Origin: Vicinamibacterales bacterium
Lineage (GTDB): Bacteria > Acidobacteriota > Vicinamibacteria > Vicinamibacterales > UBA8438
Assembly: GCA_937766455.1 (NCBI GenBank)
Contig: CALLXD010000034.1
Location: 1 to 64,000, forward strand
Direction: 5' to 3'
DNA: 64,000 nt
The position numbers and the translations under genes are program-made. This document shows, piece after piece, positions 1 through 64,000 of this stretch. Every line of letters begins with the position of its first letter. Position 1 is the first letter of the stretch. The notes below the pieces were generated by a model. That model searched no databases, was not told the DNA's origin, and worked only from the letters and a program-made list of their open reading frames with translations.

Positions 1-2064
1 CGTTCCGCCGTCCGCTTGCCCCACATACAGCATGGTTTTCCAGGTGCCACCGACCTTGACGTCGGAAATCTTTGGCGAGCTATCCATGAAGTAGGTGAAG
101 TTGTCGACCGGTTGTCCATCCATGAGCGTACTGAGCTTGGGCAGCAGATTGAACGGAATATAGGCCCACACTTCGACCCCGAGGCGGCCATCGATGGCGT
201 GCAGCATGCCGTCGTTTCCGCCATAGAAGACCAGGGACCGACGGTCGGCCCGCGCGGCCGCGAAGTTGGAATAGTCGGCGTCTGGAGGCGGCAGCGAGGG
301 CGGGTCCACCACCGCTGGTGTCGAATCGATGATGGCGCCCAGCGGCTGGGTGCGCACGAAGTCGATCAGCGCCGCCGCTTCCGCATCGGTCGACGTTCTC
401 AAGTACGGCCGCAAGGCGGTCACCGCGCCAGCGGCAGACGTGAATTCCACCATGCCCGTGCCAGGGATATAGGTGTAGATGTTGCGAGGGGCCGTCGTCG
501 GCGTGCGCGCCTTCCACAGCGGCGTCCCATCCGCCGTGAACCGGTAGCCGAGCGGCTGTGCGGGGTCCAGGACCGGTTTGTAAGCCCGGAACGCCCGCAT
601 GTCGGCCTGAAAGCCCGGGAGTGAGGAGCCGGCCGTGATAATCACGTTGGCCCGTTGTGTGAGCGCCGCGCCGCTCGCGGTGGTAACCAGGCTGTTCTGC
701 AGCGGGACGCCATTGATGTCGTTGGCGTTCTCCATATTGATGGTGCCAACGATCGGGCTGGTGGTTGGGAAAATACTGGGGTCGCCGACGTCGTAGTCTT
801 CCGTCAACTGGTGGACCGCCTGCACCGCGTAGTTGGCGGCGAAGGCCACTTCACTGGCGTCAGAGACCTCAAAGTACTGGCCGCCACTACCGCTGGCGAT
901 CAACTGCAACTCGGCCACGTCGGCCGCCGGTGGGGCGATGGCGATGACGAAGATCGGGACACGGTGGGTCACGCCACCTCCCGCGACGCTCAGGAACGTA
1001 GACCCGGCGGCCCCGAGACTATTGGTGCCACCGGCGCCACCCACGACCAGGACCACCGCCGTGTTTCTGCATTCCTGGTAGATCGCCTGGTCGGCCCCCA
1101 TCAGTCGTGTCACCTCCGCCCGGGTGTCGACCAGGAGATCGTCGATGGGGGAGTCGAGCGAGTCGTTGAGACCCATTCCGGCCGGGAGCAGCGCATCAGC
1201 CTCATCGGGTTCTCCCAAGAGTTTGTTGTATGTCACGGTCGATGAGTCGGAGATGTCGGCCTCGACCTGCACTTCATCGCCACTGGCCGCGGCGGAGTCG
1301 TTGGTCGTCGTCGTCCATGGAATCGTCACTTTCCATCGTTGCGTCCCGAGGTCGCCTGGCAAGGCCGACTGCGGCGCGGTCACAAGGGCGGCGTCCTCCG
1401 CGTTGCCGGCGCCTCCCAGGACGGCACCGGCGCCGTACCGCGACCGCACCATCCCGAAACGCACGATTCGGTGGTTTTCGTCCACGACCTGGGCGAGCCC
1501 CTCCCTGGCGATTCCCAACCGCGTGGGCTTGAAGAAATCACCGTAGTCGGTGTCCTGGTCGTCGACGACCGTGATCTGGTCGGCATCTACCGCAAAGTCC
1601 AACGGGTCGGCGACCGACGGGCGGTCGACCATCGCGTCGTAGCGCCGACGGTAGTTGACTGCGGCCGCGTCGACACCAAGGCTGGCGGCCACGGTCGGGT
1701 CGTCCGCCCGTGGCCATGTGCCCACATCGTAGTAGTTGCCAGCCGCATCGAACTGCATCCGCGTGGACGTGTCGATAGCGAAGATCACGTTTGGTCCGAC
1801 GGGTAGGTTCGGGTCCAGGGCCTGGACCACTTTCTTCGACTTCTTCCCCTTCCCGACCTTGGAGACCTTGGCGGCCTTCTTCGCCTTGCCCTGATTGGCC
1901 GAGTCGACGTCCGCGAATCGCTTCAGAAACCGGAGTGGGTCCAGAGCTTGCTCGAACCAGGGGTCAGTTTCCCCGTGTAGGACGCTCTGATTGGTCGTGA
2001 GAAAGACCAGCCCGATGGTGAACACCATGGAGACGGCCAGTAGGGTTTGCACACGTCGATTCAT
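1..2064 (-). CDS. pilY1: PilY1-like type IV pilus assembly/adhesin protein (C-terminus outside window)
   Basis: The frame is open from an ATG at 2064 to the window edge, giving 688 codons with no stop. Residues 11-25 form a hydrophobic signal or anchor segment. A lysine-rich stretch covers about 60-80. A von Willebrand A-like strand with DTS metal-site residues follows near 92-105 (NVIFAIDTS). Near 611-626 is the motif GGNDGMLHAIDG, which opens the C-terminal beta-propeller of PilC/PilY1 proteins, and the last visible residues (LYVGQADGGT) match the next propeller strand. PilY1 proteins sit at the pilus tip or outer membrane and control pilus extension and adhesion. It is the last visible gene of the minor pilin operon, 10 bases after pilX. 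The propeller core and calcium site lie beyond the window, so full length cannot be judged. Confidence 0.85.
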   Translation of the reverse strand, partial: MNRRVQTLLAVSMVFTIGLVFLTTNQSVLHGETDPWFEQALDPLRFLKRFADVDSANQGKAKKAAKVSKVGKGKKSKKVVQALDPNLPVGPNVIFAIDTSTRMQFDAAGNYYDVGTWPRADDPTVAASLGVDAAAVNYRRRYDAMVDRPSVADPLDFAVDADQITVVDDQDTDYGDFFKPTRLGIAREGLAQVVDENHRIVRFGMVRSRYGAGAVLGGAGNAEDAALVTAPQSALPGDLGTQRWKVTIPWTTTTNDSAAASGDEVQVEADISDSSTVTYNKLLGEPDEADALLPAGMGLNDSLDSPIDDLLVDTRAEVTRLMGADQAIYQECRNTAVVLVVGGAGGTNSLGAAGSTFLSVAGGGVTHRVPIFVIAIAPPAADVAELQLIASGSGGQYFEVSDASEVAFAANYAVQAVHQLTEDYDVGDPSIFPTTSPIVGTINMENANDINGVPLQNSLVTTASGAALTQRANVIITAGSSLPGFQADMRAFRAYKPVLDPAQPLGYRFTADGTPLWKARTPTTAPRNIYTYIPGTGMVEFTSAAGAVTALRPYLRTSTDAEAAALIDFVRTQPLGAIIDSTPAVVDPPSLPPPDADYSNFAAARADRRSLVFYGGNDGMLHAIDGRLGVEVWAYIPFNLLPKLSTLMDGQPVDNFTYFMDSSPKISDVKVGGTWKTMLYVGQADGGT

Positions 2065-2074
2065 GGTGGTGTCC

Positions 2075-2805
2075 TTAACTGATACCGCCGGTCGAGAGCG
2101 ACATGAGCATTTCCGTCAGCCCAGCGCCCGGTGTCTGCACGGCTCCCTTGCGAGCGCGGCGGTTCTGTTCGTCCTGGCCCCGTTGGGCCACATATCCGGT
2201 TTCGACTGAGGTGCTGGCCGCGCGAACCGCGGAGGCTTCCACCGACCGGTTGCTGCCTCTTTCGCCGAAGCCCTCGGCGTGCACCAGCACCAGTCCGTTC
2301 CCGTCCGCCGAGGGGTCGTTGTCGGTCTCGCCGGGGTCGTCCGCGACCCAGACAACGACATAGCCCCCCCCGACGACCGTCTGGGTCGGGAGCAATGACT
2401 CCAAGGGGCCGTGGGCATAGAGCCGCCACACGGGGCGGTTCGCATTCGCTACTCCATATGCGACGTCGGTATCCGCTTGTAGGGCCGCGGTCATTTCCAC
2501 GAAATCTGCCGACGTCCCGTCGGGGAGCATGTACGGAGGCGTGTCAAGAAACCCAGACAACTGTCCGCCGGCGAGCACCCCATTCCAGTTGGGTTCACGG
2601 ATCAGGTCCTGGATGCCGCGCTCGACGCCGGCGTCGGCGGCGTAGAGCGCCTGCTGCCCGTTGTGGAAGTTATGGGTCAGCATGGTCTCCGTGGTGGTGT
2701 TCAGGATGAGCGCGGCACCGAGGGCGCTGAGCACAAGGTGGCCATCAGGCTCACGATGAGCGCGACGCCGCGTTCGTCCGACCAGTCGCGTGTGTGTCGA
2801 GTCAT
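2075..2805 (-). CDS. pilX: PilX-like minor pilin assembly protein, frameshifted near its N-terminus
   Basis: The N-terminal frame starts at ATG 2805, 14 bases after the pilW stop, and reads MTRHTRDWSDERGVALIVSL, the charged leader and hydrophobic start typical of PilX. Near 2733-2738 the family-like sequence moves to another frame, which continues LSALGAALILNTTTE and runs to the stop at 2075. Adding one base there joins LMATL to VLSALGAAL without a break. The downstream frame alone gives 219 residues from a GTG at 2734 but lacks the leader and half of the membrane helix. The C-terminal half is glycine- and aspartate-rich and not otherwise recognised. The cause is a single missing base, either a sequencing error or a real inactivating mutation. 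Confidence 0.75.
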
Positions 2806-2819
2806 GCTAGGTCCGGTCG

Positions 2820-3941
2820 TCATTGCAAGAGGTTCATGTTGCGGGGGGCGACCTCGAACTTCACGGAGTAGTCGGGTACCCAGGTTTCGCCGCTGATGGC
2901 TCCGCCGACGTTGACGAACTGCGTCGGGTCGTCGCCACGGAGTTCTTCTCGCCCAACCTGCACCGTGATCTCGACTCCGATCTTCCGCACTCGCAGCAGG
3001 TCGCCGTCAAAGCGATGCGGGGCCACGCCACAGAGCGGTCCGTCTGTCAGTTGCGACGGGTCCAGTGCAATCAGGGCGGTGCCACCGAGTGGTGCGAGCA
3101 GCGGGGTTGGGGGATCGCCAGCGGTGTACACGCAGTTGGCGAGACCCGTGGCCGGCTGCGGGGCGCTCGTCGGGTCCGGGTTGGCGAAGTAGGTAAATTC
3201 CAGGCCGACGACATCGTCAACCAACGCCAGGTCTGTCTCGTACCCGTCGTAGTGGCGGAGCTGATTGTTGTTTCGGTCGAGGTAATACACCGCCTGCCTC
3301 GCCTCGACGACGCGTGACACTGTTGCGTCGTACGTCTTGGACATGCTGGGATTCGACCCGCCATGACCGACCTGGTCCGCGTTGACGCTGGTCACCGTGA
3401 AGAGGTCATAGCCCGACCCGGCCCCGGTCATGTCGTAGATAAGGCCGCGCATGCCGGCCGCAAATCCGCACGGCGTGCCCACCGGACAGCCAGCCAGCAG
3501 CGTGTCGACTTGGAGGTCCGCGGTCGGAGCGGACATGTCGAGCGCCAGTGCCGTCTGGGCCTGCGTGCTCGGGACCGAGACGATCGTGATGCGATCCGTG
3601 GCGAACGTGTGTTCGGCGTCTGGCGTCTGGGCCCCGTATCGCCCGGGACGCACGGCCGGCAGCACTTGGGAGATGGGCCCCACGTTGTCGCCCACGTATG
3701 GGCCAGCGCCGGCCGAGAGGAGATCCTTGTAGATCATGTCCGCGGCAATACGCAGCCGCTGATGGACGTCGGCGATCTCCGGTTGTGTCCGGAAACCATT
3801 CTGGCCGTCGGCCACCATTTGAAAGATGGCGCCAGTGACCGCAATCATGATGCCCATCGAGATCATCATCTCGACCAAGCTGTACCCAGCCTGTCCTCGT
3901 GCCCGGCTTCCGCCTGAAGCGGTTGTTGTGTTGAGGGTCAT
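2820..3941 (-). CDS. pilW: PilW-like minor pilin
   Basis: A 373-residue protein with a prepilin signal at about residues 15-40: the peptidase site G|YSLVEMM, with Glu at +5 of the mature chain, then a hydrophobic helix ending near IFQMV. The rest resembles PilW, with a long soluble domain containing YYLDRNNNQLRHYDG and VVGLEFTYF. PilW joins the minor pilins that prime type IV pilus assembly in the inner membrane. It lies between pilV (4 bases upstream) and pilX (14 bases downstream) on the same strand, so it is cotranscribed. Two cysteines near 151-157 could form a disulfide. Confidence 0.88.
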   Translation of the reverse strand: MTLNTTTASGGSRARGQAGYSLVEMMISMGIMIAVTGAIFQMVADGQNGFRTQPEIADVHQRLRIAADMIYKDLLSAGAGPYVGDNVGPISQVLPAVRPGRYGAQTPDAEHTFATDRITIVSVPSTQAQTALALDMSAPTADLQVDTLLAGCPVGTPCGFAAGMRGLIYDMTGAGSGYDLFTVTSVNADQVGHGGSNPSMSKTYDATVSRVVEARQAVYYLDRNNNQLRHYDGYETDLALVDDVVGLEFTYFANPDPTSAPQPATGLANCVYTAGDPPTPLLAPLGGTALIALDPSQLTDGPLCGVAPHRFDGDLLRVRKIGVEITVQVGREELRGDDPTQFVNVGGAISGETWVPDYSVKFEVAPRNMNLLQ

Positions 3942-3945
3942 GTCG

Positions 3946-4545
3946 CTACACCGCTTTCCGCGTTTTGACGGTTACCAGCCAGCTGTCCGCAGGAAGTTTG
4001 CCCCGTGGTCCAGTGGCGCCGGCGGCCGCACGCTGAAGTTCTTGCCTGAGCGTGGTCGCCAGGACCCGAAGGACGAGTGTGTCGGTGGGGCTGGCGGGTA
4101 GCCGGTCCACCGCCCAGCGGCGGATGTAGACGGTGCCTGGCGTGGGCGAGCCGCCGGTGCCCAGCCACTCGCCATTCCCGTCCAGATAGTCCACGTAGAA
4201 TGGGACGTTCCCTTCGAGCTTACCGCTCGGCGATGGGAGCAGGCCCGGTCCGCCGGACGCCTGCGGAAAGACACTGACGTCTGTTGTCGAGTCGGACACG
4301 GGGAGGCCCAGTTCACCGTCCGCGAGCGACTCGAAGCCCCACGGCAGGGCACGAAGCTGCTCTATCTTGTCGATGGCCAGCACGGCGGTTGACGTGTTGG
4401 CCTCGGCGTTGTGGTTTGCCAACGCGGCGACCGCGAACAGTTGGGCGACACCCACGGACACCGCCGTCAGGACGGCGATTGAGATGAGCGTCTCAACGAA
4501 CCCGAAGCCCTGTTCACTGGACCAGCGTGATTCTTCCGAGTGCAT
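3946..4545 (-). CDS. pilV: PilV-like minor pilin
   Basis: A 199-residue protein with a prepilin signal G|FGFVETLISIAVL at about residues 13-30, including Glu at mature position 5. Short prepilins of this kind at this operon position are annotated PilV or simply prepilin N-terminal cleavage/methylation protein. The ATG at 4545 lies inside the preceding pseudopilin gene (32-base overlap), implying translational coupling. No cysteine pair is seen in the globular part. The PilV name rests on gene order and the N-terminus; the globular domain is poorly conserved. Confidence 0.82.
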   Translation of the reverse strand: MHSEESRWSSEQGFGFVETLISIAVLTAVSVGVAQLFAVAALANHNAEANTSTAVLAIDKIEQLRALPWGFESLADGELGLPVSDSTTDVSVFPQASGGPGLLPSPSGKLEGNVPFYVDYLDGNGEWLGTGGSPTPGTVYIRRWAVDRLPASPTDTLVLRVLATTLRQELQRAAAGATGPRGKLPADSWLVTVKTRKAV

Positions 4546-5086
4546 TGACTGTAATCTCCTTCACCGCGCCTTGGCGCCCGACTTCGACCACTGCGTCAGC
4601 GGTCATGGTCTTGACCGTCCCGTTGGTCACCAGCCGGGTGGTGCCGTCGGGTGAGAACTCCAACTCGGGTCCGATCAGTTCGTCGATACCCGACCCGACA
4701 CGCCGTAGCGGACCGTCGTGTTCAGGGGTGGCCCGCGCGTTGTCTTTGGGCCCGGGGTATCCAAACAGCGTCTCGTCGCAGCGGCTCGCAGCGTTGTCAG
4801 TCGCCGGGAATCCCGTGACCTCAACGAGGCGATATTGCCCATCTGCCGGGCAGTTGAACTTGACCCGCATCGGTCGGTTGGCCGAGACCGCTCGCATGCG
4901 GGCGGTCTGCAATTCGCGCTCTATCGCGCGTGTCGCGTTACCGAGTTCAAGAGAGTCGAGTGCGGCCTTGCCTGCCGGTAGCGCGATGGAGAACATCGTT
5001 CCCATCAACAGGGTCGTCATCATGACTTCCATGAGCGAGAAGCCTCGTTCGCGCTCACGGGTCGGCTCGTGCAGTTGCGTTGCCAT
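4514..5086 (-). CDS. GspH/FimT-type pseudopilin
   Basis: A 190-residue protein with a prepilin signal G|FSLMEVMMTTLLMGTMF near residues 16-34. After the helix comes the GspH/FimT pattern RAIERELQTARMRAVSANRPMR, then a beta-rich domain with a cysteine pair (NCPADG and SRCDE). I chose the ATG at 5086; a TTG ten codons upstream in the same frame would add a hydrophobic MATLLLSLWS that fits poorly in front of a basic prepilin leader. It is the first gene of the minor pilin operon. The spacer behind it (5087-5344) is AT-rich at 5127-5167 and probably holds the promoter for this operon and for the divergent bshB1. Confidence 0.85.
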   Translation of the reverse strand: MATQLHEPTRERERGFSLMEVMMTTLLMGTMFSIALPAGKAALDSLELGNATRAIERELQTARMRAVSANRPMRVKFNCPADGQYRLVEVTGFPATDNAASRCDETLFGYPGPKDNARATPEHDGPLRRVGSGIDELIGPELEFSPDGTTRLVTNGTVKTMTADAVVEVGRQGAVKEITVNALGRITLVQ

Positions 5087-5344
5087 CGACCAGAGTGAGA
5101 GCAAGAGCGTTGCCAATGATGCGAGTTAAATGACAAAAATTGATAAGTTGTTGTTAAATATGAATTTGTGCCTTCGATAGAACCGCCGTGTGGTGCCTGG
5201 CAGGTGACTTGTGGGCTCCTGACAGCGACGGATATGTCTCTGGCGCCGCTGTGATGTCTCAACATCGTTCACCGTCCCGCTCCACCCGTCGCTTGCGGAC
5301 AGGCAGCTGGCTCGTTTCGAGGCACTTGAGGTCGGGAGGGGAGT

Positions 5345-6043
5345 ATGGACAGATCGGTTGACCTGTTGGCGTTCGGCCCGCACCCGGATGACATCGAAAT
5401 CGGAATCGGTGGTGTCGTGGCGAAAGCGGCCCGATCCGGCCGTCGCGTCGGCTTGTGCGATCTGACCCGCGGCGAGCTCGGGAGCAACGGCACCGTGGCC
5501 GAGCGGCTGGCCGAGGCGGCTGCCGCGGCGGATCTGCTCGGTGCGGCGTGGCGGCAGAATCTCGAGTGGCCGGACGGCGAGATCGGTGGGCCGGACCAGA
5601 TCCGCAGCGCCGTTGAGTGTCTCCGTCGGTGTCGCCCTGCGACGGTGCTCATCCCACACTGGGAAGACCGCCATCCGGACCACGTGGCCGCGAGTCACCT
5701 ACTCACGCAGGCCGTCTTCAAGAGCGGGCTTCGACGGTTTGCCGCGGCGGGCGAGCCATGGCGACCTGCCTGGGTGTGCTACTACTTTATTAATGAGGTG
5801 TCGGCGCCGTCGTTCGTGGTGGATGTGTCGGACGACTACGAGGTCAAACGCCAAGCGCTCGATTGCCATCGAAGCCAGTTCAGCCCCGACGGTGCTGAGG
5901 CGGTCTCCACCCGGCTCACCACCTCGCGCTTTCGACAACTGATCGAGACCCGCGACGCTGGTTTCGGCGTGTCGGTGGGGGTGGCGTTCGCGGAGGGGTT
6001 CGTGGTCAAGGAGCCGATCCTGCGGTCGGACGTGATGAAATAG
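5345..6043 (+). CDS. bshB1: Bacillithiol biosynthesis deacetylase BshB1
   Basis: A 232-residue PIG-L/LmbE-fold protein. The zinc-binding signature PHPDD is near residue 14 (AFGPHPDDIEIGIGG) and the second motif near 105 is HWEDRHPDH. This length, the TRGELGSNGT segment and the adjacent bshA identify BshB1, which removes the acetyl group from GlcNAc-malate to give GlcN-malate in bacillithiol synthesis. A strong ribosome site (GGGAGGGG) precedes the ATG. bshA follows after 24 bases. The third enzyme, BshC, is not in the window. Expected location is the cytoplasm. Confidence 0.93.
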   Translation: MDRSVDLLAFGPHPDDIEIGIGGVVAKAARSGRRVGLCDLTRGELGSNGTVAERLAEAAAAADLLGAAWRQNLEWPDGEIGGPDQIRSAVECLRRCRPATVLIPHWEDRHPDHVAASHLLTQAVFKSGLRRFAAAGEPWRPAWVCYYFINEVSAPSFVVDVSDDYEVKRQALDCHRSQFSPDGAEAVSTRLTTSRFRQLIETRDAGFGVSVGVAFAEGFVVKEPILRSDVMK

Positions 6044-6067
6044 GTTTGGGGAGCGGTTGGACTGTCA

Positions 6068-7234
6068 ATGAATGTTGGTATCGTCTGTTACGCGTCGGTT
6101 GGTGGAAGCGGCATCGTGGCGACAGAGCTCGCCAAGGCGCTGGCGGACCGTGGGCATCAGGTACGGCTGATCAGTACGGAGATGCCCTTCCGCGGGTCCG
6201 AGTACCACGCGGGGCTCGCGTTTCATGCCGTGCAGACACCCGGATACCCGCTGTTTCGGGAACCGCAATATCTGCTGTCGCTGGCGAACAAGATCGTTCA
6301 AGTGAGTCGCGAGCATGAGCTGGACATCATTCATGCTCACTACGCGATTCCGCATGCCGCCGCGGCCTACCTTGCCAGGCAGATTCTGTCGAATGTCGCC
6401 GGCGGCAAGGTGCCGCGCGTCATTACGACCCTGCACGGGACCGACGTCACGTTGATCGGAAGTGACAGCTCGTATTCCGAGACGGCCGCGTTCTGTATCG
6501 ATCAGTCCGACGGAGTGACCGCCGTGTCCCGCAGCCTGCGCGACGACACCTATCGCCAGCTGCCCGTTCGGGCCGACATTCATGTCATCCCGAACTTCTT
6601 GGACTGCGGCATTCATCGCCGGTCGTCCGATCCAGCGCTACGTGCCCGGTTCACGCGTGGCGACGAGAAGGTGCGTCTGGTGATTCACGTGTCGAACTTC
6701 AGACCCGTGAAACGGGCCGAGGCGGTGGTCGAGATCTTCGCGCGACTCCATGCGCGTGTTCCGTCTCGGCTGCTGCTCGTAGGCGACGGGCCTGACCTTG
6801 AGAAGGCTGGCCGCCGCGCGCACGAACTAGGGGTCGCCGACGCCGTGGAACAGCTCGGTGAACAGGAGCAGATCGTGCCGCTCTTGTCGCTGGCCGATCT
6901 GTTTCTGCTGCCTTCCGAACAAGAGAGTTTTGGCCTGGCCGCGCTGGAGGCGATGGCGTGTCAGGTGCCGGTGGTGGCCTCCCAGGTGGGTGGACTCCCG
7001 GAGGTGATCGACCACGGGGTGACCGGATACCTGCACCCGCCCGACGCGATTGACGCGATGGCCGACAGCGGCGTCAATCTATTGACGGATGCGCCGCTCC
7101 ACCAACGAGTTTCAGAGGCGGCTCTTGCCGCGGTCTTGCAGCGTTTCTGCGCGAACGCCATCGTGCCGCAGTACGAGGCGTTCTACCACGAGGTGATCGC
7201 CTGCCAGACATCAGTGACAGGCACCCCGTCGTAG
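6068..7234 (+). CDS. bshA: N-acetyl-alpha-D-glucosaminyl L-malate synthase BshA
   Basis: A 388-residue GT4 glycosyltransferase that transfers GlcNAc from UDP-GlcNAc to L-malate, the first bacillithiol step. The N-terminus MNVGIVCYASVGGSGIVATE is characteristic of BshA. It is followed by a HAHYAIPHA segment near 95 and, in the C-terminal domain, the nucleotide-sugar pattern EQESFGLAALEAMACQVPVV near 280-300, with the E-x7-E pair of retaining GT4 enzymes. Length is normal for the family. It lies 24 bases after bshB1 in an apparent two-gene operon. Confidence 0.95.
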   Translation: MNVGIVCYASVGGSGIVATELAKALADRGHQVRLISTEMPFRGSEYHAGLAFHAVQTPGYPLFREPQYLLSLANKIVQVSREHELDIIHAHYAIPHAAAAYLARQILSNVAGGKVPRVITTLHGTDVTLIGSDSSYSETAAFCIDQSDGVTAVSRSLRDDTYRQLPVRADIHVIPNFLDCGIHRRSSDPALRARFTRGDEKVRLVIHVSNFRPVKRAEAVVEIFARLHARVPSRLLLVGDGPDLEKAGRRAHELGVADAVEQLGEQEQIVPLLSLADLFLLPSEQESFGLAALEAMACQVPVVASQVGGLPEVIDHGVTGYLHPPDAIDAMADSGVNLLTDAPLHQRVSEAALAAVLQRFCANAIVPQYEAFYHEVIACQTSVTGTPS

Positions 7235-7330
7235 ACCCCCGTGTGTCGGTCGTGCGTCCGTGGCACCGCCGCCGTGGCCTGACACTGGCTATCTAACGGC
7301 ACTCCGGACCCGAGATATACTCGACGAACC

Positions 7331-9976
7331 ATGAAAACGCGTGTCATCGCCTGCGCCCTCTTGGCCGTGGGGGTCGGAATCGCCGCCCTCTCAGCACAAC
7401 CTGCCGACCGGGTCAGCGGTCGGACCGAACTGGGCCTGGTATTGCGCCAGCTCAATACCGTCGGTACGTTCATGATGGCGACCGCCCATCCTGACGACGA
7501 GAACAACGGCGTGCTGGCGTTGCTCAGCAAAGGCGAGGGCATCCGTACCGCGCTGGTCACCGCCACCCGTGGCGATGGCGGACAGAACGAGATCGGGCCA
7601 GAACTGTCCGATGCGTTGGCCGCCCTTCGAACGGAGGAACTGCTGGCCGCCCATCGGCTCGATGGCGCAGAGCAGTACTTCACCCGGGCCGTTGATTTCG
7701 GCTACTCCTTCAGCCGGGAAGAGACCTTCGAGAAATGGGGGCGCGACGAGATTCTGGGCGACTACGTTCAGATGATCCGCACCCTTCGGCCCGATGTCAT
7801 CGCCGGCATGAGTCCTGACGGCGACGGGGGCGGGCAGCACCACCAGGCGTCGGCGGTCCTCGCGCACGAGGCCTACCTGGCCGCGGGTGATCCCGCACGG
7901 TTTCCTGATCAGATCGCCCAGGGGCTACGGCCGTGGCAGGCGCGGAAGTTCTACTTCAGTGCCGGTTTTGGGTTCGGTCGCGGCGGCAGAGGTGGACCAC
8001 CGAGGACGCCCGATAGCGTCGCGCCTCGGATGACCACGGTTGACACCGGTCAGTTCGACGCGTTGCTGGGCCGGACCTATGCGGAAATCGGGAGCCATGC
8101 CCGCAGCATGCACAAATGTCAGGGAATGTCGCCGCTGGTGCGTCTGCCAGGGCCGGCATCCGCTCGATATCGCCTCACCGAGGCCACGATTCCGGGTCAG
8201 GTCGGGCAGCCTGAGCGGACGTTGTTCGACGGCGTCGACACCAGAATTCAGGGGTTGGCGGCATTCGCCGGTGACCAGCCCCCGCAGGCCCTGGTCGTCG
8301 CGCTCGGTATGCTGTCCACGCACGGGGCATCGGCGCTCACCGCATTCAACGCAGGCAATGTCACTGGGCAGCGCGAGGCTGTGCTCGCGGGATTGACGGC
8401 GGTTCGGACGCTGCGCGCGGGCCTAGGCGGGTTCGGCCTGTCTGATGACGCGGTGTTTGAGATTAATTTCCGGCTGGTCCAGAAGGAGCAGCAGTACGCG
8501 CGGGCGCTGCTGCTTGTCCATGACCTGCGGCTTGAAGCCCTGGCGTCTGACGGCGTGGTCACGGCGAACCAGGCCGTCACGGTGTCCGCGCAGGTCGCCA
8601 ACTACGGCGACGCCGCTGTCGCTGTGCGGGAGATTCGGTTCGACGGATTTGCCGAGTCTGACCAGGCGTGCGGAACCGACATCGTGCTCGGTGGCGCGGT
8701 CTACGCCTGCGAGTCACCGATGCATCTTCCCGCGACGGTTCAAGACAGCAACGTCTACTGGGAACGGCTGCCTGACGCGGCGCGCTATCGCGTCGACCCG
8801 GATGTGCCGTTCGGGGTCCCGTTCCGGCCGACGCCGTTCCGCGCGACCTTCGAGCTCGATTTCACCACCGGACGGGTCGCGATCGAGCGGCCTATCGAGT
8901 ATCGCCATGGCGCTGACATCTTCGCTGGCGAGAAGCGCATGGAACTGCAGGTGGTGCCGCGATTCGCGGTGGAGGTCACGCCCCAGATCGCCATTCTCCC
9001 GCTCGGCGCGGCCGAGCCTCGCGAGGTCCGCGTGACGGTGTTGCACGGCGGTCAGGAGCCGGCGAGCGGTACCGTGGCCCTCGTGTTGCCGGCCGGGTGG
9101 CAGTCGTCCCCCGAGCGCGTTCCGGTCGAGTTCGTGCGAGAGGACGAGTCGCGGACCATTCGGTTCACCGTGCGTCCCGCGACGGGGGTCGGGGCGGGCG
9201 AGTATCGCATCGGAGCCACCGTCACGTCTGATGGTGAGGACTTCAGTCGCGGGTATCAGGTTGTGGAGTATCCGCATATCGGACGGCGTCATCTGGTGCA
9301 TGCGTCAGAGACCGTCATGAAGGTCATTGACGTCAAGCTCGAACCGGGGCTGCGCGTCGGATATGTCGACGGCGTGGGCGACGAAGTGCCGCCAGCGATC
9401 GAACAACTCGGGGCGCAGCTGCAGCACATCTCTGCCGACCAGCTCGCCTACGATGACCTGTCGGGTTTTGACGCCATCGTGACCGGTGTGCGTGCGTATG
9501 AGCGGAACGCCGACCTGCGCGCCAACAACGATCGGTTGCTCGAGTATGTCGAAGCGGGCGGGACCTTGATCGTGCAGTACAACAAGTTCGAGTTCAACGC
9601 GGCGCAGTACGGACCGTACCCGGCGCAGGTCAGCCGGAACCGCGTGACCGACGAGTACGCCCCGGTCCAGGTGCTTGCGAGCGACCATCAGGTCTTCGGG
9701 TTCCCCAACGTGGTGTCCGCGGCCACCTGGGACGACTGGGTGCAGGAGCGCGGCCTGTACTTTCTCGGGGAGAAAGATCCCGCCTACACGGATCTCGTCG
9801 AGCTCAGCGACTCGTTCCCGTCGAACCCGGGTGCCAAGCGTGGCGCGCTCGTCGAGGCCCGCTACGGTGAGGGGCGATGGATCTACGTCGGACTCGGCCT
9901 GTGGCGCCAGTTGCCAGCCGGCACGCCGGGCGCCTATCAGTTGCTCGCCAATCTCATCAGTCTCGGCGGAGACTGA
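7331..9976 (+). CDS. Secreted PIG-L family deacetylase fused to a glutamine-amidotransferase-like domain
   Basis: An 881-residue protein with a signal peptide (residues 1-22, ending LSAQ). The PIG-L domain follows, with zinc motif TAHPDDENNG at 51-60, TRGDGGQNEIG near 80, and a later histidine pair in GGGQHHQASAV. The middle part is beta-rich, resembling NEW3/Ig-like repeats. The C-terminal ~220 residues start with LRVGYVDGVGDEVPPAIEQL and read as a class I amidotransferase-like fold without an obvious catalytic cysteine. This architecture is common in Acidobacteriota. It probably deacetylates an amino-sugar compound outside the cytoplasm; the substrate is unknown. It is unlikely to replace BshB1, because it is exported and much longer. 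The 173 bases after it hold nothing recognisable. Confidence 0.8.
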   Translation: MKTRVIACALLAVGVGIAALSAQPADRVSGRTELGLVLRQLNTVGTFMMATAHPDDENNGVLALLSKGEGIRTALVTATRGDGGQNEIGPELSDALAALRTEELLAAHRLDGAEQYFTRAVDFGYSFSREETFEKWGRDEILGDYVQMIRTLRPDVIAGMSPDGDGGGQHHQASAVLAHEAYLAAGDPARFPDQIAQGLRPWQARKFYFSAGFGFGRGGRGGPPRTPDSVAPRMTTVDTGQFDALLGRTYAEIGSHARSMHKCQGMSPLVRLPGPASARYRLTEATIPGQVGQPERTLFDGVDTRIQGLAAFAGDQPPQALVVALGMLSTHGASALTAFNAGNVTGQREAVLAGLTAVRTLRAGLGGFGLSDDAVFEINFRLVQKEQQYARALLLVHDLRLEALASDGVVTANQAVTVSAQVANYGDAAVAVREIRFDGFAESDQACGTDIVLGGAVYACESPMHLPATVQDSNVYWERLPDAARYRVDPDVPFGVPFRPTPFRATFELDFTTGRVAIERPIEYRHGADIFAGEKRMELQVVPRFAVEVTPQIAILPLGAAEPREVRVTVLHGGQEPASGTVALVLPAGWQSSPERVPVEFVREDESRTIRFTVRPATGVGAGEYRIGATVTSDGEDFSRGYQVVEYPHIGRRHLVHASETVMKVIDVKLEPGLRVGYVDGVGDEVPPAIEQLGAQLQHISADQLAYDDLSGFDAIVTGVRAYERNADLRANNDRLLEYVEAGGTLIVQYNKFEFNAAQYGPYPAQVSRNRVTDEYAPVQVLASDHQVFGFPNVVSAATWDDWVQERGLYFLGEKDPAYTDLVELSDSFPSNPGAKRGALVEARYGEGRWIYVGLGLWRQLPAGTPGAYQLLANLISLGGD

Positions 9977-10149
9977 CCTCACAGCCAGCGTCGGCGGTCG
10001 GTCCCTCGATCGCCTGGCTCTGTTGGCTGGATCGCCCTGCGCGCTCCCTTTTTACCTCGTCGCGCGACGCCGGTCTAAACGTGGTGAGATGAGCGAACCC
10101 GCCTCACGCCTCGGACGTCACGATCCTCGGTCCCTGTGGTGCCTGACCC

Positions 10150-11598
10150 ATGGCTGTTGATCCCGCAATCGCCCACCTGGTTCGCCGAGCCGGATTCGGC
10201 TACTCGCCCGCGGAGGGGGAGATGCTCGAGCAGATGAGCGTGCCGGCTCTTGTCGACGCGTTGGTCGACTACGAGGGCGTCCCCGATACCGTCGACGACA
10301 ACATCGGCGTGCCGGGATTCCTCGGGACCACGACCCGAGGCGCCTTTCTGCCAAATGAACGGATCACCGACGCTCGGCAACGGGTGTTGTTTCGGATGGT
10401 CCATACACAGCGGCCGTTGCAGGAGAAGATGGCCCTGTTCTGGCACAACCACTTCGCCACTGGCTTCAGCAAGATCGCCGGACAGATCGGTCCGGACGGA
10501 GCGAGTCGGGCGTTGGGGGCGAGGCCTTCGGAAGATGCAAATGGGCTGCGCGGACAGTATGAGCTGTTTCGCGAGTATGCCTTGGGCAACTTCCGGGACC
10601 TCCTGGTCCAGGTCTCGCAAGACCCGGCCATGGTGGCGTGGTTGGACGGCGACACCAACCTCAAGGCCAACCCGCAGGAGAACTACGCGCGTGAACTCAT
10701 GGAGTTGTTCACGATGGGTGTGGAGTTCTACACCGAGAGCGACGTCGCCGAGGGGGCGCGGGTCTTTACCGGCTGGAATCTGGCCAACAACCGCGTCGGG
10801 GATACACGGTACGCGACGTTTCTCTACCGACCCGACGAGCACGACACCGGGAGCAAGACATTTAGCTTTCCGATCTATCCAGATGGTGGGAAGACGATCC
10901 CGGCCAGGTCTGCCGCTGGTGGGATGCAAGACGGGCTCGACTTCATCGACGCGGTTGCGGCGCATCCAGAGACTGGCCCGCGACTGGCCCGCAAGCTGTA
11001 CGCCTTTTTTGTCTCAGAGTTCGCCTCGCCGCCGGAGGCCCTTGTGCAGCAGTTGGCCGGCGTCTACTACGCCACCGGCTACGACATGCGCAGTGTGGTT
11101 CGGACACTGCTCAATTCGGCCGAGTTCCAAGACCCCGCGCACTATTTCACGCGGTACTCGTGGCCCGTGGAGTTCGTTGTGCGGCTCATGAAGTCGGTGG
11201 GGTGGACGGGGTACTCCGCGGCCGCCGCGATCGCTCCGCTGGCAAATATGGGACAGATCCTCTTCGAACCACCGGATGTCTCCGGGTGGCGCCTTGGGAC
11301 GAGTTGGTTCTCCACCGGCACCCTCTTGGCACGCATGAACTTCGCGTCGTCTTTGGCCGCCAACCAGCAGTTCAGCTTGGGCGCCGCCGCGACCCCCCAG
11401 GCAGGCACGCCGCAGGCCCTCGTGGCCTACATGGTCGACAGGCTCGAGTCGGCGGTCTACGACAGCCAGGTCGAAGCCGATCTACTGGACTACGCGAGTG
11501 CGGGCGGCCTGTGGACCGGGTCCCCGACCCAGGTGCGCGCCAAGGCGGCCGGTCTGGCGCATCTCATCGGGGGGTCGTCCGAGTATCAATTCGTGTAG
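10150..11598 (+). CDS. DUF1800 family protein
   Basis: A 482-residue protein with the DUF1800 hallmarks: N-terminal HLVRRAGFGYSP, then MALFWHNHFATGF near 95, NPQENYARELMELFTMG near 175, and a C-terminal EPPDVSGWRLG motif. DUF1800 proteins almost always occur beside a DUF1501 protein, as here (14 bases apart), and their function is unknown. No clear signal peptide is visible from this start; an upstream GTG/TTG start cannot be excluded. The HNHF and DVSGW residues look conserved enough to be catalytic or metal-binding, but that is inference. Confidence 0.85.
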   Translation: MAVDPAIAHLVRRAGFGYSPAEGEMLEQMSVPALVDALVDYEGVPDTVDDNIGVPGFLGTTTRGAFLPNERITDARQRVLFRMVHTQRPLQEKMALFWHNHFATGFSKIAGQIGPDGASRALGARPSEDANGLRGQYELFREYALGNFRDLLVQVSQDPAMVAWLDGDTNLKANPQENYARELMELFTMGVEFYTESDVAEGARVFTGWNLANNRVGDTRYATFLYRPDEHDTGSKTFSFPIYPDGGKTIPARSAAGGMQDGLDFIDAVAAHPETGPRLARKLYAFFVSEFASPPEALVQQLAGVYYATGYDMRSVVRTLLNSAEFQDPAHYFTRYSWPVEFVVRLMKSVGWTGYSAAAAIAPLANMGQILFEPPDVSGWRLGTSWFSTGTLLARMNFASSLAANQQFSLGAAATPQAGTPQALVAYMVDRLESAVYDSQVEADLLDYASAGGLWTGSPTQVRAKAAGLAHLIGGSSEYQFV

Positions 11599-11612
11599 CT
11601 GGGAGCGAGTCT

Positions 11613-12872
11613 ATGCAGTTCACACGTCGAGAGTTCATGCGTGGCGGCGTTGCGGCGTTCTCCGTCGGGTTCGCGGCGCCGGCATTTCTCAGCGAACTCG
11701 CCCAGGCGCAGAGCGCGACGGGTCGGAGTCTGGTCGTGTTGTACCTCAGTGGCGGGAACGACGCGCTGAGCACGCTGGTGCCCTACACCGACCCGGCGTA
11801 CTACAGTCGTCGCCCCGCGCTCGCCGTGCCGGCCGGCAGCGTGCTGCAGGTTGGTAGCGACCCGTCCGGCCGGGCGTTGGGGCTGCACCCGAACTTGATC
11901 GGGGTGAAGTCCATCTTTGATGCGGGCCGCCTGGCGATCGTCCAGCGCACCGGATACGAGGATGCCAGTCGGTCTCATTTCAAGGGCACCGACATCCTGG
12001 CCACGGCTGACCCGCAGGCCGCGCAGGGCCCCGGCTGGCTAGGGAGGTACCTGGATACGCTGCCTTCACCGGTTGACCCGCTGTTGGCGTGGAACACCGC
12101 GAACCTGCTCCCCCACGCGTTGCAGGCGTCCTCGGTGGGTGTGCCGTCGATACCGAACCCGACCGCGTACGCCTTTTCCAGTCCGAACACCGGCGTCGAG
12201 GCTGAGTATTCCGTGGCCGCGGCGATGGCCATCTCCTCGCATCTGCCGGTGCAACAGCCCCAACTGTCGTTCGTCAACTCGACGGCGCAAGCGGCGTTGG
12301 CGACCCTGGACCGCGTCGGCGCCGTCGCGGCATACGTACCGACGGTTGCGTATCCCGACACCGGACTTGGCCGGGCCCTGCAAGCGGTCGCGGGTGCGCT
12401 TGCGACGCAGGTCGGCACCAATATCTTCTGGGTGCAGACGGGCGGCTACGACACCCATGCCAGTCAGGGGACCGTGGACGGAGGCTACGCAGATCTCTTG
12501 GCCACGCTCGACGGCGGGTTGTCCGCGTTCTACACGGACCTGTCGAACCAGGCGCTGCTGAACCAAACGATGGTGCTGCAGTTCTCCGAGTTTGGTCGCC
12601 GCGTGTCAGAGAACGGGAGCGGCGGCTGTGCTCACGGGGCTGGGGGGCTGATGATGGCGTTGGGGGGTGGGGTACAGGGTGGACTGTACGGCACCGCTGC
12701 GACCCTCGACGACACACCAGACAACCCGACGCTCGAGAACAACGGGCGGGACGTGAAGCATGAAACTGATTTCCGAGGCGTCTATGCTCGGGTGATCGAT
12801 GATTGGTTGGGCGCGGATTCGGTCAGCATCCTCGGCGGCGACTTCCGCAACCCGACGGTCGACTTCGTGTAG
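11613..12872 (+). CDS. DUF1501 family Tat-exported protein
   Basis: A 419-residue protein. It begins MQFTRREFMRGG with a hydrophobic stretch to about residue 32, a twin-arginine signal. The body has the DUF1501 pattern: VVLYLSGGNDALSTLVPY near 46, SHFKGTDILATAD near 120, TGGYDTHASQG near 280, and C-terminal SEFGRRVSENGSGGCAHG. The fold is sulfatase/alkaline-phosphatase-like. The start is the ATG at 11613; a much longer in-frame extension reads back through the DUF1800 gene and is rejected. It forms an operon with that gene. Its substrate is not known. Confidence 0.88.
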   Translation: MQFTRREFMRGGVAAFSVGFAAPAFLSELAQAQSATGRSLVVLYLSGGNDALSTLVPYTDPAYYSRRPALAVPAGSVLQVGSDPSGRALGLHPNLIGVKSIFDAGRLAIVQRTGYEDASRSHFKGTDILATADPQAAQGPGWLGRYLDTLPSPVDPLLAWNTANLLPHALQASSVGVPSIPNPTAYAFSSPNTGVEAEYSVAAAMAISSHLPVQQPQLSFVNSTAQAALATLDRVGAVAAYVPTVAYPDTGLGRALQAVAGALATQVGTNIFWVQTGGYDTHASQGTVDGGYADLLATLDGGLSAFYTDLSNQALLNQTMVLQFSEFGRRVSENGSGGCAHGAGGLMMALGGGVQGGLYGTAATLDDTPDNPTLENNGRDVKHETDFRGVYARVIDDWLGADSVSILGGDFRNPTVDFV

Positions 12873-12888
12873 CGGGTGCAGAGTCGTC

Positions 12889-13773
12889 TCACTGCGCGGG
12901 TTGTCCGAGCAGATACACGTCGCCGGTGGGCGCCGCTGCGCCGCCCGCAGCTTCCACCGTGATCGCCATGACCGCGGGCAGCGGTACGGCCTCTGGAATC
13001 GCGACGATCACGGTCGCGCCGCCGTCGGGATCGGGGTCGAGCAGCGCTGCGCTGACCGGCGCCTCTGGCAACACGAACCATAGCTGGTAGACGTCGCCGT
13101 CTGGGAGCGGGGGTAGCCCGCTGGCCAGGAACACCATCTCGGCGGCGTCAGTCCAGACTGCCCGGGCCGTCGCGCGTGGCGCCAACGGCTGGCCGACAAG
13201 CGTGAGTTGCTGGGCGCCAGTTCCGGCGACGATCGCCAGCACCGCATCGCGCTCAGCCGCGGCGGTGCTCGTGGCCGCAGCGTCCAGCCGCAGGCGCTCG
13301 GCGTTGTCAGTCGCCGCGGCGAGTTCAGTCTCCAGACCTGTGATCTGGCGATCGAGTCCAGCCACATACCATCCGCCGCCGCCGGCGGCGGCGACGACCA
13401 GACTGGCGGCCAACCAGAAGAGTGCGCCGGGGCCGCCTCGCGGGGCTTCCGCATCATGCGAGACGCCGGAGGAGGCATCTTCGTCGACCGGCGAGGCGAG
13501 CGCCACCTCTCCAGCCGCGCCGCTCCGCGACGGCGCGGGCCGTGTGCCCGTGATCTTCTGAAGGACTCGCGTGCGTAGCGCTGCCGGTGCGTCCAGCGCG
13601 GGAACTGTGTGCGCGAGGCCGTGGGTGACCGCTAGCAGTTGGCGGACCTTGTCGACACACGCACGACAGACTTCGAGGTGGGTTTCGAATCCCTCCCGCT
13701 CGGCGCGGCTCAGCGCGCCGACGGCATACAGCGCCGGCCATCCGTCGAACTGCTCGTGCTGTGGTTCGCTCAC
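12889..13773 (-). CDS. RskA-like anti-sigma factor
   Basis: A 294-residue protein with an N-terminal anti-sigma domain (about 1-75, including GWPALYAVGALSRAEREGFE and the HLEVCRACVDK zinc-finger-like element). A single transmembrane helix near 130-150 (LFWLAASLVVAAA) and a coiled region rich in Ala/Glu/Asp follow. The C-terminal domain (about 185-290) has the RskA pattern VYQLWFV and PAVMAITVEAAGG. It should hold the ECF sigma factor at the inner membrane and release it by proteolysis. Its start overlaps the sigma gene stop by four bases. It ends tail-to-tail with the DUF1501 gene. Confidence 0.88.
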   Translation of the reverse strand: MSEPQHEQFDGWPALYAVGALSRAEREGFETHLEVCRACVDKVRQLLAVTHGLAHTVPALDAPAALRTRVLQKITGTRPAPSRSGAAGEVALASPVDEDASSGVSHDAEAPRGGPGALFWLAASLVVAAAGGGGWYVAGLDRQITGLETELAAATDNAERLRLDAAATSTAAAERDAVLAIVAGTGAQQLTLVGQPLAPRATARAVWTDAAEMVFLASGLPPLPDGDVYQLWFVLPEAPVSAALLDPDPDGGATVIVAIPEAVPLPAVMAITVEAAGGAAAPTGDVYLLGQPAQ

Positions 13774-14381
13774 GACCGCAACGCCTCACGTAGCGTCAGG
13801 AGGCCGCCTCGGATTTGGGTCTTCACCGTGTCCACCGTGTGTTCCAGACGTTCCGCGATCTGGCGGTGTGTCAATCCCTCGAAGTATGCCAGCTCGACCG
13901 CGATCCGCTGCGGGAGTGACAATGTGGTGAGCGCGATTCTCAACTGTGTGACGCACTCCGTGGTCAGGACCTGAGTATGAGCGCCGACGGCCGGGTCCGG
14001 TAGGTCGACGACTGCCAGCTCGCCAGCGTTCGGTGCCAGGTCCGGGTGTGCCCGCTTCGCCCGCACGGCGTCGATGGCTCGCGTGCGCGTCATCATGAGG
14101 AGCCAGGCGGCCACCGGACTGCGTGTGGCATCGTACCGTGCGGCCTCCGCCCACGCCTGCGAGAACACACCCTGCACGACCTCTTCCGCGTCGTCCTGGT
14201 CCTGCATGATCCGCATCGCCAGACCGAAGACCGAGCGGATGTGTCGGTCATACACGAGCGCGAGCGCGTCGGGGTCGCGCTCGGACATACCCTGGACGGA
14301 TTCGCGGTCCACGACCCGCGCTTCGGCCGCGGGCCCGCTCTGGCCGTCATTCGCGTCGTCGATCACGGTTCCGGGTACCAT
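13770..14381 (-). CDS. ECF-family RNA polymerase sigma factor (SigK/RpoE type)
   Basis: A 203-residue sigma-70 family protein. Region 2 spans about 36-100 (ALVYDRHIRSVFGLAMRI, DDAEEVVQGVFSQAW, WLLMMTRTRAIDAVR). Region 4 spans about 145-200 (LSLPQRIAVELAYFEGLTHR with a helix-turn-helix ending VDTVKTQIRGGLLTLRE). It is coupled by a four-base overlap to the anti-sigma gene, the usual SigK-RskA arrangement. An internal ATG at 14288 (MSERDPDAL) is an alternative start, since the first 31 residues look unstructured. Its targets are unknown; the divergent cupredoxin-HAD operon is a candidate. Confidence 0.9.
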   Translation of the reverse strand: MVPGTVIDDANDGQSGPAAEARVVDRESVQGMSERDPDALALVYDRHIRSVFGLAMRIMQDQDDAEEVVQGVFSQAWAEAARYDATRSPVAAWLLMMTRTRAIDAVRAKRAHPDLAPNAGELAVVDLPDPAVGAHTQVLTTECVTQLRIALTTLSLPQRIAVELAYFEGLTHRQIAERLEHTVDTVKTQIRGGLLTLREALRS

Positions 14382-14608
14382 GCGTTCTGGTTGGTATCAC
14401 GTGGGTGGAGTCTGGGTGCGTCAACGCCCCCTGAGACTGCGATGGGCGGTGGCCCGGTCCGCACGGGTCGACAGCGTATGCTCTGATGTTACCCCGCTCC
14501 AGCAGGTGTCGTCCGCAGGGCGATGTAACTTCGCTGTTCCGGGCTGGTCCAACTCAGGGCTGGCGTTTGTGCCGCCAGAGGGTTTGGGACAAGATACCGG
14601 GGGAAGGA

Positions 14609-14995
14609 ATGGGTCTACGGCGATTGATGGTGGGTCTGGTTGTGCTTGGCGTTGGATGCAGTGGCGATACCCCGGTGGCACCCACCGAGGCACCCATCAA
14701 CCCCACGGAGACCAATACGATCACCGTCACCGCGGCCGGCGTGAGCCCGCAGCAGATCCAGATTCAGGCGGGCGGGCGCGTCCTGTTCGTGAACAACGAC
14801 GACGTCGTGCACGACATGTCCTCAGATAACCATCCGTCGCACCTGGAGTGTCCGGAACTCAACCAGGTAGGGTTCTTGTCGCCAGGTCAGAGCCGGGAGA
14901 CCGGTAACCTTGTGACCGCGAGGACCTGCGGATTTCACGACCATCTCGATGCTCAGAACCCGAGTCTCAACGGAACCATCACCATTGTGGAGTAA
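14609..14995 (+). CDS. Exported cupredoxin-like (blue copper) protein
   Basis: A 128-residue protein. The N-terminus MGLRRLMVGLVVLGVGC looks like a lipoprotein or signal peptide with cysteine at 17; the lipobox is imperfect. After a Thr/Pro-rich linker, the domain NTITVTAAGVSPQQIQIQAG followed by VLFVNNDDVVHDMSSDNHP and TCGFHDH fits a type I copper site: His in VVHDM, then Cys and His in CGFHDH. I chose ATG 14609 behind GGGAAGG; an in-frame ATG at 14486 has no signal-like sequence. The likely role is periplasmic electron transfer or copper binding. The HAD gene starts three bases after its stop. The 227-base spacer to the divergent sigma gene shows no other gene. Confidence 0.75.
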   Translation: MGLRRLMVGLVVLGVGCSGDTPVAPTEAPINPTETNTITVTAAGVSPQQIQIQAGGRVLFVNNDDVVHDMSSDNHPSHLECPELNQVGFLSPGQSRETGNLVTARTCGFHDHLDAQNPSLNGTITIVE

Positions 14996-14998
14996 CAC

Positions 14999-15817
14999 AT
15001 GCTCATGTTCACAAAAGGTCCAAAGGCGTTGGCATTCGTTGCCGTGATCGGGATCGGCGTCCTGCTGGCCGGCGTGTCCGGTCGCGCCCAGCCTGCCTCG
15101 GAACGACTCTCGATGGTCAAGGCGATGACCTTCGATGTGTTCGGCACCGTGGTTGACTGGCGCTCCTCGCTTATCAGCGAGGGCCAAGCCCTCAGTACCC
15201 GTTTCGGATTCGAGGTCGACTGGGCGCAGTTTGCCGACGACTGGCGAGGTGGCTACGGTCCAGCCATGCAGCGGGTGCGCAGCGGCGAGCTACCCTGGAT
15301 GCGTATCGATGACCTGCATCGGATGATTCTGGACGACCTGATTCCCAAGCATGGGTTGACCCCGCTTGGTGAGGCGGACCGGGACAACTTCAACCGTGCG
15401 TGGCATCGTCTGCAGCCCTGGCCTGATTCCGTGTCCGGATTGACGCGGCTCAAGACCCGTTACGTGCTGTCGACGCTGTCGAACGGGAATGTGGCGCTGC
15501 TGGTGAACATGGCCAAGCACAGCGGGCTGCCGTGGGACGTCGTACTGTCGTCCGAGCTCGCCAAGCACTACAAGCCGGATCCCGAGGTCTATCTGACTGC
15601 GGCCGACCTGTTGGGACTCGAACCGGAGGAGGTCATGATGGTCGCCGCGCACAAAGGCGATTTGCGGGCGGCAGCCGCCCTGGGTCTCAAGACCGCCTAT
15701 GTCCCGCGGCCGGACGAGTACGGTCCCGACCGGGAGATCGACACCACCCCGGATCCGACGTTCGACATCGTCGCGACCGACTTCAATGACCTCGCCGACA
15801 AGCTGGGAATTCGATAG
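14999..15817 (+). CDS. Haloacid-dehalogenase type II-like HAD hydrolase with N-terminal signal sequence
   Basis: A 272-residue protein. Residues 1-31 are a signal-peptide-like segment ([22 protein letters not shown]). The HAD core follows: nucleophile motif [10 protein letters not shown] near 44-53, motif II TLSNGN near 160, the lysine in HYKPDPEVY, and motif [14 protein letters not shown]. This matches L-2-haloacid dehalogenase type II enzymes. Normal family members are cytoplasmic and lack a signal sequence, so export is odd. It is three bases after the cupredoxin gene and ten before rmlA, so the three may be cotranscribed. The catalytic residues look intact; the substrate is not known. Confidence 0.82.
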
Positions 15818-15827
15818 CGGACCGGAC

Positions 15828-16709
15828 GTGATAGACAAGGGCATTATTCTCGCCGGGGGATCCGGAACACGGCTGCATCCGCTGACCAAAGCGGTGAGCA
15901 AGCAGCTGATGGCCATCTACGACAAGCCGATGGTCTACTACCCCCTCACTACGCTCATGCTGGCTGGCATACGCAACGTGCTGGTCATCACCACGCCCCA
16001 CGAGCAGACGATGTTTCAGCAGCTGCTTGGCGACGGCACCCAGTGGGGGATGCGTCTGGAGTACGCGGTGCAGCCGAGTCCGGATGGGCTGGCGCAAGCA
16101 TTTCTCATCGGTCGGGAATTCGTGGCCGGTGACCCATGCGCGCTCGTGCTTGGTGACAACATCTTTTACGGGGACGGACTCGGTGGGCTGCTGCACAAGA
16201 CGGCAGATGTGAATGAAGGCGCCACGGTGTTCGGCTACCACGTGAAGAACCCGGGTGACTTCGGAGTCGTTGAGTTCGATGAGGACGGCACGGTACTGGG
16301 TCTGGCGGAGAAGCCCGAGGCACCACGGTCGAACTACGCGGTGACCGGGCTGTATTTCTACGACGCGCAGGTGGTCGAGCTGGCGGCGTCGTTGAAGCCG
16401 TCGCCGCGGGGCGAGCTCGAGATTACCGACCTCAACCGCCTGTATCTGGAACAAGGGACACTGCGTGTTGAGAAGCTCGGCCGCGGCGTGGCGTGGCTCG
16501 ACACTGGCACCCCGGAGGCGCTGCTCCAGGCCGCGAACTTCATCCAGACCATTCAGACCCGTCAGGGCCTGCAGGTCGCGTGCCCCGAGGAGGTGGCGTT
16601 CGAATTGGGCTGGATCGACGGTCAGCAACTCGGCGCTCTTGCCGAGCCGTTGCGCAAGACTGCATACGGTGCGTATCTGATGGAACTCCAGATGAGATCT
16701 GGCCGCTAG
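15828..16709 (+). CDS. rmlA: Glucose-1-phosphate thymidylyltransferase RmlA
   Basis: A 293-residue nucleotidyltransferase making dTDP-glucose from dTTP and glucose-1-phosphate, the first step of dTDP-rhamnose synthesis. It shows the signature [18 protein letters not shown] at 9-26, [10 protein letters not shown] near 107, [19 protein letters not shown] near 160, and [15 protein letters not shown] near 225. The start is a GTG at 15828, placing the glycine-rich loop at the normal distance from the N-terminus; longer in-frame starts run back into the HAD gene. rmlB, rmlC and rmlD are not in the window, so it is separated from its pathway partners. Confidence 0.95.
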
Positions 16710-17219
16710 TAGACCCCCCGGGCGTGACTCGAGCCAGTCTTGCGTTCGGTCGAGCACGGTCGCGATGGCGGCACGCTGCCGTTTCAAGCTGGCGCGCGCG
16801 CGTAGCGGAGTTTGCCGGCTGGCAAGAAACGCCCGCACGAGTTTGAGGGCCGCGGCCTCGCGCTCAAACGCGGCCAGGCCGGCGAATGCGAGCAGCGGGA
16901 GCCCCAACCCGGTGACCAACCCCGCGGCAAGCCCGGCCCACATCCCAACCGCGGTGGCCAGCGTTCCCATCCAGGCCGCGTAGATCACGACCCCGCCGAC
17001 GACCTTCCACGTCGCGCGGCTCTGCAGGTCCGGGGCCGAGCGGCTGAAGGCCGACGTCAGCCAGTACGGCGGCGCGAAGCCGCACACACCCACTACCGCG
17101 AACGGCACCAGGACCACCGCGCGTGCGCCTTCCCGCAGCACAAACCGAGTCACCGCCCCGGCTGGCATGCGACGGTCCAGGTCGCTGTCCCGCAGGCCGA
17201 ACGCTCGCAACTGTTCGTC
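16706..17219 (-). pseudogene. C-terminal membrane segment of the acyltransferase, in frame after an amber codon
   Basis: After the TAG at 17220-17222 the same frame continues without interruption as DEQLRAFGLRDSDLDRRM, then a hydrophobic region with about three membrane helices (VVLVPFAVVGVCGFAPPYW, VVIYAAWMGTLATAVGMWA, GLGLPLLAFAGLAAF), ending in a basic/coiled tail near LDRTQDWLESRPG. This is the expected C-terminal half of the lysophospholipid acyltransferase encoded just upstream. No stop occurs in this frame within the gene; it would run antisense through rmlA. One G fewer in the G6 run at 16714-16719 would give VY-stop ending at 16706. It is either a broken gene end or a sequence error. 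Confidence 0.6.
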
Positions 17220-18050
17220 CTACAGCTGGAGATCAGCGCTCAGCGCCTCCAGTTGCACCGGATCTTCCTGACGCAGCCGATCCAGACCGGTCGCAATGAG
17301 TTGGCGCCGACGGACTCTGTCGGCCGGGTCGTCGCCGACGCCGCGCGCCGCGGCATAGAGTCGGTCAACCCGGGCCACCAGTTTGAGGTCCTCGCGGGGG
17401 TCGGCTTCCACGAGGATCGCGCGCAGATGGTCGGTGATTCGATCAGTCAGCGCGCGTACGGCGGCTACCGGGTCGCGACCAAATAGGTCGACGAGGTCCG
17501 CCGCGTCGAATGGTTGGCCAAAGATGGCCACGACCCTGGACCGGAACATGGGAAGGCGGTCGAAGTTGAGCCCGACCGGCACGATGGTGACGGGGCACCC
17601 CGCCGCAGCGCTGCTGAGGACCATGCGGGCGGCGCCGCTGCGGAGTGGTTCCAGTCGCCCGCTCACGTGGCTGATCCCCTCAGGAAACAGACAGATGGCG
17701 TGCCGATTCGCGAGCGCGTCCTGCACAGCCGCGAACATCTCGGCGTTGCGCGACGTATCGGCCCCGGCGTCCATTTTCCGGTACACCGGAATGGCGCCGG
17801 AGCGCCTGATGATCGGCCCCAGGACGCGATCTCGGAACAGCGTGGACTTGGCGAGAAACCGGACCGGCCGGCCGGTGGTGGCCTGAATCACGGATGGGTC
17901 GAGCAGCGTATTTGGATGATTCGCGACCAGGACGAGTGCACCGTCCGGCACCGGTGGACCGACGCGCTCGACCCGATAGAAGACCCGTACGGCCAGCCGA
18001 ACGAGCCGCCAGAGGAGGCTACCTGCCGGCGGGCGCGCTGGTTCGGTCAT
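17220..18050 (-). CDS. Lysophospholipid (glycerol-3-phosphate type) acyltransferase, ends at an in-frame amber
   Basis: A 276-residue PlsC-like domain from ATG 18050. The catalytic motif is NHPNTLLDPS (family NHxxxxD) near 40, then FRDRVLGPIIRRSGAIPVYR near 80 and the substrate-binding motif LFPEGISH near 125. Such enzymes acylate glycerol phosphate or lysophosphatidate at the inner membrane. Related long forms carry a C-terminal membrane region, which here lies in the same frame after TAG (see 16706-17219). The ATG overlaps the stop of the FAD enzyme by four bases. The truncated protein would keep the catalytic domain. Confidence 0.82.
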   Translation of the reverse strand: MTEPARPPAGSLLWRLVRLAVRVFYRVERVGPPVPDGALVLVANHPNTLLDPSVIQATTGRPVRFLAKSTLFRDRVLGPIIRRSGAIPVYRKMDAGADTSRNAEMFAAVQDALANRHAICLFPEGISHVSGRLEPLRSGAARMVLSSAAAGCPVTIVPVGLNFDRLPMFRSRVVAIFGQPFDAADLVDLFGRDPVAAVRALTDRITDHLRAILVEADPREDLKLVARVDRLYAAARGVGDDPADRVRRRQLIATGLDRLRQEDPVQLEALSADLQL

Positions 18051-19282
18051 GGTCGAGGGCCGGCCCTCTGCGTGCAAGAACGTTCGGGTCGGATGCCCCA
18101 GCCGACGATTCGCGCCGGCAGGTTGCGGAGCCCCGGAACGCGCGAGACCAGTCGCGCCGCGAGCGGCAGGCGAAACGGCCGGCCGTCCAAGGCTCGCGCG
18201 ACAATCAGCCGCTGCACGATCGCCTGGAAGCGCTGGATGAACCGCGTAGGTAGTTCGCGTCGGTGCTGCACGGCCGCCAGATCCGCGTCTGACACCGTCC
18301 CGGCCAGCAACGGCTCGGCAAGACGGTTGGCCGCCGCCACGGCGTCCTGGATGGCGTAGTTGATACCAACCCCGGCAATCGGTGACATGACATGGGCGGC
18401 GTCGCCGATGGCCAGGACCCCAGGGCGATGCCAGGTGGGGATGCGGCTCGATTCCACTGACAGGAAGTGGATGTCGGTCCACGCGTCTATGGTGTGAACC
18501 CGGTCCGCCAGTTCCGGGACCAGACTGGCGACTTCGGTGCGGAGCGCGGCCAGTCCCGCCTCCTTCACCGTGTGTCTGCTGCCCTTGAGGATCACGTAGC
18601 CCAGCTGCCACTCGGTGGACCTGGCCAACACCACGACCAGACGACCATGGCCGACTCGGAACCCGGTGAGGTCGATACCCTGTTCGTCGTCCTTGCGGGG
18701 CAGGACGACCCACATGACGTCCATGGCGGCGGCGTTTGGCCGGGTTTCGAATCCCGCCAATGTGCGCACATGCGACGAGCGCCCGTCCGCCGCCACGGTC
18801 AACTGCGCGCGAAGTTCGTGCTCACCGTTGTCATCGCGGTAGCGGACGCCCCGGACGAGTCCGTCCCCATCCTCCTCGATGATGAGATCCGTCACCCGCG
18901 ACCCCATCCGCACGTCGAAGCAGGAGTACGTCTTCGCCTCGTTCACGATGAACTCGAGGAACTCCGCTTGGGGAATCATGGCGATAAACGGGAAGCGGGT
19001 GCGCAGACGGCTGAAGTCACCCAGGACGGTCGACGTGTCGCCGCTACGCAATGTCATGCGCTGCAGCCGGCCGTGCGGTCGGTCCAGCAATCGGGTTGCC
19101 AGTCCGAGATCGTCGAGCATCTCGAGCGTCGACGGGTGGACGGTATCGCCGCGGAAGGCGCGATTAAAGTCCTTCTTGGCTTCGAGCAGCACCGTGTGAA
19201 CGCCCAGGCGCGAGAGGAGCAGGGCGAGGATGGCGCCGCCCGGTCCGCCTCCGACGATGCAGCAACTGGTGCGGTCGGTCAT
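18047..19282 (-). CDS. FAD-dependent aromatic-hydroxylase-fold oxidoreductase
   Basis: A 411-residue flavoprotein of the UbiH/PHBH class. The Rossmann motif CIVGGGPGGAILALLLSRLG is at 8-27 with the adenosine-binding acid in LLEAKKD. Then come FRGDTVHPSTLEMLD near 45, the mid-sequence TVAADGRSSHVR motif, and the second FAD motif VLAIGDAAHVMSPIAGVGIN near 290-310. The reaction is not determined; candidates are a monooxygenase or a reductase of lipid-like substrates. It is translationally coupled to the acyltransferase by a four-base overlap, which suggests lipid or quinone metabolism (inference). Confidence 0.85.
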   Translation of the reverse strand: MTDRTSCCIVGGGPGGAILALLLSRLGVHTVLLEAKKDFNRAFRGDTVHPSTLEMLDDLGLATRLLDRPHGRLQRMTLRSGDTSTVLGDFSRLRTRFPFIAMIPQAEFLEFIVNEAKTYSCFDVRMGSRVTDLIIEEDGDGLVRGVRYRDDNGEHELRAQLTVAADGRSSHVRTLAGFETRPNAAAMDVMWVVLPRKDDEQGIDLTGFRVGHGRLVVVLARSTEWQLGYVILKGSRHTVKEAGLAALRTEVASLVPELADRVHTIDAWTDIHFLSVESSRIPTWHRPGVLAIGDAAHVMSPIAGVGINYAIQDAVAAANRLAEPLLAGTVSDADLAAVQHRRELPTRFIQRFQAIVQRLIVARALDGRPFRLPLAARLVSRVPGLRNLPARIVGWGIRPERSCTQRAGPRP

Positions 19283-19332
19283 CGGGCTGTCGATTCGGCG
19301 GCTCAGGCTCGGCGGCCCCTATTTCCCAGAGG

Positions 19333-20088
19333 TCAGGCGGTGGCTGGCCGCGTGGCGGCGAATCGTAAGCGGACGTAGTCCACAATCCAGAGTCCGTCCG
19401 CGTTCCGGAGTTGCGGTTCCAACCGCGCCCTCACGTCCTGGAGCAACGCGGGGCGGTCACCGGTTGGCACCCCCTGGAGAAACGGTTGGGCGAACACCTC
19501 CAGCCAATGCGTGACGTCACCGGGCAGCGGTGTGGGGCGAGGAAAGAGTTGCAGCGTGTCGACCGTGAACCCGCCTGCTTCCAGCCGGGCACGATACACC
19601 TCGGCGGTCGGAAAATACCAGGGGTCGACACTGGCGCCATCGACACCTCGTTCGCCAAGTGCGGCCGCAAACGATTCGCGGATCGACGCGACACAACCAG
19701 CTCCCCCAAATTCCGCGACAAATCGTCCGCCTGGTTTCAACGCTGCGTAGACACGTGCAATGACTCCGTCGACGTCCGGAATCCAGTGCAGCACCGCATT
19801 GCTGAAGACCGCGTCAAATTCTGCGTCGAAGGTCAACTCGGTGGCGTCGATGATTCGCGCGTCCAGACCACGCTCCAATGCCGCCCAGACCTGCTCCGGA
19901 CTGGTGTCGATGGCGACCACCTGACAACCGGCCCGACGGAAGCGCTCGGTCAGCGCGCCGTCACCGCACCCGATGTCCAGCACGCGCTCACCGGCCTTGG
20001 GGTCGAGCAGATCCGCGACGGGCGCGCCCAGATCAGAGACGAAACGGCCATGCTCCGAATAGGTGTCGGGGTCCCACTCTTGGGTCAT
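19333..20088 (-). CDS. Class I SAM-dependent methyltransferase (trans-aconitate methyltransferase-like)
   Basis: A 251-residue protein with SAM motif I VLDIGCGDGALTERF near 36-50, the acidic residue after strand 2 (VVAIDTS), motif DAVFSNAVLHWI near 92, and LKPGGRFVAEFGG near 118. The order and the SNAVLHW motif resemble trans-aconitate 2-methyltransferase (Tam), but the substrate is unproven. It lies 43 bases downstream of hisA on the same strand and could be the last gene of the his transcript. Confidence 0.82.
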   Translation of the reverse strand: MTQEWDPDTYSEHGRFVSDLGAPVADLLDPKAGERVLDIGCGDGALTERFRRAGCQVVAIDTSPEQVWAALERGLDARIIDATELTFDAEFDAVFSNAVLHWIPDVDGVIARVYAALKPGGRFVAEFGGAGCVASIRESFAAALGERGVDGASVDPWYFPTAEVYRARLEAGGFTVDTLQLFPRPTPLPGDVTHWLEVFAQPFLQGVPTGDRPALLQDVRARLEPQLRNADGLWIVDYVRLRFAATRPATA

Positions 20089-20131
20089 CGTCTATCTCGG
20101 GTCGCCCGACGGTTCACGCCCGGCGTCTGGC

Positions 20132-20839
20132 TCAGCCTTGAGTTACCGGTTCGGTCCGGTCGTCGTCTAGCGAGAGCGTGCCGGTGTAGATGGCCATGCC
20201 GACCACCGAGTCGATACCAGCGGCATGCAACGTGTTGATCTCTTCACGGGTTGTAATGCCACCGGCCGCCGTGACCGGCCGCGACGTGGCCGCGGCCACC
20301 GCCCGCACGGCGTTCATGTCGGTACCGGTCATCGTGCCTTCTCGGTCCACATGGGTATAGAGGAATTCGCCACAGTAGGGTTCGAGCGCCTGGACCGCTT
20401 CGACCGCCGTGACCGCCACTGGCTCGGTCCACCCGCGGATGACGACGCGCCCTCCCTTGCTGTCGACGGCCGCGATGACACGTTCGGCGCCCACCGCGTC
20501 CGCGAGCGACTTGGCAAAGTCCAGGTCCGGCTGGCCGTCGCGAAACAACGACGAGCTGACGATGACCGCCAGGGCGCCGTACGCCAGCACCTCCCGTGCG
20601 CGGTCGACCGAGCGAATGCCTCCACCCACACGGCACGGCAGCTGCGGAGCGACCTGCTGCACCAGTCCGTCATTGGTCCCGGAGCCCAAGGCTGCGTCAA
20701 GGTCGATAAGCTGCACCTTGGGGAAGCGGGCAAAACGCGATACCCAGCCGTCCAGGTCGTCGCTCTCGATCGCGAGCCGCTGTCCCTGGACGAGCTGTAC
20801 TACCTTCCCGCCCTTCAGATCGATCGAGGGAATCAGCAT
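20132..20839 (-). CDS. hisA: HisA, phosphoribosylformimino-5-aminoimidazole carboxamide ribotide isomerase
   Basis: A 235-residue TIM barrel performing the fourth step of histidine synthesis, isomerising ProFAR to PRFAR. Landmarks: MLIPSIDLKGGKVVQLVQGQ at the start with the catalytic Asp in IDLKGG, GGGIRSVDRAREVL near 78, the DSKGG second catalytic Asp near 125, and AAGGITTREEI near 190. It starts two bases after the hisF stop in the hisIGDBHFA operon. Length is normal. Confidence 0.95.
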   Translation of the reverse strand: MLIPSIDLKGGKVVQLVQGQRLAIESDDLDGWVSRFARFPKVQLIDLDAALGSGTNDGLVQQVAPQLPCRVGGGIRSVDRAREVLAYGALAVIVSSSLFRDGQPDLDFAKSLADAVGAERVIAAVDSKGGRVVIRGWTEPVAVTAVEAVQALEPYCGEFLYTHVDREGTMTGTDMNAVRAVAAATSRPVTAAGGITTREEINTLHAAGIDSVVGMAIYTGTLSLDDDRTEPVTQG

Positions 20840-20841
20840 GG

Positions 20842-21600
20842 CTATGTGATTCTGACTGGGATGTCGTGCGTCCGCAGATGTGTCTTGAGATCAGCGACCG
20901 CGCGCTCCGAGTAGTGAAAAATAGACGCCGCGAGGGCGGCGTCCGCCTGCCCGGTCGTGAAGACGTCCACGAAGTGGTCGAAGGTTCCCGCACCGCCAGA
21001 GGCGATGACCGGGATCGGGACGGCGGATGAGACGGCAGACGTCAGCTCGCAGTCGAAGCCGGTCTTGGTGCCGTCCTGGTCGATCGAGGTGAGCAGGATT
21101 TCTCCCGCGCCGCGGTCCGCCGCTTCCTGCGCCCACTCCACGGCATCGCGTTCTGTGCCCTGCTGGCCACTCCGAACGTAGATCTTGAACCGGCCGGCTT
21201 CACGCTTGGCGTCGATGGCCACGATGACGGCCTGGCTGCCGTAGCGTTTCGCCAAGGATGTGATCAGCTCTGGTTGGGCGAGGGCGGCGGTGTTGATGCC
21301 CACTTTGTCGGCGCCCGCTTCGATCGCCGCCTCAGCGTGCTCCTCACCGCGTATGCCGCCCCCCACGCACAGCGGCAAGAAAATCTCCCGCGCGACAGCC
21401 TGAATGGTGTCGGCCAGCGCCTTCCGTTTCTCGATGGTCGCGGTAATGTCCAGAATCACGACCTCGTCGATGCCCTCACGGTTGTAGCGGGTGGCGAGCT
21501 CGGCCGGGTCGCCGGCATGGCGCAGCCCTTCGAAGTTGACGCCTTTGACGACCGATCCGTCTCGCACGTCGAGACACGCGATGATGCGCTTGGAGAGCAT
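20842..21600 (-). CDS. hisF: HisF, imidazole glycerol phosphate synthase cyclase subunit
   Basis: A 252-residue TIM barrel. It begins [20 protein letters not shown], with the catalytic Asp of LDV near residue 11. Also seen: [20 protein letters not shown] near 75, [10 protein letters not shown] near 128 and [13 protein letters not shown] near 173. With HisH it uses glutamine-derived ammonia to turn PRFAR into imidazole glycerol phosphate and AICAR. It starts two bases after the hisH stop, so the two subunits are made together. Confidence 0.96.
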
Positions 21601-21602
21601 GG

Positions 21603-22250
21603 CTAGGATGCCTTCTGCAAGAAGTTGCGCAAGATCCGGAGACCGACGTCGGACGACTTCTCGGGGTGGAACTGCACGCCCGCCACGAGATCCCGTTCCA
21701 CCGCGGCGGCGAACTCCATGCCGTACCGGGTTGCGCCCACGCAGTCATCGGTGACGGGAGCGGCAAACGAATGCGTGAAGTACACCTGCGCTCCGGCGTC
21801 GATCCCGTCCAGCAGCCAGCTCGGCTTCGTCACCCGCAGTGTATTCCACCCGACGTGGGGCACCTTCAAGCGCCCGCCGACCCGGTCCGACGCGCCACGG
21901 GACTGGTCCGAGGTGGCCGCCTCCTGGTCGGTGATCAGCGAACATGTACCCGGCATGAGCGCAAGTCCTGGATGTCCGGGGGCTTCGGTGCTTCCGTCGA
22001 ACAACCACTGCATGCCCACACAGATACCCAGCACGGGACGCCCTTTCGCGATGTGGGTGTCGATGGCCGCGCGCCAGTCAGCGCCGAGGGCCGCGGTGAC
22101 CTCGAAATTCCCCACCCCAGGGACAATAAGCCCGTCCGCCGAGGCAAGGTCTGTCGGACTCGTCGGCGTCGTGGCCGGCGCGTCCAGATGGGCCAGCGCT
22201 TTGCCGACCGAGGTCAGGTTGCCGGCGCCGTAGTCGATCAGCGCAATCAC
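21603..22250 (-). CDS. hisH: HisH, imidazole glycerol phosphate synthase glutaminase subunit
   Basis: A 215-residue class I glutamine amidotransferase. The start is [19 protein letters not shown]. The oxyanion/nucleophile region is [15 protein letters not shown] with catalytic Cys near 77. The C-terminal [13 protein letters not shown] supplies the His-Glu pair near 195. It is slightly longer than most HisH because of an insert near 110-125 ([16 protein letters not shown]). Its start overlaps the hisB stop by four bases. It supplies ammonia to HisF. Confidence 0.95.
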
Positions 22251-22834
22251 AGAAGCCCCTTCGTGCTTGGCAGCTGCTTGGCCATACGCGGGTCCTTGTC
22301 GCAGGCGACGCGCAGCGCCCGGGCGAACGCCTTGAAGAGGGCCTCCACCTGATGATGACTCGAACGGCCGTAGAGCACCTTCAGGTGGACGTTGGCACGC
22401 GCGCCCTGCGCGAAGCCTTCGAAGAAGTCCTGCAGCAGCTCGGACTGTAGGTCGCCGACACGCTGAACCCGGAGGCGGAGGTCGACCACGGCGTGGGGCC
22501 GGCCGCTGAGATCGATGGCGGCCACGCCCAGGGTCTCGTCCATCGGCATCACGAAGTAGCCGGCCCGGTTGATGCCGCGGCGCGAACCGATCGCTTTGGC
22601 CACGGCCTCGCCGAGTGCGATGCCGACATCCTCCACGGTGTGATGCTGGTCGACGTCGAGGTCGCCGGTCGCCTCGATCTGCAGATCGAAGCCGCCGTGC
22701 CGGGCCATCAGTTCAAGCATATGGTCCAGAAACCGGATGCCCGTGCTGATCGTGTATCGGCCCCGTCCCTCGATCCCGAGCCGGATCGTGATCTGCGTTT
22801 CCGCGGTGTTTCGGTCGATGCGTGCGCGTCTCAT
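22247..22834 (-). CDS. hisB: HisB, imidazoleglycerol-phosphate dehydratase (monofunctional)
   Basis: A 195-residue dehydratase converting imidazole glycerol phosphate to imidazole acetol phosphate. It begins [14 protein letters not shown]. The two metal-binding motifs are [14 protein letters not shown] near 65 and [17 protein letters not shown] near 165; [13 protein letters not shown] precedes the first. No phosphatase domain is fused. The ATG at 22834 fits the family start; a longer in-frame start at 22930 adds unrelated residues that overlap hisD. It lies 28 bases after the hisD stop. Confidence 0.95.
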
Positions 22835-22862
22835 GAGTCGGCTTCCGAACCGGTAGCAGAGG

Positions 22863-24134
22863 TCAGGTCCTGGGTGTCGCGTTGCGTGCCGCGCGGACGC
22901 GGCGAAGGCGTACACGGACGGATTCCGCATGGCCCTTCAGACCTTCGGCCTCCGCAATCGACAGAATGGTCGGGGCCAAAGTGGCGAGCCCGGTCTTGGT
23001 GAGGCGTTGGACGCTGTGTACATGCACGAAGTCTGACGCGCTCAACCCGCCACGAAACCGGGCGGCGCCCCCGGTCGGGAGTACATGGTTCGAACCGGTC
23101 GCGTAGTCGCCGGCCGCTTGCGCGCCGTAGGGCCCAACGAAGACTGTGCCTGCCCGGGTAGAGGCCTGTGCCACATCTTCCCGGTCGCAGACCAGATGCT
23201 CGGGAGCGATCTGGTTCGCCAGCGTAATCGCCTCTGCGAGCGTGGATGTCACGACAATGACCCCGTGCTGACGCAACGATTGTCGCGTCGGTCCGGTCGC
23301 CGGCATGCGTGCTTTTACTTGTTCAATGACCCGTTCGGCCAACGCGCGGTCGGTGGTGATGACGATGCCGCGGGCGTCCGGGTCATGTTCGGCCTGCGCA
23401 ATCAGGTCCGCCGCGATCCAGGTGGGGTTGCCCCGGGTGGCCACGAGGACGATCTCGGTGGGGCCGGCGTAGAAATCGATCGGACAGTCGGTCGCGACCA
23501 GCGCCTTCGCCGCGGCGACGTACGCACTTCCGGGTCCGACGATCTTGTCGACCTTCGGAACGGTGTCCGTGCCATACGCGAGCGCTGCAATGGCCTGCGC
23601 ACCGCCCAGTCGAAACAGCCGGGTCACATTGGCGATGGCGGCCGCGGCCAGCACGGTCGGGTCGGGTCGGGGGCACGCCACGATGATTTCCGGCACGCCG
23701 GCCACCTGAGCCGGAATCGCGGTCATCAAGAGTGATGACGGCAACGGGTAGCGCCCCGCCGGCACGTAGCAGCCCACCCGGTCGAGCGGACTCACGCGTT
23801 GCTCAATCTCAACGCCAGGCACGACCGCGGTGCGCCAGGCTCGCGGGATCTGCCGACGCGCAATGCGTCGGATGTGCGTCGCGGATGTGCGTAGGGCAGC
23901 GCGCAGCGACGGGTCGATGGCGCGTAAGCCCGCCTGGATCTCGTCGCGAGAGACCTCGGCCGGCGCCGTCAGTTGATCGAACCGTCGTGCGTATCGCAGC
24001 ACGGCCGGATCACCGGACCGACGCACCGCGGCGACGATACGTGCGACGCGTCGGGCGATGGCCGGGTCGGTCTCCTGCCTTCGGTCGATCAATCGAGAGA
24101 CAGCCTGCCGATTGGAGAGTGCGATGATGCGCAT
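22863..24134 (-). CDS. hisD: HisD, histidinol dehydrogenase
   Basis: A 423-residue NAD- and zinc-dependent enzyme oxidising histidinol to histidine in two steps. Recognisable motifs: [20 protein letters not shown] near 118, [19 protein letters not shown] near 190, [13 protein letters not shown] near 217, [13 protein letters not shown] near 245, and NQIAPEHLV near 310 with the catalytic Glu-His. Length is normal. It is nine bases downstream of hisG on the same strand. Confidence 0.96.
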
Positions 24135-24143
24135 CTGCCTGGG

Positions 24144-25049
24144 CTAGAGCACGATCTTGTTGAGCGGATACTCCACGATGCCTTCCGCACGGGCCGCTTT
24201 CAGCTTCGGAATCAGCTCGCGCACGGACGACTCTTCCAGAATGGTCGTCACCGCCACCCACGCCTCGGCGTCCCCGCCAAGCGGGCTCAGCGGCGACACC
24301 GTGGGGCGTTGCAGCGCGGGGAGCAGACTGACCACGGTGTCCAGGTCGGCCTGCCGTACGTTGAGCATCATGCCGACTCGCCCCTGCGCCTCCATGGCGG
24401 CCCGCAAGAGCAGGGCGATGTTGTCTAGCTTTGTCCGCTTCCAGTCGTCTTTTAGTGTCGCAGCGTTAGCAATTAGTTGCGGGTTCGACTCGATGACGGT
24501 GTCGATAATCCGGAGGCGGTTGGCCCTGAGCGTTGATCCCGTCTCGGTGGCTTCCACGATCCCGTCCGCGAGGAGCGGCGGTTTGACCTCGGTCGCGCCC
24601 CACGAGAACTCCACCTTCACCGGAACCTCGAGCCGTTGGAAATACGCCTCGGTGACTCGCACCAGCTCGGTGGCGATTCTCGCTCCCGCGAAGTCCTGCG
24701 GGGTGCGGAACTTCGAATCCTCGGGCGCCGCCAACACCCATTTCACCTTGCGGAAACTCTGTTTCGAGTAGACGAGATCGGCAATGTCGACCACGGACGC
24801 TCCGGTCGCCGCCTTGTTTTCAGCAATCCAGTCCTGACCCGTGAGTCCAGCATCCAATGCCTCGTCCGCGACGTACCGGGCCATCTCTTGCGCCCGGATC
24901 AAGGTGCATTCGATCTCCGGGTCGTCGATGGTCGGAAAGTAGGAGCGTGAGCTCGTGTAGATGTTGAAACCCGCGTGTGCGAACAGCTGGATCGTGGAGT
25001 CCTGCAGTGAGCCCTTGGGGATACCGAGTCGCAGCGTCTTGTCAGCCAT
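24144..25049 (-). CDS. hisG: HisG, ATP phosphoribosyltransferase (long form)
   Basis: A 301-residue long-form HisG, the first committed enzyme of histidine synthesis, joining ATP and PRPP. Signature parts: [20 protein letters not shown] at 6-25, [13 protein letters not shown] near 68, the PRPP-binding [16 protein letters not shown] near 165, and a C-terminal regulatory ACT-like domain from about 225 ([13 protein letters not shown]). The C-terminal domain implies histidine feedback inhibition and no need for HisZ. It lies 74 bases downstream of hisI. Confidence 0.96.
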
Positions 25050-25123
25050 GGTTCTTTCTTACCTGGTTTCTCGAGCGAGCCGTCTGGCTCAATTGCCGCC
25101 GCGCGGCGGCGCGGAAACACGCG

Positions 25124-25444
25124 TTACTGGTCGTCAGCCGCCGGTGTGCGGAAGCAGGTGCGCTCGCCGGTGTGGCAGACATTGCCGTCACCGTTGCGGG
25201 TGACCCGGAGCAGCACCGTATCGTCGTCGCAGTCGATCAGTAACTCCTGGACCGCCAGCGTATTTCCCGACGTCTCGCCTTTCATCCACAGCTTGTTGCG
25301 GGTGCGGCTGAAGAATGTCGCGAATCCCGTCTTCCGCGTCAGCGCCAGCGCCTCTTCGTTCATGAAGCCGACCATCAAGACCTCGCTGCTGGTCGCGTCC
25401 TGAATCACGGCTGGAATCAATCCATCGAGCTTCGAAAAGTCCAT
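25124..25444 (-). CDS. hisI: HisI, phosphoribosyl-AMP cyclohydrolase (without HisE)
   Basis: A 106-residue zinc enzyme opening the adenine ring of PR-AMP. It shows VLMVGFMNEEALALTRKTG, FFSRTRNKLWMKGETSGNTL, the DCDDDTVLL metal motif near 75 and the C-terminal NVCHTGERTCF with the remaining cysteines. I chose the ATG at 25444 behind AAGGACG rather than an in-frame ATG 13 codons upstream. It is the first structural gene after the attenuator. No hisE (PR-ATP pyrophosphatase) domain is fused or present nearby. Confidence 0.94.
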   Translation of the reverse strand: MDFSKLDGLIPAVIQDATSSEVLMVGFMNEEALALTRKTGFATFFSRTRNKLWMKGETSGNTLAVQELLIDCDDDTVLLRVTRNGDGNVCHTGERTCFRTPAADDQ

Positions 25445-25495
25445 AGTTTTCGTCCTTGTCAACCGGTGGCTCGCGCGCGGCACCGGTGTGTATTC

Positions 25496-25529
25496 AAAAA
25501 AAAAGCCCCGCCGTTTCTGGTGGCGGGGC
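25496..25529 (-). terminator. Attenuator terminator of the his operon
   Basis: On the minus strand an 8-bp perfect stem, GCCCCGCC (25529-25522) with GGCGGGGC (25512-25505) around a 9-base loop, is followed by nine T residues (25504-25496). It sits between the His-rich leader peptide and the first structural gene, about 50 bases before the hisI start. It is therefore a transcription attenuator, not an end-of-operon terminator. Confidence 0.9.
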
Positions 25530-25607
25530 CGGGTTCGTGCGCTGGTTGTAAGTGAAGCGGTGTGCTACTTCACGCGCAGATGTCCCGGCTCGCGACCATC
25601 CCGGCCC
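25526..25607 (-). promoter_or_regulatory. Predicted his antiterminator pairing
   Basis: On the minus strand GGGCCGGG (25607-25600), inside the 3' half of the leader peptide coding region, is the exact reverse complement of CCCGGCCC (25533-25526), which contains four bases of the 5' arm of the terminator stem. Pairing of these two segments would prevent the terminator from forming. A second 6-bp hairpin (GTGAAG 25573-25568 with CTTCAC 25557-25552) overlaps the leader stop codon. The arrangement is that of classical ribosome-mediated attenuation. The pairing is read from the sequence and has not been folded by software. Confidence 0.75.
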
Positions 25608-25660
25608 GCGGAGCAATGATGTAGATGATGCGAATGATGGTGTCGGTACAGAAACGACAT
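25565..25660 (-). CDS. hisL: His operon leader peptide
   Basis: A 31-codon reading frame from ATG 25660 to TAG 25567-25565. Residues 7-15 contain seven histidines (RHHHSHHLHH), codons at 25642-25616. It lies directly upstream of the attenuator terminator and hisI. In enterobacterial his operons a similar run of His codons senses charged tRNA-His by ribosome stalling; the same role is inferred here. No Shine-Dalgarno sequence is seen, and the predicted promoter would start transcription only a few bases before the ATG, so translation may begin on a leaderless transcript. Confidence 0.88.
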   Translation of the reverse strand: MSFLYRHHHSHHLHHCSAGRDGREPGHLRVK

Positions 25661-25669
25661 GAGCAACGT

Positions 25670-25699
25670 ACCGTATCCTACGCATGTCAGGCCTGTCAA
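25670..25699 (-). promoter_or_regulatory. Candidate promoter of the his leader
   Basis: On the minus strand a perfect -35 box TTGACA (25699-25694) is followed after 18 bases by TACGGT (25675-25670), a moderate -10 box. Transcription would start near 25662, two or three bases before the leader peptide ATG. The site lies in the 98-base spacer shared with the divergent phoD gene. The prediction is by eye. Confidence 0.5.
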
Positions 25700-25758
25700 A
25701 CATCGGCCGTGTTGTGGCCGCTGGAACCGAATGCAAGCCCGAATGTGAAAGGTGGCAC

Positions 25759-27333
25759 ATGACTGAGTCGCGCCGGCGGTATGGCTGGGAGCGCCAGCAG
25801 TTCTCGCGTCGTGCGTTTTTGGCCGGTGGGGCGGCGCTGGTGGCCGCGCCGTCGGTGCCCCTGATCGGCCAGCCACGGCAGACCCCGCGATTCGCCGGAC
25901 CGCCCTTCAGTCTGGGGGTGGCGTCTGGTGACCCCACGTCGGACGGCGTGGTGCTGTGGACCCGACTCGCCCCGGTGCCGCTGGCCGGTGGCGGGATGGG
26001 AGACGAGGCCGTCGAGGTCAGCTGGGCGGTCGCGACCGACGAGCGCATGACCCGTGTCGTCCAACGCGGCGTCAGCGTGGCGCGTTCCGACCAGGGCCAC
26101 GCCGTGCATGTGGAAGTCGCGGGGTTGGAGCCTGACCGCTGGTATTGGTATCGCTTCCGTTCAGGCAGCGAGGCGAGCCGGGTCGGCCGCACCCGGACGC
26201 TCCCTGTGGCCGGGTCGCCGGTCAGTCAATTGAAGATGGCCTTCGTCTCATGCCAGCACTACGAGATGGGCTACTTCACGGCCTACCGTCACATGCTCGA
26301 GGACGACCTCGATGTCGTGTTCCATCTGGGCGACTACATCTATGAGTATGACGGGCGCGACGGACGGGCCCGGAAACACACGGGTGACGAGATCGAACTG
26401 TTGCGTGATTACCGAAACCGGCATGCGCTCTACAGACTCGACCCCGACCTACAGGAGGCGCACGCTCGATTTCCGTTCATCGTCACCTGGGACGACCACG
26501 AGGTCGACAACAACTATGCCGGCGGCGTGTCCGAGGAAGAAGGATTTGCCTCGGAGCTCTTTCTACGCCGTCGGGCTGAGGCGTATCAGGCGTACTACGA
26601 GCACATGCCGCTTCGGTCGGCCTCGACCCCAGCCGGTCCGCGGATGCAGCTGTATCGCCAGTTTGAATACGGCGACCTGGCCTCGTTCTTCGTGCTCGAC
26701 ACCAGACAGTATCGAACGGACCAACCGTGCGGCGACCAGCGGGGTCCGGCTTGTGTCGATGTCGGCGACGCGAACGCCACCTTGTTGGGGAACACGCAAG
26801 AGCAGTGGTTGCTCAGTGGGCTCGATCAGTCGGCGAGCCGATGGAACGTGCTGCCTCAGCAAGTGATGATGGCCCGGGTGGATTTGGCGCCTGGCGACGA
26901 CGAGCTGATCAGCATGGACCAGTGGAGTGGGTACGAAGTGGCCCGGCGGCGGTTGATGGAGTTTCTCGCGTCGCGCCAGCCCTCCAACCCGGTCGTACTC
27001 ACGGGCGACATCCATACCAACTGGGTCAACGACCTGCGGGTCGACTATGCGGCCGAGCGGTCCCCGGTGGTGGGCACCGAGTTTGTCGGTACATCAATCA
27101 CGTCGGGGGGCGATGGCTCCGACGTGCGGGATAGCACCGCCGGCGTATTGGCGGAGAATCCCGCGGTGCGTTTCTTCAACAATCAACGTGGCTACGTGCG
27201 GTGCACCATCACGCCGAGCCGTTGGACGTCGGACTATCGGGTGCTCGAGTACGTGACCCACCAGGGCAGTCCGATATCTACTCGTGCGTCGTTCGTGGTG
27301 GAAGACGGGCGCCCTGGGGCGGAACCTGCCTAG
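25759..27333 (+). CDS. phoD: Tat-exported PhoD-family alkaline phosphatase/phosphodiesterase
   Basis: A 524-residue protein from ATG 25759, behind GAAAGGTGG. The Tat signal is SRRAFLAGGAALVAA near 19-33. The N-terminal PhoD domain contains FSLGVASGDPTSDGVVLWTRL. The metallophosphatase core has FVSCQHYEMGYFTAYRHM near 160, HLGDYIYEYDG near 190, TWDDHEVDNNYAGG near 245, and VLTGDIHTNWVNDL near 415. These match PhoD enzymes that release phosphate from diesters and monoesters outside the inner membrane, with calcium and iron as usual cofactors. It is transcribed divergently from the his leader. No Pho box was identified. Confidence 0.9.
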   Translation: MTESRRRYGWERQQFSRRAFLAGGAALVAAPSVPLIGQPRQTPRFAGPPFSLGVASGDPTSDGVVLWTRLAPVPLAGGGMGDEAVEVSWAVATDERMTRVVQRGVSVARSDQGHAVHVEVAGLEPDRWYWYRFRSGSEASRVGRTRTLPVAGSPVSQLKMAFVSCQHYEMGYFTAYRHMLEDDLDVVFHLGDYIYEYDGRDGRARKHTGDEIELLRDYRNRHALYRLDPDLQEAHARFPFIVTWDDHEVDNNYAGGVSEEEGFASELFLRRRAEAYQAYYEHMPLRSASTPAGPRMQLYRQFEYGDLASFFVLDTRQYRTDQPCGDQRGPACVDVGDANATLLGNTQEQWLLSGLDQSASRWNVLPQQVMMARVDLAPGDDELISMDQWSGYEVARRRLMEFLASRQPSNPVVLTGDIHTNWVNDLRVDYAAERSPVVGTEFVGTSITSGGDGSDVRDSTAGVLAENPAVRFFNNQRGYVRCTITPSRWTSDYRVLEYVTHQGSPISTRASFVVEDGRPGAEPA

Positions 27334-27342
27334 TCCTGTCGG

Positions 27343-30057
27343 TCAGAACTGGACGCGGATACCGGCGAAGCCACTGCGCGGCGCGCCAGGTGACAGAAAC
27401 CTGGGATCGTCGGCGTTGGGGACCTCGTTCAGCTCGATTTCGACTTCGGCCAGGAGCCCGAACGTCTCGTAGTCGATGTCGAGCAGGTTGTCGACTCGGG
27501 CGAACAGCTCCATGCTGTCGGTGAGCCGATACGACGAACGGAAGTTGGCCACGCCGTAGCCGTCCACTGGCAGCTGATCGTTACCTTCGTCCCCCAGAAA
27601 GATCCGGCTCGACGACACGATCGTCTCCAGCGCGACATCCCACCTCGGGGTGACCGCGATCCCGACACCCGTCTTGAAGCTGTGTCGCGGGATACCCGCG
27701 AGCCGGTCACCCGGTTGCACTTCGAGTTGACCGTCGCTGTTGGTGGCGTCGTTCACCTCCGTGTTGCCTGGTAGCTCCAGCGGAGATTCAAAGGTCGCGT
27801 TGACCAAACCGTAGCTCGCGAACCACGTGACCCTTCCGACTCGTCCACGGAGATCGGCATCCAGCCCCACCCGTTGCGTATCGCCCGCGTTCTGGAAAAA
27901 CCCGGTGCCAATGAGCCGGGAAGACGCCACGAAGAGGATGTCGTCGTTAATCCGCGTGCGATACCAGGAGGCAGACCACTCGACATGGCCGGTGGACAAG
28001 AGGTGGTTGCCTCGCACGCCGCCTTCGAATGACTTGGCCACGGCCTGCTCCAGCGGGGGGTCCGACAGAAATGCGTTCGGCACGCGACATGGCTCGTCGG
28101 GGTCCGCACAGCTCAGTTCGGCCGCGGTGGGGGCTCGGTTCGATTCCGTATAGCGAGCGAAGACCGACGCGGCGTCGTTCAATTCGAAGACACCACCGAC
28201 TCCGCCGTTGAAACGGCTGAACGTGTGGTCGCCGTTCAACGACGTGCCGAGCTGGTCGAAGATGTTGATCCGGGAGTGGTTGAACCGTCCCGATACGGTC
28301 AGATGAACCCGTTCGGTCACCGAGAGTGTGTCGCTGAAGTACGCCCCGAGTGTGCGATTGTCGGTGACGAGGCTGGTATTGAATTGGTCGTCAGGAGCTC
28401 TGCCAAAAATACCGACGAAGAGTCCCGATCCGGCGACCGAGCGGTCTTCGGTCAGCGTGCCCACTTCGCTGTTGGACGCGAAGGCGACGTCGGCCAGATC
28501 GGCGGATGCGCCCAGGACCAACACGTTGTGGTCTCCGGTCGCGGAGGCTTGGACCGTGGCCCCATACCCTTGTGACTGCGTCGACGTGCGATTAAAGGCG
28601 GCGTTCCCCGCAGCGTCCGCATCGGTGATGAACACACCGGACTGCGTATCGACTAGCGGGTCGGCAGGGATGTCGAGCACGCGGTCGACCGCGCTTCCCG
28701 AAGCCTGGGCATCGTCGTCAGCGTCGGGCCCGCCGACGCTGTGACACAAGGTGTTGGGAGGCGCGTCCGGGGGCAGGGCGGCGTCCTCGCACACCGCGAA
28801 ATCGGCCTCGTCCCCGTTGAGTGTGTCGCGGTCGAGGTCGCGGTAGTAGCCCGTCACCTGCACGGTCCACGTGTCCGACGCGGTCAGACCGACCCGTCCC
28901 TGGATGAACCCCAGTTCGTTCTCGGTCGTGTCGGGAAAGGTAAAGACGGCCGCGCGGTCGACGGCCAACAACTCGATCGGCGCAGCGCTATTCCCATTGA
29001 GTCGGGTGTTGGCGTAGGTGACGTTCACACCCGCATTGACCCGGTCGGCCCGATAGGCGAGATCGACGACGGCCTGGTTGACAGAGGACGGAGAGGCGAG
29101 GCGCCATCCCGTTTCGTCGAAACGCGTAGCCCCGACGTACATGCCCCATGCGCCGCGTTGCGCCCCGTATTCTGCCGTTCCGAGCAGCCGGCCAAAGGAG
29201 CCCCCCGACAGCTCCCCGCGGAAGCCGTCAAGATCGAAGCCGCTCTTCAGTTGCAGGGCGAGCGCGCCGCCGAGCGCGTTCAAGCCATATGTCGGGTCGG
29301 CGCCGGCGCTCAGTTGTATCTGATTGACCGCGAACATCGGCATCAGGTCGAACTGCACCGTGTCGCCGAACGGTTCGTTGACTCGCACCCCGTTCTGGTA
29401 GACCGCGATGCCTTGCGGCAGTCCCAGCAGCGGTGACGCCGTAAATCCGCGGAAACGCAGTGTCGGCTGGAACAGGTTGGCGGTCGTCCCTTCCATCGAG
29501 ATGGCCCCGATCCGCTCGTTGAGTGCGTCGGACACGGATGGGGCGCCGCGTGCGCGGAGTTCCTCCGCCCCAACGACCGACACCGTGGCCGGCAGCCGCT
29601 CGCGTCCGATCGTGGCGCCGAGGAGGGGGGTGACCCCGACCACGCTGACCTGTTCCGTGACGGGAGCCAGTCCGAGCTGTACATCGAGGGTCGTGGTGTC
29701 ACCGTTGCGGAGGGAGACGGTCTCTCGGACCGTTTGGAAACCCACCAGTTCGAGTTCGACCGCGTACTCGCCCGGTGTCAGCCGTGACGCCGCAAACGCG
29801 CCAGTCGCGTCTGTTACCAGGACGAGCGGCGCAGGAAGCCCAGGCGATTGGACGGTCACGGTGACCCCGACCAAGGGCCCATCCTGTACATCGGTGACGC
29901 GACCCTGGAGTGAGCCCGAGCCGGTCTGGGCGGTTGCCAGGCCGGATCCGACGAGGAGCACGATGCTTGCGGCACTCAGTGCGCGGAACTTCCGCCAGGT
30001 GTGCCTGTTCACTGCGGCAGCGATGAAACGAATCCAGATACGTGCCGTGGTTGTCAT
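27343..30057 (-). CDS. TonB-dependent outer-membrane receptor with N-terminal carboxypeptidase-regulatory domain
   Basis: A 904-residue protein. A signal segment ends near residue 44 (GSGLATAQ). A CarboxypepD_reg-like beta-sandwich spans about 48-130 (SLQGRVTDVQDGPLVGVTVTV). The plug domain spans about 150-260 (VSVVGAEELRARGAPSVSDAL, IAVYQNGVRVNEPFGD, GGALALQLKSG). A 22-strand-type barrel runs to the end, which closes with AGIRVQF, an aromatic C-terminus as expected for outer-membrane insertion. It takes up a ligand using TonB energy; the substrate is unknown. It is last in a three-gene same-strand cluster after an Ig-like lipoprotein and a beta-propeller protein. Confidence 0.9.
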   Translation of the reverse strand: MTTTARIWIRFIAAAVNRHTWRKFRALSAASIVLLVGSGLATAQTGSGSLQGRVTDVQDGPLVGVTVTVQSPGLPAPLVLVTDATGAFAASRLTPGEYAVELELVGFQTVRETVSLRNGDTTTLDVQLGLAPVTEQVSVVGVTPLLGATIGRERLPATVSVVGAEELRARGAPSVSDALNERIGAISMEGTTANLFQPTLRFRGFTASPLLGLPQGIAVYQNGVRVNEPFGDTVQFDLMPMFAVNQIQLSAGADPTYGLNALGGALALQLKSGFDLDGFRGELSGGSFGRLLGTAEYGAQRGAWGMYVGATRFDETGWRLASPSSVNQAVVDLAYRADRVNAGVNVTYANTRLNGNSAAPIELLAVDRAAVFTFPDTTENELGFIQGRVGLTASDTWTVQVTGYYRDLDRDTLNGDEADFAVCEDAALPPDAPPNTLCHSVGGPDADDDAQASGSAVDRVLDIPADPLVDTQSGVFITDADAAGNAAFNRTSTQSQGYGATVQASATGDHNVLVLGASADLADVAFASNSEVGTLTEDRSVAGSGLFVGIFGRAPDDQFNTSLVTDNRTLGAYFSDTLSVTERVHLTVSGRFNHSRINIFDQLGTSLNGDHTFSRFNGGVGGVFELNDAASVFARYTESNRAPTAAELSCADPDEPCRVPNAFLSDPPLEQAVAKSFEGGVRGNHLLSTGHVEWSASWYRTRINDDILFVASSRLIGTGFFQNAGDTQRVGLDADLRGRVGRVTWFASYGLVNATFESPLELPGNTEVNDATNSDGQLEVQPGDRLAGIPRHSFKTGVGIAVTPRWDVALETIVSSSRIFLGDEGNDQLPVDGYGVANFRSSYRLTDSMELFARVDNLLDIDYETFGLLAEVEIELNEVPNADDPRFLSPGAPRSGFAGIRVQF

Positions 30058-30122
30058 GCAGGCTGAGTCGTCCGCGCGGGTCGGAGGACGGACACAAGAG
30101 TATAGCGAGGTGACGAGCGGAG

Positions 30123-31388
30123 CTATCGGATCTCGAACGGGATGCTGACGGTCTCGCCGTGCGGTCCGGCACCCCGCTCGGTGACCTCGAATGAGGTGCC
30201 GATCTGGTTGCCCGCCAGGTCTTCGACGATGGTAGACGCCACCAGCGCATACGTGCCAGCGACCCAGGGTCGCGCCGGGGTCAACAGCCAGCGTGTTTCC
30301 CAGCTGCCGCTTTCCACCTCGCCCTGGACCGGTTCGCCTGCGGCCGTCTCGACCCCTATCGCCCGTTGCATCAACGCGTGGTCGAGCGGCTCCGGAAACG
30401 ACACGACGAGTCTCTGCGTCGAGCCGGCCGTCGGCACCCGAAGCCGCCAGGTGGTGTGATCCAGGGGGGTCGCGTCGGCAGGTCCCACGCTGAAGCGCTT
30501 CTCGAACGGTGCTTGCAGCGGGTTGCCCTGGGCGTCGGGCCAGGCTGGGTCCACGACCAGGGCGTAGGTCTCGCCGGCTCGCAGCGAACGACCGAGTTGT
30601 GCGTTCAGTTCAAGTCCCTGCTTGATCCGACCCGGGTCGAAGAAGACGGTGTAGCGCGTGTGATCCGCGTTCCAGAAATCGGCACCGAACGGTAGAAACG
30701 GCGCATCAACGTCTCGGCCACGTTCGTCTTGCAGCGTGACGTAGGCGAGCCCGTCGACATGGCTCATGGGGGCGGAGAAGTGCAGATAGAGCTTGAGCTG
30801 ATTCTCTGGGATGCGGTCGCCGCTTGGGAAGATTCGATCGATCACGGTGGTCCGTTTGACGTCAGGCTTTGGCAGCGATATCAGCGTTTCCACTGCGGCC
30901 AGGGTGTCTCCCGCCGTGCCGTCCAGGCCGGGCAGCCGGCTCGGATCGAGACGCACGGCGTAGGAGCGTCCGGCGTCGAACGGGAACATCGGCGTGAACC
31001 GGAGCGAGCCATTCTCGTCGACGGTGTGTGATCCCAGAACCGCAGGCAGATCCGAGTCTGCGGTCCCATCTTCCATGACGACGGTCACGCGAAGCAGGTC
31101 CGACCACTGTTGGGCGGTCAGTCCATCGTGGCGCAGGGTGTCCACCTGCGCCACGGGTAGCCCGACCACCTGGACGGTGGCCGGGCCGGAATCGTCGGTG
31201 TCATCCGGCATTGCGGAGACGGTAATGGACACCGCTGACAGGTCCAGCATCGGTGCGTTCGCACAGCCGGCCACAAGCGCACACAGACCGACGACCGACG
31301 CCAGACGCCTGAGTCCGAGGCCGACCGAACCCCGGCTCTGGCGTTGGCTCGGTGTCACCCGTACCCCGTTGTCGCGCGCAGCTTCCAT
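30123..31388 (-). CDS. Lipoprotein with bacterial Ig-like (SbsA/Big_5) repeats
   Basis: A 421-residue protein from ATG 31388. The signal ends with a consensus lipobox LVAGC near residue 40 (VVGLCALVAGCANAP), so it should be lipid-anchored. The rest reads as repeated beta-sandwich units with hallmark phrases LRFTPMFPFDAGRSYAVRLDP, LKLYLHFSAPMSHVDG, YTVFFDPGRIKQGLELN and WLLTPARPWVAGTYALVAST, typical of Ig-like domains found in bacterial surface proteins. Function is unknown. It sits 40 bases after the propeller gene and 65 before the TonB receptor, so it may serve that receptor. Confidence 0.78.
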   Translation of the reverse strand: MEAARDNGVRVTPSQRQSRGSVGLGLRRLASVVGLCALVAGCANAPMLDLSAVSITVSAMPDDTDDSGPATVQVVGLPVAQVDTLRHDGLTAQQWSDLLRVTVVMEDGTADSDLPAVLGSHTVDENGSLRFTPMFPFDAGRSYAVRLDPSRLPGLDGTAGDTLAAVETLISLPKPDVKRTTVIDRIFPSGDRIPENQLKLYLHFSAPMSHVDGLAYVTLQDERGRDVDAPFLPFGADFWNADHTRYTVFFDPGRIKQGLELNAQLGRSLRAGETYALVVDPAWPDAQGNPLQAPFEKRFSVGPADATPLDHTTWRLRVPTAGSTQRLVVSFPEPLDHALMQRAIGVETAAGEPVQGEVESGSWETRWLLTPARPWVAGTYALVASTIVEDLAGNQIGTSFEVTERGAGPHGETVSIPFEIR

Positions 31389-31428
31389 CACACTCGCTAT
31401 GTACCCGTCCACGGGTGCGACCGAGCCG

Positions 31429-32523
31429 CTACGGCAGGGAGAGCGCCTCGAGGTTGGCCAGACCGGCGTCATTCCGCGCGATGACGACCATGTGCTCGTC
31501 GTCCAGCAGATCGAGTTGTTCGATTCCCGTCAGTTGCTCAATCGTCTCGAAGGCGACGCCGGCCGTGCTCCCGCCTCCGACTGGTTCGGTCAGTCCAGGC
31601 TGAGAGTCGAAGTCGGATGTCGGAATCTTCATCACGCCACGGCTGGTGTTCGACATCAACAGATAGTCGGCGCCGTCCTTCTCATACACCACCATGTCGA
31701 TCGGCCTATTTCCGCTGCCCAGTTCGGCGATCGTCGTCCCCATCACCTTCGCGCCGGGTTGCAGCGTCGTGACCGGGAACTTCACGAGCGGCGTGCACAG
31801 GTACCCAGCGATCAGGTTCTGCTCCCCACCGATCTCGTACGGCACGAACGTATACACGGGGGAGTGGGTCTCGAATCGTCCATGCGCCGCGTGCCAGATC
31901 TCCACGCTGGCGCCGCTGCTCGCGGACGCGAACGGATAGGGGACCGCACGGAGTTTCGACGAAAATTCTTCACTGGACAGTCCTGCGATGAACAGCTGGT
32001 CATCTACGAAGGACATGTCTGTGACAGACGACGCGCGGGGGTTACGACGCGCGCTCGGGTTCGAGGCCGGGGCGTTGGGGAGTGCAATCTCTGTGTACGG
32101 AATCTCACCCAACGGCACCAGGGCAAGCGTGCCTGCTCCGTCGACCCGCAGGAGCACCGGCGTGGAATTGGCGCCAAGACCGCGCGACACCGAGAGGAAG
32201 GCATTCTTGGACGTGGGATTGACGGCCAGGTCGTTGATCCGGATCTGGTCTGGGGCGGTACCCAGCAGCGCCGCGATCTGTCGATCGATGCCTGGTACGT
32301 TCATGGTCCCGGGCGTGCCGCTGGTGCCTGCTGCCCCCAGTTCGAGCGCCACAATCTTCGCCGCGCCGTTGTCGGCGACGAACAATACATTGTCGGGTCC
32401 GAAGGCGAGCGGGCCGCCGGCCGTCAGCGTGGGACCTTCGGCGGCCGATGCCGACTGGGCCGAGGTTGCCAGCAGAACCGAGAGCGCGATCGTGCACAAC
32501 GAGCACCGGGTGCGATGCGGCAT
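31429..32523 (-). CDS. Secreted beta-propeller-like protein
   Basis: A 364-residue protein from ATG 32523, preceded by the strong site AGAGGAGG. A signal peptide covers about 1-26 (ALSVLLATSAQSASA). The mature part has repeated propeller-like strands: GGPLAFGPDNVLFVADNGAAKIVAL, INDLAVNPTSKNAFLSVSRG, VTDMSFVDDQLFIAGLS, YLLMSNTSRGVMKIP, LDLLDDEHMVVIARN. No catalytic motif is evident. It is the first gene of the same-strand cluster with the Ig-like lipoprotein and the TonB receptor, suggesting a shared surface function. A longer in-frame start at 33219 crosses the divergent gene and is rejected. Confidence 0.75.
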   Translation of the reverse strand: MPHRTRCSLCTIALSVLLATSAQSASAAEGPTLTAGGPLAFGPDNVLFVADNGAAKIVALELGAAGTSGTPGTMNVPGIDRQIAALLGTAPDQIRINDLAVNPTSKNAFLSVSRGLGANSTPVLLRVDGAGTLALVPLGEIPYTEIALPNAPASNPSARRNPRASSVTDMSFVDDQLFIAGLSSEEFSSKLRAVPYPFASASSGASVEIWHAAHGRFETHSPVYTFVPYEIGGEQNLIAGYLCTPLVKFPVTTLQPGAKVMGTTIAELGSGNRPIDMVVYEKDGADYLLMSNTSRGVMKIPTSDFDSQPGLTEPVGGGSTAGVAFETIEQLTGIEQLDLLDDEHMVVIARNDAGLANLEALSLP

Positions 32524-32703
32524 GTGAAGCCTCCTCTGGTCCGTTGGCCGGACCCTGGCGAGTGTGATGACGGGAGCAGACGGCCATGCTAGCACGGGGC
32601 CGACGGGCGGGCGCTGTCGCGCGCGTCGATTCAACCAGGTCCGACTTTCGTCTACACTTGACGGGCGTTGCGCCACAACCCAGGACACCCAAGGAGGGTG
32701 CTC

Positions 32704-33261
32704 ATGCAGAGCGGGATTTTGACACCGAAAAAAGAGATCCGACGGAGTCTGATTCGACCCGCCCACCTGTGGTCTCGCAGCATCGTGAGCACTCCCGCGG
32801 TGGTCGTGGCCCTCACGCTCGTCGCCAGCGTCTGGATGGGCGGCACGGCGTGCGCCCAGGGTGGCGAGCGACAGCACGAGGGCGCGGCTCGAGCCGCACT
32901 TGAGGAATATTTTCGGGCCTGGAACGCCGAGGACAATGATGCCGTTGCCGCGATTAGCAATTTTCCACGGCTCAGTGTCGGCACCAACGGACAAGTGGTG
33001 CTTCGCCAGACTCCAGAAGAGATCCTGACCGACTTCCAGATATTGCGTCAGTCCGGGTGGGACCGATCGACGCTGGACCTGGCCGAAGCGGTGCAAGTCT
33101 CGGCGGACAAAGTGCACTTCCGGGTGGTGTTCACACGCTACGCGGTCGATGGTGCGCCCATCACCACCACCCCTGGCCTGTATGTCGTGACGCAGCAGGA
33201 TGGCCACTGGGGGCTTCAACTGCAGTCCGTGCTGCCCCCCACGTTTGTCCGCGAGCCGTGA
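32704..33261 (+). CDS. Exported SnoaL/NTF2-like protein
   Basis: A 185-residue protein from ATG 32704 behind a perfect AAGGAGG. Residues about 25-55 form a signal-like hydrophobic segment (TPAVVVALTLVASVWMGGTACAQ). After it comes an NTF2/SnoaL-like alpha-beta domain: AARAALEEYFRAWNAEDNDAVAAI, then VHFRVVFTRY and LYVVTQQDGHWGLQLQSV. Members of this fold range from isomerases to non-catalytic pockets; nothing here specifies a reaction. It ends four bases from the convergent regulator gene. Confidence 0.65.
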   Translation: MQSGILTPKKEIRRSLIRPAHLWSRSIVSTPAVVVALTLVASVWMGGTACAQGGERQHEGAARAALEEYFRAWNAEDNDAVAAISNFPRLSVGTNGQVVLRQTPEEILTDFQILRQSGWDRSTLDLAEAVQVSADKVHFRVVFTRYAVDGAPITTTPGLYVVTQQDGHWGLQLQSVLPPTFVREP

Positions 33262-33264
33262 CGA

Positions 33265-33699
33265 CTACTCCGACGGCGAGAAGACCTCCCTCGCGATCAT
33301 CACTTCGGTCGCCTTGACCAAGGCGGTGGCATCGTCCCCTCGCTTGAGCTTCAGTTCGTCCAGCGCGTCCCGCGTGATGACCGCCGTGAGCAGCTGGTCG
33401 CCGATACGCAGCCGGACCTGAGCGACCAACCCTTCCCGTCGCACTTCCTCGACCACGCCGCGTAGCCGGTTGCGGCCGCTCACCAGCATCAGGACGCCGC
33501 CTTGCTGTCGTTGCGGTGCCGGGTGCTCCGTCGCGCGGTGCTCCGTCGCCCGGAGCCGCGCGATCTCCGCCTCGGCGAGACGGTGGTGTCCGCCATCGGT
33601 CAGGGTGGTCCGTACCCGGCCGCGGTGAATCCACTGCTTGAGCGTCGAGTACCCGACCCCAAGCTGAGCGGCGGCCTGCCTCACGGTGAAAACTGCCAT
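33265..33699 (-). CDS. Molybdate-responsive regulator: MerR-type helix-turn-helix plus TOBE (Mop) domain
   Basis: A 144-residue protein. The N-terminal HTH (about 3-50, FTVRQAAAQLGVGYSTLKQW and GGHHRLAEAEI) is of the MerR/excisionase type. A short charged linker follows. The C-terminal TOBE/Mop domain (about 75-142) carries GRNRLRGVVEEVRREGLVAQ and LTAVITRDALDELKLKRGDDATALVKATEVM. TOBE domains bind molybdate or tungstate. It is divergent from modABC and a 25-base inverted repeat lies between them, so it very probably controls the transporter. It is smaller than ModE and uses a different HTH. Confidence 0.85.
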   Translation of the reverse strand: MAVFTVRQAAAQLGVGYSTLKQWIHRGRVRTTLTDGGHHRLAEAEIARLRATEHRATEHPAPQRQQGGVLMLVSGRNRLRGVVEEVRREGLVAQVRLRIGDQLLTAVITRDALDELKLKRGDDATALVKATEVMIAREVFSPSE

Positions 33700-33767
33700 C
33701 TCGTGACCCTCTGTCGCGGTTCAAGTGGGGGTGCTGCCCCCGGTCACTGCGCGCAATGTATGTATGC

Positions 33768-33792
33768 CGTTTCGATTAATCAACTCGAAACG
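33768..33792. promoter_or_regulatory. Candidate operator for the HTH-TOBE regulator
   Basis: An 8-bp perfect inverted repeat, CGTTTCGA and TCGAAACG, is separated by 9 AT-rich bases in the 132-base spacer between the regulator and modA. A second small palindrome, AAACGTTT (33788-33795), overlaps its right arm. It lies upstream of possible modA -35/-10 elements (TTGTAA near 33794 and TACTAT near 33815), so binding would block transcription. Confidence 0.65.
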
Positions 33793-33831
33793 TTTGTAAA
33801 ATCAGATGTAATCATACTATATTGATATAAT

Positions 33832-34602
33832 ATGCGTGCTGCTTCAATGGCGGCCATGCTGGTCGCGCTGTCTTTAACCGCCTGTGGACGCGGGATCGAT
33901 CGCGCGCCGGCCCTGATCGTGTCGGCCGCTTCGAGTCTGACCGCCGTCCTCGAGCCGTTGGCCGCCACGTTCGAACGAGATACCGGCATTCGGGTCGAAT
34001 TGAACCTCGCCGGGTCGAGCACCTTGGCCGCGCAGGTGCTGGCTGGGGCACCGGTGGATGTGTTTATCAGCGCCGATCGGGCCCAGATGGACCGGGTGGC
34101 AGCCGAGGGGTTGGTCCGTCCCGCCACGCGGACCGACCTGCTGTCGAATCAGCTGGTGGTCGTGGTGCCGCTTGAGACACCAGTCTCACCCGCCGCGTCC
34201 CCTGCCGTGCTCGACGCCTTCGCCCGCATTGCGGTCGGCGACCCCGCCGCGGTGCCCGCGGGGGTCTACGCTCGTGCCTACCTCAAATCGGTGGGGTGGT
34301 GGGACCGATTGCAGGACCGATTCGTACCGACCCGCAGCGTGAGGGCGGCGCTGATGATTGTCGAAGCGGGTGAAGTGGATGCAGGCATTGTCTACCGCTC
34401 AGACGCGCTCTCTTCGCATCGGGTCATCCAGGTCTCCGCCGTCTCGATCGCCGAGGGGCCAGACATCGTCTATCCGGCCGCCGTCACCACCGGATCTGCC
34501 AACCCCGCGGCAGGCGAACGCTGGTTGGCCTATCTTGCCGGACCTGCTGCCAGTGCCGTGTTCGAGGCCGCGGGCTTCATCGTGCCGAGGGAGCGTCGGT
34601 GA
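33832..34602 (+). CDS. modA: ModA, molybdate-binding lipoprotein of the ABC transporter
   Basis: A 256-residue periplasmic binding protein with lipobox-like LSLTAC (Cys near 18). Binding-site signatures are LIVSAASSLTAVLEPLAATFE near 28, LAGSSTLAAQVLAGAPVDVFISAD near 60, and VEAGEVDAGIVYRSDA near 180. It captures molybdate or tungstate for ModBC. An AT-rich promoter region (TATAAT immediately before the ATG) precedes it; if transcription starts there, the ATG at 33847 may be used instead. modB overlaps by four bases. Confidence 0.93.
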   Translation: MRAASMAAMLVALSLTACGRGIDRAPALIVSAASSLTAVLEPLAATFERDTGIRVELNLAGSSTLAAQVLAGAPVDVFISADRAQMDRVAAEGLVRPATRTDLLSNQLVVVVPLETPVSPAASPAVLDAFARIAVGDPAAVPAGVYARAYLKSVGWWDRLQDRFVPTRSVRAALMIVEAGEVDAGIVYRSDALSSHRVIQVSAVSIAEGPDIVYPAAVTTGSANPAAGERWLAYLAGPAASAVFEAAGFIVPRERR

Positions 34603-35252
34603 CCGGCGTCGTTCTGGAGATCGCCTGGCGCACCGTGTCGATGGCGGCGCTCGCCACCTTGGTCATGTTGCCGCCTGGCATCGCGCTGGCGTGGGTCCTG
34701 GCCCGTCGTCGGTTCCCGGGTCGTGCCCTGCTCGAGACGCTCGTGTCGTTGCCGCTGGTGATGCCGCCGGTGGCGACCGGGCTGATGCTCGTCTGGCTGT
34801 TTGGCCGACGTGGTCCCGCTGGAGGCCTGTTGGCTCGCTTGGGAACCGACGTGTTGTTCACGTGGCGAGCCATCGTGATCGCGATGGCCGTGATGGGGCT
34901 GCCGTTGCTGGTGCGCGCGGCCCGTGCCGGGTTCGAGCAGGTCGACCGGCGCTACGAGGAGATCGCGGCTACGCTGGGCGCCAGTCCCGTACGGGTCTTC
35001 TTGACCATCAGTCTGCCACTGGCCAAGCGCGGGGTGCTGGCCGGCGCGCTCCTCGGATTTTCTCGTGCCTTGGGTGAGTTTGGCGCCACCATCATGGTGG
35101 CGGGGGCGCTACCGAGTACCCGGACGATTGCCGTGGCCATTTACAGCTACACGGAAACCGGGCAGGACGCGGCCGCGGCCATCATGCTGGCCGTCTCGGC
35201 GAGCATCGCGTTCGGCGCGCTGTTCCTGTCTAACCGCGTCGCCGCGACCTAG
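34599..35252 (+). CDS. modB: ModB, molybdate ABC transporter permease
   Basis: A 217-residue inner-membrane permease with about five helices. The ABC-coupling (EAA) loop is YEEIAATLGASPVRVFLTISLPLA near 125-148; PLVMPPVATGLMLVWLF near 48-65 is typical of ModB. The start overlaps modA by four bases. It carries molybdate through the membrane using energy from ModC. Confidence 0.94.
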   Translation: MTGVVLEIAWRTVSMAALATLVMLPPGIALAWVLARRRFPGRALLETLVSLPLVMPPVATGLMLVWLFGRRGPAGGLLARLGTDVLFTWRAIVIAMAVMGLPLLVRAARAGFEQVDRRYEEIAATLGASPVRVFLTISLPLAKRGVLAGALLGFSRALGEFGATIMVAGALPSTRTIAVAIYSYTETGQDAAAAIMLAVSASIAFGALFLSNRVAAT

Positions 35253-35336
35253 CAGGCCGTGGTGACAGTCCAGCGCCGGTCGAATGCAGCGGCACGCTTG
35301 CCGCGGTCTGCTAGTTCAGAGGTTGGTCCGCTACCC

Positions 35337-36008
35337 ATGTCCGTGGCTATCACGCTCGACTTTGTGCTGCGCCAGGGCGACTTCACGCTCGAACTACGGG
35401 AGCGCGTTGACGCTCGGGTCGTCGCATTGTTCGGACCGTCCGGCTCCGGCAAGACGAGCGTGCTGGAGGCGATCGCCGGGCTCCGGACGCCCGCCCGTGG
35501 CGTGATCCGCATCGGACCCCGGACCCTCTACAGCTCGGAGGATCGCGTCCATGTTCCGCCCCACGAGCGGAACGTTGGCTATGTGCCGCAGGATTTGGCC
35601 CTGTTTCCGCACATGAACGTCAGACGCAACATTCTGTACGGTGTCGGGTCGTCTCAGGATGACGGGCAGGCGACCACCCTCGACCAGATCCTGTCCCTGC
35701 TGGAGTTGCACCCGCTGCTGAACCGGCAGGTGGGTGATTTGTCAGGGGGTGAGCGCCAGCGGGTGGCGCTGGCGCGGGCGCTCAGTACGTCCCCGCTATT
35801 GCTCGTGCTTGACGAGCCGCTCACCGGGCTTGATCGCGGTTTGCGCGCCCGGGTGCTGCCCTATCTCGAGCGCATTAGGGATGAGTTGTCGACCCCGATG
35901 GTGTACGTGTCGCACGACGAATCCGAGGTGCGCGCCCTGGCCGATTGGGTCGTCGAACTGGACGGGGGCCGCGCCAGTCGGTCGGGACCAGAGCTTGGCC
36001 GGTCGTGA
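35337..36008 (+). CDS. modC: ModC, molybdate ABC transporter ATP-binding protein (short form)
   Basis: A 223-residue ATPase. Walker A is LFGPSGSGKTSVLEAIAGL near 30-48, the Q-loop is VGYVPQDLALFPHMNV, the ABC signature is LSGGERQRVALARAL near 133-147, Walker B is LLVLDEPLTGLD, and the switch His is in YVSHDESEV. It lacks the C-terminal TOBE domain usual for ModC (about 350 residues); that domain exists instead on the nearby regulator. I chose ATG 35337 because it starts at the domain edge; an in-frame start at 35259, six bases after modB, would add 26 unconserved residues. Confidence 0.9.
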   Translation: MSVAITLDFVLRQGDFTLELRERVDARVVALFGPSGSGKTSVLEAIAGLRTPARGVIRIGPRTLYSSEDRVHVPPHERNVGYVPQDLALFPHMNVRRNILYGVGSSQDDGQATTLDQILSLLELHPLLNRQVGDLSGGERQRVALARALSTSPLLLVLDEPLTGLDRGLRARVLPYLERIRDELSTPMVYVSHDESEVRALADWVVELDGGRASRSGPELGRS

Positions 36009-36015
36009 ACCTGCG

Positions 36016-36789
36016 TCACAAGAACAGCTCAACGACGAAATACAGGATGGATGGCGCGAGCAGACAGCCCGCACCCGTATAGAACGTGGCGGTCATCGCT
36101 CCGTAGGGCACGAGTTTCGGGTCCGTCGCCGCGAGCCCACCGGCCACGCCACTGGTGGTGCCCATGAGGCCCCCGTAGATCAGCGCGGAGTGCGCGTTGT
36201 TCAATCCGATATGCGGCGCCACGAATGGCGTGCCGATCATGACCAATACCGACTTCGTGAGCCCAGCCGCCACACTCAGTGCGATGACTTCGCTGCTGGC
36301 CCCCAGCGCGGTGCCGGTCACCGGACCCACGATGTAGGTTGCCGCTCCGGCGCCAATGGTCGTCACTGCCACGGGATCCGTGTAGCCGAACGAGACCGCG
36401 ACGACGGCGCCGATCACGAACGACAGCAGCACCCCGATCACAATCGACAGTGCGCCGACCGCGCCCGCGCCTTTCAGAGCCCGGACATCGGCGCCGAAGG
36501 CGGTGGCCACGATCGCGAAGTCGCGAAACATGGATCCGCCCAGGACACCGACTCCGGCCAGCAGCGGAATGTCAGAGAGGCCCCGGCTTCCGCCGGTGGT
36601 GAATCCTCCCCACCACGCCAACACCAGACCGAGCGCAATGGCGATGGCGGACCCGTGCACCTGGCCGCGCGTGAGTTTTGCGGAAATCAGGTATGAGAGC
36701 CATACCAGCGCACCGACGAACATAAACGCGGTGATCAGCCCGTTGGAGGCGAGGACGTTCTCCAGGGTCTCAAGAATCATCTTGACCAC
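36016..36789 (-). CDS. madM: MadM, malonate transporter subunit
   Basis: A 257-residue membrane protein with 6-8 hydrophobic helices. The sequence follows MadM: NVLASNGLITAFMFVGALVW at the start, GGSRGLSDIPLLAGVGVLGGSMFRD near 66-90, GYTDPVAVTTIGAGAATYIVGPVTG near 133, and SALIYGGLMGTTSGVAGGLA near 205. MadL and MadM form a two-component sodium- or proton-linked malonate importer. It overlaps madL by 20 bases. No malonate decarboxylase genes are present in the window. Confidence 0.88.
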   Translation of the reverse strand: MVKMILETLENVLASNGLITAFMFVGALVWLSYLISAKLTRGQVHGSAIAIALGLVLAWWGGFTTGGSRGLSDIPLLAGVGVLGGSMFRDFAIVATAFGADVRALKGAGAVGALSIVIGVLLSFVIGAVVAVSFGYTDPVAVTTIGAGAATYIVGPVTGTALGASSEVIALSVAAGLTKSVLVMIGTPFVAPHIGLNNAHSALIYGGLMGTTSGVAGGLAATDPKLVPYGAMTATFYTGAGCLLAPSILYFVVELFL

Positions 36790-37141
36790 CTCGTCCCAGA
36801 TGCGCCAACAGGGGGATCATCGCGAAACTAGCGGAGACCGCGGCCACACCGGCGACGATGGCCATCCAGCCGCCTGAGAGTGCCGAGAAGACGTTCTGCC
36901 GCGCCGCCATCGCCACGACGATGGGGATGTACATCGCGCTCCAGAAGCCGATGCCCTTTTCGGTGAACGGGCTGAGCTTGCGTTCAGCAGACCCGAGATT
37001 GGAGAGCACGAGCAGCAGGAGCATGGCAATGCCGACGCCGCCCACATTAGCCTGGACGCCCATGACCTCGCCGAGCATGTCGCCAAGGAACACCCCGACC
37101 AGCATGCAGAACGATAACAACGCGACCCCGTAAATCACCAC
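36770..37141 (-). CDS. madL: MadL, malonate transporter subunit
   Basis: A 123-residue protein with about four membrane helices: YGVALLSFCMLVGVFLGDMLGEVMGVQANVGG begins it, then AMLLLLVLSN and GFWSAMYIPIVVAMAARQNV, all typical of MadL. The start is a GTG at 37141 preceded by AAGGAGA at good spacing. It is divergent from the MatC-type carrier gene. Confidence 0.88.
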   Translation of the reverse strand: MVIYGVALLSFCMLVGVFLGDMLGEVMGVQANVGGVGIAMLLLLVLSNLGSAERKLSPFTEKGIGFWSAMYIPIVVAMAARQNVFSALSGGWMAIVAGVAAVSASFAMIPLLAHLGRGGQDDS

Positions 37142-37162
37142 AACCGGTTCTCCTTACTAGGC

Positions 37163-37177
37163 CGGGGCTGTGCCCCG
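37163..37177. repeat. Short palindromic intergenic repeat, copy 1
   Basis: CGGGGC-TGT-GCCCCG forms a perfect 6-bp stem with a 3-base loop, followed by GAACCC and a less regular GC-rich tail. A related element stands at 41566-41580 with the same order: hairpin, GA[AG]CCC, GC-rich tail. It lies in the madL-matC divergent spacer. Confidence 0.45.
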
Positions 37178-37312
37178 AACCCGCGCAAGCGTTACGCAGC
37201 GGCCGTTCCCGATCTCAGTGGACCCGTCGCCCCCGACGAACAGCGAGACGACGTTATCCGATCCGGCCCCACCCCACAACGGCCAGATGTCGTCCGCTAT
37301 ACTCCTCGCCAC

Positions 37313-38599
37313 ATGGATGCCGCAACTCTGTCGCTCGTGGCGCTGGCGATCGCCATCGTCGTCAGTTGCACGATTCGGCTGCACGTCGGGTTCCTGGCCA
37401 TCGCGCTCGCATGGATTGTTGGTGTGTATGTGGCCGACATGAGCGCCCGAGAGGTGATGGCCGGTTTTCCGACGCGTCTGTTCCTGACCTTGGCCGGGGT
37501 CACGCTGTTGTTCTCGCAGGCCCAAGCCAACGGCACCCTGGACCTGATCGCGCAGAAAGCGGTACGGCTGTGCAGGGGCAACGTCGGGCTGATGCCGATG
37601 ATGTTCTTTGCGTTGTCGTTTGTCCTGTCATCCATTGGTCCTGGCAGCATCGCCTCTACGGCGCTGATGGCCCCGATGGGGATGGCCGTGGCCGGCCAGG
37701 TTGGGATTCCGGCGTTCTGGATGGCCGTCATGATCGGCCACGGCGGCAACGCGGCAGCCCTATCACCCTTCGCGCCAGCGGGCATCATCGTCAACGGGGT
37801 GATGGAGGGCATCGGGCTGGGCGGTCACGAGCTTGCGAACTATCTCAACAACGCCATGGCGCACATCGTCGTCGTATTTAGCGCCTATCTTTTGTTTGGC
37901 GGTTGGAAGCTGCTCTCCCGCCGCCACGATGGGGCCCTGGCTGTGCCGTCGGCCGACGGCTCAGGTTCGGCGCCCCCGAGCGAGTTCGGGAGGAACCACT
38001 GGCTCACTGTGGGCGTCATCGGTGTCCTGCTGACGGCCGTGGTCGTGCTGAACGTGGATGTCGGACTCGGCGCGTTCGCGTGTGCGGTCGTGCTCGCACT
38101 GCTCAAGGCGGGTGACGAGTCTGAGGCCGTGAACCGGATGCCCTGGCGCGTCATCATGATGGTGTGCGGAGTCACCGTGTTGATCTCGGTGCTGGACGAG
38201 ACCGGTGGGCTGGCCCTGTTCACCCGCATTCTGGCCGGCATTTCGACTCCCGACACGGTCACCGCCATCATGGCGTTCACGACCGGATTCATTTCGATTT
38301 ACAGCAGTACGTCAGGCGTGGTCCTCCCGGCGTTCTTGCCAACCGTGCCGGACCTGGCCCAGCAACTCGGCGACGTCAACCCTCTCGCGATCGCCTCGTC
38401 GATGAACATCGGTGCGCATCTGGTCGACGTTTCCGCGTTGTCGACGCTCGGTGCGCTGTGCATGGCCGCTGCGCCGAAGCACGAAGACAGTCGGAAGCTG
38501 TTCAACAACCTCATGATCTGGGGGCTGTCCATGACGCTCGTAGGCAGCGCCATCTGCTGGCTTTTCTTCACCGTTCTCGAGGTCGGTCTCAGTTACTAG
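37313..38599 (+). CDS. MatC-type dicarboxylate (malonate) carrier, SLC13/DASS superfamily
   Basis: A 428-residue membrane protein with 11-12 hydrophobic helices. The N-terminal half fits the MatC_N family (IRLHVGFLAIALAWIVGVYVA, FPTRLFLTLAGVTLLFSQAQANGT, FFALSFVLSSIGPGSIASTAL, MIGHGGNAAALSPFAPAGII). The C-terminal half repeats the fold (VIMMVCGVTVLISVLDETGG, IYSSTSGVVLPAFLPTVPDL). MatC of Rhizobium is a malonate carrier, which fits the divergent madLM. A TATACT box about 10 bases before the ATG suggests a very short 5' leader. Confidence 0.8.
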   Translation: MDAATLSLVALAIAIVVSCTIRLHVGFLAIALAWIVGVYVADMSAREVMAGFPTRLFLTLAGVTLLFSQAQANGTLDLIAQKAVRLCRGNVGLMPMMFFALSFVLSSIGPGSIASTALMAPMGMAVAGQVGIPAFWMAVMIGHGGNAAALSPFAPAGIIVNGVMEGIGLGGHELANYLNNAMAHIVVVFSAYLLFGGWKLLSRRHDGALAVPSADGSGSAPPSEFGRNHWLTVGVIGVLLTAVVVLNVDVGLGAFACAVVLALLKAGDESEAVNRMPWRVIMMVCGVTVLISVLDETGGLALFTRILAGISTPDTVTAIMAFTTGFISIYSSTSGVVLPAFLPTVPDLAQQLGDVNPLAIASSMNIGAHLVDVSALSTLGALCMAAAPKHEDSRKLFNNLMIWGLSMTLVGSAICWLFFTVLEVGLSY

Positions 38600-38749
38600 C
38601 TGGAGCCTCGGCGATACCGCGGACGGACGGCCCGCACGCACGACGACTCGCACCGATCGCCAGTTGAGTCGCGGCCGTGTGGTGGCGGGGCATATAGTGG
38701 TCCGGTTGTCGGCGGCGGTCCTCGAGGCCGACACTAATAGAAGACCGGT

Positions 38750-40093
38750 ATGCGAATCATCATCATTGGCGGCGGGGAGATCGGATATGCGCTGGCGCAG
38801 GCCTTGTCGTCAGAGCACGAGCTTTCGCTAGTTGACAACGACCCGGCGGTGTCCGATCGATTCGGGCTGCTCGACGTGCAGTTCCTGACCGGGAGCGGCA
38901 CCAGCACACGTGTACTCGACCGGGCCGGCGTGAAGGGCTGTGATCTACTGATCGCCTGCACGGACCTCGCTGAAGTGAATATCGTCGCGTGCGCGCTCGC
39001 CAGCCAGCTCGGCGCTGGCCGGACCATCTGTTTCGTGTCTCGGGAAGAATTCGCACAGACCGGGGAGGGGCGCGACAGTCTGAGCGAGCATTTCGGCATC
39101 GATCAGATCGTGTGGCCCGAGGCGCAGCTGGCTGACGCCATCGAGCGCATCATCATGGCGCCCGGCGCGGTCGATGCCGGGGCGTTCGTTGATGGTGCAA
39201 TCCGGTTGCTGGAATTCAGGCTCGGGGCCGAATCACCCTTCGTGGGTAGACCGATTTCGAAGCTAGACCTGCCTTACGGCGTAGTCATTGCCGCCGTCCA
39301 CCACGGTGAAGCGACGACCATTCCCCGTGGCCGGACCGTCCTCGATTCCGGAGACAAGGTCGTCCTTATGGGGACCCGCGTCGCCATGCAGACGCTGCAG
39401 CGCCAGCTTGCCCCGGGGGCTGACACCGCCAGATTGCGTCGAGTGACGATCATCGGCGGGGGGGACGTGGGGTTTCGCCTCGCCCAACACCTCGATAGCG
39501 CGCCTGGCATCGGTTTGACCATCGTCGAGCACGACCGCGCACGCGGCGAAATGCTGGCGGCGAAACTCGAAAATGCCCTGGTGCTCCAGGGTGACGGCAC
39601 GGACCTGGGGTTGCTCGAGAGTGAGGAAATCGGGCGGAGCGACGTGCTGGTGTCGGTCATCGATAACGACGAGCGAAATCTGCTCGCGTGCCTCATAGGG
39701 CAACAGCTCGGCGTGGGGTCGGTCATCACCCGCGTGAGCACGCCAGCCAACCTCCGCCTGTTCGAGCTGGTCGGTATCGACGTGGCCCTGTCGGCTCGGG
39801 GTGCGGCGGTCGCGTCCGTGGTTCATCAGATCGACGGCGGGCGGTCCAGCCTGCTGCAAGTCTTGGAGGAGGGACAGGCGAGGGTCGTCGAGTTGACGGT
39901 TCCGCCGCAGTTTCGGTCCACGGCGCTTCGCGATTTCGGGTTGCCGGACGACGCCGTCATCGGGTCGATTGTTCGCGGAGCCGATGTCATCGTGCCCCGG
40001 GGCGAGGATCGGATCGAGCCCGGCGACCGTCTTCTGATTTGCACCACCGGCCTGTCCGCCGAGGAACTGGGCAGGTTGTTCGCCGCCCGCTAG
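38750..40093 (+). CDS. trkA: TrkA, Trk potassium uptake NAD-binding regulatory subunit
   Basis: A 447-residue cytoplasmic protein with two RCK repeats. TrkA_N domains begin IIIIGGGEIGYALAQAL (residue 2) and VTIIGGGDVGFRLAQHL (near 230), each with a Rossmann GxGxxG-type loop and a following acid (LVDND, IVEHD). TrkA_C domains follow each (RLGAESPFVGRPISKLDLP; VPPQFRSTALRDFGLP). It gates the TrkH channel in response to NAD(H) or ATP. trkH starts three bases downstream. The 150 bases upstream hold no gene. Confidence 0.95.
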   Translation: MRIIIIGGGEIGYALAQALSSEHELSLVDNDPAVSDRFGLLDVQFLTGSGTSTRVLDRAGVKGCDLLIACTDLAEVNIVACALASQLGAGRTICFVSREEFAQTGEGRDSLSEHFGIDQIVWPEAQLADAIERIIMAPGAVDAGAFVDGAIRLLEFRLGAESPFVGRPISKLDLPYGVVIAAVHHGEATTIPRGRTVLDSGDKVVLMGTRVAMQTLQRQLAPGADTARLRRVTIIGGGDVGFRLAQHLDSAPGIGLTIVEHDRARGEMLAAKLENALVLQGDGTDLGLLESEEIGRSDVLVSVIDNDERNLLACLIGQQLGVGSVITRVSTPANLRLFELVGIDVALSARGAAVASVVHQIDGGRSSLLQVLEEGQARVVELTVPPQFRSTALRDFGLPDDAVIGSIVRGADVIVPRGEDRIEPGDRLLICTTGLSAEELGRLFAAR

Positions 40094-40096
40094 ATC

Positions 40097-41548
40097 ATGC
40101 GGCTCTCCATCATCGTCACCATTGCCGGCGGTCTGCTCCGCGGCTTCGGCCTCATGTTCGTGTGGCCCGTGGTCGTGGCCGCGTACTACCGAGAGTGGTC
40201 CGATCTCTGGGGGTTCGTCGTGGCGGGTGCGGTTGCCATTGCGCTCGGCCAGCTCATGCGGCTGGCCCATCCTGAACGCGAACCAGACCTCCGTCGTATC
40301 GAAGCGCTCGCGGTCGTGTCCGGCACCTGGCTGGTCGTCGCGGTGCTCGGCGCCGTGCCGTATGTGTGGGTGGGGCTGACACCGATCGACGCGCTGTTCG
40401 AGTCGATGTCCGGGTTTACCACCACTGGCGCCACCATCTTCACCGACTTCTCCGCTTTCGGCCGTGGGTTGCTGTTTTGGCGATCGCTGACCCAGTGGAT
40501 CGGGGGGATGGGTGTGATCACGCTGTTCGTGGCGATCCTTCCTCGCCTGGCCATGGGGGTCGGGCAGCTGTTCTTCGCCGAGGCTCCCGGTCCGACCGAC
40601 GAGAAACTCACACCACAGATCCGGAAGACAGCCGCCGTCCTGTGGCGCCTCTATGCCGGGCTGACGGCGGCCCTGTTCATCGCGTTGATGCTGGCCGGCA
40701 TGTCGCCATATGACGCCATCTGCCACGCCCTGACGACGTTGGCGGCCGGCGGGTTCTCGCCCAATCCGCTCTCTGTCGCGGGGTACGACAGTTCTGCCGT
40801 CGAGTGGATCATCTGTGTCTTCATGTTTCTTGCCGGGGCCAATTTCGCCCTGCAGTTTCGGGCGCTCTCGCGTCCAGGTCTCCTGGTTCGCGATGAGGAG
40901 TTCCGGGTCTATGGGGTCGTCGTCCTGGTGGCGACGGTGCTGGTGACCGGGTTCCTGTGGCAGGCAGGTGGTCCGCTCTCGACGGCTGTACGGCAGGGGC
41001 TCTTTCAAACGTTGTCCATCCTGACGACGACCGGCTTTGCGAGTGCAGACTTCAATCTGTGGGGTGACCAGACCCGCATGGTGCTCCTGGCGCTGATGTT
41101 CATCGGTGGGTGCGCCGGGTCGGCGGCGGGTGGGCCCAAGGTGCTTCGACACATGTTGATTGGTCGCTACACGCTGACCGAGTTGCGTCGGACGTTGCAT
41201 CCCCGCGCGGTGCTGCCGGTCAAGGCGAGCGGGAAGGTCATATCCGACACCGTGATGCGGACCGTCCTGGTCTTCTTCCTGTTCTATGTGCTGACCTTCG
41301 CGTTGTGCGCGATGGCGGTCATCTTGTTGGGCGCGGATCTGGTGACCGGCGTCACCGCGACGATGGCGACGCTTGGGAACGTCGGCCCCGGCTTGGGTGA
41401 GGTCGGCCCGATGGCGAGCTATGGGCATCTGCACCCGCTGAGCAAGCTCGTGCTGACTGGCGCCATGTGGGTGGGCCGACTGGAAGTGCTGACCGTACTT
41501 GCCCTGCTGCGCCTCGAGGTGTGGCGTTCAGCCCACTGGCGACCGTAG
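40097..41548 (+). CDS. trkH: TrkH, potassium uptake channel subunit
   Basis: A 483-residue membrane protein of the SKT family. Filter-type loops with conserved glycines are visible: SMSGFTTTGATIFTD near 110, HALTTLAAGGFSP near 212, LTTTGFASADFNLWG near 310, and MATLGNVGPGLGEVGP near 420. It carries potassium across the inner membrane with TrkA. The frame opposite to trkAH on the minus strand is open for 723 codons but is a shadow. A short palindromic repeat follows the stop. Confidence 0.95.
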   Translation: MRLSIIVTIAGGLLRGFGLMFVWPVVVAAYYREWSDLWGFVVAGAVAIALGQLMRLAHPEREPDLRRIEALAVVSGTWLVVAVLGAVPYVWVGLTPIDALFESMSGFTTTGATIFTDFSAFGRGLLFWRSLTQWIGGMGVITLFVAILPRLAMGVGQLFFAEAPGPTDEKLTPQIRKTAAVLWRLYAGLTAALFIALMLAGMSPYDAICHALTTLAAGGFSPNPLSVAGYDSSAVEWIICVFMFLAGANFALQFRALSRPGLLVRDEEFRVYGVVVLVATVLVTGFLWQAGGPLSTAVRQGLFQTLSILTTTGFASADFNLWGDQTRMVLLALMFIGGCAGSAAGGPKVLRHMLIGRYTLTELRRTLHPRAVLPVKASGKVISDTVMRTVLVFFLFYVLTFALCAMAVILLGADLVTGVTATMATLGNVGPGLGEVGPMASYGHLHPLSKLVLTGAMWVGRLEVLTVLALLRLEVWRSAHWRP

Positions 41549-41565
41549 GGGAAGGTGTAATTAGA

Positions 41566-41580
41566 CGGGGCTTTACCCCG
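41566..41580. repeat. Short palindromic intergenic repeat, copy 2
   Basis: CGGGG-CTTTA-CCCCG, a 5-bp stem, is followed by AGCCCC and a GC-rich tail ending GCGGGGCCC. It resembles the element at 37163-37177. It starts 17 bases after the trkH stop and may also act as a weak terminator. Confidence 0.4.
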
Positions 41581-41623
41581 AGCCCCACGCCGACGCTTCG
41601 CGGGGCCCATGAGGATGTTTGCC

Positions 41624-42078
41624 ATGCTGCTCTATCTCGCTATCACGGCGACGCGGTCAGTCCCGCTGAGGACCCCCAACGCCCGTTGTCGCCGCTTGGC
41701 CGCACGCAAGTCGACCGGTTGTCGAGTCAGGCGGCGGAGCGGGCGGTGCGTCCCGCCGCGATCTGGCACAGCGGAAAGTTGCGCGCGCGCCAGACGGCGG
41801 AGGCGTACTGGCGGGCCTGTAATCCGCTGGCCGAGTTCTCGGCCGCGCGGTGGATGCAGCCGGGCGATCCGCCTCGCATTGCTGACCTGCTCCTCGGTGA
41901 GACGCGTGACATCCTGCTGGCCGGTCACATGCCGCATCTGGACCGGCTCCTGGGCCATCTGCTTGGCGGGCCAGGGTCATCGACCGCCCGGTTTCCGCTG
42001 AACGGGTTGGTTGTGGTCGAGCAGGTCGAATCCGGATGGGAAGCGCGTTGGCGCCTGGAGGCGGTCTCGACGGAGTGA
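41624..42078 (+). CDS. sixA: SixA-like phosphohistidine phosphatase, frameshifted near the N-terminus
   Basis: The N-terminal strand MLLYLA is in the frame of ATG 41624. From about 41645 the family sequence moves to another frame: HGDAVSPAEDPQRPLSPLGR, WHSGKLRARQTAEAYW near 60, LLLGETRDILLAGHMPHLDRLL near 110. These match short SixA-type histidine phosphatases, with catalytic His in HGD and later in AGHMPH. Inserting one base at about 41642-41644 restores LYLAHHGDAV. With the base missing the start is lost. About 150 residues when repaired. The partner phosphorelay is unknown. Confidence 0.7.
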
Positions 42079-42134
42079 GGGCTTCTGGTGGCAATCACCG
42101 CGTGCCACGACCGCAACAGACGTGTGCGGGCTGG

Positions 42135-43604
42135 CTACGCGTGCAGGGCCGTAAGCTGCTCCTGCAGGAGTTCCCAGGCGCGCGCCACGTGACGCTCCGT
42201 GGTGCGAATGTGACCCACGGCCAGTCTCAAGGTGAATCGGTTCTTGATGCGCGCGTGTGACAGAAACACATCGCCGGTGGCATTGACGGCGTCCAGGAGC
42301 CGGGCGTTGAGGTCGTCGAGCGCTGAGTCGTCCTCCCGCAGTTCGGGCGGAGAGGCCCGGAAGCACACCACGGAAAACGGCACCGGGGCCACCCGCTCGA
42401 ACGTCTCGCTCGCATCGACCCAACGGCCGAACAGTGCGGCCAGGCGGATATGTTCGGCCAGCCGCCGACGCATCCCGTCCGCGCCGAAATGGCGCAGCAC
42501 CATCCACAGCTTGAGGGCGCGGAAACGACGTCCGAGCTGCACACCGGTGTCCATCAAATTGCGCACCGGTTCCGTGTCCCAGGTCTGCAGGTATGAGGGG
42601 GTGACGGAGAACGCCTCGCGCACCCGGTCCATACGGCGGCAGTAGAACGCGCTGAGGTCGAAGGGCGTGAACAGCCACTTGTGTGGGTTGATCACGAGCG
42701 ACGCGGCGCGGTCACACCCGTCCAGGGTGGCCTCGAAGCCCGGAATCATCGCGGCCGCGCCGGCGTAGGCCGCGTCAACGTGCAGCCAGAGACGCTCACG
42801 GTCGCAGATGTCCGCGATGGCTCCCACCGGGTCGACGCTGGTCACGGCCGTCGTGCCGACTGTGGCCACGACCGCGAGTGGGATGCATCCGTCCCGCCGG
42901 TCGCGGCTGATGGCCTCTGCCAGCCGTTCGGGCCGCATCCGAAACTGGGTGTCGGCCTCGATACGCCGGAGCGACGACAGCCCAAGACCGAGCATGATCA
43001 TCGCCTTGTCGACTGAGGAATGCGCGTGCTCGGAGCAATACACTCGCAGTCCGGGCCCGTCGGGTCGGCCCGCCAGGCCCTGTTCACGGACCTCCGGAAC
43101 CGCGTCCTGACGGGCGGCGGCGAGCGCATGCAGGGTGGCGATTGAGGCGGTGTCGTAGATCACGCCTTCGAACGCCTCCGGGAGATGCACGAGGCGTCGC
43201 AGCCACCCCAGTGCCACTTCTTCCAGCTCGGTGACGGCCGGGGACGTGCGCCACAGCATGCCTTGCGCGTTGAACGCGGCGCTCATGAATTCGGCCAGGA
43301 TGCCGGGTCCGCTCCCGCTGATGGCGAAATAGGCGAAGAAGCCGGGGTGATTCCAATGTGTGATGCCAGGCACGATCACCCGTTCGACGTCCGCGAGAAT
43401 CGCATCAAAGGACTCCCCGGCGTCCGGGGCTGAGCTGGGGAGGGCGTCGCGGATGTCACCGGGGCGCACCCGCGAGAGCACCGGGTAGTGTTCGGCGTCT
43501 TCCAGATACTGGGCGATCCAGTCCACCAACTGGTGTCCGGCCTGACGGAAGGCCGCGCCGTCCATGTCGCCGAGCGGCGGAGGGCCGCCGGAACGTTCGG
43601 TCAT
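42135..43604 (-). CDS. Pyridoxal-phosphate-dependent aromatic-amino-acid/tryptophan decarboxylase family protein
   Basis: A 489-residue group II decarboxylase. The N-terminal cap contains ITHWNHPGFFAYFAISGSGPG near 81. The PLP core has VYCSEHAHSSVDKA near 188-201, WLHVDAAYAGAA with Asp near 277, and the Schiff-base lysine in INPHKWLFTPFD (Lys near 309). This family decarboxylates tryptophan, tyrosine, DOPA or phenylalanine; the substrate here cannot be assigned. ATG 43604 was chosen; ATGs at 43661 and 43565 are also in frame and no start has a clear ribosome site. It is divergent from the OsmC-family gene. Confidence 0.87.
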   Translation of the reverse strand: MTERSGGPPPLGDMDGAAFRQAGHQLVDWIAQYLEDAEHYPVLSRVRPGDIRDALPSSAPDAGESFDAILADVERVIVPGITHWNHPGFFAYFAISGSGPGILAEFMSAAFNAQGMLWRTSPAVTELEEVALGWLRRLVHLPEAFEGVIYDTASIATLHALAAARQDAVPEVREQGLAGRPDGPGLRVYCSEHAHSSVDKAMIMLGLGLSSLRRIEADTQFRMRPERLAEAISRDRRDGCIPLAVVATVGTTAVTSVDPVGAIADICDRERLWLHVDAAYAGAAAMIPGFEATLDGCDRAASLVINPHKWLFTPFDLSAFYCRRMDRVREAFSVTPSYLQTWDTEPVRNLMDTGVQLGRRFRALKLWMVLRHFGADGMRRRLAEHIRLAALFGRWVDASETFERVAPVPFSVVCFRASPPELREDDSALDDLNARLLDAVNATGDVFLSHARIKNRFTLRLAVGHIRTTERHVARAWELLQEQLTALHA

Positions 43605-43740
43605 CAGTTCGCTGGTCCGGGGCGGGGCCGTCTTGGTATCTGAGGCCGATGATCGTAGCATCAGGCGTTGGCCGGGCTGTCCGTCGGCGATGCGCTCTGA
43701 TCGTCGACGGCGATCGCTCCGGTGGCGACAAGGAGGTGTG

Positions 43741-44205
43741 ATGTCCGAGGTAGTGCATACGAGTCGAATGCGCGTCGAGCGGGTGGCTGGTCCCCTGCGA
43801 CATGCGTATCTGGAGGGGTTCGAGGAGCCGATGCGATTCGGCGTTCACGGCGGTATCAAGAAATTCTACGGGGTTGAACCTGAGGAGGATGTGCCGGCCA
43901 CATTGGACTACATGGTCGGCGCGGTCGGCGGTTGACTGCTCGGCACCTTGGCACGCGCACTGGAGGTGCGCGACATTCCGGTCCCGAGAGAGAACCTGCA
44001 GGCTGCCGTCGAAGGTGACATTGAAGCGGTCGACAAGGTCCTACGTATTACCCGCATTCGTGTCCGCTATCGCATCCGGATTCCGGCCGGGACGCGGGAG
44101 AAAGCGGAACGCGCCGTGGCCACCCATCCGACGAAGTGTCCGGCCGCGAACAGCATCCGCGGCTGTATCGACTTGGATATCTCGGCCGACATCACCGAGG
44201 AGTAG
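43741..44205 (+). CDS. OsmC-family peroxiredoxin-like selenoprotein (in-frame TGA read as selenocysteine)
   Basis: A 154-codon gene from ATG 43741, behind a strong AAGGAGGTG. Codon 65 (43933-43935) is TGA. The family is continuous across it: VPATLDYMVGAVGG, then TGA, then LLGTLARALEVRDIPVP. In OsmC proteins this place is GGC(L/F), the peroxidatic cysteine. The second conserved cysteine is present at about 133 (HPTKCPAANS). A perfect hairpin follows 18 bases after the TGA (43954-43972), matching a bacterial SECIS element. OsmC enzymes reduce organic hydroperoxides in the cytoplasm. I infer Sec insertion; a gene caller would split this into a 64-codon piece and an 85-codon piece. The alternative is a TGC-to-TGA error or mutation. 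Confidence 0.88.
43954..43972 (+). promoter_or_regulatory. Bacterial SECIS-like hairpin of the OsmC-family gene
   Basis: CGCGCAC (43954-43960) pairs perfectly with GTGCGCG (43966-43972) around a five-base loop TGGAG. The loop begins 25 bases after the TGA. Bacterial SECIS elements lie just behind the UGA with an apical loop about 16-37 bases away and a G in the first two loop positions; all hold here. It lies within the coding region, as expected in bacteria. Confidence 0.85.
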
Positions 44206-44217
44206 CACTCGCGCGGC

Positions 44218-44715
44218 TCAGGCGATGCGGGCTTTCGCTTCCCAGTAGATCAGCGAGAGACCGAAGCCCAGATTGACGAGGAGGAGGATCGTGGTCTGCG
44301 CGTAGAGGTTGTCGTAGCGGGCCGCGTAGTCGTTGGGACTGCCGAGCGTGGAAATGTTGGCCTCCATCTCGAGTTGCAGCCCGTCGATCTGCCCCGTGAC
44401 GCCGAGCCCTGCGTAGAGGCTGATGCACAACATGGTCACCACGGTGGCCACCCGGATCCCGAGACCCGATGGACGGGGGCCGCGGTAGGTCAGCGTGCCC
44501 AGCGCGCCAAGGAGCACAACGGCTGAGCCATACTCGAAGGCGCGGAACCGCCGGAGCATTTCGCCGAAGACGTCTCCGGCCTCAATGCGACCGGCCGCGC
44601 CGTGGTATCTCTCGAGCACGTCGAAAATAGCTGGCGCGGCGAATGTCCCGAGCGCCACCATGCCCCCGATCCAAAAGACGAGAGCAAACAGGTACAGGGC
44701 TCGCAGAGCAACCAT
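44218..44715 (-). CDS. DUF4149 family membrane protein
   Basis: A 165-residue protein with four membrane helices: LYLFALVFWIGGMVALGTFAAPAIF at 7-31, VVLLGALGTLTY near 67, VATVVTMLCISLYAGLGVTG near 90, and TTILLLVNLGFGLSLIYW near 140. The first helix with GG and the AAPAIF ending is typical of DUF4149 (TMEM205-like) proteins, which have no known activity. It is convergent with the OsmC-family gene and divergent from the DUF255 relative. Confidence 0.78.
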   Translation of the reverse strand: MVALRALYLFALVFWIGGMVALGTFAAPAIFDVLERYHGAAGRIEAGDVFGEMLRRFRAFEYGSAVVLLGALGTLTYRGPRPSGLGIRVATVVTMLCISLYAGLGVTGQIDGLQLEMEANISTLGSPNDYAARYDNLYAQTTILLLVNLGFGLSLIYWEAKARIA

Positions 44716-44736
44716 GGACGCATTATACGCGGCGGC

Positions 44737-46418
44737 ATGACTGGCGGATCTGGCTTGATTCAGTGGCGCGAGTGGTCCAGCGACGCGTTCGCGTCAGCCG
44801 CCCATGAGCGGAAGCCGGTGCTGCTTGCGATGGGGCCGGCCTGGTGTCTGGGGACTGACAAGATGCATCGTGTCAGCTACGGAGACCCGGACGTGGCCCG
44901 AGTCGTGTCGGAGCGGTTCGTGCCGATCCGGGTGGACCCCGATCGGCGACCGGACATCGGGGAGCGATACACACTGGACGGGTGGCCCACGACCGCCTTT
45001 CTCACGCCGGCCGGCGCCCTGCTGGGCGGTGGAGGTCACCTTGACCCCGCGCGTCTGTTGATGGTGCTGACGCAGGTGCTCGACGCGTTCGAGGCGCGGG
45101 GAGAGGAGCGCGTCGCGGATGGTGGCCTCCCTGGCCACACCGGCGAGCGCGGTGACGCACCGTCGGTTCAGCCGTCGTCACCGCTGGATACGGAGGAGGC
45201 GGGCCTGTGGTTGGACGACCAGCTCCGCACCCGCTTTGACCAGGTCTGGGCCGGTTTCGGTCCTGGCGCGAAGCGTGCGCACACAGCGGCCCTGAAAGCC
45301 GCGCTGCTACGCGGTCGGCGCGTCGCCTCGGCCAGCCTGGCCGATATCGTCACGCGGACGCTCGACGCGATCGCTGACGGCGGGCTCGTGGACGCCGTCG
45401 AGGGCGGTTTTTTCCGGTACTGCGAGGAGCCTGATTGGTCCCGACCGCACGTCGAGAAGCTACTGACGCTCAACGCCCGGATGGTCGATCTGCTGCTGAC
45501 GGCGTCACGCATCCTCGATCGGCCGCTGTATGCGGAGCGGGCGGCAGCAACGATTCGATTCGTCCATGACAGATTCGCGGACGCCGACGGTGGCTTCTTT
45601 GCCAGCCAGCGCGCCGACCCAGACTATTCGGCCCTGACCTCGGTCGAGGAGCGTGGGCGGCACGGGGAGCCGCCGGTCGACCGCAGCGTGTACGTCGATG
45701 CCACCGCCACCATGGCCTCGGCCTATGTGCTGGGCGCGGCGGTGCTGGAAGACCGGTCCTTGGTCGAGTTCGCCGCGACCGCAGTGGACCGGGTGGTCAT
45801 GGAGACCTATGAGCGTGGCGGTGGGGTTGGCCACAGCGCTCAGCGGGCCACGTGTGCGCGGGCTGCTGAGTGATCACGTGTCGGCGAGCGCGGCGCTGTT
45901 GGACCTGTACGACGCTGCGGGCAGGCGGTCTACCTCGACATGCCGCAGGAATTGATGGCCTATTGCCAGCAGGAGATGTGGGACGAGGGCGCCGGGTTTC
46001 GAGACCGGATCCGCGGTGGCCCCGATCACCCGCCGCCGATCGGTCTGCTGCGAGAGCCGCATCGACCGTTTCAGCTGAACTGTGATGCCGCGGTCGTCTT
46101 GGGCCGTCTCGCGACCCTGACCGAGGAGGCCCATACCAGGCGGATGCGGTCCGCGTGCTGGCCAGCCAGACGTCGGTCTACCAGGCACGTGGTCTCGACG
46201 GGGCGGACTATGTGCTGGCGCTCGAGCAGCTTCAGGCACTGGACACGCCTGACCTGGTCGCTGTGGCGGCCCTGCCCGCCACCCCCTCCCTCGCCCCCGC
46301 ATCGGCACTCGCGCGCCATCCATGCGTGCCGTCTGACGCTCGTCCGGTCAGCGCTCCGGTTGGCAGTCGGCACATGACGGCGCCGTGCTACACTTCGGGC
46401 CCCGGAGGACCCCTTTGA
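44737..46418 (+). pseudogene. DUF255 thioredoxin-domain protein (YyaL-like), broken by three frameshifts
   Basis: The first 378 codons from ATG 44737 give an N-terminal thioredoxin-like domain (PVLLAMGPAWCLGTDKM, VPIRVDPDRRPDIGERYTLDGWPTTAF) and the start of an alpha/alpha toroid (VDAVEGGFFRYCEEPDWSRPHVEKLL). The frame then changes near 45845-45850 (to RVRGLLSDHVSASAALLDLYD), near 45910-45915 (to GQAVYLDMPQELMAYCQQEM) and near 46135-46145 (to VLASQTSVYQARGLDGADYV). The usual second cysteine of the thioredoxin motif is replaced by Thr (CLGT). The final stop overlaps the transketolase TTG. The family's function is unknown. The three breaks may be assembly errors or gene decay. Confidence 0.7.
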
Positions 46419-48296
46419 CAGTTGATCGCACCCCACAGTTGCCCGCTCTTCGTAACATTGCCACCAAGCTTCGTATCGAGTCGGTCCGCGCGACCGCCAC
46501 GGCCGGCAGCGGTCATCCCACGAGCTGCTGTTCAGCCGCGGAGGTGATGGCCGCGCTGTTCTTCGCCCAGATGCGGTTCGATCCCCAGGATCCGGGGTGC
46601 GAGGACAACGACCGCTTCGTGCTGTCCAAGGGGCATGCCGCGCCGGTTTTGTACGCGGCGTGGGCCGAAGCTGGCGTCATCGCCCATGACGCGCTCTCGT
46701 CGCTTCGCGACTCGACTCCGATCTCGAGGGGCACCCCACCCCGAGGTTGCCGTTCGTCGACGTGGCCACCGGGTCGCTCGGTCAGGGAATCTGTGCGGCG
46801 GTGGGTATTGCGCTCAATGCCCGTCGCATCGGGTCCAGCTACCGCACGTATGTGTTGCTGGGTGATGGGGAGTCGGCCGAGGGTTCGGTGTGGGAGGCGG
46901 CTCAGGCGGCCGCGCAGTTGCGGCTCGACAACCTGTGTGCCGTGATCGATGTCAACGCCCTGGGGCAGAGCCGAGAAACACAGTGGGGCCACGACATGGA
47001 GTCCTACGCGGCCAGGTGGCGTGCCTTCGGGTGGCACACCCTGGTAGTGGATGGGCACGATCTGGCCGCGGTGCTGGCCGCGCTCGACGAGGCGGCAGAG
47101 ACGTCTGGCCGCCCGACGATGATCCTCGCGCGTACGCTGAAGGGCAAGGGCATCTCCTTCGTCGAAGGCCGCGACGGATGGCACGGGAAGCCATTGACCG
47201 GCGACAACCTGACCCGGCGCTCGGGGAACTCGAAGGACAGCTCGGCTCACCGACCGACAATCCGCCGATTCCGCCCGCACCCCGCCGCGGCGCGGCGCCT
47301 CTCGCACCGCCGGACGGGGCTGCGATTCGCCTGCCAGCGTATGAAGCCGGCAGCGGGGTGGCGACCCGCGAGGCCTACGGTGCCGCCTTGGCGGCACTGG
47401 GCAGCGGCGACCCCCGAGTTGTGGCGCTTGATGCTGACGTCAAGAACTCGACCTTCAGCGACAAGTTCGAACAGCAGCACCCCGATCGCTTCTATCAACT
47501 GTTTATCGCCGAGCAGGTCATGGTCGGCGCGGCGCTTGGATTGGCCAGCCGGGGCGCCATTCCGTTTCCGTCGACGTTCGCCTGCTTTCTCACACGTGCC
47601 GCCGATTTCATCCGCATGGGCGGCATTGGCAACGTGAACATCAAGTTGGCTGGATCGCACGCGGGTGTGTCGATCGGCGAAGACGGCCCGTCGCAGATGG
47701 CGCTGGAGGACCTGGCGATGATGCGAGGTGTCCCGGAATGCGTCGTCCTCTATCCCTGTGACGCGGTCAGTGCCGGGCGTCTCGTGGTGGTCTCGGCGGC
47801 CCACACGGGGATGACCTACATGCGGACCTCGCGTCCCAAGACGCCGGTCATCTACACCGAGGATGACGAGTTCGTCATCGGTGGATCGAAGGTGTTGCGC
47901 GAAAGCCCGAACGACGTGGCCACGGTGGTCGCGGCCGGGGTGACCGTGTTCGAGGCGCTGGCCGCGCATGACGCGCTCCTCAAGGTCGGGGTCCATCTGC
48001 GTGTCATTGACGCCTATTCCGTGCAGCCGATCGACGGGGAGACCATGGTGCGGGCCGGTGAAGCCACGGGGTCTCGCCTGATTACCGTCGAGGACCACTA
48101 CGCAGCCGGCGGGCTGGGCGACGCGGTGAGCGACGCGGTGGCGTCGCACGGCATCACCGTGACCCGGTTGGCGGTCCGCGCTGTGCCGCGTAGCGGCAAA
48201 GGCGATCAACTGCTGGACCGTTTCGGCATCTCGTCCACGCAGATTGTCGCCGCGGTTCAGGCGCAGGTCGCCGCCGCATCTGCATCGCCGGCCTAG
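46415..48296 (+). CDS. tkt: Transketolase (short, eukaryote-like type), with two frameshifts
   Basis: About 627 residues when repaired. It starts at TTG 46415 behind GGAGGA and overlaps the preceding stop. The N-terminal TPP domain has [20 protein letters not shown] and [15 protein letters not shown]; then [10 protein letters not shown] and [19 protein letters not shown] with [13 protein letters not shown]; the pyrimidine domain has [18 protein letters not shown] and [22 protein letters not shown]; the C-terminal domain has [11 protein letters not shown]. It moves two-carbon units in the pentose phosphate pathway. The frame changes at about 46703-46707 and 47212-47216; adding one C at each site restores [11 protein letters not shown] and [11 protein letters not shown]. 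The [10 protein letters not shown] motif resembles human-type TKT more than E. coli TktA. Confidence 0.85.
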
Positions 48297-48410
48297 ACCT
48301 CGCCGCAAGACCCGCACGTTTTTCCATGCCGCCGTCGGGCCCTATCGGCTCGTCCCGGGAGTAGAATGGCCGGGTTAAGACGTGCACCAGACAGAAGGAA
48401 GGTTACTTCC

Positions 48411-50168
48411 ATGAAACTTCATCGCGTGAGGGCATGGCTCGGGATCGGTGGCGGCCTCGTCGCTGCCGGTTTCATCGCAGGCGCCTTGGTAACCGGTCAA
48501 AGTCGGAACCAGGACGGCGATGGGCGGGCGGATGGGCGGCCGGCTGGTCAGCCGGACGGCCAGGCGTTGGGGCACGGTTACGCTCGTCCCGCCCGGAGTC
48601 CCCACGGCAGTCGGTCCGAGGTGATCGCGCCCTACGGCATGGTGGCCGCCAGTCACCCGCTGGCCGCGCAGGTTGGCATCGACATCCTCAAGGCCGGGGG
48701 GAATGCCATTGACGCGGCGGTGGCGGTCAATGCGGTCTTGGGGCTCGTCGAACCGCACATGAACGGGGTGGGCGGCGACCTGTTCGCGATCGTGTGGGAC
48801 AACGAGACACAGCGGCTGCACGGACTCAATGCGACCGGCCGGTCGCCCTACGAGATTAATCAGCAGGTCTTTGAGCGTCAGAATCTCGAGCGCGTGCCTG
48901 GCACGGGGCCGTTGACCTGGACGGTGCCGGGCGCGGTCGACGGGTGGGACCAGTTGCTGACGCGGTTTGGGACCATGGGCTTTGCCGAGGTGCTCGCACC
49001 CGCCATTGCGTACGCGCGCGATGGATTTCCGGTGAGCGAGATCATCCAGGGCCAGTGGGCGGCGTCCGAGGCCTCGCTGGCCGAGTGGCCAACCTCCGCG
49101 GCGACCTACCTACCGAACGGACGCCCACCGGCCGTCGGCGAGGTGTTCAAGAACCCCGGGTTGGTGCGCACCTACGAGGCGATCGCGACGGGGGGACGGG
49201 ATGCGTTCTATCGAGGCGAGATTGCTCGGAAGATCGTCGCGTTCAGCGAATCGAACGGCGGGTACTTCACGGCACGTGACTTCGAAGATCACACGTCGGC
49301 CTGGGTGGAGCCGGTCACCTCCAGCTATCGGGGTCACGACATCTGGGAGATTCCTCCAAACAGTTCCGGCATCGTCGCGCTGATGATGCTCAACATCCTG
49401 GAAGGCTACGATATGGCCTCGCTGGGACAGAACTCCGCGGCGGCCATTCACCGCATCGTTGAGGCGAAGAAGCTCGCCTTTGCCGATCGCGATCGCTTCG
49501 TGGCCGATCCAGACGCCAATCGGCTGCCAGTCTCTGAGCTGATCTCAAAGGCCTATGGGGACACGCGTCGTGCGCTGATTGACCCCACTCGGGCCTCGCG
49601 CTCGGTCAGCGCAGGGGACCCGACCGAGACGGTCTACCTCACGGTGGTCGACAAGGATCGGAATGCGGTCTCGCTCATTGAGAGTATTTTTGGCTCATTT
49701 GGTTCCAAGGTCGTACCGGCGGATCTCGGGTTCGCGCTGCAAAACCGGGGTTCCGGTTTCTCGCTGGAAGCTGGACACTTCAATGCGCTCGCGCCGCACA
49801 AGCGGTCGCTGCACACGAACATGCCCGCCTTCGTGACCAAGGACGGAAAGCCGTGGATGTCGTTCGGGGTCATGGGCGGCGATATGCAGCCGCAGGGTCA
49901 TACCCAGGTGCTGTCGAACATCATCGATTTTGGGATGAATCTGCAGGAGGCGGGTGATGCCGCCCGGGTGCGCCACGGCGGAAGCGTCATGGTGGAACCC
50001 GGCGTGACCGATGAGGTGATTGCAGAACTCGAGCGCATGGGGCACGAGGTGCGTCGCGCCGGTGGCGGCGGTATGGGCGGCTACCAGGCGATCATGATCA
50101 ACCCGGACACCGGCATGCTGCACGGCGGTACCGACCCCCGCAAAGATGGCGTGGTCGTCGGCTACTAG
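48411..50168 (+). CDS. ggt: Gamma-glutamyltransferase (gamma-glutamyl transpeptidase)
   Basis: A 585-residue exported enzyme. The signal/anchor segment covers about 8-28 (GIGGGLVAAGFIAGALV) and is followed by a Gly/Asp-rich linker. The core has GMVAASHPLAAQVGIDILKAGGNAIDAAVA near 77, MNGVGGDLFAIVWD near 120, the predicted cleavage/nucleophile Thr in TETVYLTVVDKDRNAVSLI near 405, and C-terminal GGDMQPQGHTQVLSNIIDFGM. It self-cleaves into two subunits and hydrolyses or transfers gamma-glutamyl groups in the periplasm. ATG 48411 (MKLHRVRAW) was chosen over one 15 codons upstream. It stands alone between the transketolase and the convergent methyltransferase gene. Confidence 0.9.
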   Translation: MKLHRVRAWLGIGGGLVAAGFIAGALVTGQSRNQDGDGRADGRPAGQPDGQALGHGYARPARSPHGSRSEVIAPYGMVAASHPLAAQVGIDILKAGGNAIDAAVAVNAVLGLVEPHMNGVGGDLFAIVWDNETQRLHGLNATGRSPYEINQQVFERQNLERVPGTGPLTWTVPGAVDGWDQLLTRFGTMGFAEVLAPAIAYARDGFPVSEIIQGQWAASEASLAEWPTSAATYLPNGRPPAVGEVFKNPGLVRTYEAIATGGRDAFYRGEIARKIVAFSESNGGYFTARDFEDHTSAWVEPVTSSYRGHDIWEIPPNSSGIVALMMLNILEGYDMASLGQNSAAAIHRIVEAKKLAFADRDRFVADPDANRLPVSELISKAYGDTRRALIDPTRASRSVSAGDPTETVYLTVVDKDRNAVSLIESIFGSFGSKVVPADLGFALQNRGSGFSLEAGHFNALAPHKRSLHTNMPAFVTKDGKPWMSFGVMGGDMQPQGHTQVLSNIIDFGMNLQEAGDAARVRHGGSVMVEPGVTDEVIAELERMGHEVRRAGGGGMGGYQAIMINPDTGMLHGGTDPRKDGVVVGY

Positions 50169-50222
50169 ACGGCCGTCGATCGCCGCGTTGGGTGCTGGGC
50201 GTCGCTTGTCCGCGCCAGGCCC

Positions 50223-51176
50223 TCACCGGGTCTTGCGCGCGCGCCACGCTGTCGTGCTGGCGCCCCGACGTACCGTTCCGGTCATCTCGGTGTCGTTGAC
50301 CTGGCCAAGATAGCGGGCGTCCCCGACGCGGAAGCTGATCTCGCGTCCGCGCAGCCGACCCTCTTCGACGTCCTGGGTGCGGCCGTTCCCGCGTAGATGG
50401 CCCGATGCCATCTGGAACTGTTGCTCAAACGTCAGCTCGACATCTCCCTCCTGGCCGTCGAGCCGCCAGGTGCCATCCACCTTGGCTGGCACGACCCAGA
50501 ACAGCGCCGTGCAAAAGCCCGGACACGGGTCGAGCACCACTGTCTCGTCCGGGGTCCAGCCTGGTGCGTCCGGGTCGCTGTCAGACCCGCCCATGTCCCA
50601 GGTGTTGGACACGATGCGGGTGCCTGGCGCAAGTCCCAGCAGGGTCGGCCGCAGTCGCGAATTGATGTCTGGCAACAGGAACATGGTGATCACGGTCGCC
50701 GGGGTCAGGTCGACCGTAAACAGATCCGCAGCCAGAAACTCGGTGCGGTTTGCCACCCCCGCGTCGAGGGCCCGTTGTCTGGAGGTCGCCACCAGGTTGG
50801 GCTCGAGTTCCACCCCGAGCGCGCGCGCGCCACGCTGAGCCGCCGCGATGACGGTGCGGCCGTCACCAGAGCCCAGATCGATCACGAAGTCCTCCCCGGT
50901 CACGCCGGCCATGTCCAGCATGGTGTCGACCAGGACATCGGGGGTTGGCACCCAGGGTACGTCCTTACCCTCCTGGCCGATGACGATGACCGGAGCAATC
51001 TGTCCTCGAGCCGCGACGGGACAGCACAGCCACACGGCGACCGCCAGCGCTGCGGTACGTCGCGGGAGCGCTCGGGCCCTCGGGTCGTAACGGGCGCGCG
51101 TGGGCAGGATGCGGTCCCAGGCGGGGCTGACCGACCTGCGTGAACGCGGCGATGGATCGGAGGTCCTGGGCCGCAC
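50223..51176 (-). CDS. Class I SAM-dependent methyltransferase-fold protein with signal peptide
   Basis: A 317-residue protein. Residues about 38-60 form a signal-like segment (RRTAALAVAVWLCCPVAARGQ). The Rossmann motif I FVIDLGSGDGRTVIAAAQRGARALGVELEP is near 98-127 (in pieces of VIDLGSGDGR and GVELEPN), followed by FLAADLF and ATVITMFLLPDINSRLRP. A C-terminal beta-rich tail of about 100 residues (VELTFEQQFQMASGHL, AWRARKTR) is not recognised. A methyltransferase in the periplasm would lack SAM, so either the N-terminus is not cleaved or the fold serves another role. It lies three bases from the cytochrome gene. Confidence 0.75.
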   Translation of the reverse strand: MRPRTSDPSPRSRRSVSPAWDRILPTRARYDPRARALPRRTAALAVAVWLCCPVAARGQIAPVIVIGQEGKDVPWVPTPDVLVDTMLDMAGVTGEDFVIDLGSGDGRTVIAAAQRGARALGVELEPNLVATSRQRALDAGVANRTEFLAADLFTVDLTPATVITMFLLPDINSRLRPTLLGLAPGTRIVSNTWDMGGSDSDPDAPGWTPDETVVLDPCPGFCTALFWVVPAKVDGTWRLDGQEGDVELTFEQQFQMASGHLRGNGRTQDVEEGRLRGREISFRVGDARYLGQVNDTEMTGTVRRGASTTAWRARKTR

Positions 51177-51179
51177 GAC

Positions 51180-51770
51180 TCAGCGCACTTCAGGACCGCC
51201 GCGGCGGTCATCGGGGACGAATCGACCGCGGGCTGGCATGACCACGTCTGGCAAGGTGGTCGCGTTCATGACCGCGTCGGTGGCGATAATGTCGTTCTTG
51301 CTCAGAATCCACGCAACCAGGCTGTAGACCTCATCGGGGGTCAGGGTGCCGGGTGCGTTCCGTGGCATGGCCCGATTGATGTAGTCGTAGAGGGTGGTGG
51401 CATAGGGCCAGTAGTTGCCCACCGTCGGTCGCCGGCTGTCCGGGTCGCGGCCTACGACTGGAGCCGCGGTGCTACCCTCGCCCTCTACGCCGTGACAGAC
51501 ACCGCACGCACGAGCCCAGGTGCGCGCGCCTTCGGCCGCCGTGCCCTGTCCCACCGGGAGCCCCGTGCCGTCTGGCATCACGTCAATGTCGAGCGTCTCG
51601 ATCTCGCTCGTGCGGGCCGCTCGACCCAGCCCAAAGGTCGCTGGGTGGTCCGATGCGGCGACCGGCTGCTGGCCGGCCGCGGCCGGTGCCGCCAACCAGA
51701 GGACCCCCAGCGCTGTGGTCATCAGGCAGAGGTGGGTGATCCAGAGGTGGGCCGATCGCCTGGCCGTCAT
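51180..51770 (-). CDS. c-type cytochrome, partner of the SoxC-like dehydrogenase
   Basis: A 196-residue protein with a signal peptide (ALGVLWLAAPAAAGQ near 20-34) and one haem c motif CGVCH near 91. The distal methionine is probably in INRAMPRNAPGTLTPDEVYSLVAW near 133. This layout matches the SorB/SoxD-like cytochrome subunits that accept electrons from sulfite or sulfane dehydrogenases. The start overlaps the dehydrogenase stop by four bases, so the two are coupled. It should act in the periplasm. Confidence 0.87.
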   Translation of the reverse strand: MTARRSAHLWITHLCLMTTALGVLWLAAPAAAGQQPVAASDHPATFGLGRAARTSEIETLDIDVMPDGTGLPVGQGTAAEGARTWARACGVCHGVEGEGSTAAPVVGRDPDSRRPTVGNYWPYATTLYDYINRAMPRNAPGTLTPDEVYSLVAWILSKNDIIATDAVMNATTLPDVVMPARGRFVPDDRRGGPEVR

Positions 51771-53005
51771 GATCGCAGCCGCTCCGCCCCGAATAGCATC
51801 CGGCCGTCGTCACCCACCGTCCAGGAGGTAATCGGGTTCTGGTGATACCGGGTCCCGGGTCCGCGCGCCGCTTGCAACGCCTCCCAGGTCGGCTGCACGT
51901 AACCGGTCTCGTCGGTGGCCCGGCTCATGATTTCGGCCGGGTCGCCGTCCCACTGCCACAGGTGTCGAAAGCGCACGTGCGCCTTCGGGAGCACTGGGCC
52001 TTGCAGGATGGCGGCGTGCCATGTCGCGCCCCCATCGGTGCTCACTTCGACGCCGGTGATCCGCCCGCGTCCGCTCCAGGCCAGACCCCGGATTTCGTGC
52101 CACCCCGGTTCGATCACGCGGGGGTAGGCCGGATCGGTGATGATCGACCGCGCATCCATCACGAAGCTGAACTGGCGGACGGTGTTACCGCCGTCCAGCG
52201 GGTCGGTGTATTTCGAGGTTTCTTCCCGAGTCATGAACGGCTGGTCGGCCAGCTCGATGCGGCGCAGCCACTTGACGCTCGCATTCCCTTCCCAGCCCGG
52301 GAGCAGGAGGCGTGCCGGATACCCGTTCCCCGGCATCAAGGCGTCGCCGTTCTGCGCGTAGACGATCATCGCGTCGTCGAACGCCTTGTCCATCGGGACG
52401 CTCCGCGTCATCACGGCCGCGTCCTGACCCTCCGCGAGTAACCATGTCGCGCTCGGTTGTGCCCCGACCTCCCGGAGTACGGTCGACAGCAACACACCGG
52501 TCCATTCCGTCTGGCTCGTGAGCCCGCACACCATTTGTGGGAGGGTCTCAGGTGTACCGCGCCGCAGGTTGCCTGAGCACTCCAGGAAGCAGGTACGGGA
52601 GGTGGCCGGAAACTGCTGGAGGTCCGCCAGGCTGAACACGGTCGGGCGGTCAACCAGGCCATGAATCAGGAGTTCGTAGCGGGCCGGATCGATATTCGGC
52701 ACGCCCCCGTGGTGCCGTTCGAAGTGCAGGTCCGCTGGCGTGATGGTGCCCCGCAGGTCCTGGAGGGGGGTGCGCGACGAGGTCGTGCTCGGGTCTCGCC
52801 GTGGCGTTACGAATGACGACCGCTGGTCGACTTCGTTCGGGCCGCGCCCGGCGCGGCGGGTCGTGTCGACCGACTGCTGCCCGGAGACCGGCGCCACCGT
52901 TGCGGCCCCAACCGCGCCGGCGGCTCCCGCCAACAGTGCCCGTCGCGTCAGTCGCCGCCCGTCCTGTCCACGGAGGTCTCCGTGGCGTGTGTGTGGCTTG
53001 GTCAT
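51767..53005 (-). CDS. SoxC/SorA-like molybdopterin sulfite (sulfane) dehydrogenase
   Basis: A 412-residue Tat substrate: RRLTRRALLAGAAGAVGAA near 17-35. The sulfite-oxidase-fold Moco domain contains RYELLIHGLVDRPTVFSLADL, the molybdenum-ligand cysteine in CFLECSGN, and GYPARLLLPGWEGNASVKWLRRIEL (in pieces). The C-terminal Mo-co dimerisation domain has RGLAWSGRGRITGVEVSTDGG. It oxidises sulfite or Sox-bound sulfane in the periplasm, passing electrons to the coupled cytochrome. ATG 53005 (MTKPHTRHG) was chosen because it places the Tat motif near the N-terminus. Other sox genes are absent, so SorAB-like sulfite oxidation is as likely as the Sox cycle. Its cofactor links it to the modABC genes in the same window. 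Confidence 0.88.
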   Translation of the reverse strand: MTKPHTRHGDLRGQDGRRLTRRALLAGAAGAVGAATVAPVSGQQSVDTTRRAGRGPNEVDQRSSFVTPRRDPSTTSSRTPLQDLRGTITPADLHFERHHGGVPNIDPARYELLIHGLVDRPTVFSLADLQQFPATSRTCFLECSGNLRRGTPETLPQMVCGLTSQTEWTGVLLSTVLREVGAQPSATWLLAEGQDAAVMTRSVPMDKAFDDAMIVYAQNGDALMPGNGYPARLLLPGWEGNASVKWLRRIELADQPFMTREETSKYTDPLDGGNTVRQFSFVMDARSIITDPAYPRVIEPGWHEIRGLAWSGRGRITGVEVSTDGGATWHAAILQGPVLPKAHVRFRHLWQWDGDPAEIMSRATDETGYVQPTWEALQAARGPGTRYHQNPITSWTVGDDGRMLFGAERLRS

Positions 53006-53084
53006 GGTCGCTCTCCGCGCCACCGGCTCGGTAACCGGGTGGGCCGCTCTAGCCGCCAAGGACCCCACTGGGCGTCTGGTCAGT

Positions 53085-53321
53085 CTAGGCCGATGCGCTG
53101 CGACGCGCTTGCAGCGCGCTGATGATTTCGTCCGGTTCCGGGAACCGCTCCGCCGTTTGTTTCGAGAAGATCAGATCGCCGTCGGCTACGACGTCGAACT
53201 GTCCTCGGCTACCGACGGAGACCTCGGCGTCGAGGCCGAGCGCGTCTTTGATGGAGGCCGCCAAACTGGAGGCCTTCGGCAGGTAGTTTCAAACCTGGCA
53301 ATAGCTGATGGCGATGTGCAT
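53085..53321 (-). CDS. SelW/Rdx-family selenoprotein (in-frame TGA read as selenocysteine)
   Basis: A 79-codon gene from ATG 53321 to TAG 53085. Residues 1-10 are MHIAISYCQV and codon 11 is TGA (53291-53289). The frame continues NYLPKASSLAASIKDALG, then VGSRGQFDVVADGDLIFSK and RFPEPDEIISALQARR. This is the whole Rdx/SelW thioredoxin-like fold: the C-x-x-U redox motif at 8-11 and the family phrases GQFDV, DGDLIFSK and FPEPDEI. A hairpin with features of a bacterial SECIS follows (53275-53255). The protein is probably a small cytoplasmic thiol/selenol oxidoreductase. It is downstream of no gene on its strand; the soxC-like gene starts 80 bases after its stop. A standard caller would miss it entirely. 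Confidence 0.92.
53255..53275 (-). promoter_or_regulatory. Bacterial SECIS-like hairpin of the SelW-like gene
   Basis: On the minus strand AGGCC-T-CCA pairs with TGG-C-GGCCT: five base pairs, one T/C mismatch, three base pairs, and a three-base loop GTT beginning with G. The loop starts 22 bases after the TGA, within the accepted 16-37 base range for bacterial SECIS elements. Confidence 0.78.
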
Positions 53322-53435
53322 GCCCGCGATGTTACTGCAGCGCTCCGCGTGGTGGCAATCGACGCGCATGTGTGCGCCACCGGCGCCAGACGGGTGGCTT
53401 GCATCCCGTGGAGCGCCTGTGAAAGCCTCTCGGGC

Positions 53436-54233
53436 ATGGAGGACTGGATTGGGTCTGTTCGCGGCGTCGTGCTCGACCTCGACGGGACTGTCTACGACGA
53501 AGGCGGCCTGTTCGATGGCGCGGCTGACGCGATCGCCGCGTTGCGCGCGGCGGGGCTGGGCGTGAAGTTCGCGACCAACACATCTGTGCAGCCGCGGAGC
53601 ACCCTCATCGAGCGGCTTCGGCGGCAGGGCGTGGACGCCGGCCCAGACGACATGTTCACGGCGCCACGTGCTGCCGCCGCCTGGCTGGCGGACCAGGGCA
53701 TGACTCGCGTGTCGTTGCACGTCTCGCCGATGACCGTCGAGGAGTTCGCGCCGTTCACGATAGACGAGCAGAAGCCCGAGGCGGTGGTCCTCGGCGATCT
53801 GGGCGACGAGTGGACGGTTGAGCGTCTCAACCGTATCTTCCGCCACGTCATCGGTGGTGCCCAGTTGCTGGCCATTCAAAAGAACCGATACTGGAAACGG
53901 GGGGGCGCCCTGTGTCTCGATGCGGGGCCGTTCGTTGCGGCCATCGAATACGCGACGGATACGTCAGCCGTGGTGGCAGGCAAGCCAAGTGCGGAGTTCT
54001 TTGGAGCGGCGTCGGCCAGCATGGGTATCTCACCCGCCGAACTGGTCGTTGTCGGGGACGACGTGCGGACTGACGTGGGCGGGGCTCAATCGGCGGGAGC
54101 CAGGGGGGTGCTGGTCAAGACCGGCAAGTTCCGGGCCTCCGACCTCGACGACACGGCCGTCAGACCGGACTGCATCATCGACGACATCGGTCAACTTCCA
54201 GCCGCGCTCCGCCTCAAGTGGACCTCGGCCTGA
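53436..54233 (+). CDS. HAD subfamily IIA hydrolase (LHPP/TIGR01458-like)
   Basis: A 265-residue phosphatase-fold protein. Motif I is VVLDLDGTVYDEGG near 10 with the nucleophile Asp, motif II is FATNTSVQPRS near 45, the type IIA cap follows, and motif III/IV is VVAGKPSAEFF with VVVGDDVRTDVGGAQSAGARGVLVKTG near 210. Close relatives are human LHPP and other small-molecule phosphatases. The in-frame sequence upstream of ATG 53436 lies antisense to the SelW-like gene and is not family-like. It is four bases from the deaminase gene. Confidence 0.85.
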   Translation: MEDWIGSVRGVVLDLDGTVYDEGGLFDGAADAIAALRAAGLGVKFATNTSVQPRSTLIERLRRQGVDAGPDDMFTAPRAAAAWLADQGMTRVSLHVSPMTVEEFAPFTIDEQKPEAVVLGDLGDEWTVERLNRIFRHVIGGAQLLAIQKNRYWKRGGALCLDAGPFVAAIEYATDTSAVVAGKPSAEFFGAASASMGISPAELVVVGDDVRTDVGGAQSAGARGVLVKTGKFRASDLDDTAVRPDCIIDDIGQLPAALRLKWTSA

Positions 54234-54236
54234 TTC

Positions 54237-54704
54237 GTGAACACCGTGACCGAGCACGAGCCATTCATCCGCGAGTGCATCGCCCTGGCGGCGGAGGCCG
54301 CGACAGCCGGGAACGAGCCGTTTGGCGCGGTGCTGGTCGTCGATGGCATCGTCCGGTTGACCGCGCGGAACAGTGTGCGGACGGACTCGGACCCGACGCG
54401 TCACGCCGAACTGGTGCTCGTCAGCGACGCCTGCCGGCGATTGGACGCGGCCACGCTGGCTCGGGCGACCGTCTATTCGAGCACTGAGCCGTGCATGATG
54501 TGTTGCGGCGCGCTCTACTGGAGCCGGATTCCACGCCTCGTCTTCGGGTGCTCGGCTGCGGCCCTGGGTGCGCTGGCCGGAGGCAGTCTCGTTGCCCCGT
54601 CGCGCGGCCTGTTCGGCCACGGCGCGCGGAACGTCGAGGTCATCGGTCCGGTGCTCGAGGATGAGGCCTGCGAGGTGCATCGCCGGTTCTGGCCTGGTGC
54701 GTGA
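54237..54704 (+). CDS. Nucleoside deaminase (CMP/dCMP deaminase fold; guanine-deaminase-like)
   Basis: A 155-residue zinc deaminase from a GTG at 54237. Zinc and catalytic residues are in RHAEL near 56 and STEPCMMCCGALYW near 83-93. EPFGAVLVVDG near 26 and NVEVIGPVLEDEA near 133 fit the guanine deaminase/TadA-like group. The substrate (guanine, other purine or a small amine) is not determinable. It begins four bases after the HAD stop, so the two genes form an operon. Confidence 0.85.
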   Translation: MNTVTEHEPFIRECIALAAEAATAGNEPFGAVLVVDGIVRLTARNSVRTDSDPTRHAELVLVSDACRRLDAATLARATVYSSTEPCMMCCGALYWSRIPRLVFGCSAAALGALAGGSLVAPSRGLFGHGARNVEVIGPVLEDEACEVHRRFWPGA

Positions 54705-54820
54705 ACGCGGGAACGTCACTGGTGGACCCAATGTGGAACCGATACGGTATTGTGGGGTGACACGCTGGGGATACGGGCCGTCGGGCAGGGCCGGGCTACC
54801 TCGGCAAGGAGGAGGGTGAC

Positions 54821-55471
54821 ATGTGGTTCAGCGGACAGACACCACGGATGCCGGCGCCTGAAGACGCGCCCCCCGGGCGTGAGACGCCGATGGCCGTGCC
54901 GGATGCGCACTTCGTGAACGGCGCGCCGCTGCAACCGCCCTTTCCCGACGGTATGTCGCAGGTCGTAGTCGGCATGGGCTGCTTCTGGGGTGCCGAGCGT
55001 CAGTTCTGGCAGACCCCGGGTGTCTTCACCACGGCCGTCGGCTATGCCGGCGGTGTGACGCCGAACCCGACCTATGGCGAGGTGTGTGGCGGCTTGACCG
55101 GCCACACCGAGGTGGTCCTGGTGGTGTTCGACCCGACAGCGGTCACGCTCGACACGCTGTTACGCCTGTTCTGGGAAGGGCACGACCCCACGCAGGGCAT
55201 GCGCCAAGGGAACGATGTCGGTACGCAGTATCGGTCGGTCGTCTACTGCCAGGGTGCTGACCAGTTGGCGGCGGCCTTGGCATCCCGGGAGGCCTATCAG
55301 CACGCGCTCGAGGGCGAGGGACACAGCGCCATCACCACCGAGATTGAGGACGCGCCAGCCTTCTACTACGCCGAGGACGATCACCAGCAGTATCTCGCCA
55401 AAAATCCGAACGGCTACTGCGGCATTGGGGGCACGGGCGTCTCCTGTCCGACCGGTCTCGCGGTGTCATAG
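54821..55471 (+). CDS. msrA: MsrA, peptide methionine-S-sulfoxide reductase
   Basis: A 216-residue protein. Catalytic [11 protein letters not shown] lies near 49-59. It is followed by [28 protein letters not shown] (in pieces VGYAGG and TGHTEVV), a [18 protein letters not shown] segment, and C-terminal cysteines in GYCGIGG and VSCPTG that can act as resolving residues. It repairs methionine S-sulfoxide. A GGAGGAGGG site precedes the ATG. The N-terminal extension of about 40 residues has no signal peptide. Confidence 0.94.
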
Positions 55472-55514
55472 CGGTCCTGGACACGTCGTTCGCTCACCCA
55501 ACTACTACTCCACC

Positions 55515-55673
55515 ATGCCAGCGGGGCCGTCGATCCGGGTTGCGACCGCGATCGGCCTGATCCTGTGCCTCCCGGTCGTCGGGGTCGCCCAACCGGTAGG
55601 GGTCATCGGGGCGTTGCTCGTGAGCGTTCTACGTAGCCCTCGGTCGCCCCTTCTGGTAGGTTCGTGGCAATGA
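55515..55673 (+). CDS. Possible small hydrophobic protein coupled to the histidine kinase
   Basis: A 52-codon frame with a signal- or helix-like centre (VATAIGLILCLPVVGVAQ). Its TGA overlaps the kinase ATG (ATGA), which is common for real coupled genes, and its third codon positions are GC-rich. There is no ribosome site and no recognised homologue. It may be chance. Apart from this the 198-base msrA-kinase spacer shows nothing. Confidence 0.25.
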   Translation: MPAGPSIRVATAIGLILCLPVVGVAQPVGVIGALLVSVLRSPRSPLLVGSWQ

Positions 55674-57591
55674 CCGGTCCCGAAGACGTCGAGCACGACG
55701 TGTTCTCTCCACCCGCACCCTCCGGCCCCGCGGCACGCGCGGTTGGGTTCAAGCGTCTGCTCGAAGCGACCCAGATCGTCCAGTGGGAAGCCGACGCACA
55801 AACGCGCGATTTTACGTATGTGGGGTCGCAGGCGGAACGACTGTTGGGATATCCACTGGCGCGGTGGCTGGAGCCGGCATTCTGGAAGACGCATCTCCAC
55901 CCGGACGATCTGGACCGGGTCCTCCGTTTCCGCGAAGAAGCGCTGCGCGAGCACGAGGCCTACGAGTTCGAATACCGGATGATCGCGGCCGGGGGGCACA
56001 GCGTCTGGTTCCACGACGTGGTCGCCGTCCAACGGCTGGATGGGGTCGCTGCCGTCATCCGCGGTTTTCTCATCGACGTGAGCAAACGCAAACGCGCCGA
56101 AGCAACGGCGCGAGCCAGCGAAACCCGTGTGAGACAGCTGATCGAGCAGGCCCCGGATGCGATCATTGCCGCGCGCGCGAACGGGCAGATCGCGTTCGTG
56201 AACCATCAGGCTGAGCACTTGTTCGGATATCAACCGGGCGCGCTGGTGGGGGGACAGCTTGAGCAGGTCCTGTTGGGCCAACTCGTCAAGCAAACCTGGA
56301 GGAGCCCGGACTGGCTCTGGGAGCGGCGAGCCCCACGATGGCCGAGGGTATCGTGTCGGCAACCGCTCGGCGCGCGGACGGCCGGACCTTCCCCGCCGCC
56401 GTCAATTTTGGCCGGCTCGAGACAGACGAGGGCCTGGTTGTCGTGACGACGGTGCGCGACGTGTCCCGCCAGATCGCGGCGGAGCAGGCGCTGCGGCAGA
56501 GTGAGGAGCGCTTTCGGATTGCGGCCACGCTGGGTGCCGACATCATCGCCGAGGTGGATATCCCTACCGGAGGCGTCGTGTGGTTCGGGAATGTGGATGA
56601 AGCGATGGGCTTCGAGCGTGGTGAGTTCCCACGCACCTTGGACGGCTTGCGCGAACGGTTGCATCCCGAGGACCGGAACCGCGTCCAGCGGGCCATTTCG
56701 CGGGAAGTGTTCGACCACGGGCGCGCGGTGTCGTTCGAGTGCCGACTCCGCAGCAAGGAGGGGTTGTACAGGTACTGGACGGTTCGGGCGGCGCCCCGCT
56801 CCGATGGGAATGACCTCTCGAAGACCTTCGTGGCGGTGTGCTCGGACATCACCGAGCAGATTGTCGCCCGCGCCGAGGCGCAGCAACACCGCGACGCGCT
56901 TGCCCACGTGGCGCGCGTCAGCTCCCTGGGCGAGCTCACCGGAGCGGTGGCGCACGAGTTGAATCAGCCGTTGGCGGCGATCTTGAGCAACGCGCAGGCT
57001 GCGGTCCGTCTGCTGGATCGCGACGCTCCAGACGTGCGGCAGGTCCGAGAGGTGCTCCATGACATCGTGGCGGATGATCGCCGTGCGAGTGCCATCATCC
57101 AGCGGCTGCGGGAGATGATGCGCGGCGAGAGCCCCTCGCGAGAGCGCATCGATCTTGGTGCCGTCGTGCGGGAGGTTCGCGAGATCATGCGGAGCGGTCT
57201 CTCCATGCGTGGGATCGCGGTGCTGTCCGAGTTTGCCTCGGACATGCCGCCAGTGGTGGCGGATCGCATCCAGATTCAGCAGGTGGTCGTCAATCTGGTG
57301 ACCAACGCCATGCAGGCGATGGACGAGCTCCCCGAGGCATCTCTGACGTTTCGCGTGTTCGAGCGTGGCGATGGATGGCAGGTGGTCACGGTCGATGACA
57401 CCGGTCCGGGAATCAGCCCCACGATGCTCGCGACCATGTTTGACCCGTTCAATACGTCGCGCGAAGGCGGCCTGGGTATGGGGCTGTCCATCTCGCGGAG
57501 TATTGTGGAGGCACACGGGGGCGAGATGCAGGCCGAACCACTTGCGACCGGTGGGGCGACGGTCGGCTTTGCGCTTCCGCCGAGCCCATGA
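55670..57591 (+). CDS. PAS-domain sensor histidine kinase (FixL-like), frameshifted in the middle
   Basis: About 640 residues when repaired, with no membrane helix. PAS domain 1 covers about 20-145 (VQWEADAQTRDFTYVGSQAE, HLHPDDLDRVLRFREEAL). PAS 2 covers about 150-265 (VRQLIEQAPDAIIAARANGQ). PAS 3 covers about 275-400 (FRIAATLGADIIAEVDI, RYWTVRAAPR). The HisKA region ELTGAVAHELNQPLAAILSN carries the phospho-His. The HATPase_c part has QVVVNLVTNAMQAMDELP, VDDTGPGISP and REGGLGMGLSISRSI. The frame changes at about 56330-56338; one added C restores ERRAPTMAEGIVSATARR. It is coupled to the response regulator by a four-base overlap. It is probably a cytoplasmic sensor; the signal is unknown. Confidence 0.85.
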
Positions 57592-58214
57592 CCGACGAAC
57601 CGACCGTCTTTGTCGTCGACGACGACCCGTCCGTGCGACGGAGCGTGGTCCGTCTACTCGAGTCCGCCGGACTCCGGGTCGAGGGATTCGACTCGGGCGA
57701 GGCGTTCCTCGAACATCGGCGACGCACCGGACCTGCATGCGTCGTGCTCGACGTGCGGATGTCGGGCATGAGCGGACTCGAGCTCCAGCGCCGTCTGAGC
57801 GCCACCGGGCGGCCGATGGCCATCGTGTTCATCACCGGACACGGCGATGTGCCGATGAGCGTGGCCGCGATGAAGGGCGGCGCGGTTGATTTTCTGCTCA
57901 AGCCGTTCGACGACGAAGCGCTCCTGGCCGCGATCGATCGCGCCATCGGGCGTGATCGCGCCTGGCTGCTCGAACAGCAGGAGTTGGCGGTGCTTCGGAT
58001 CGGCTACGACCGACTGACGCCTCGAGAACAGCAGGTGTTCGCGCTTGTCGCCGCCGGGCTGCTGAACAAGCAGGTCGCGGCCCAGCTGGGTACGAGTGAG
58101 AAGACCATCAAGGTACATCGAGCTCGAGTGATGGGAAAGATGGAGGCCGCGTCATTGGCCGATCTAGTCCGCCACGCCGAACGGCTGCAAATCACGGCGC
58201 GGCATCCCGATTGA
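57588..58214 (+). CDS. FixJ-family response regulator
   Basis: A 208-residue protein. The receiver domain has DDD at 11-13, phospho-acceptor Asp55 in VVLDVRMSG, Thr in FITGHGDVPMSV and Lys in DFLLKPFDD. The C-terminal LuxR/FixJ HTH contains LTPREQQVFALVAAGLLNKQVAAQLGTSEKTIKVHRARVM (shown here only by its ends LTPREQQ and KTIKVHRARVM). It pairs with the histidine kinase it overlaps. A 16-base palindrome lies 19 bases beyond its stop and is a candidate binding site. Confidence 0.93.
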   Translation: MTDEPTVFVVDDDPSVRRSVVRLLESAGLRVEGFDSGEAFLEHRRRTGPACVVLDVRMSGMSGLELQRRLSATGRPMAIVFITGHGDVPMSVAAMKGGAVDFLLKPFDDEALLAAIDRAIGRDRAWLLEQQELAVLRIGYDRLTPREQQVFALVAAGLLNKQVAAQLGTSEKTIKVHRARVMGKMEAASLADLVRHAERLQITARHPD

Positions 58215-58720
58215 CGCGCGGAGGACATCCGCGTTGGACCAAGGTCCAATAGCGCCGCCGCTTTGGCTGCGGTACATTCCATACATCGAAGTTAGCGATG
58301 GGGTCGTACCCATCGACGCGTGTTTTTCTAGGGTGTATGGTCTGGTCGCGGCTTGCGTGCATATCGACCGCTCGTATGAGCGGTTCAAGCCGGTGGGTCC
58401 GGTTCTCAGAGTGTCCGGATCCCGTTTCCGCGAACCAAAGTCCTTCGTAGCACTCGGCTACTTGAATAGCCTTCCTCGGGAAGTTTCCTCATAATTCCGG
58501 GCAGCGACCAGACCACCGCCTGAGCCCCCCGGCTGGGGCCAGGCGAAGCCCGTCTTGACGCGGACCGGCAGCCTCGTCGCGTCCGTGAGGTTGCCAGTGC
58601 GGGTCCGCGCTGATCCATGCGACACTGACCGTTCTGGGAATGGACGGACGTAGTTCGGAAAAATCCCGAATAAGCCCCCTCAATAGAGGGACGGTATCGA
58701 TAGCGCGTCGGAGATAGTGA
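58215..58720. other. 506-base spacer before enolase
   Basis: No convincing gene lies here. An 86-codon plus-strand frame (58234-58494, TTG start) has no recognised motif and no ribosome site. Seen: a hairpin CGCGGA-GGACA-TCCGCG (58217-58233), the palindrome at 58234-58249, and a CCCTC-AATA-GAGGG hairpin about 45 bases before the enolase start. The enolase promoter is probably in the AT-richer part near 58470-58660. Confidence 0.5.
58234..58249. promoter_or_regulatory. Perfect 16-base palindrome, candidate regulator site
   Basis: TTGGACC-AA-GGTCCAA is a perfect inverted repeat with a two-base centre, directly after a 6-bp hairpin that follows the FixJ-like gene stop. LuxR/FixJ-type regulators bind short palindromes, so autoregulation or control of the region downstream is possible. 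No T-run follows, so it is not a typical terminator. Confidence 0.5.
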
Positions 58721-60046
<1,326 letters not shown>

Positions 60047-60131
60047 CCGCGCCGGTCCCACGCGCATCTACAGAGGTATGGCCGTGCATGGCGCCTCGGG
60101 ATCAGATCGTCGGCCGGTAGCGGAACAGCCT

Positions 60132-61416
60132 ATGAGAACGAACACCCACGCATTCGCCACATGGGCGCTCGCCGGGCTCCTGGCGTGCGTCGGCTGGCCC
60201 CTGTCAGCCCTGGCCCAGACGACGACCGGAGACCACGACCGAGACCGCGGTCGGCCAGGAAAACCAGCCTGCAACGACACGGGAAGAAGGACTACGGCGG
60301 AAGCGGGAGGAGAAGGCCCAGGCGTTGGAGCCCTACATCGTCCCGAACGCCGAATCCCGGGTGCTGGGGTTCGAGTCGATGAATTTTCCTGCCAACCTGT
60401 TTCAGCGTGGGTGGCGTCAGTTCGTCCCGGTCATCGGGGGGATGCCGTCTGGCTCCGGCCTCGTCGGCGGACTCGGGTATCACAACGGTCTCGACAACGA
60501 GACGTTCGAGTTCGATGCATCCGCGAGAGTCTCGACCCGCCTGTTTACCTCCTATGACGCCGCCGTGCGGTTCCCGGCCGCGCGGCGAGAGACCCCTGTG
60601 CGTGGCCGCGTCACCTTTCGGAACAGCGACTACCGCGACCTGCGATTCTTTGGTCTTGGTGGCGACACCAACTCCAGAGATCGGTCGACCTATCAACTCC
60701 TTGAGCAGGCGGTTGACGCCGGCGTGGGCGCCGACCTTGGCCGATTCGTGAGTGTCGATGTACACGGAGGCTGGCTCAGAGCCGAGGCTGAAGAGGGCTT
60801 TTTCGGCTCGTCGCTTGATGAGTTGTTCGATCCGGTCGGCGTTCCCGGTTTCGAGACCACGACCGACTACCTCCACTATGGCGCCACGGTCGAGCTTGAC
60901 CTCCGCGACGCCACCGTCCCGGAGGCGGGCGTGGTGTTTCGCGGCGAGGTCGCACAATACGACGACCGGGACCTGAACCGGTTCGACTTCAACCGTGTCG
61001 CCGCTGAGGTCCAGTTGCATGTGCCGCTGGGCGTGCGCAGCCGTTTGCTCGCGTTACGCGCGCGGACCTCTCGTTCGGTCGCCGCATCGGGCAGCGAGGT
61101 GCCGTTCTATCTCATGGAGACCTTGGGTGGCGGCAGCACGATCCGCGGGTTCCGTGAGTTTCGATTTCGCGACGCTCGCACGTTACTGCTGAGCGCCGAG
61201 TATCGATGGGAACTGTGGACCTATCTCGACTTCGCGGTGTTCGCCGACGCGGGCAAAGTGTTCTCCGAGTCGTCCGAGTTGGACCTGCACGACCTGGAGA
61301 CCGCCGTCGGATTCGGGCTTCGCGGCCACGGTCCTGGTGGCACCGTTATCCGGTTCGATCTCGCCAGAAGCCGTGAGGCAATCAAGGTACACATCGGAGG
61401 GGGGCCGACATTTTGA
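60132..61416 (+). CDS. Outer-membrane beta-barrel protein (BamA/surface-antigen-like), frameshifted after the signal peptide
   Basis: A signal peptide from ATG 60132 reads MRTNTHAFATWALAGLLACV and ends LSALAQTTT. At about 60226-60230 one extra G shifts the frame; without it TTTETTTETAVGQENQP joins the downstream frame TREEGLRRKREEKAQALEPY. From there 363 residues form a barrel: GGLGYHNGLDN, RVTFRNSDYRDLRFFGLGGD, and a C-terminal surface-antigen signature ETLGGGSTIRGFREFRFRD, LLLSAEYRWEL, FAVFADAGKVF and VIRFDLARSRE with a terminal Phe. There are no POTRA domains. It overlaps the kinase-like gene by four bases. Confidence 0.75.
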
Positions 61417-63158
61417 CCCGCAAGTCGAGCAGACCTACGCATCCGCCGCTCATCCGGCGTGGGCGCGACGAGAGTACCGGGGCTGAGGCCCGCGGGGTGA
61501 GGGACACGAGGCTGAAGGCTCTCGTGGTGCTGACAGCGTCGCTTATCGTGACGCCAGCGATCGGGTCGGCCCAGGAACCCAAGTTCTATCCAGACGATCC
61601 AGTGCTGGCCGACACGGTGCTGCTCGACGTGGCCGAGGAGCCCGCCGAACTCGAACTCAGCGATATGTTCGACCGCCTCGGACACATCTTCGCCGATGTG
61701 GGAGAGGGTGGCGGGGAGGCTCAGAACGTCAACACGCTCGACGAGGTGCCGAACGGCAACTGGTTCGTCAATCGCCACGGCGTCCGGCGTCTGACCCTCG
61801 AGGAATTGATTCGCGGTCCGAATACCACCGACGGACCGAATCCGGAGGCGCCGTGGCGGGTGTTCCGGAGCAAGAGCCAGGGGCTGACTCCCGGGTTCCA
61901 AATCATCGATGACGTCGGCGACCGCTACATCATCAAGTTCGACCCCGTCGAGGTGCCTGAACTCGCGTCGGCGGCCGAGGTGATTGCCACGAAACTCTTC
62001 TACGCCATGGGCTACCACACGCCCGAGAACCACATCGTTCGGGTGCGTCCCGAGAACTTTGTGATCGAGGTCGGCACGACCCTGGAGGATCAGTTCGGAG
62101 ACGAGCGCGAGTTGACGGCCGGCCGTTTGGCGCGTGTGCTCGACGGCGTCCCGCGACTTCCGGACGGCAGGCTCCGGGTGACCGCGAGCAAGTATCTCGA
62201 CGGGCAGCCCCTCGGCCCTTTTCGCTACCACGGCACCCGCTCCGACGACCCGAACGATGTGATTGCCCACGAGCATCGGCGCGAATTACGGGGACTCCGG
62301 CTGCTCGCGGCGTGGACCAACCACGACGACACGCGCGCGCAGAACACGCAGGACAGTTGGGTGGAAGAGGATGGGCGTCGGCACATCCGCCACCACCTCC
62401 TCGATTTCGGCTCGACCTTCGGCAGCGGGAGCGTCGAAATCCAGCTCGCGAATCTGAGCTTTCAATACTGGCTCGACATGAGCGAGGTGAAGCGCAACTT
62501 CTTCGGGCTTGGCCTGCGCGCGCCCAGATATCGTTCAGTGGAATGGCCCGAGTTCCCGAAGTATCAATCGGTGGGGCGGTGGGAATCCGTCGCCTTTGAT
62601 CCGCTGGCATGGAAGAACGACTACCCGAACCCGGCCTTCGTGCGGATGACGGACCGGGACGCCTTCTGGGCCGCGAAAATCCTCATGCGTTTTACGGCCG
62701 AGGAGCTTCTGGCTATCGTGCGGACCGGCGAGTACAGCGACCCTGAGGCCGAGCGCTACTTTCACCAGATCCTGGTGGAGCGGCAGAAGAAAAGTGGCCG
62801 ATACGCGATGGCTCGGATGAACCCGTTGGACGAATTTGCGCTGACGAACGCTGGCCTGAGTTTTGTCAATCTGGCGGAGCGCTACGGGTTCGCGGCCGCC
62901 GGCACCCGCTACGAGACGTCCTGGTCGCTCTACGCCAACGACACCGGCACTGTTGTGGATCTCAGTGAGCCGACGACCGGCGGCGACACGGTGTTGGCAC
63001 TGCCGACCGATGCCCCGCTGACCGGGAACAGCTACCTGATGGCCCAGATCCGGTCCCTGCACCCAGACTTTCCTGCATGGGCTGCGCCGGTGCGGGTCTA
63101 CTTGCGTCCCAACGGTGGGCGCTTCGGACCTGGTGGGGATAGACCGATAGGGGGCTGA
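61413..63158 (+). CDS. Secreted protein with kinase-like motifs, coupled to the outer-membrane protein
   Basis: A 581-codon protein, not clearly assigned. The TTG start at 61413 overlaps the preceding stop and has GGAGG 12 bases upstream; a GTG at 61497 would give a tidier signal peptide (LKALVVLTASLIVTPAIGSAQ). The mature part has motifs in kinase order: RYIIKFDP with a candidate ATP-binding Lys, then AAEVIATKLFYAMGYHTPEN, then NHDDTRAQNTQD (Asp-x4-Asn as in a catalytic loop), then HHLLDFGSTFGSG (DFG). The spacing of about 125-165 residues between these is plausible for a HipA- or CotH-like kinase fold. The C-terminal third is unassigned. The enzymatic role is inference. Confidence 0.6.
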   Translation: MTRKSSRPTHPPLIRRGRDESTGAEARGVRDTRLKALVVLTASLIVTPAIGSAQEPKFYPDDPVLADTVLLDVAEEPAELELSDMFDRLGHIFADVGEGGGEAQNVNTLDEVPNGNWFVNRHGVRRLTLEELIRGPNTTDGPNPEAPWRVFRSKSQGLTPGFQIIDDVGDRYIIKFDPVEVPELASAAEVIATKLFYAMGYHTPENHIVRVRPENFVIEVGTTLEDQFGDERELTAGRLARVLDGVPRLPDGRLRVTASKYLDGQPLGPFRYHGTRSDDPNDVIAHEHRRELRGLRLLAAWTNHDDTRAQNTQDSWVEEDGRRHIRHHLLDFGSTFGSGSVEIQLANLSFQYWLDMSEVKRNFFGLGLRAPRYRSVEWPEFPKYQSVGRWESVAFDPLAWKNDYPNPAFVRMTDRDAFWAAKILMRFTAEELLAIVRTGEYSDPEAERYFHQILVERQKKSGRYAMARMNPLDEFALTNAGLSFVNLAERYGFAAAGTRYETSWSLYANDTGTVVDLSEPTTGGDTVLALPTDAPLTGNSYLMAQIRSLHPDFPAWAAPVRVYLRPNGGRFGPGGDRPIGG

Positions 63159-63176
63159 CAACGGCGCCGTAGCTGC

Positions 63177-63917
63177 CTAATTGATGGTCTGCAGCTGGTT
63201 GTCCACCCGTATGACGCCCTCCGTCATGCGGGCGATCTGTTCCATCTCGCGTCGCTCGATCTCGCTTTGCACCCAGCCAACCAGGGTGACCGAGGACCGC
63301 TCTACAACGATGTGGAACGGCGGGTTCCGTGCGCCTCTGAATCGTTCAAAACTGCTGCTTCGGAAGATCTGTCGGGAGAGGCTCCGCCGCAGATTGGTGT
63401 CTCCCGTGGACGGCGTCATGGTCTGGATCTCGTTCCGCACCTCCTGGACGCCCCGGATTTTTGCGATCCGTTCAAATATCTCGCGCGGCTTATTGCGGTC
63501 TGGGGTGACCCGTCCCCAGAGCGACACGACGCCGTTGTCCACGGAGCCATCGAGATGGTCAAAGAGCGAATAGTGCGGGTAGTTCTGCACCGCCTTGCCG
63601 ACCTCCTCCGCCAGCTGCTCGTCGCCTTCAGGCGGTGGAATCTCGATGACGGTGGACACCGTCTCTACGCCATCCACGTCCAGGGCGCGCCGGATCGCTT
63701 CACTTTTCTGCCAAAACGAATCGAGCTTCCCTGTCAGCGTGACCTCAGACCCGACGAGGGCCACGTCCAGACTCCGCAGCGAACGCTCTTTCCGCAGGGC
63801 ATCAACGACCTCCTGCTCGAGCGGGCTGGCAGCCTGCGCCATCACCAGGCCTGCCGGCAGACTCAGTGCACAGACGAACAAAACGGCCCGAGTGGTCACG
63901 GTGGCGTGACGCTGCAT
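63177..63917 (-). CDS. Exported protein with three BON domains
   Basis: A 246-residue protein from ATG 63917, behind AAGGAGAG. The signal peptide ends near VMAQ (residue 28). Three BON-type repeats follow: VVDALRKERSLRSLDVALVGSEVTLTG (near 38), VGKAVQNYPHYSLFDHLDGSVDNGVVSLWGRV (near 105) and LSRQIFRSSSFERF with HIVVERSSVTLVGWV (near 180), each shown here by its ends. Each repeat finishes with a conserved turn (SEAIRRALDVDGVETV, IAKIRGVQEVRNEI, MTEGVIRVDNQL). BON domains bind phospholipid or help maintain the outer membrane (as in OsmY and DolP). It is convergent with the kinase-like gene. The last 83 bases of the window hold no other feature. Confidence 0.88.
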   Translation of the reverse strand: MQRHATVTTRAVLFVCALSLPAGLVMAQAASPLEQEVVDALRKERSLRSLDVALVGSEVTLTGKLDSFWQKSEAIRRALDVDGVETVSTVIEIPPPEGDEQLAEEVGKAVQNYPHYSLFDHLDGSVDNGVVSLWGRVTPDRNKPREIFERIAKIRGVQEVRNEIQTMTPSTGDTNLRRSLSRQIFRSSSFERFRGARNPPFHIVVERSSVTLVGWVQSEIERREMEQIARMTEGVIRVDNQLQTIN

Positions 63918-64000
63918 GGCTCTCTCCTTGTGGCGTAGTTCCACTGTTTGTATCACACTGACGCCGCTCAGAGGAGCAGGAACCGACGTGCGCCGGGGTG

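Follow-up and report, generated by a model that had tools for sequence, protein, structure and literature searches.

A predicted OsmC-family selenoprotein with a UxxGT motif in Acidobacteriota and deltaproteobacterial genomes

We describe an OsmC-family gene in which a TGA codon at the column of the active-site cysteine is, on the comparisons presented here, almost certainly read as selenocysteine (Sec). The gene lies in the window, by which we mean the whole 64,000-nucleotide stretch of Vicinamibacterales DNA that was analysed. Taken as a whole, the observations are very probably best explained by an OsmC selenoprotein of a UxxGT subfamily, distinct from the UxxT type, with the redox mechanism proposed below. 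It also appears probable that UxxGT is an uncatalogued second OsmC selenoprotein subfamily in Acidobacteriota and deltaproteobacterial genomes, that its genes are often cut at the TGA by public gene calls, that exchanges between Sec and Cys have occurred repeatedly in both directions, and that even the protein sequence has yielded, through an exchange of Ala73 and Val76, to the need for a paired SECIS stem. The features discussed are the following.

43741..44205, + strand: OsmC-family gene, TGA predicted to be read as Sec; 154 residues, stop codon TAG
43731..43736, + strand: ribosome-binding site AGGAGG, 4 bases 5' of the ATG (from sequence)
43933..43935, + strand: TGA codon 65, predicted Sec at the active-site Cys column (TGA in 78/78 other homologous rows; solved OsmC proteins and paralogues have Cys)
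43954..43972, + strand: hairpin predicted to be a bacterial SECIS, stem of 7-8 bp, apical loop with GG (RNAfold, covariation)
44137..44139, + strand: TGT, Cys133, predicted resolving cysteine (invariant in the 17-row alignment A2; Cys in 119/122 rows)
42135..43661, - strand: pyridoxal-dependent decarboxylase, divergent neighbour (Pfam; matched in 43/81 loci)
44218..44715, - strand: DUF4149 protein, between the OsmC gene and the thioredoxin-domain gene (Pfam; matched in 14/81 loci)
44602..45873, + strand: thioredoxin-domain protein (Thioredox_DsbH / Thioredoxin_7), candidate redox partner (Pfam; gene order)

The frame 43741-44205 is open apart from the TGA at codon 65, which stands between VGAVGG and LLGTLARALE. 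The initial annotation had reported this codon with OsmC-like sequence on both sides, a ribosome-binding site at the gene start and a second cysteine near residue 133, and all of these are where it placed them. The protein scores 50.7 bits against the Pfam model of the OsmC superfamily (PF02566, cut-off 27.5), and its predicted model has the OsmC fold, with residue 65 on the long central helix. Arg20, Asp56, Gly68, Thr69 and Cys133 are among the residues invariant in the 17 aligned rows of A2. The Sec motif is U-L-L-G-T (UxxGT), with Thr at +4.

The two predicted redox residues, 65 and 133, both occupy conserved OsmC columns. The likely mechanism is as follows. SelB with Sec-tRNA(UCA) would bind a hairpin spanning bases 19-37 after the UGA, leading to insertion of Sec65. 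As a nucleophile, Sec65 may then react with an organic hydroperoxide or a similar electrophile. The oxidised selenium would next form, with Cys133 as the resolving residue, a selenenylsulfide that a dithiol donor would reduce. We infer, as the initial annotation did, that Sec65 may be the peroxidatic residue; a reaction with hydroperoxides or some other thiol chemistry, in which Cys133 serves as the resolving partner, is likely, as is an antioxidant role of the predicted selenoprotein. A selenoprotein that acts not as a peroxide reductase but through other thiol chemistry, on disulfides, sulfenic acids or persulfides, is a serious possibility, though one we hold to be the less probable. The protein falls below the cut-offs of both the Ohr and the OsmC peroxidase models (Ohr model TIGR03561: 16.9 bits, cut-off 88.85), and 2opl, the solved structure that profile A3 matches best, carries no name beyond that of a hypothetical protein. 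According to an excerpt of the study of XfOhr (PMC5962072), that enzyme has the pair Glu51/Cys61, the catalytic Glu lying 10 residues before the Cys. Comparison of the sequences places Leu55 at -10 in the window protein and the invariant Asp56 at -9, and a plain Ohr mechanism is therefore not assured. Peroxide reduction is nevertheless favoured by the spacing of the redox pair, which is 68 here, near the 64 between Cys61 and Cys125 given for XfOhr in the same excerpt.

From gene order, the downstream thioredoxin-domain protein would be a candidate for the dithiol donor. In genomes of the same family, 24 of the 26 match places (L048-L073) have a thioredoxin-domain gene downstream in the same orientation, and in one genome (L035, L066) its match lies 3 bases past the OsmC gene. 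Outside the family such a neighbour was found in 0 of 28 loci (L078-L105), each with at most 1.5 kb of downstream sequence. Most copies of the neighbour show a single Cys in the stretch examined; L068 and L069 have a CxxC (WCPAC). By eye, the end of the thioredoxin-domain ORF appears to run on in another frame (window 45650-45955, + strand), an apparent indel. Further downstream a transketolase is seemingly broken over three overlapping frames (46385-48296, + strand; ORFs 46385-46945, 46747-47637 and 46890-48296, the last with Pfam Transket_pyr and Transketolase_C), which suggests assembly indels or decay.

OsmC-like selenoproteins have been described before. Excerpts of two marine metagenome studies give three such sequences from the Sargasso Sea in 2005 (PMC1088965) and five from GOS in 2008 (PMC2398784), all with UxxT. 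A 2026 review counts 119 selenoprotein families or subfamilies, has a single OsmC row, that of UxxT, and treats differing Sec motifs as marking distinct subfamilies. By that rule, UxxGT is a new subfamily; our literature searches found no earlier report of a UxxGT OsmC selenoprotein. The initial annotation had linked the gene to the marine proteins, and such proteins have indeed been reported, but the window protein belongs to a separate subfamily. The curated NCBIfam model for OsmC-like selenoproteins, NF041052 (cut-off 95 bits), which from its name and motif appears to represent the Sargasso family, is passed in only two of the 396 genomes of our phylum sample. One member is L106, from genome G402, whose only TGA sits within AIAFULLTQ, a UxxT motif. 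G402 is acidobacterial and encodes two OsmC genes with an in-frame TGA, L088 (UxxGT) and L106 (UxxT).

That the window protein is a divergent member of the marine family seems improbable. The superfamily is shared and Sec stands at the same column, as would be expected of such a member. Against it, the protein scores 25.9 bits with NF041052 and 23 bits in BLASTP with L106, a poor alignment that nonetheless places Sec at the same column; UxxT is absent from it (U-L-L-G-T, compared with U-L-L-T in L106), and the two types are found together in G402. In a tree with column 65 masked, the window type splits from ten OsmC outgroup rows, L106 included, with support of 100/98, values to be read with an unsettled bootstrap and a grouping tested after the tree was seen. 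On this tree the 37 Sec rows, confirmed from DNA, and the 27 Cys rows, taken from protein records, require at least 13 changes. A single Sec clade was rejected (p 1.6e-61, with the Cys state from protein records and not from codons).

The assignment of Sec to codon 65 is supported by its conservation. Besides the window's own gene, 78 of 78 homologous DNA rows carry TGA and none TGG; many of these rows are the same genome reached twice, and the distinct 57-base downstream sequences number 53. A joint re-analysis comprised 82 rows, 80 of which cover the column and all 80 of which have TGA, two of them being the window's own gene; L047 and L071, truncated before the column, and three second pieces that are partial hits were left out. 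The TGA rows come from Acidobacteriota and three deltaproteobacterial genomes. Relatives are encoded at 27 loci of the named genome collection, and the column is TGA in all 26 that cover it. Among the 28 genomes of the family (the window's own included), 24 have a match; 24 of the 26 match places contain one TGA, and the remaining two are partial and lack it. In the phylum sample, which counts 396 genomes with the window's own, 32 genomes are matched at E 1e-15 or better, with exactly one TGA at 32 of 33 places and a truncated piece at the other. On both sides of the TGA the in-frame sequence stays conserved, with identities in A2 as low as 46%.

Other OsmC proteins have Cys at this column. 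Among the four aligned matches, of 20, between profile A3 and solved structures, column 65 is Cys in 4/4 and residue 133 is Cys in 3/4, with Ser in 2opl. The OsmC paralogues of the same genome, L074 and L075, have Cys at column 65, as do orthologues in protein records (P0003, P0011 and Tenacibaculum P0178). The in-frame UGA is conserved and paired with Cys in other homologues, and the alternation of Cys and TGA that the initial annotation proposed to look for takes the form of TGA in all DNA rows and Cys in protein rows and paralogues. Three findings had been named there as evidence against Sec: reads with TGC or TGT at 43933-43935, unrelated residues at this column in homologues, and a genome without selB and tRNA-Sec. 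None appears in the sequences compared; independently sequenced relatives carry TGA too (78/78 rows), the column is Cys in solved OsmC proteins and OsmC paralogues, and Sec at the catalytic column is supported.

We regard it as very unlikely that the TGA is an ordinary stop within a pseudogene or between two short genes, the second starting from TTG 43948. Standard gene calls do split the gene in this way. A search that admitted only proteins 0.55-1.75 times the query length gave 132 close homologues, 120 of them listed; of the listed ones, 88 cover the C-terminal and 20 the N-terminal part, so that 108 stay entirely to one side of the TGA, while 7 have the full length and 5 cross the TGA in part. 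The conservation of the TGA and of both flanks in frame, the full-length Cys forms in protein records and the co-occurrence of the gene with selA more often than expected (see below) all speak against a stop. Protein databases thus hold this gene largely as fragments, and a curated model with the TGA as Sec could mend many annotations.

Equally little probability attaches to reading of the TGA as tryptophan or to near-cognate read-through. At column 65, the 122 full-length protein rows have C in 50 (including the query's own U, written as C), W in 67, G in 2, A in 2 and a gap in 1. The Trp rows would fit such a reading, but all 60 named ones are from contigs shorter than 5 kb, which suggests that they reflect gene callers applying a TGA=Trp code on short contigs; the uniform TGA in the DNA, the Cys in solved relatives and the presence of Sec machinery also argue for Sec.

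This machinery, which the initial annotation had proposed to look for, is present in the window's own genome: tRNA-Sec with anticodon TCA (66.6 bits, cut-off 47), selB (344.8 bits), selA (533.9 bits) and selD (291 bits), all above cut-off. In the phylum sample selA is found at E 1e-60 or better in 252 of 396 genomes, namely 29 of the 32 that bear the gene and 223 of the 364 others (one-sided Fisher p 3.8e-4, a test that treats genomes as unrelated). The three gene-bearing genomes without selA, G342, G106 and G339, all have tRNA-Sec above cut-off with anticodon TCA, as do the genomes of L044-L046, and selB is above cut-off among the three in G339 only. In G342 neither selA (at E 1e-60) nor selB (at 1e-40) was found. 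The absent selA and selB genes are likely missing from the drafts, though G342 is 93% complete.

Bacterial SECIS elements are hairpins 3' of the UGA with a G in the apical loop. The initial annotation described a perfect 7-bp stem with the loop TGGAG, beginning 18 bases past the TGA, and the coordinates are correct (CGCGCAC 43954-43960, loop 43961-43965, GTGCGCG 43966-43972); RNAfold brings the stem to 8 bp by adding a U-G pair, which leaves GGA as the loop. As evidence for a selenoprotein this hairpin is insignificant in the single sequence and gains weight by comparison across homologues. Folded alone it has a shuffle z of -1.91, with 8 of 200 shuffles folding equally well; 107 of 2000 synonymous recodings match its folding, and it ranks 15th among the 29 TGA codons of the window that pass the same filter. 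The comparison used 53 distinct sequences without N, the window included, one sequence with N having been dropped. In 48 of them at least 6 of 8 pairs form in a shared register that spans bases 19-37 past the TGA and has GG opening the apical loop, so that a downstream hairpin with an apical-loop G, as expected of a SECIS, is found. Over all 53, 89.9% of cells are paired against a shuffled mean of 80.4 (0/1000 shuffles as high), and 42 cells show double changes against 17.2 (0/1000), in shuffles that ignore the kinship of the sequences. The number of pairs with a double change (4 against 2.8, reached by 153/1000) and of extra pair types (9 against 8.9, reached by 688/1000) does not stand out, and slid registers are 20.3-64.6% paired. 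In the subset of 48, which was selected for pairing, the values are 96.1% paired against 88.4 (0/1000), 36 double-change cells against 16.1 (0/1000), 4 double-change pairs against 2.1 (2/1000) and 8 pair types against 7.1 (102/1000), with slid registers at 18.8-67.2%. The predicted hairpin is therefore convincing only through comparison of homologues.

L089 and L090 have Val73/Ala76 where the window has Ala73/Val76. With this exchange one stem pair changes from C-G into U-A and another from A-U into G-C, so that pairing is kept; it counts as one event, because both loci are of one genus. The Ala73 codon is GCA in 22 of the 23 distinct sequences with the peptide ALEV, and in six genes of the window GCA accounts for 6% of the codons for Ala. 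The coupled exchange may be a case in which an RNA signal constrains an active-site helix. A different hairpin register, nearer the TGA, is seen in L044, L045, L084 and L085, and L103 has only 4/8 pairs, with neither register clear. The alternative register is thus common to Acidobacteriota (L084, L085) and deltaproteobacterial sequences (L044, L045), and transfer between the phyla is possible.

The predicted UxxGT type enlarges the bacterial selenoproteome by one subfamily, found in an environmental phylum that is widespread. It shares with the known UxxT selenoproteins an OsmC domain, a Sec at the column of the first catalytic Cys and a hairpin downstream, and it differs in motif and in forming a separate clade. 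Ohr (TIGR03561; XfOhr, in the excerpt of PMC5962072) has a peroxidatic Cys in place of the predicted Sec, and its Glu at -10 is absent here. OsmC proteins of the YhfA or COG1765 type, represented by 1ml8, which we take to be E. coli YhfA, and by the genome's own paralogue L075 (at G000:C9; 19% identity to the window protein), have Cys and no internal stop. The Cys orthologues P0003, P0011 and P0178 are 40-68% identical and share the same CxxGT context, with Cys at residue 65 according to protein records. Since the Sec and Cys forms are intermingled within a single clade, they form natural pairs in which to study what an OsmC enzyme gains from selenium.
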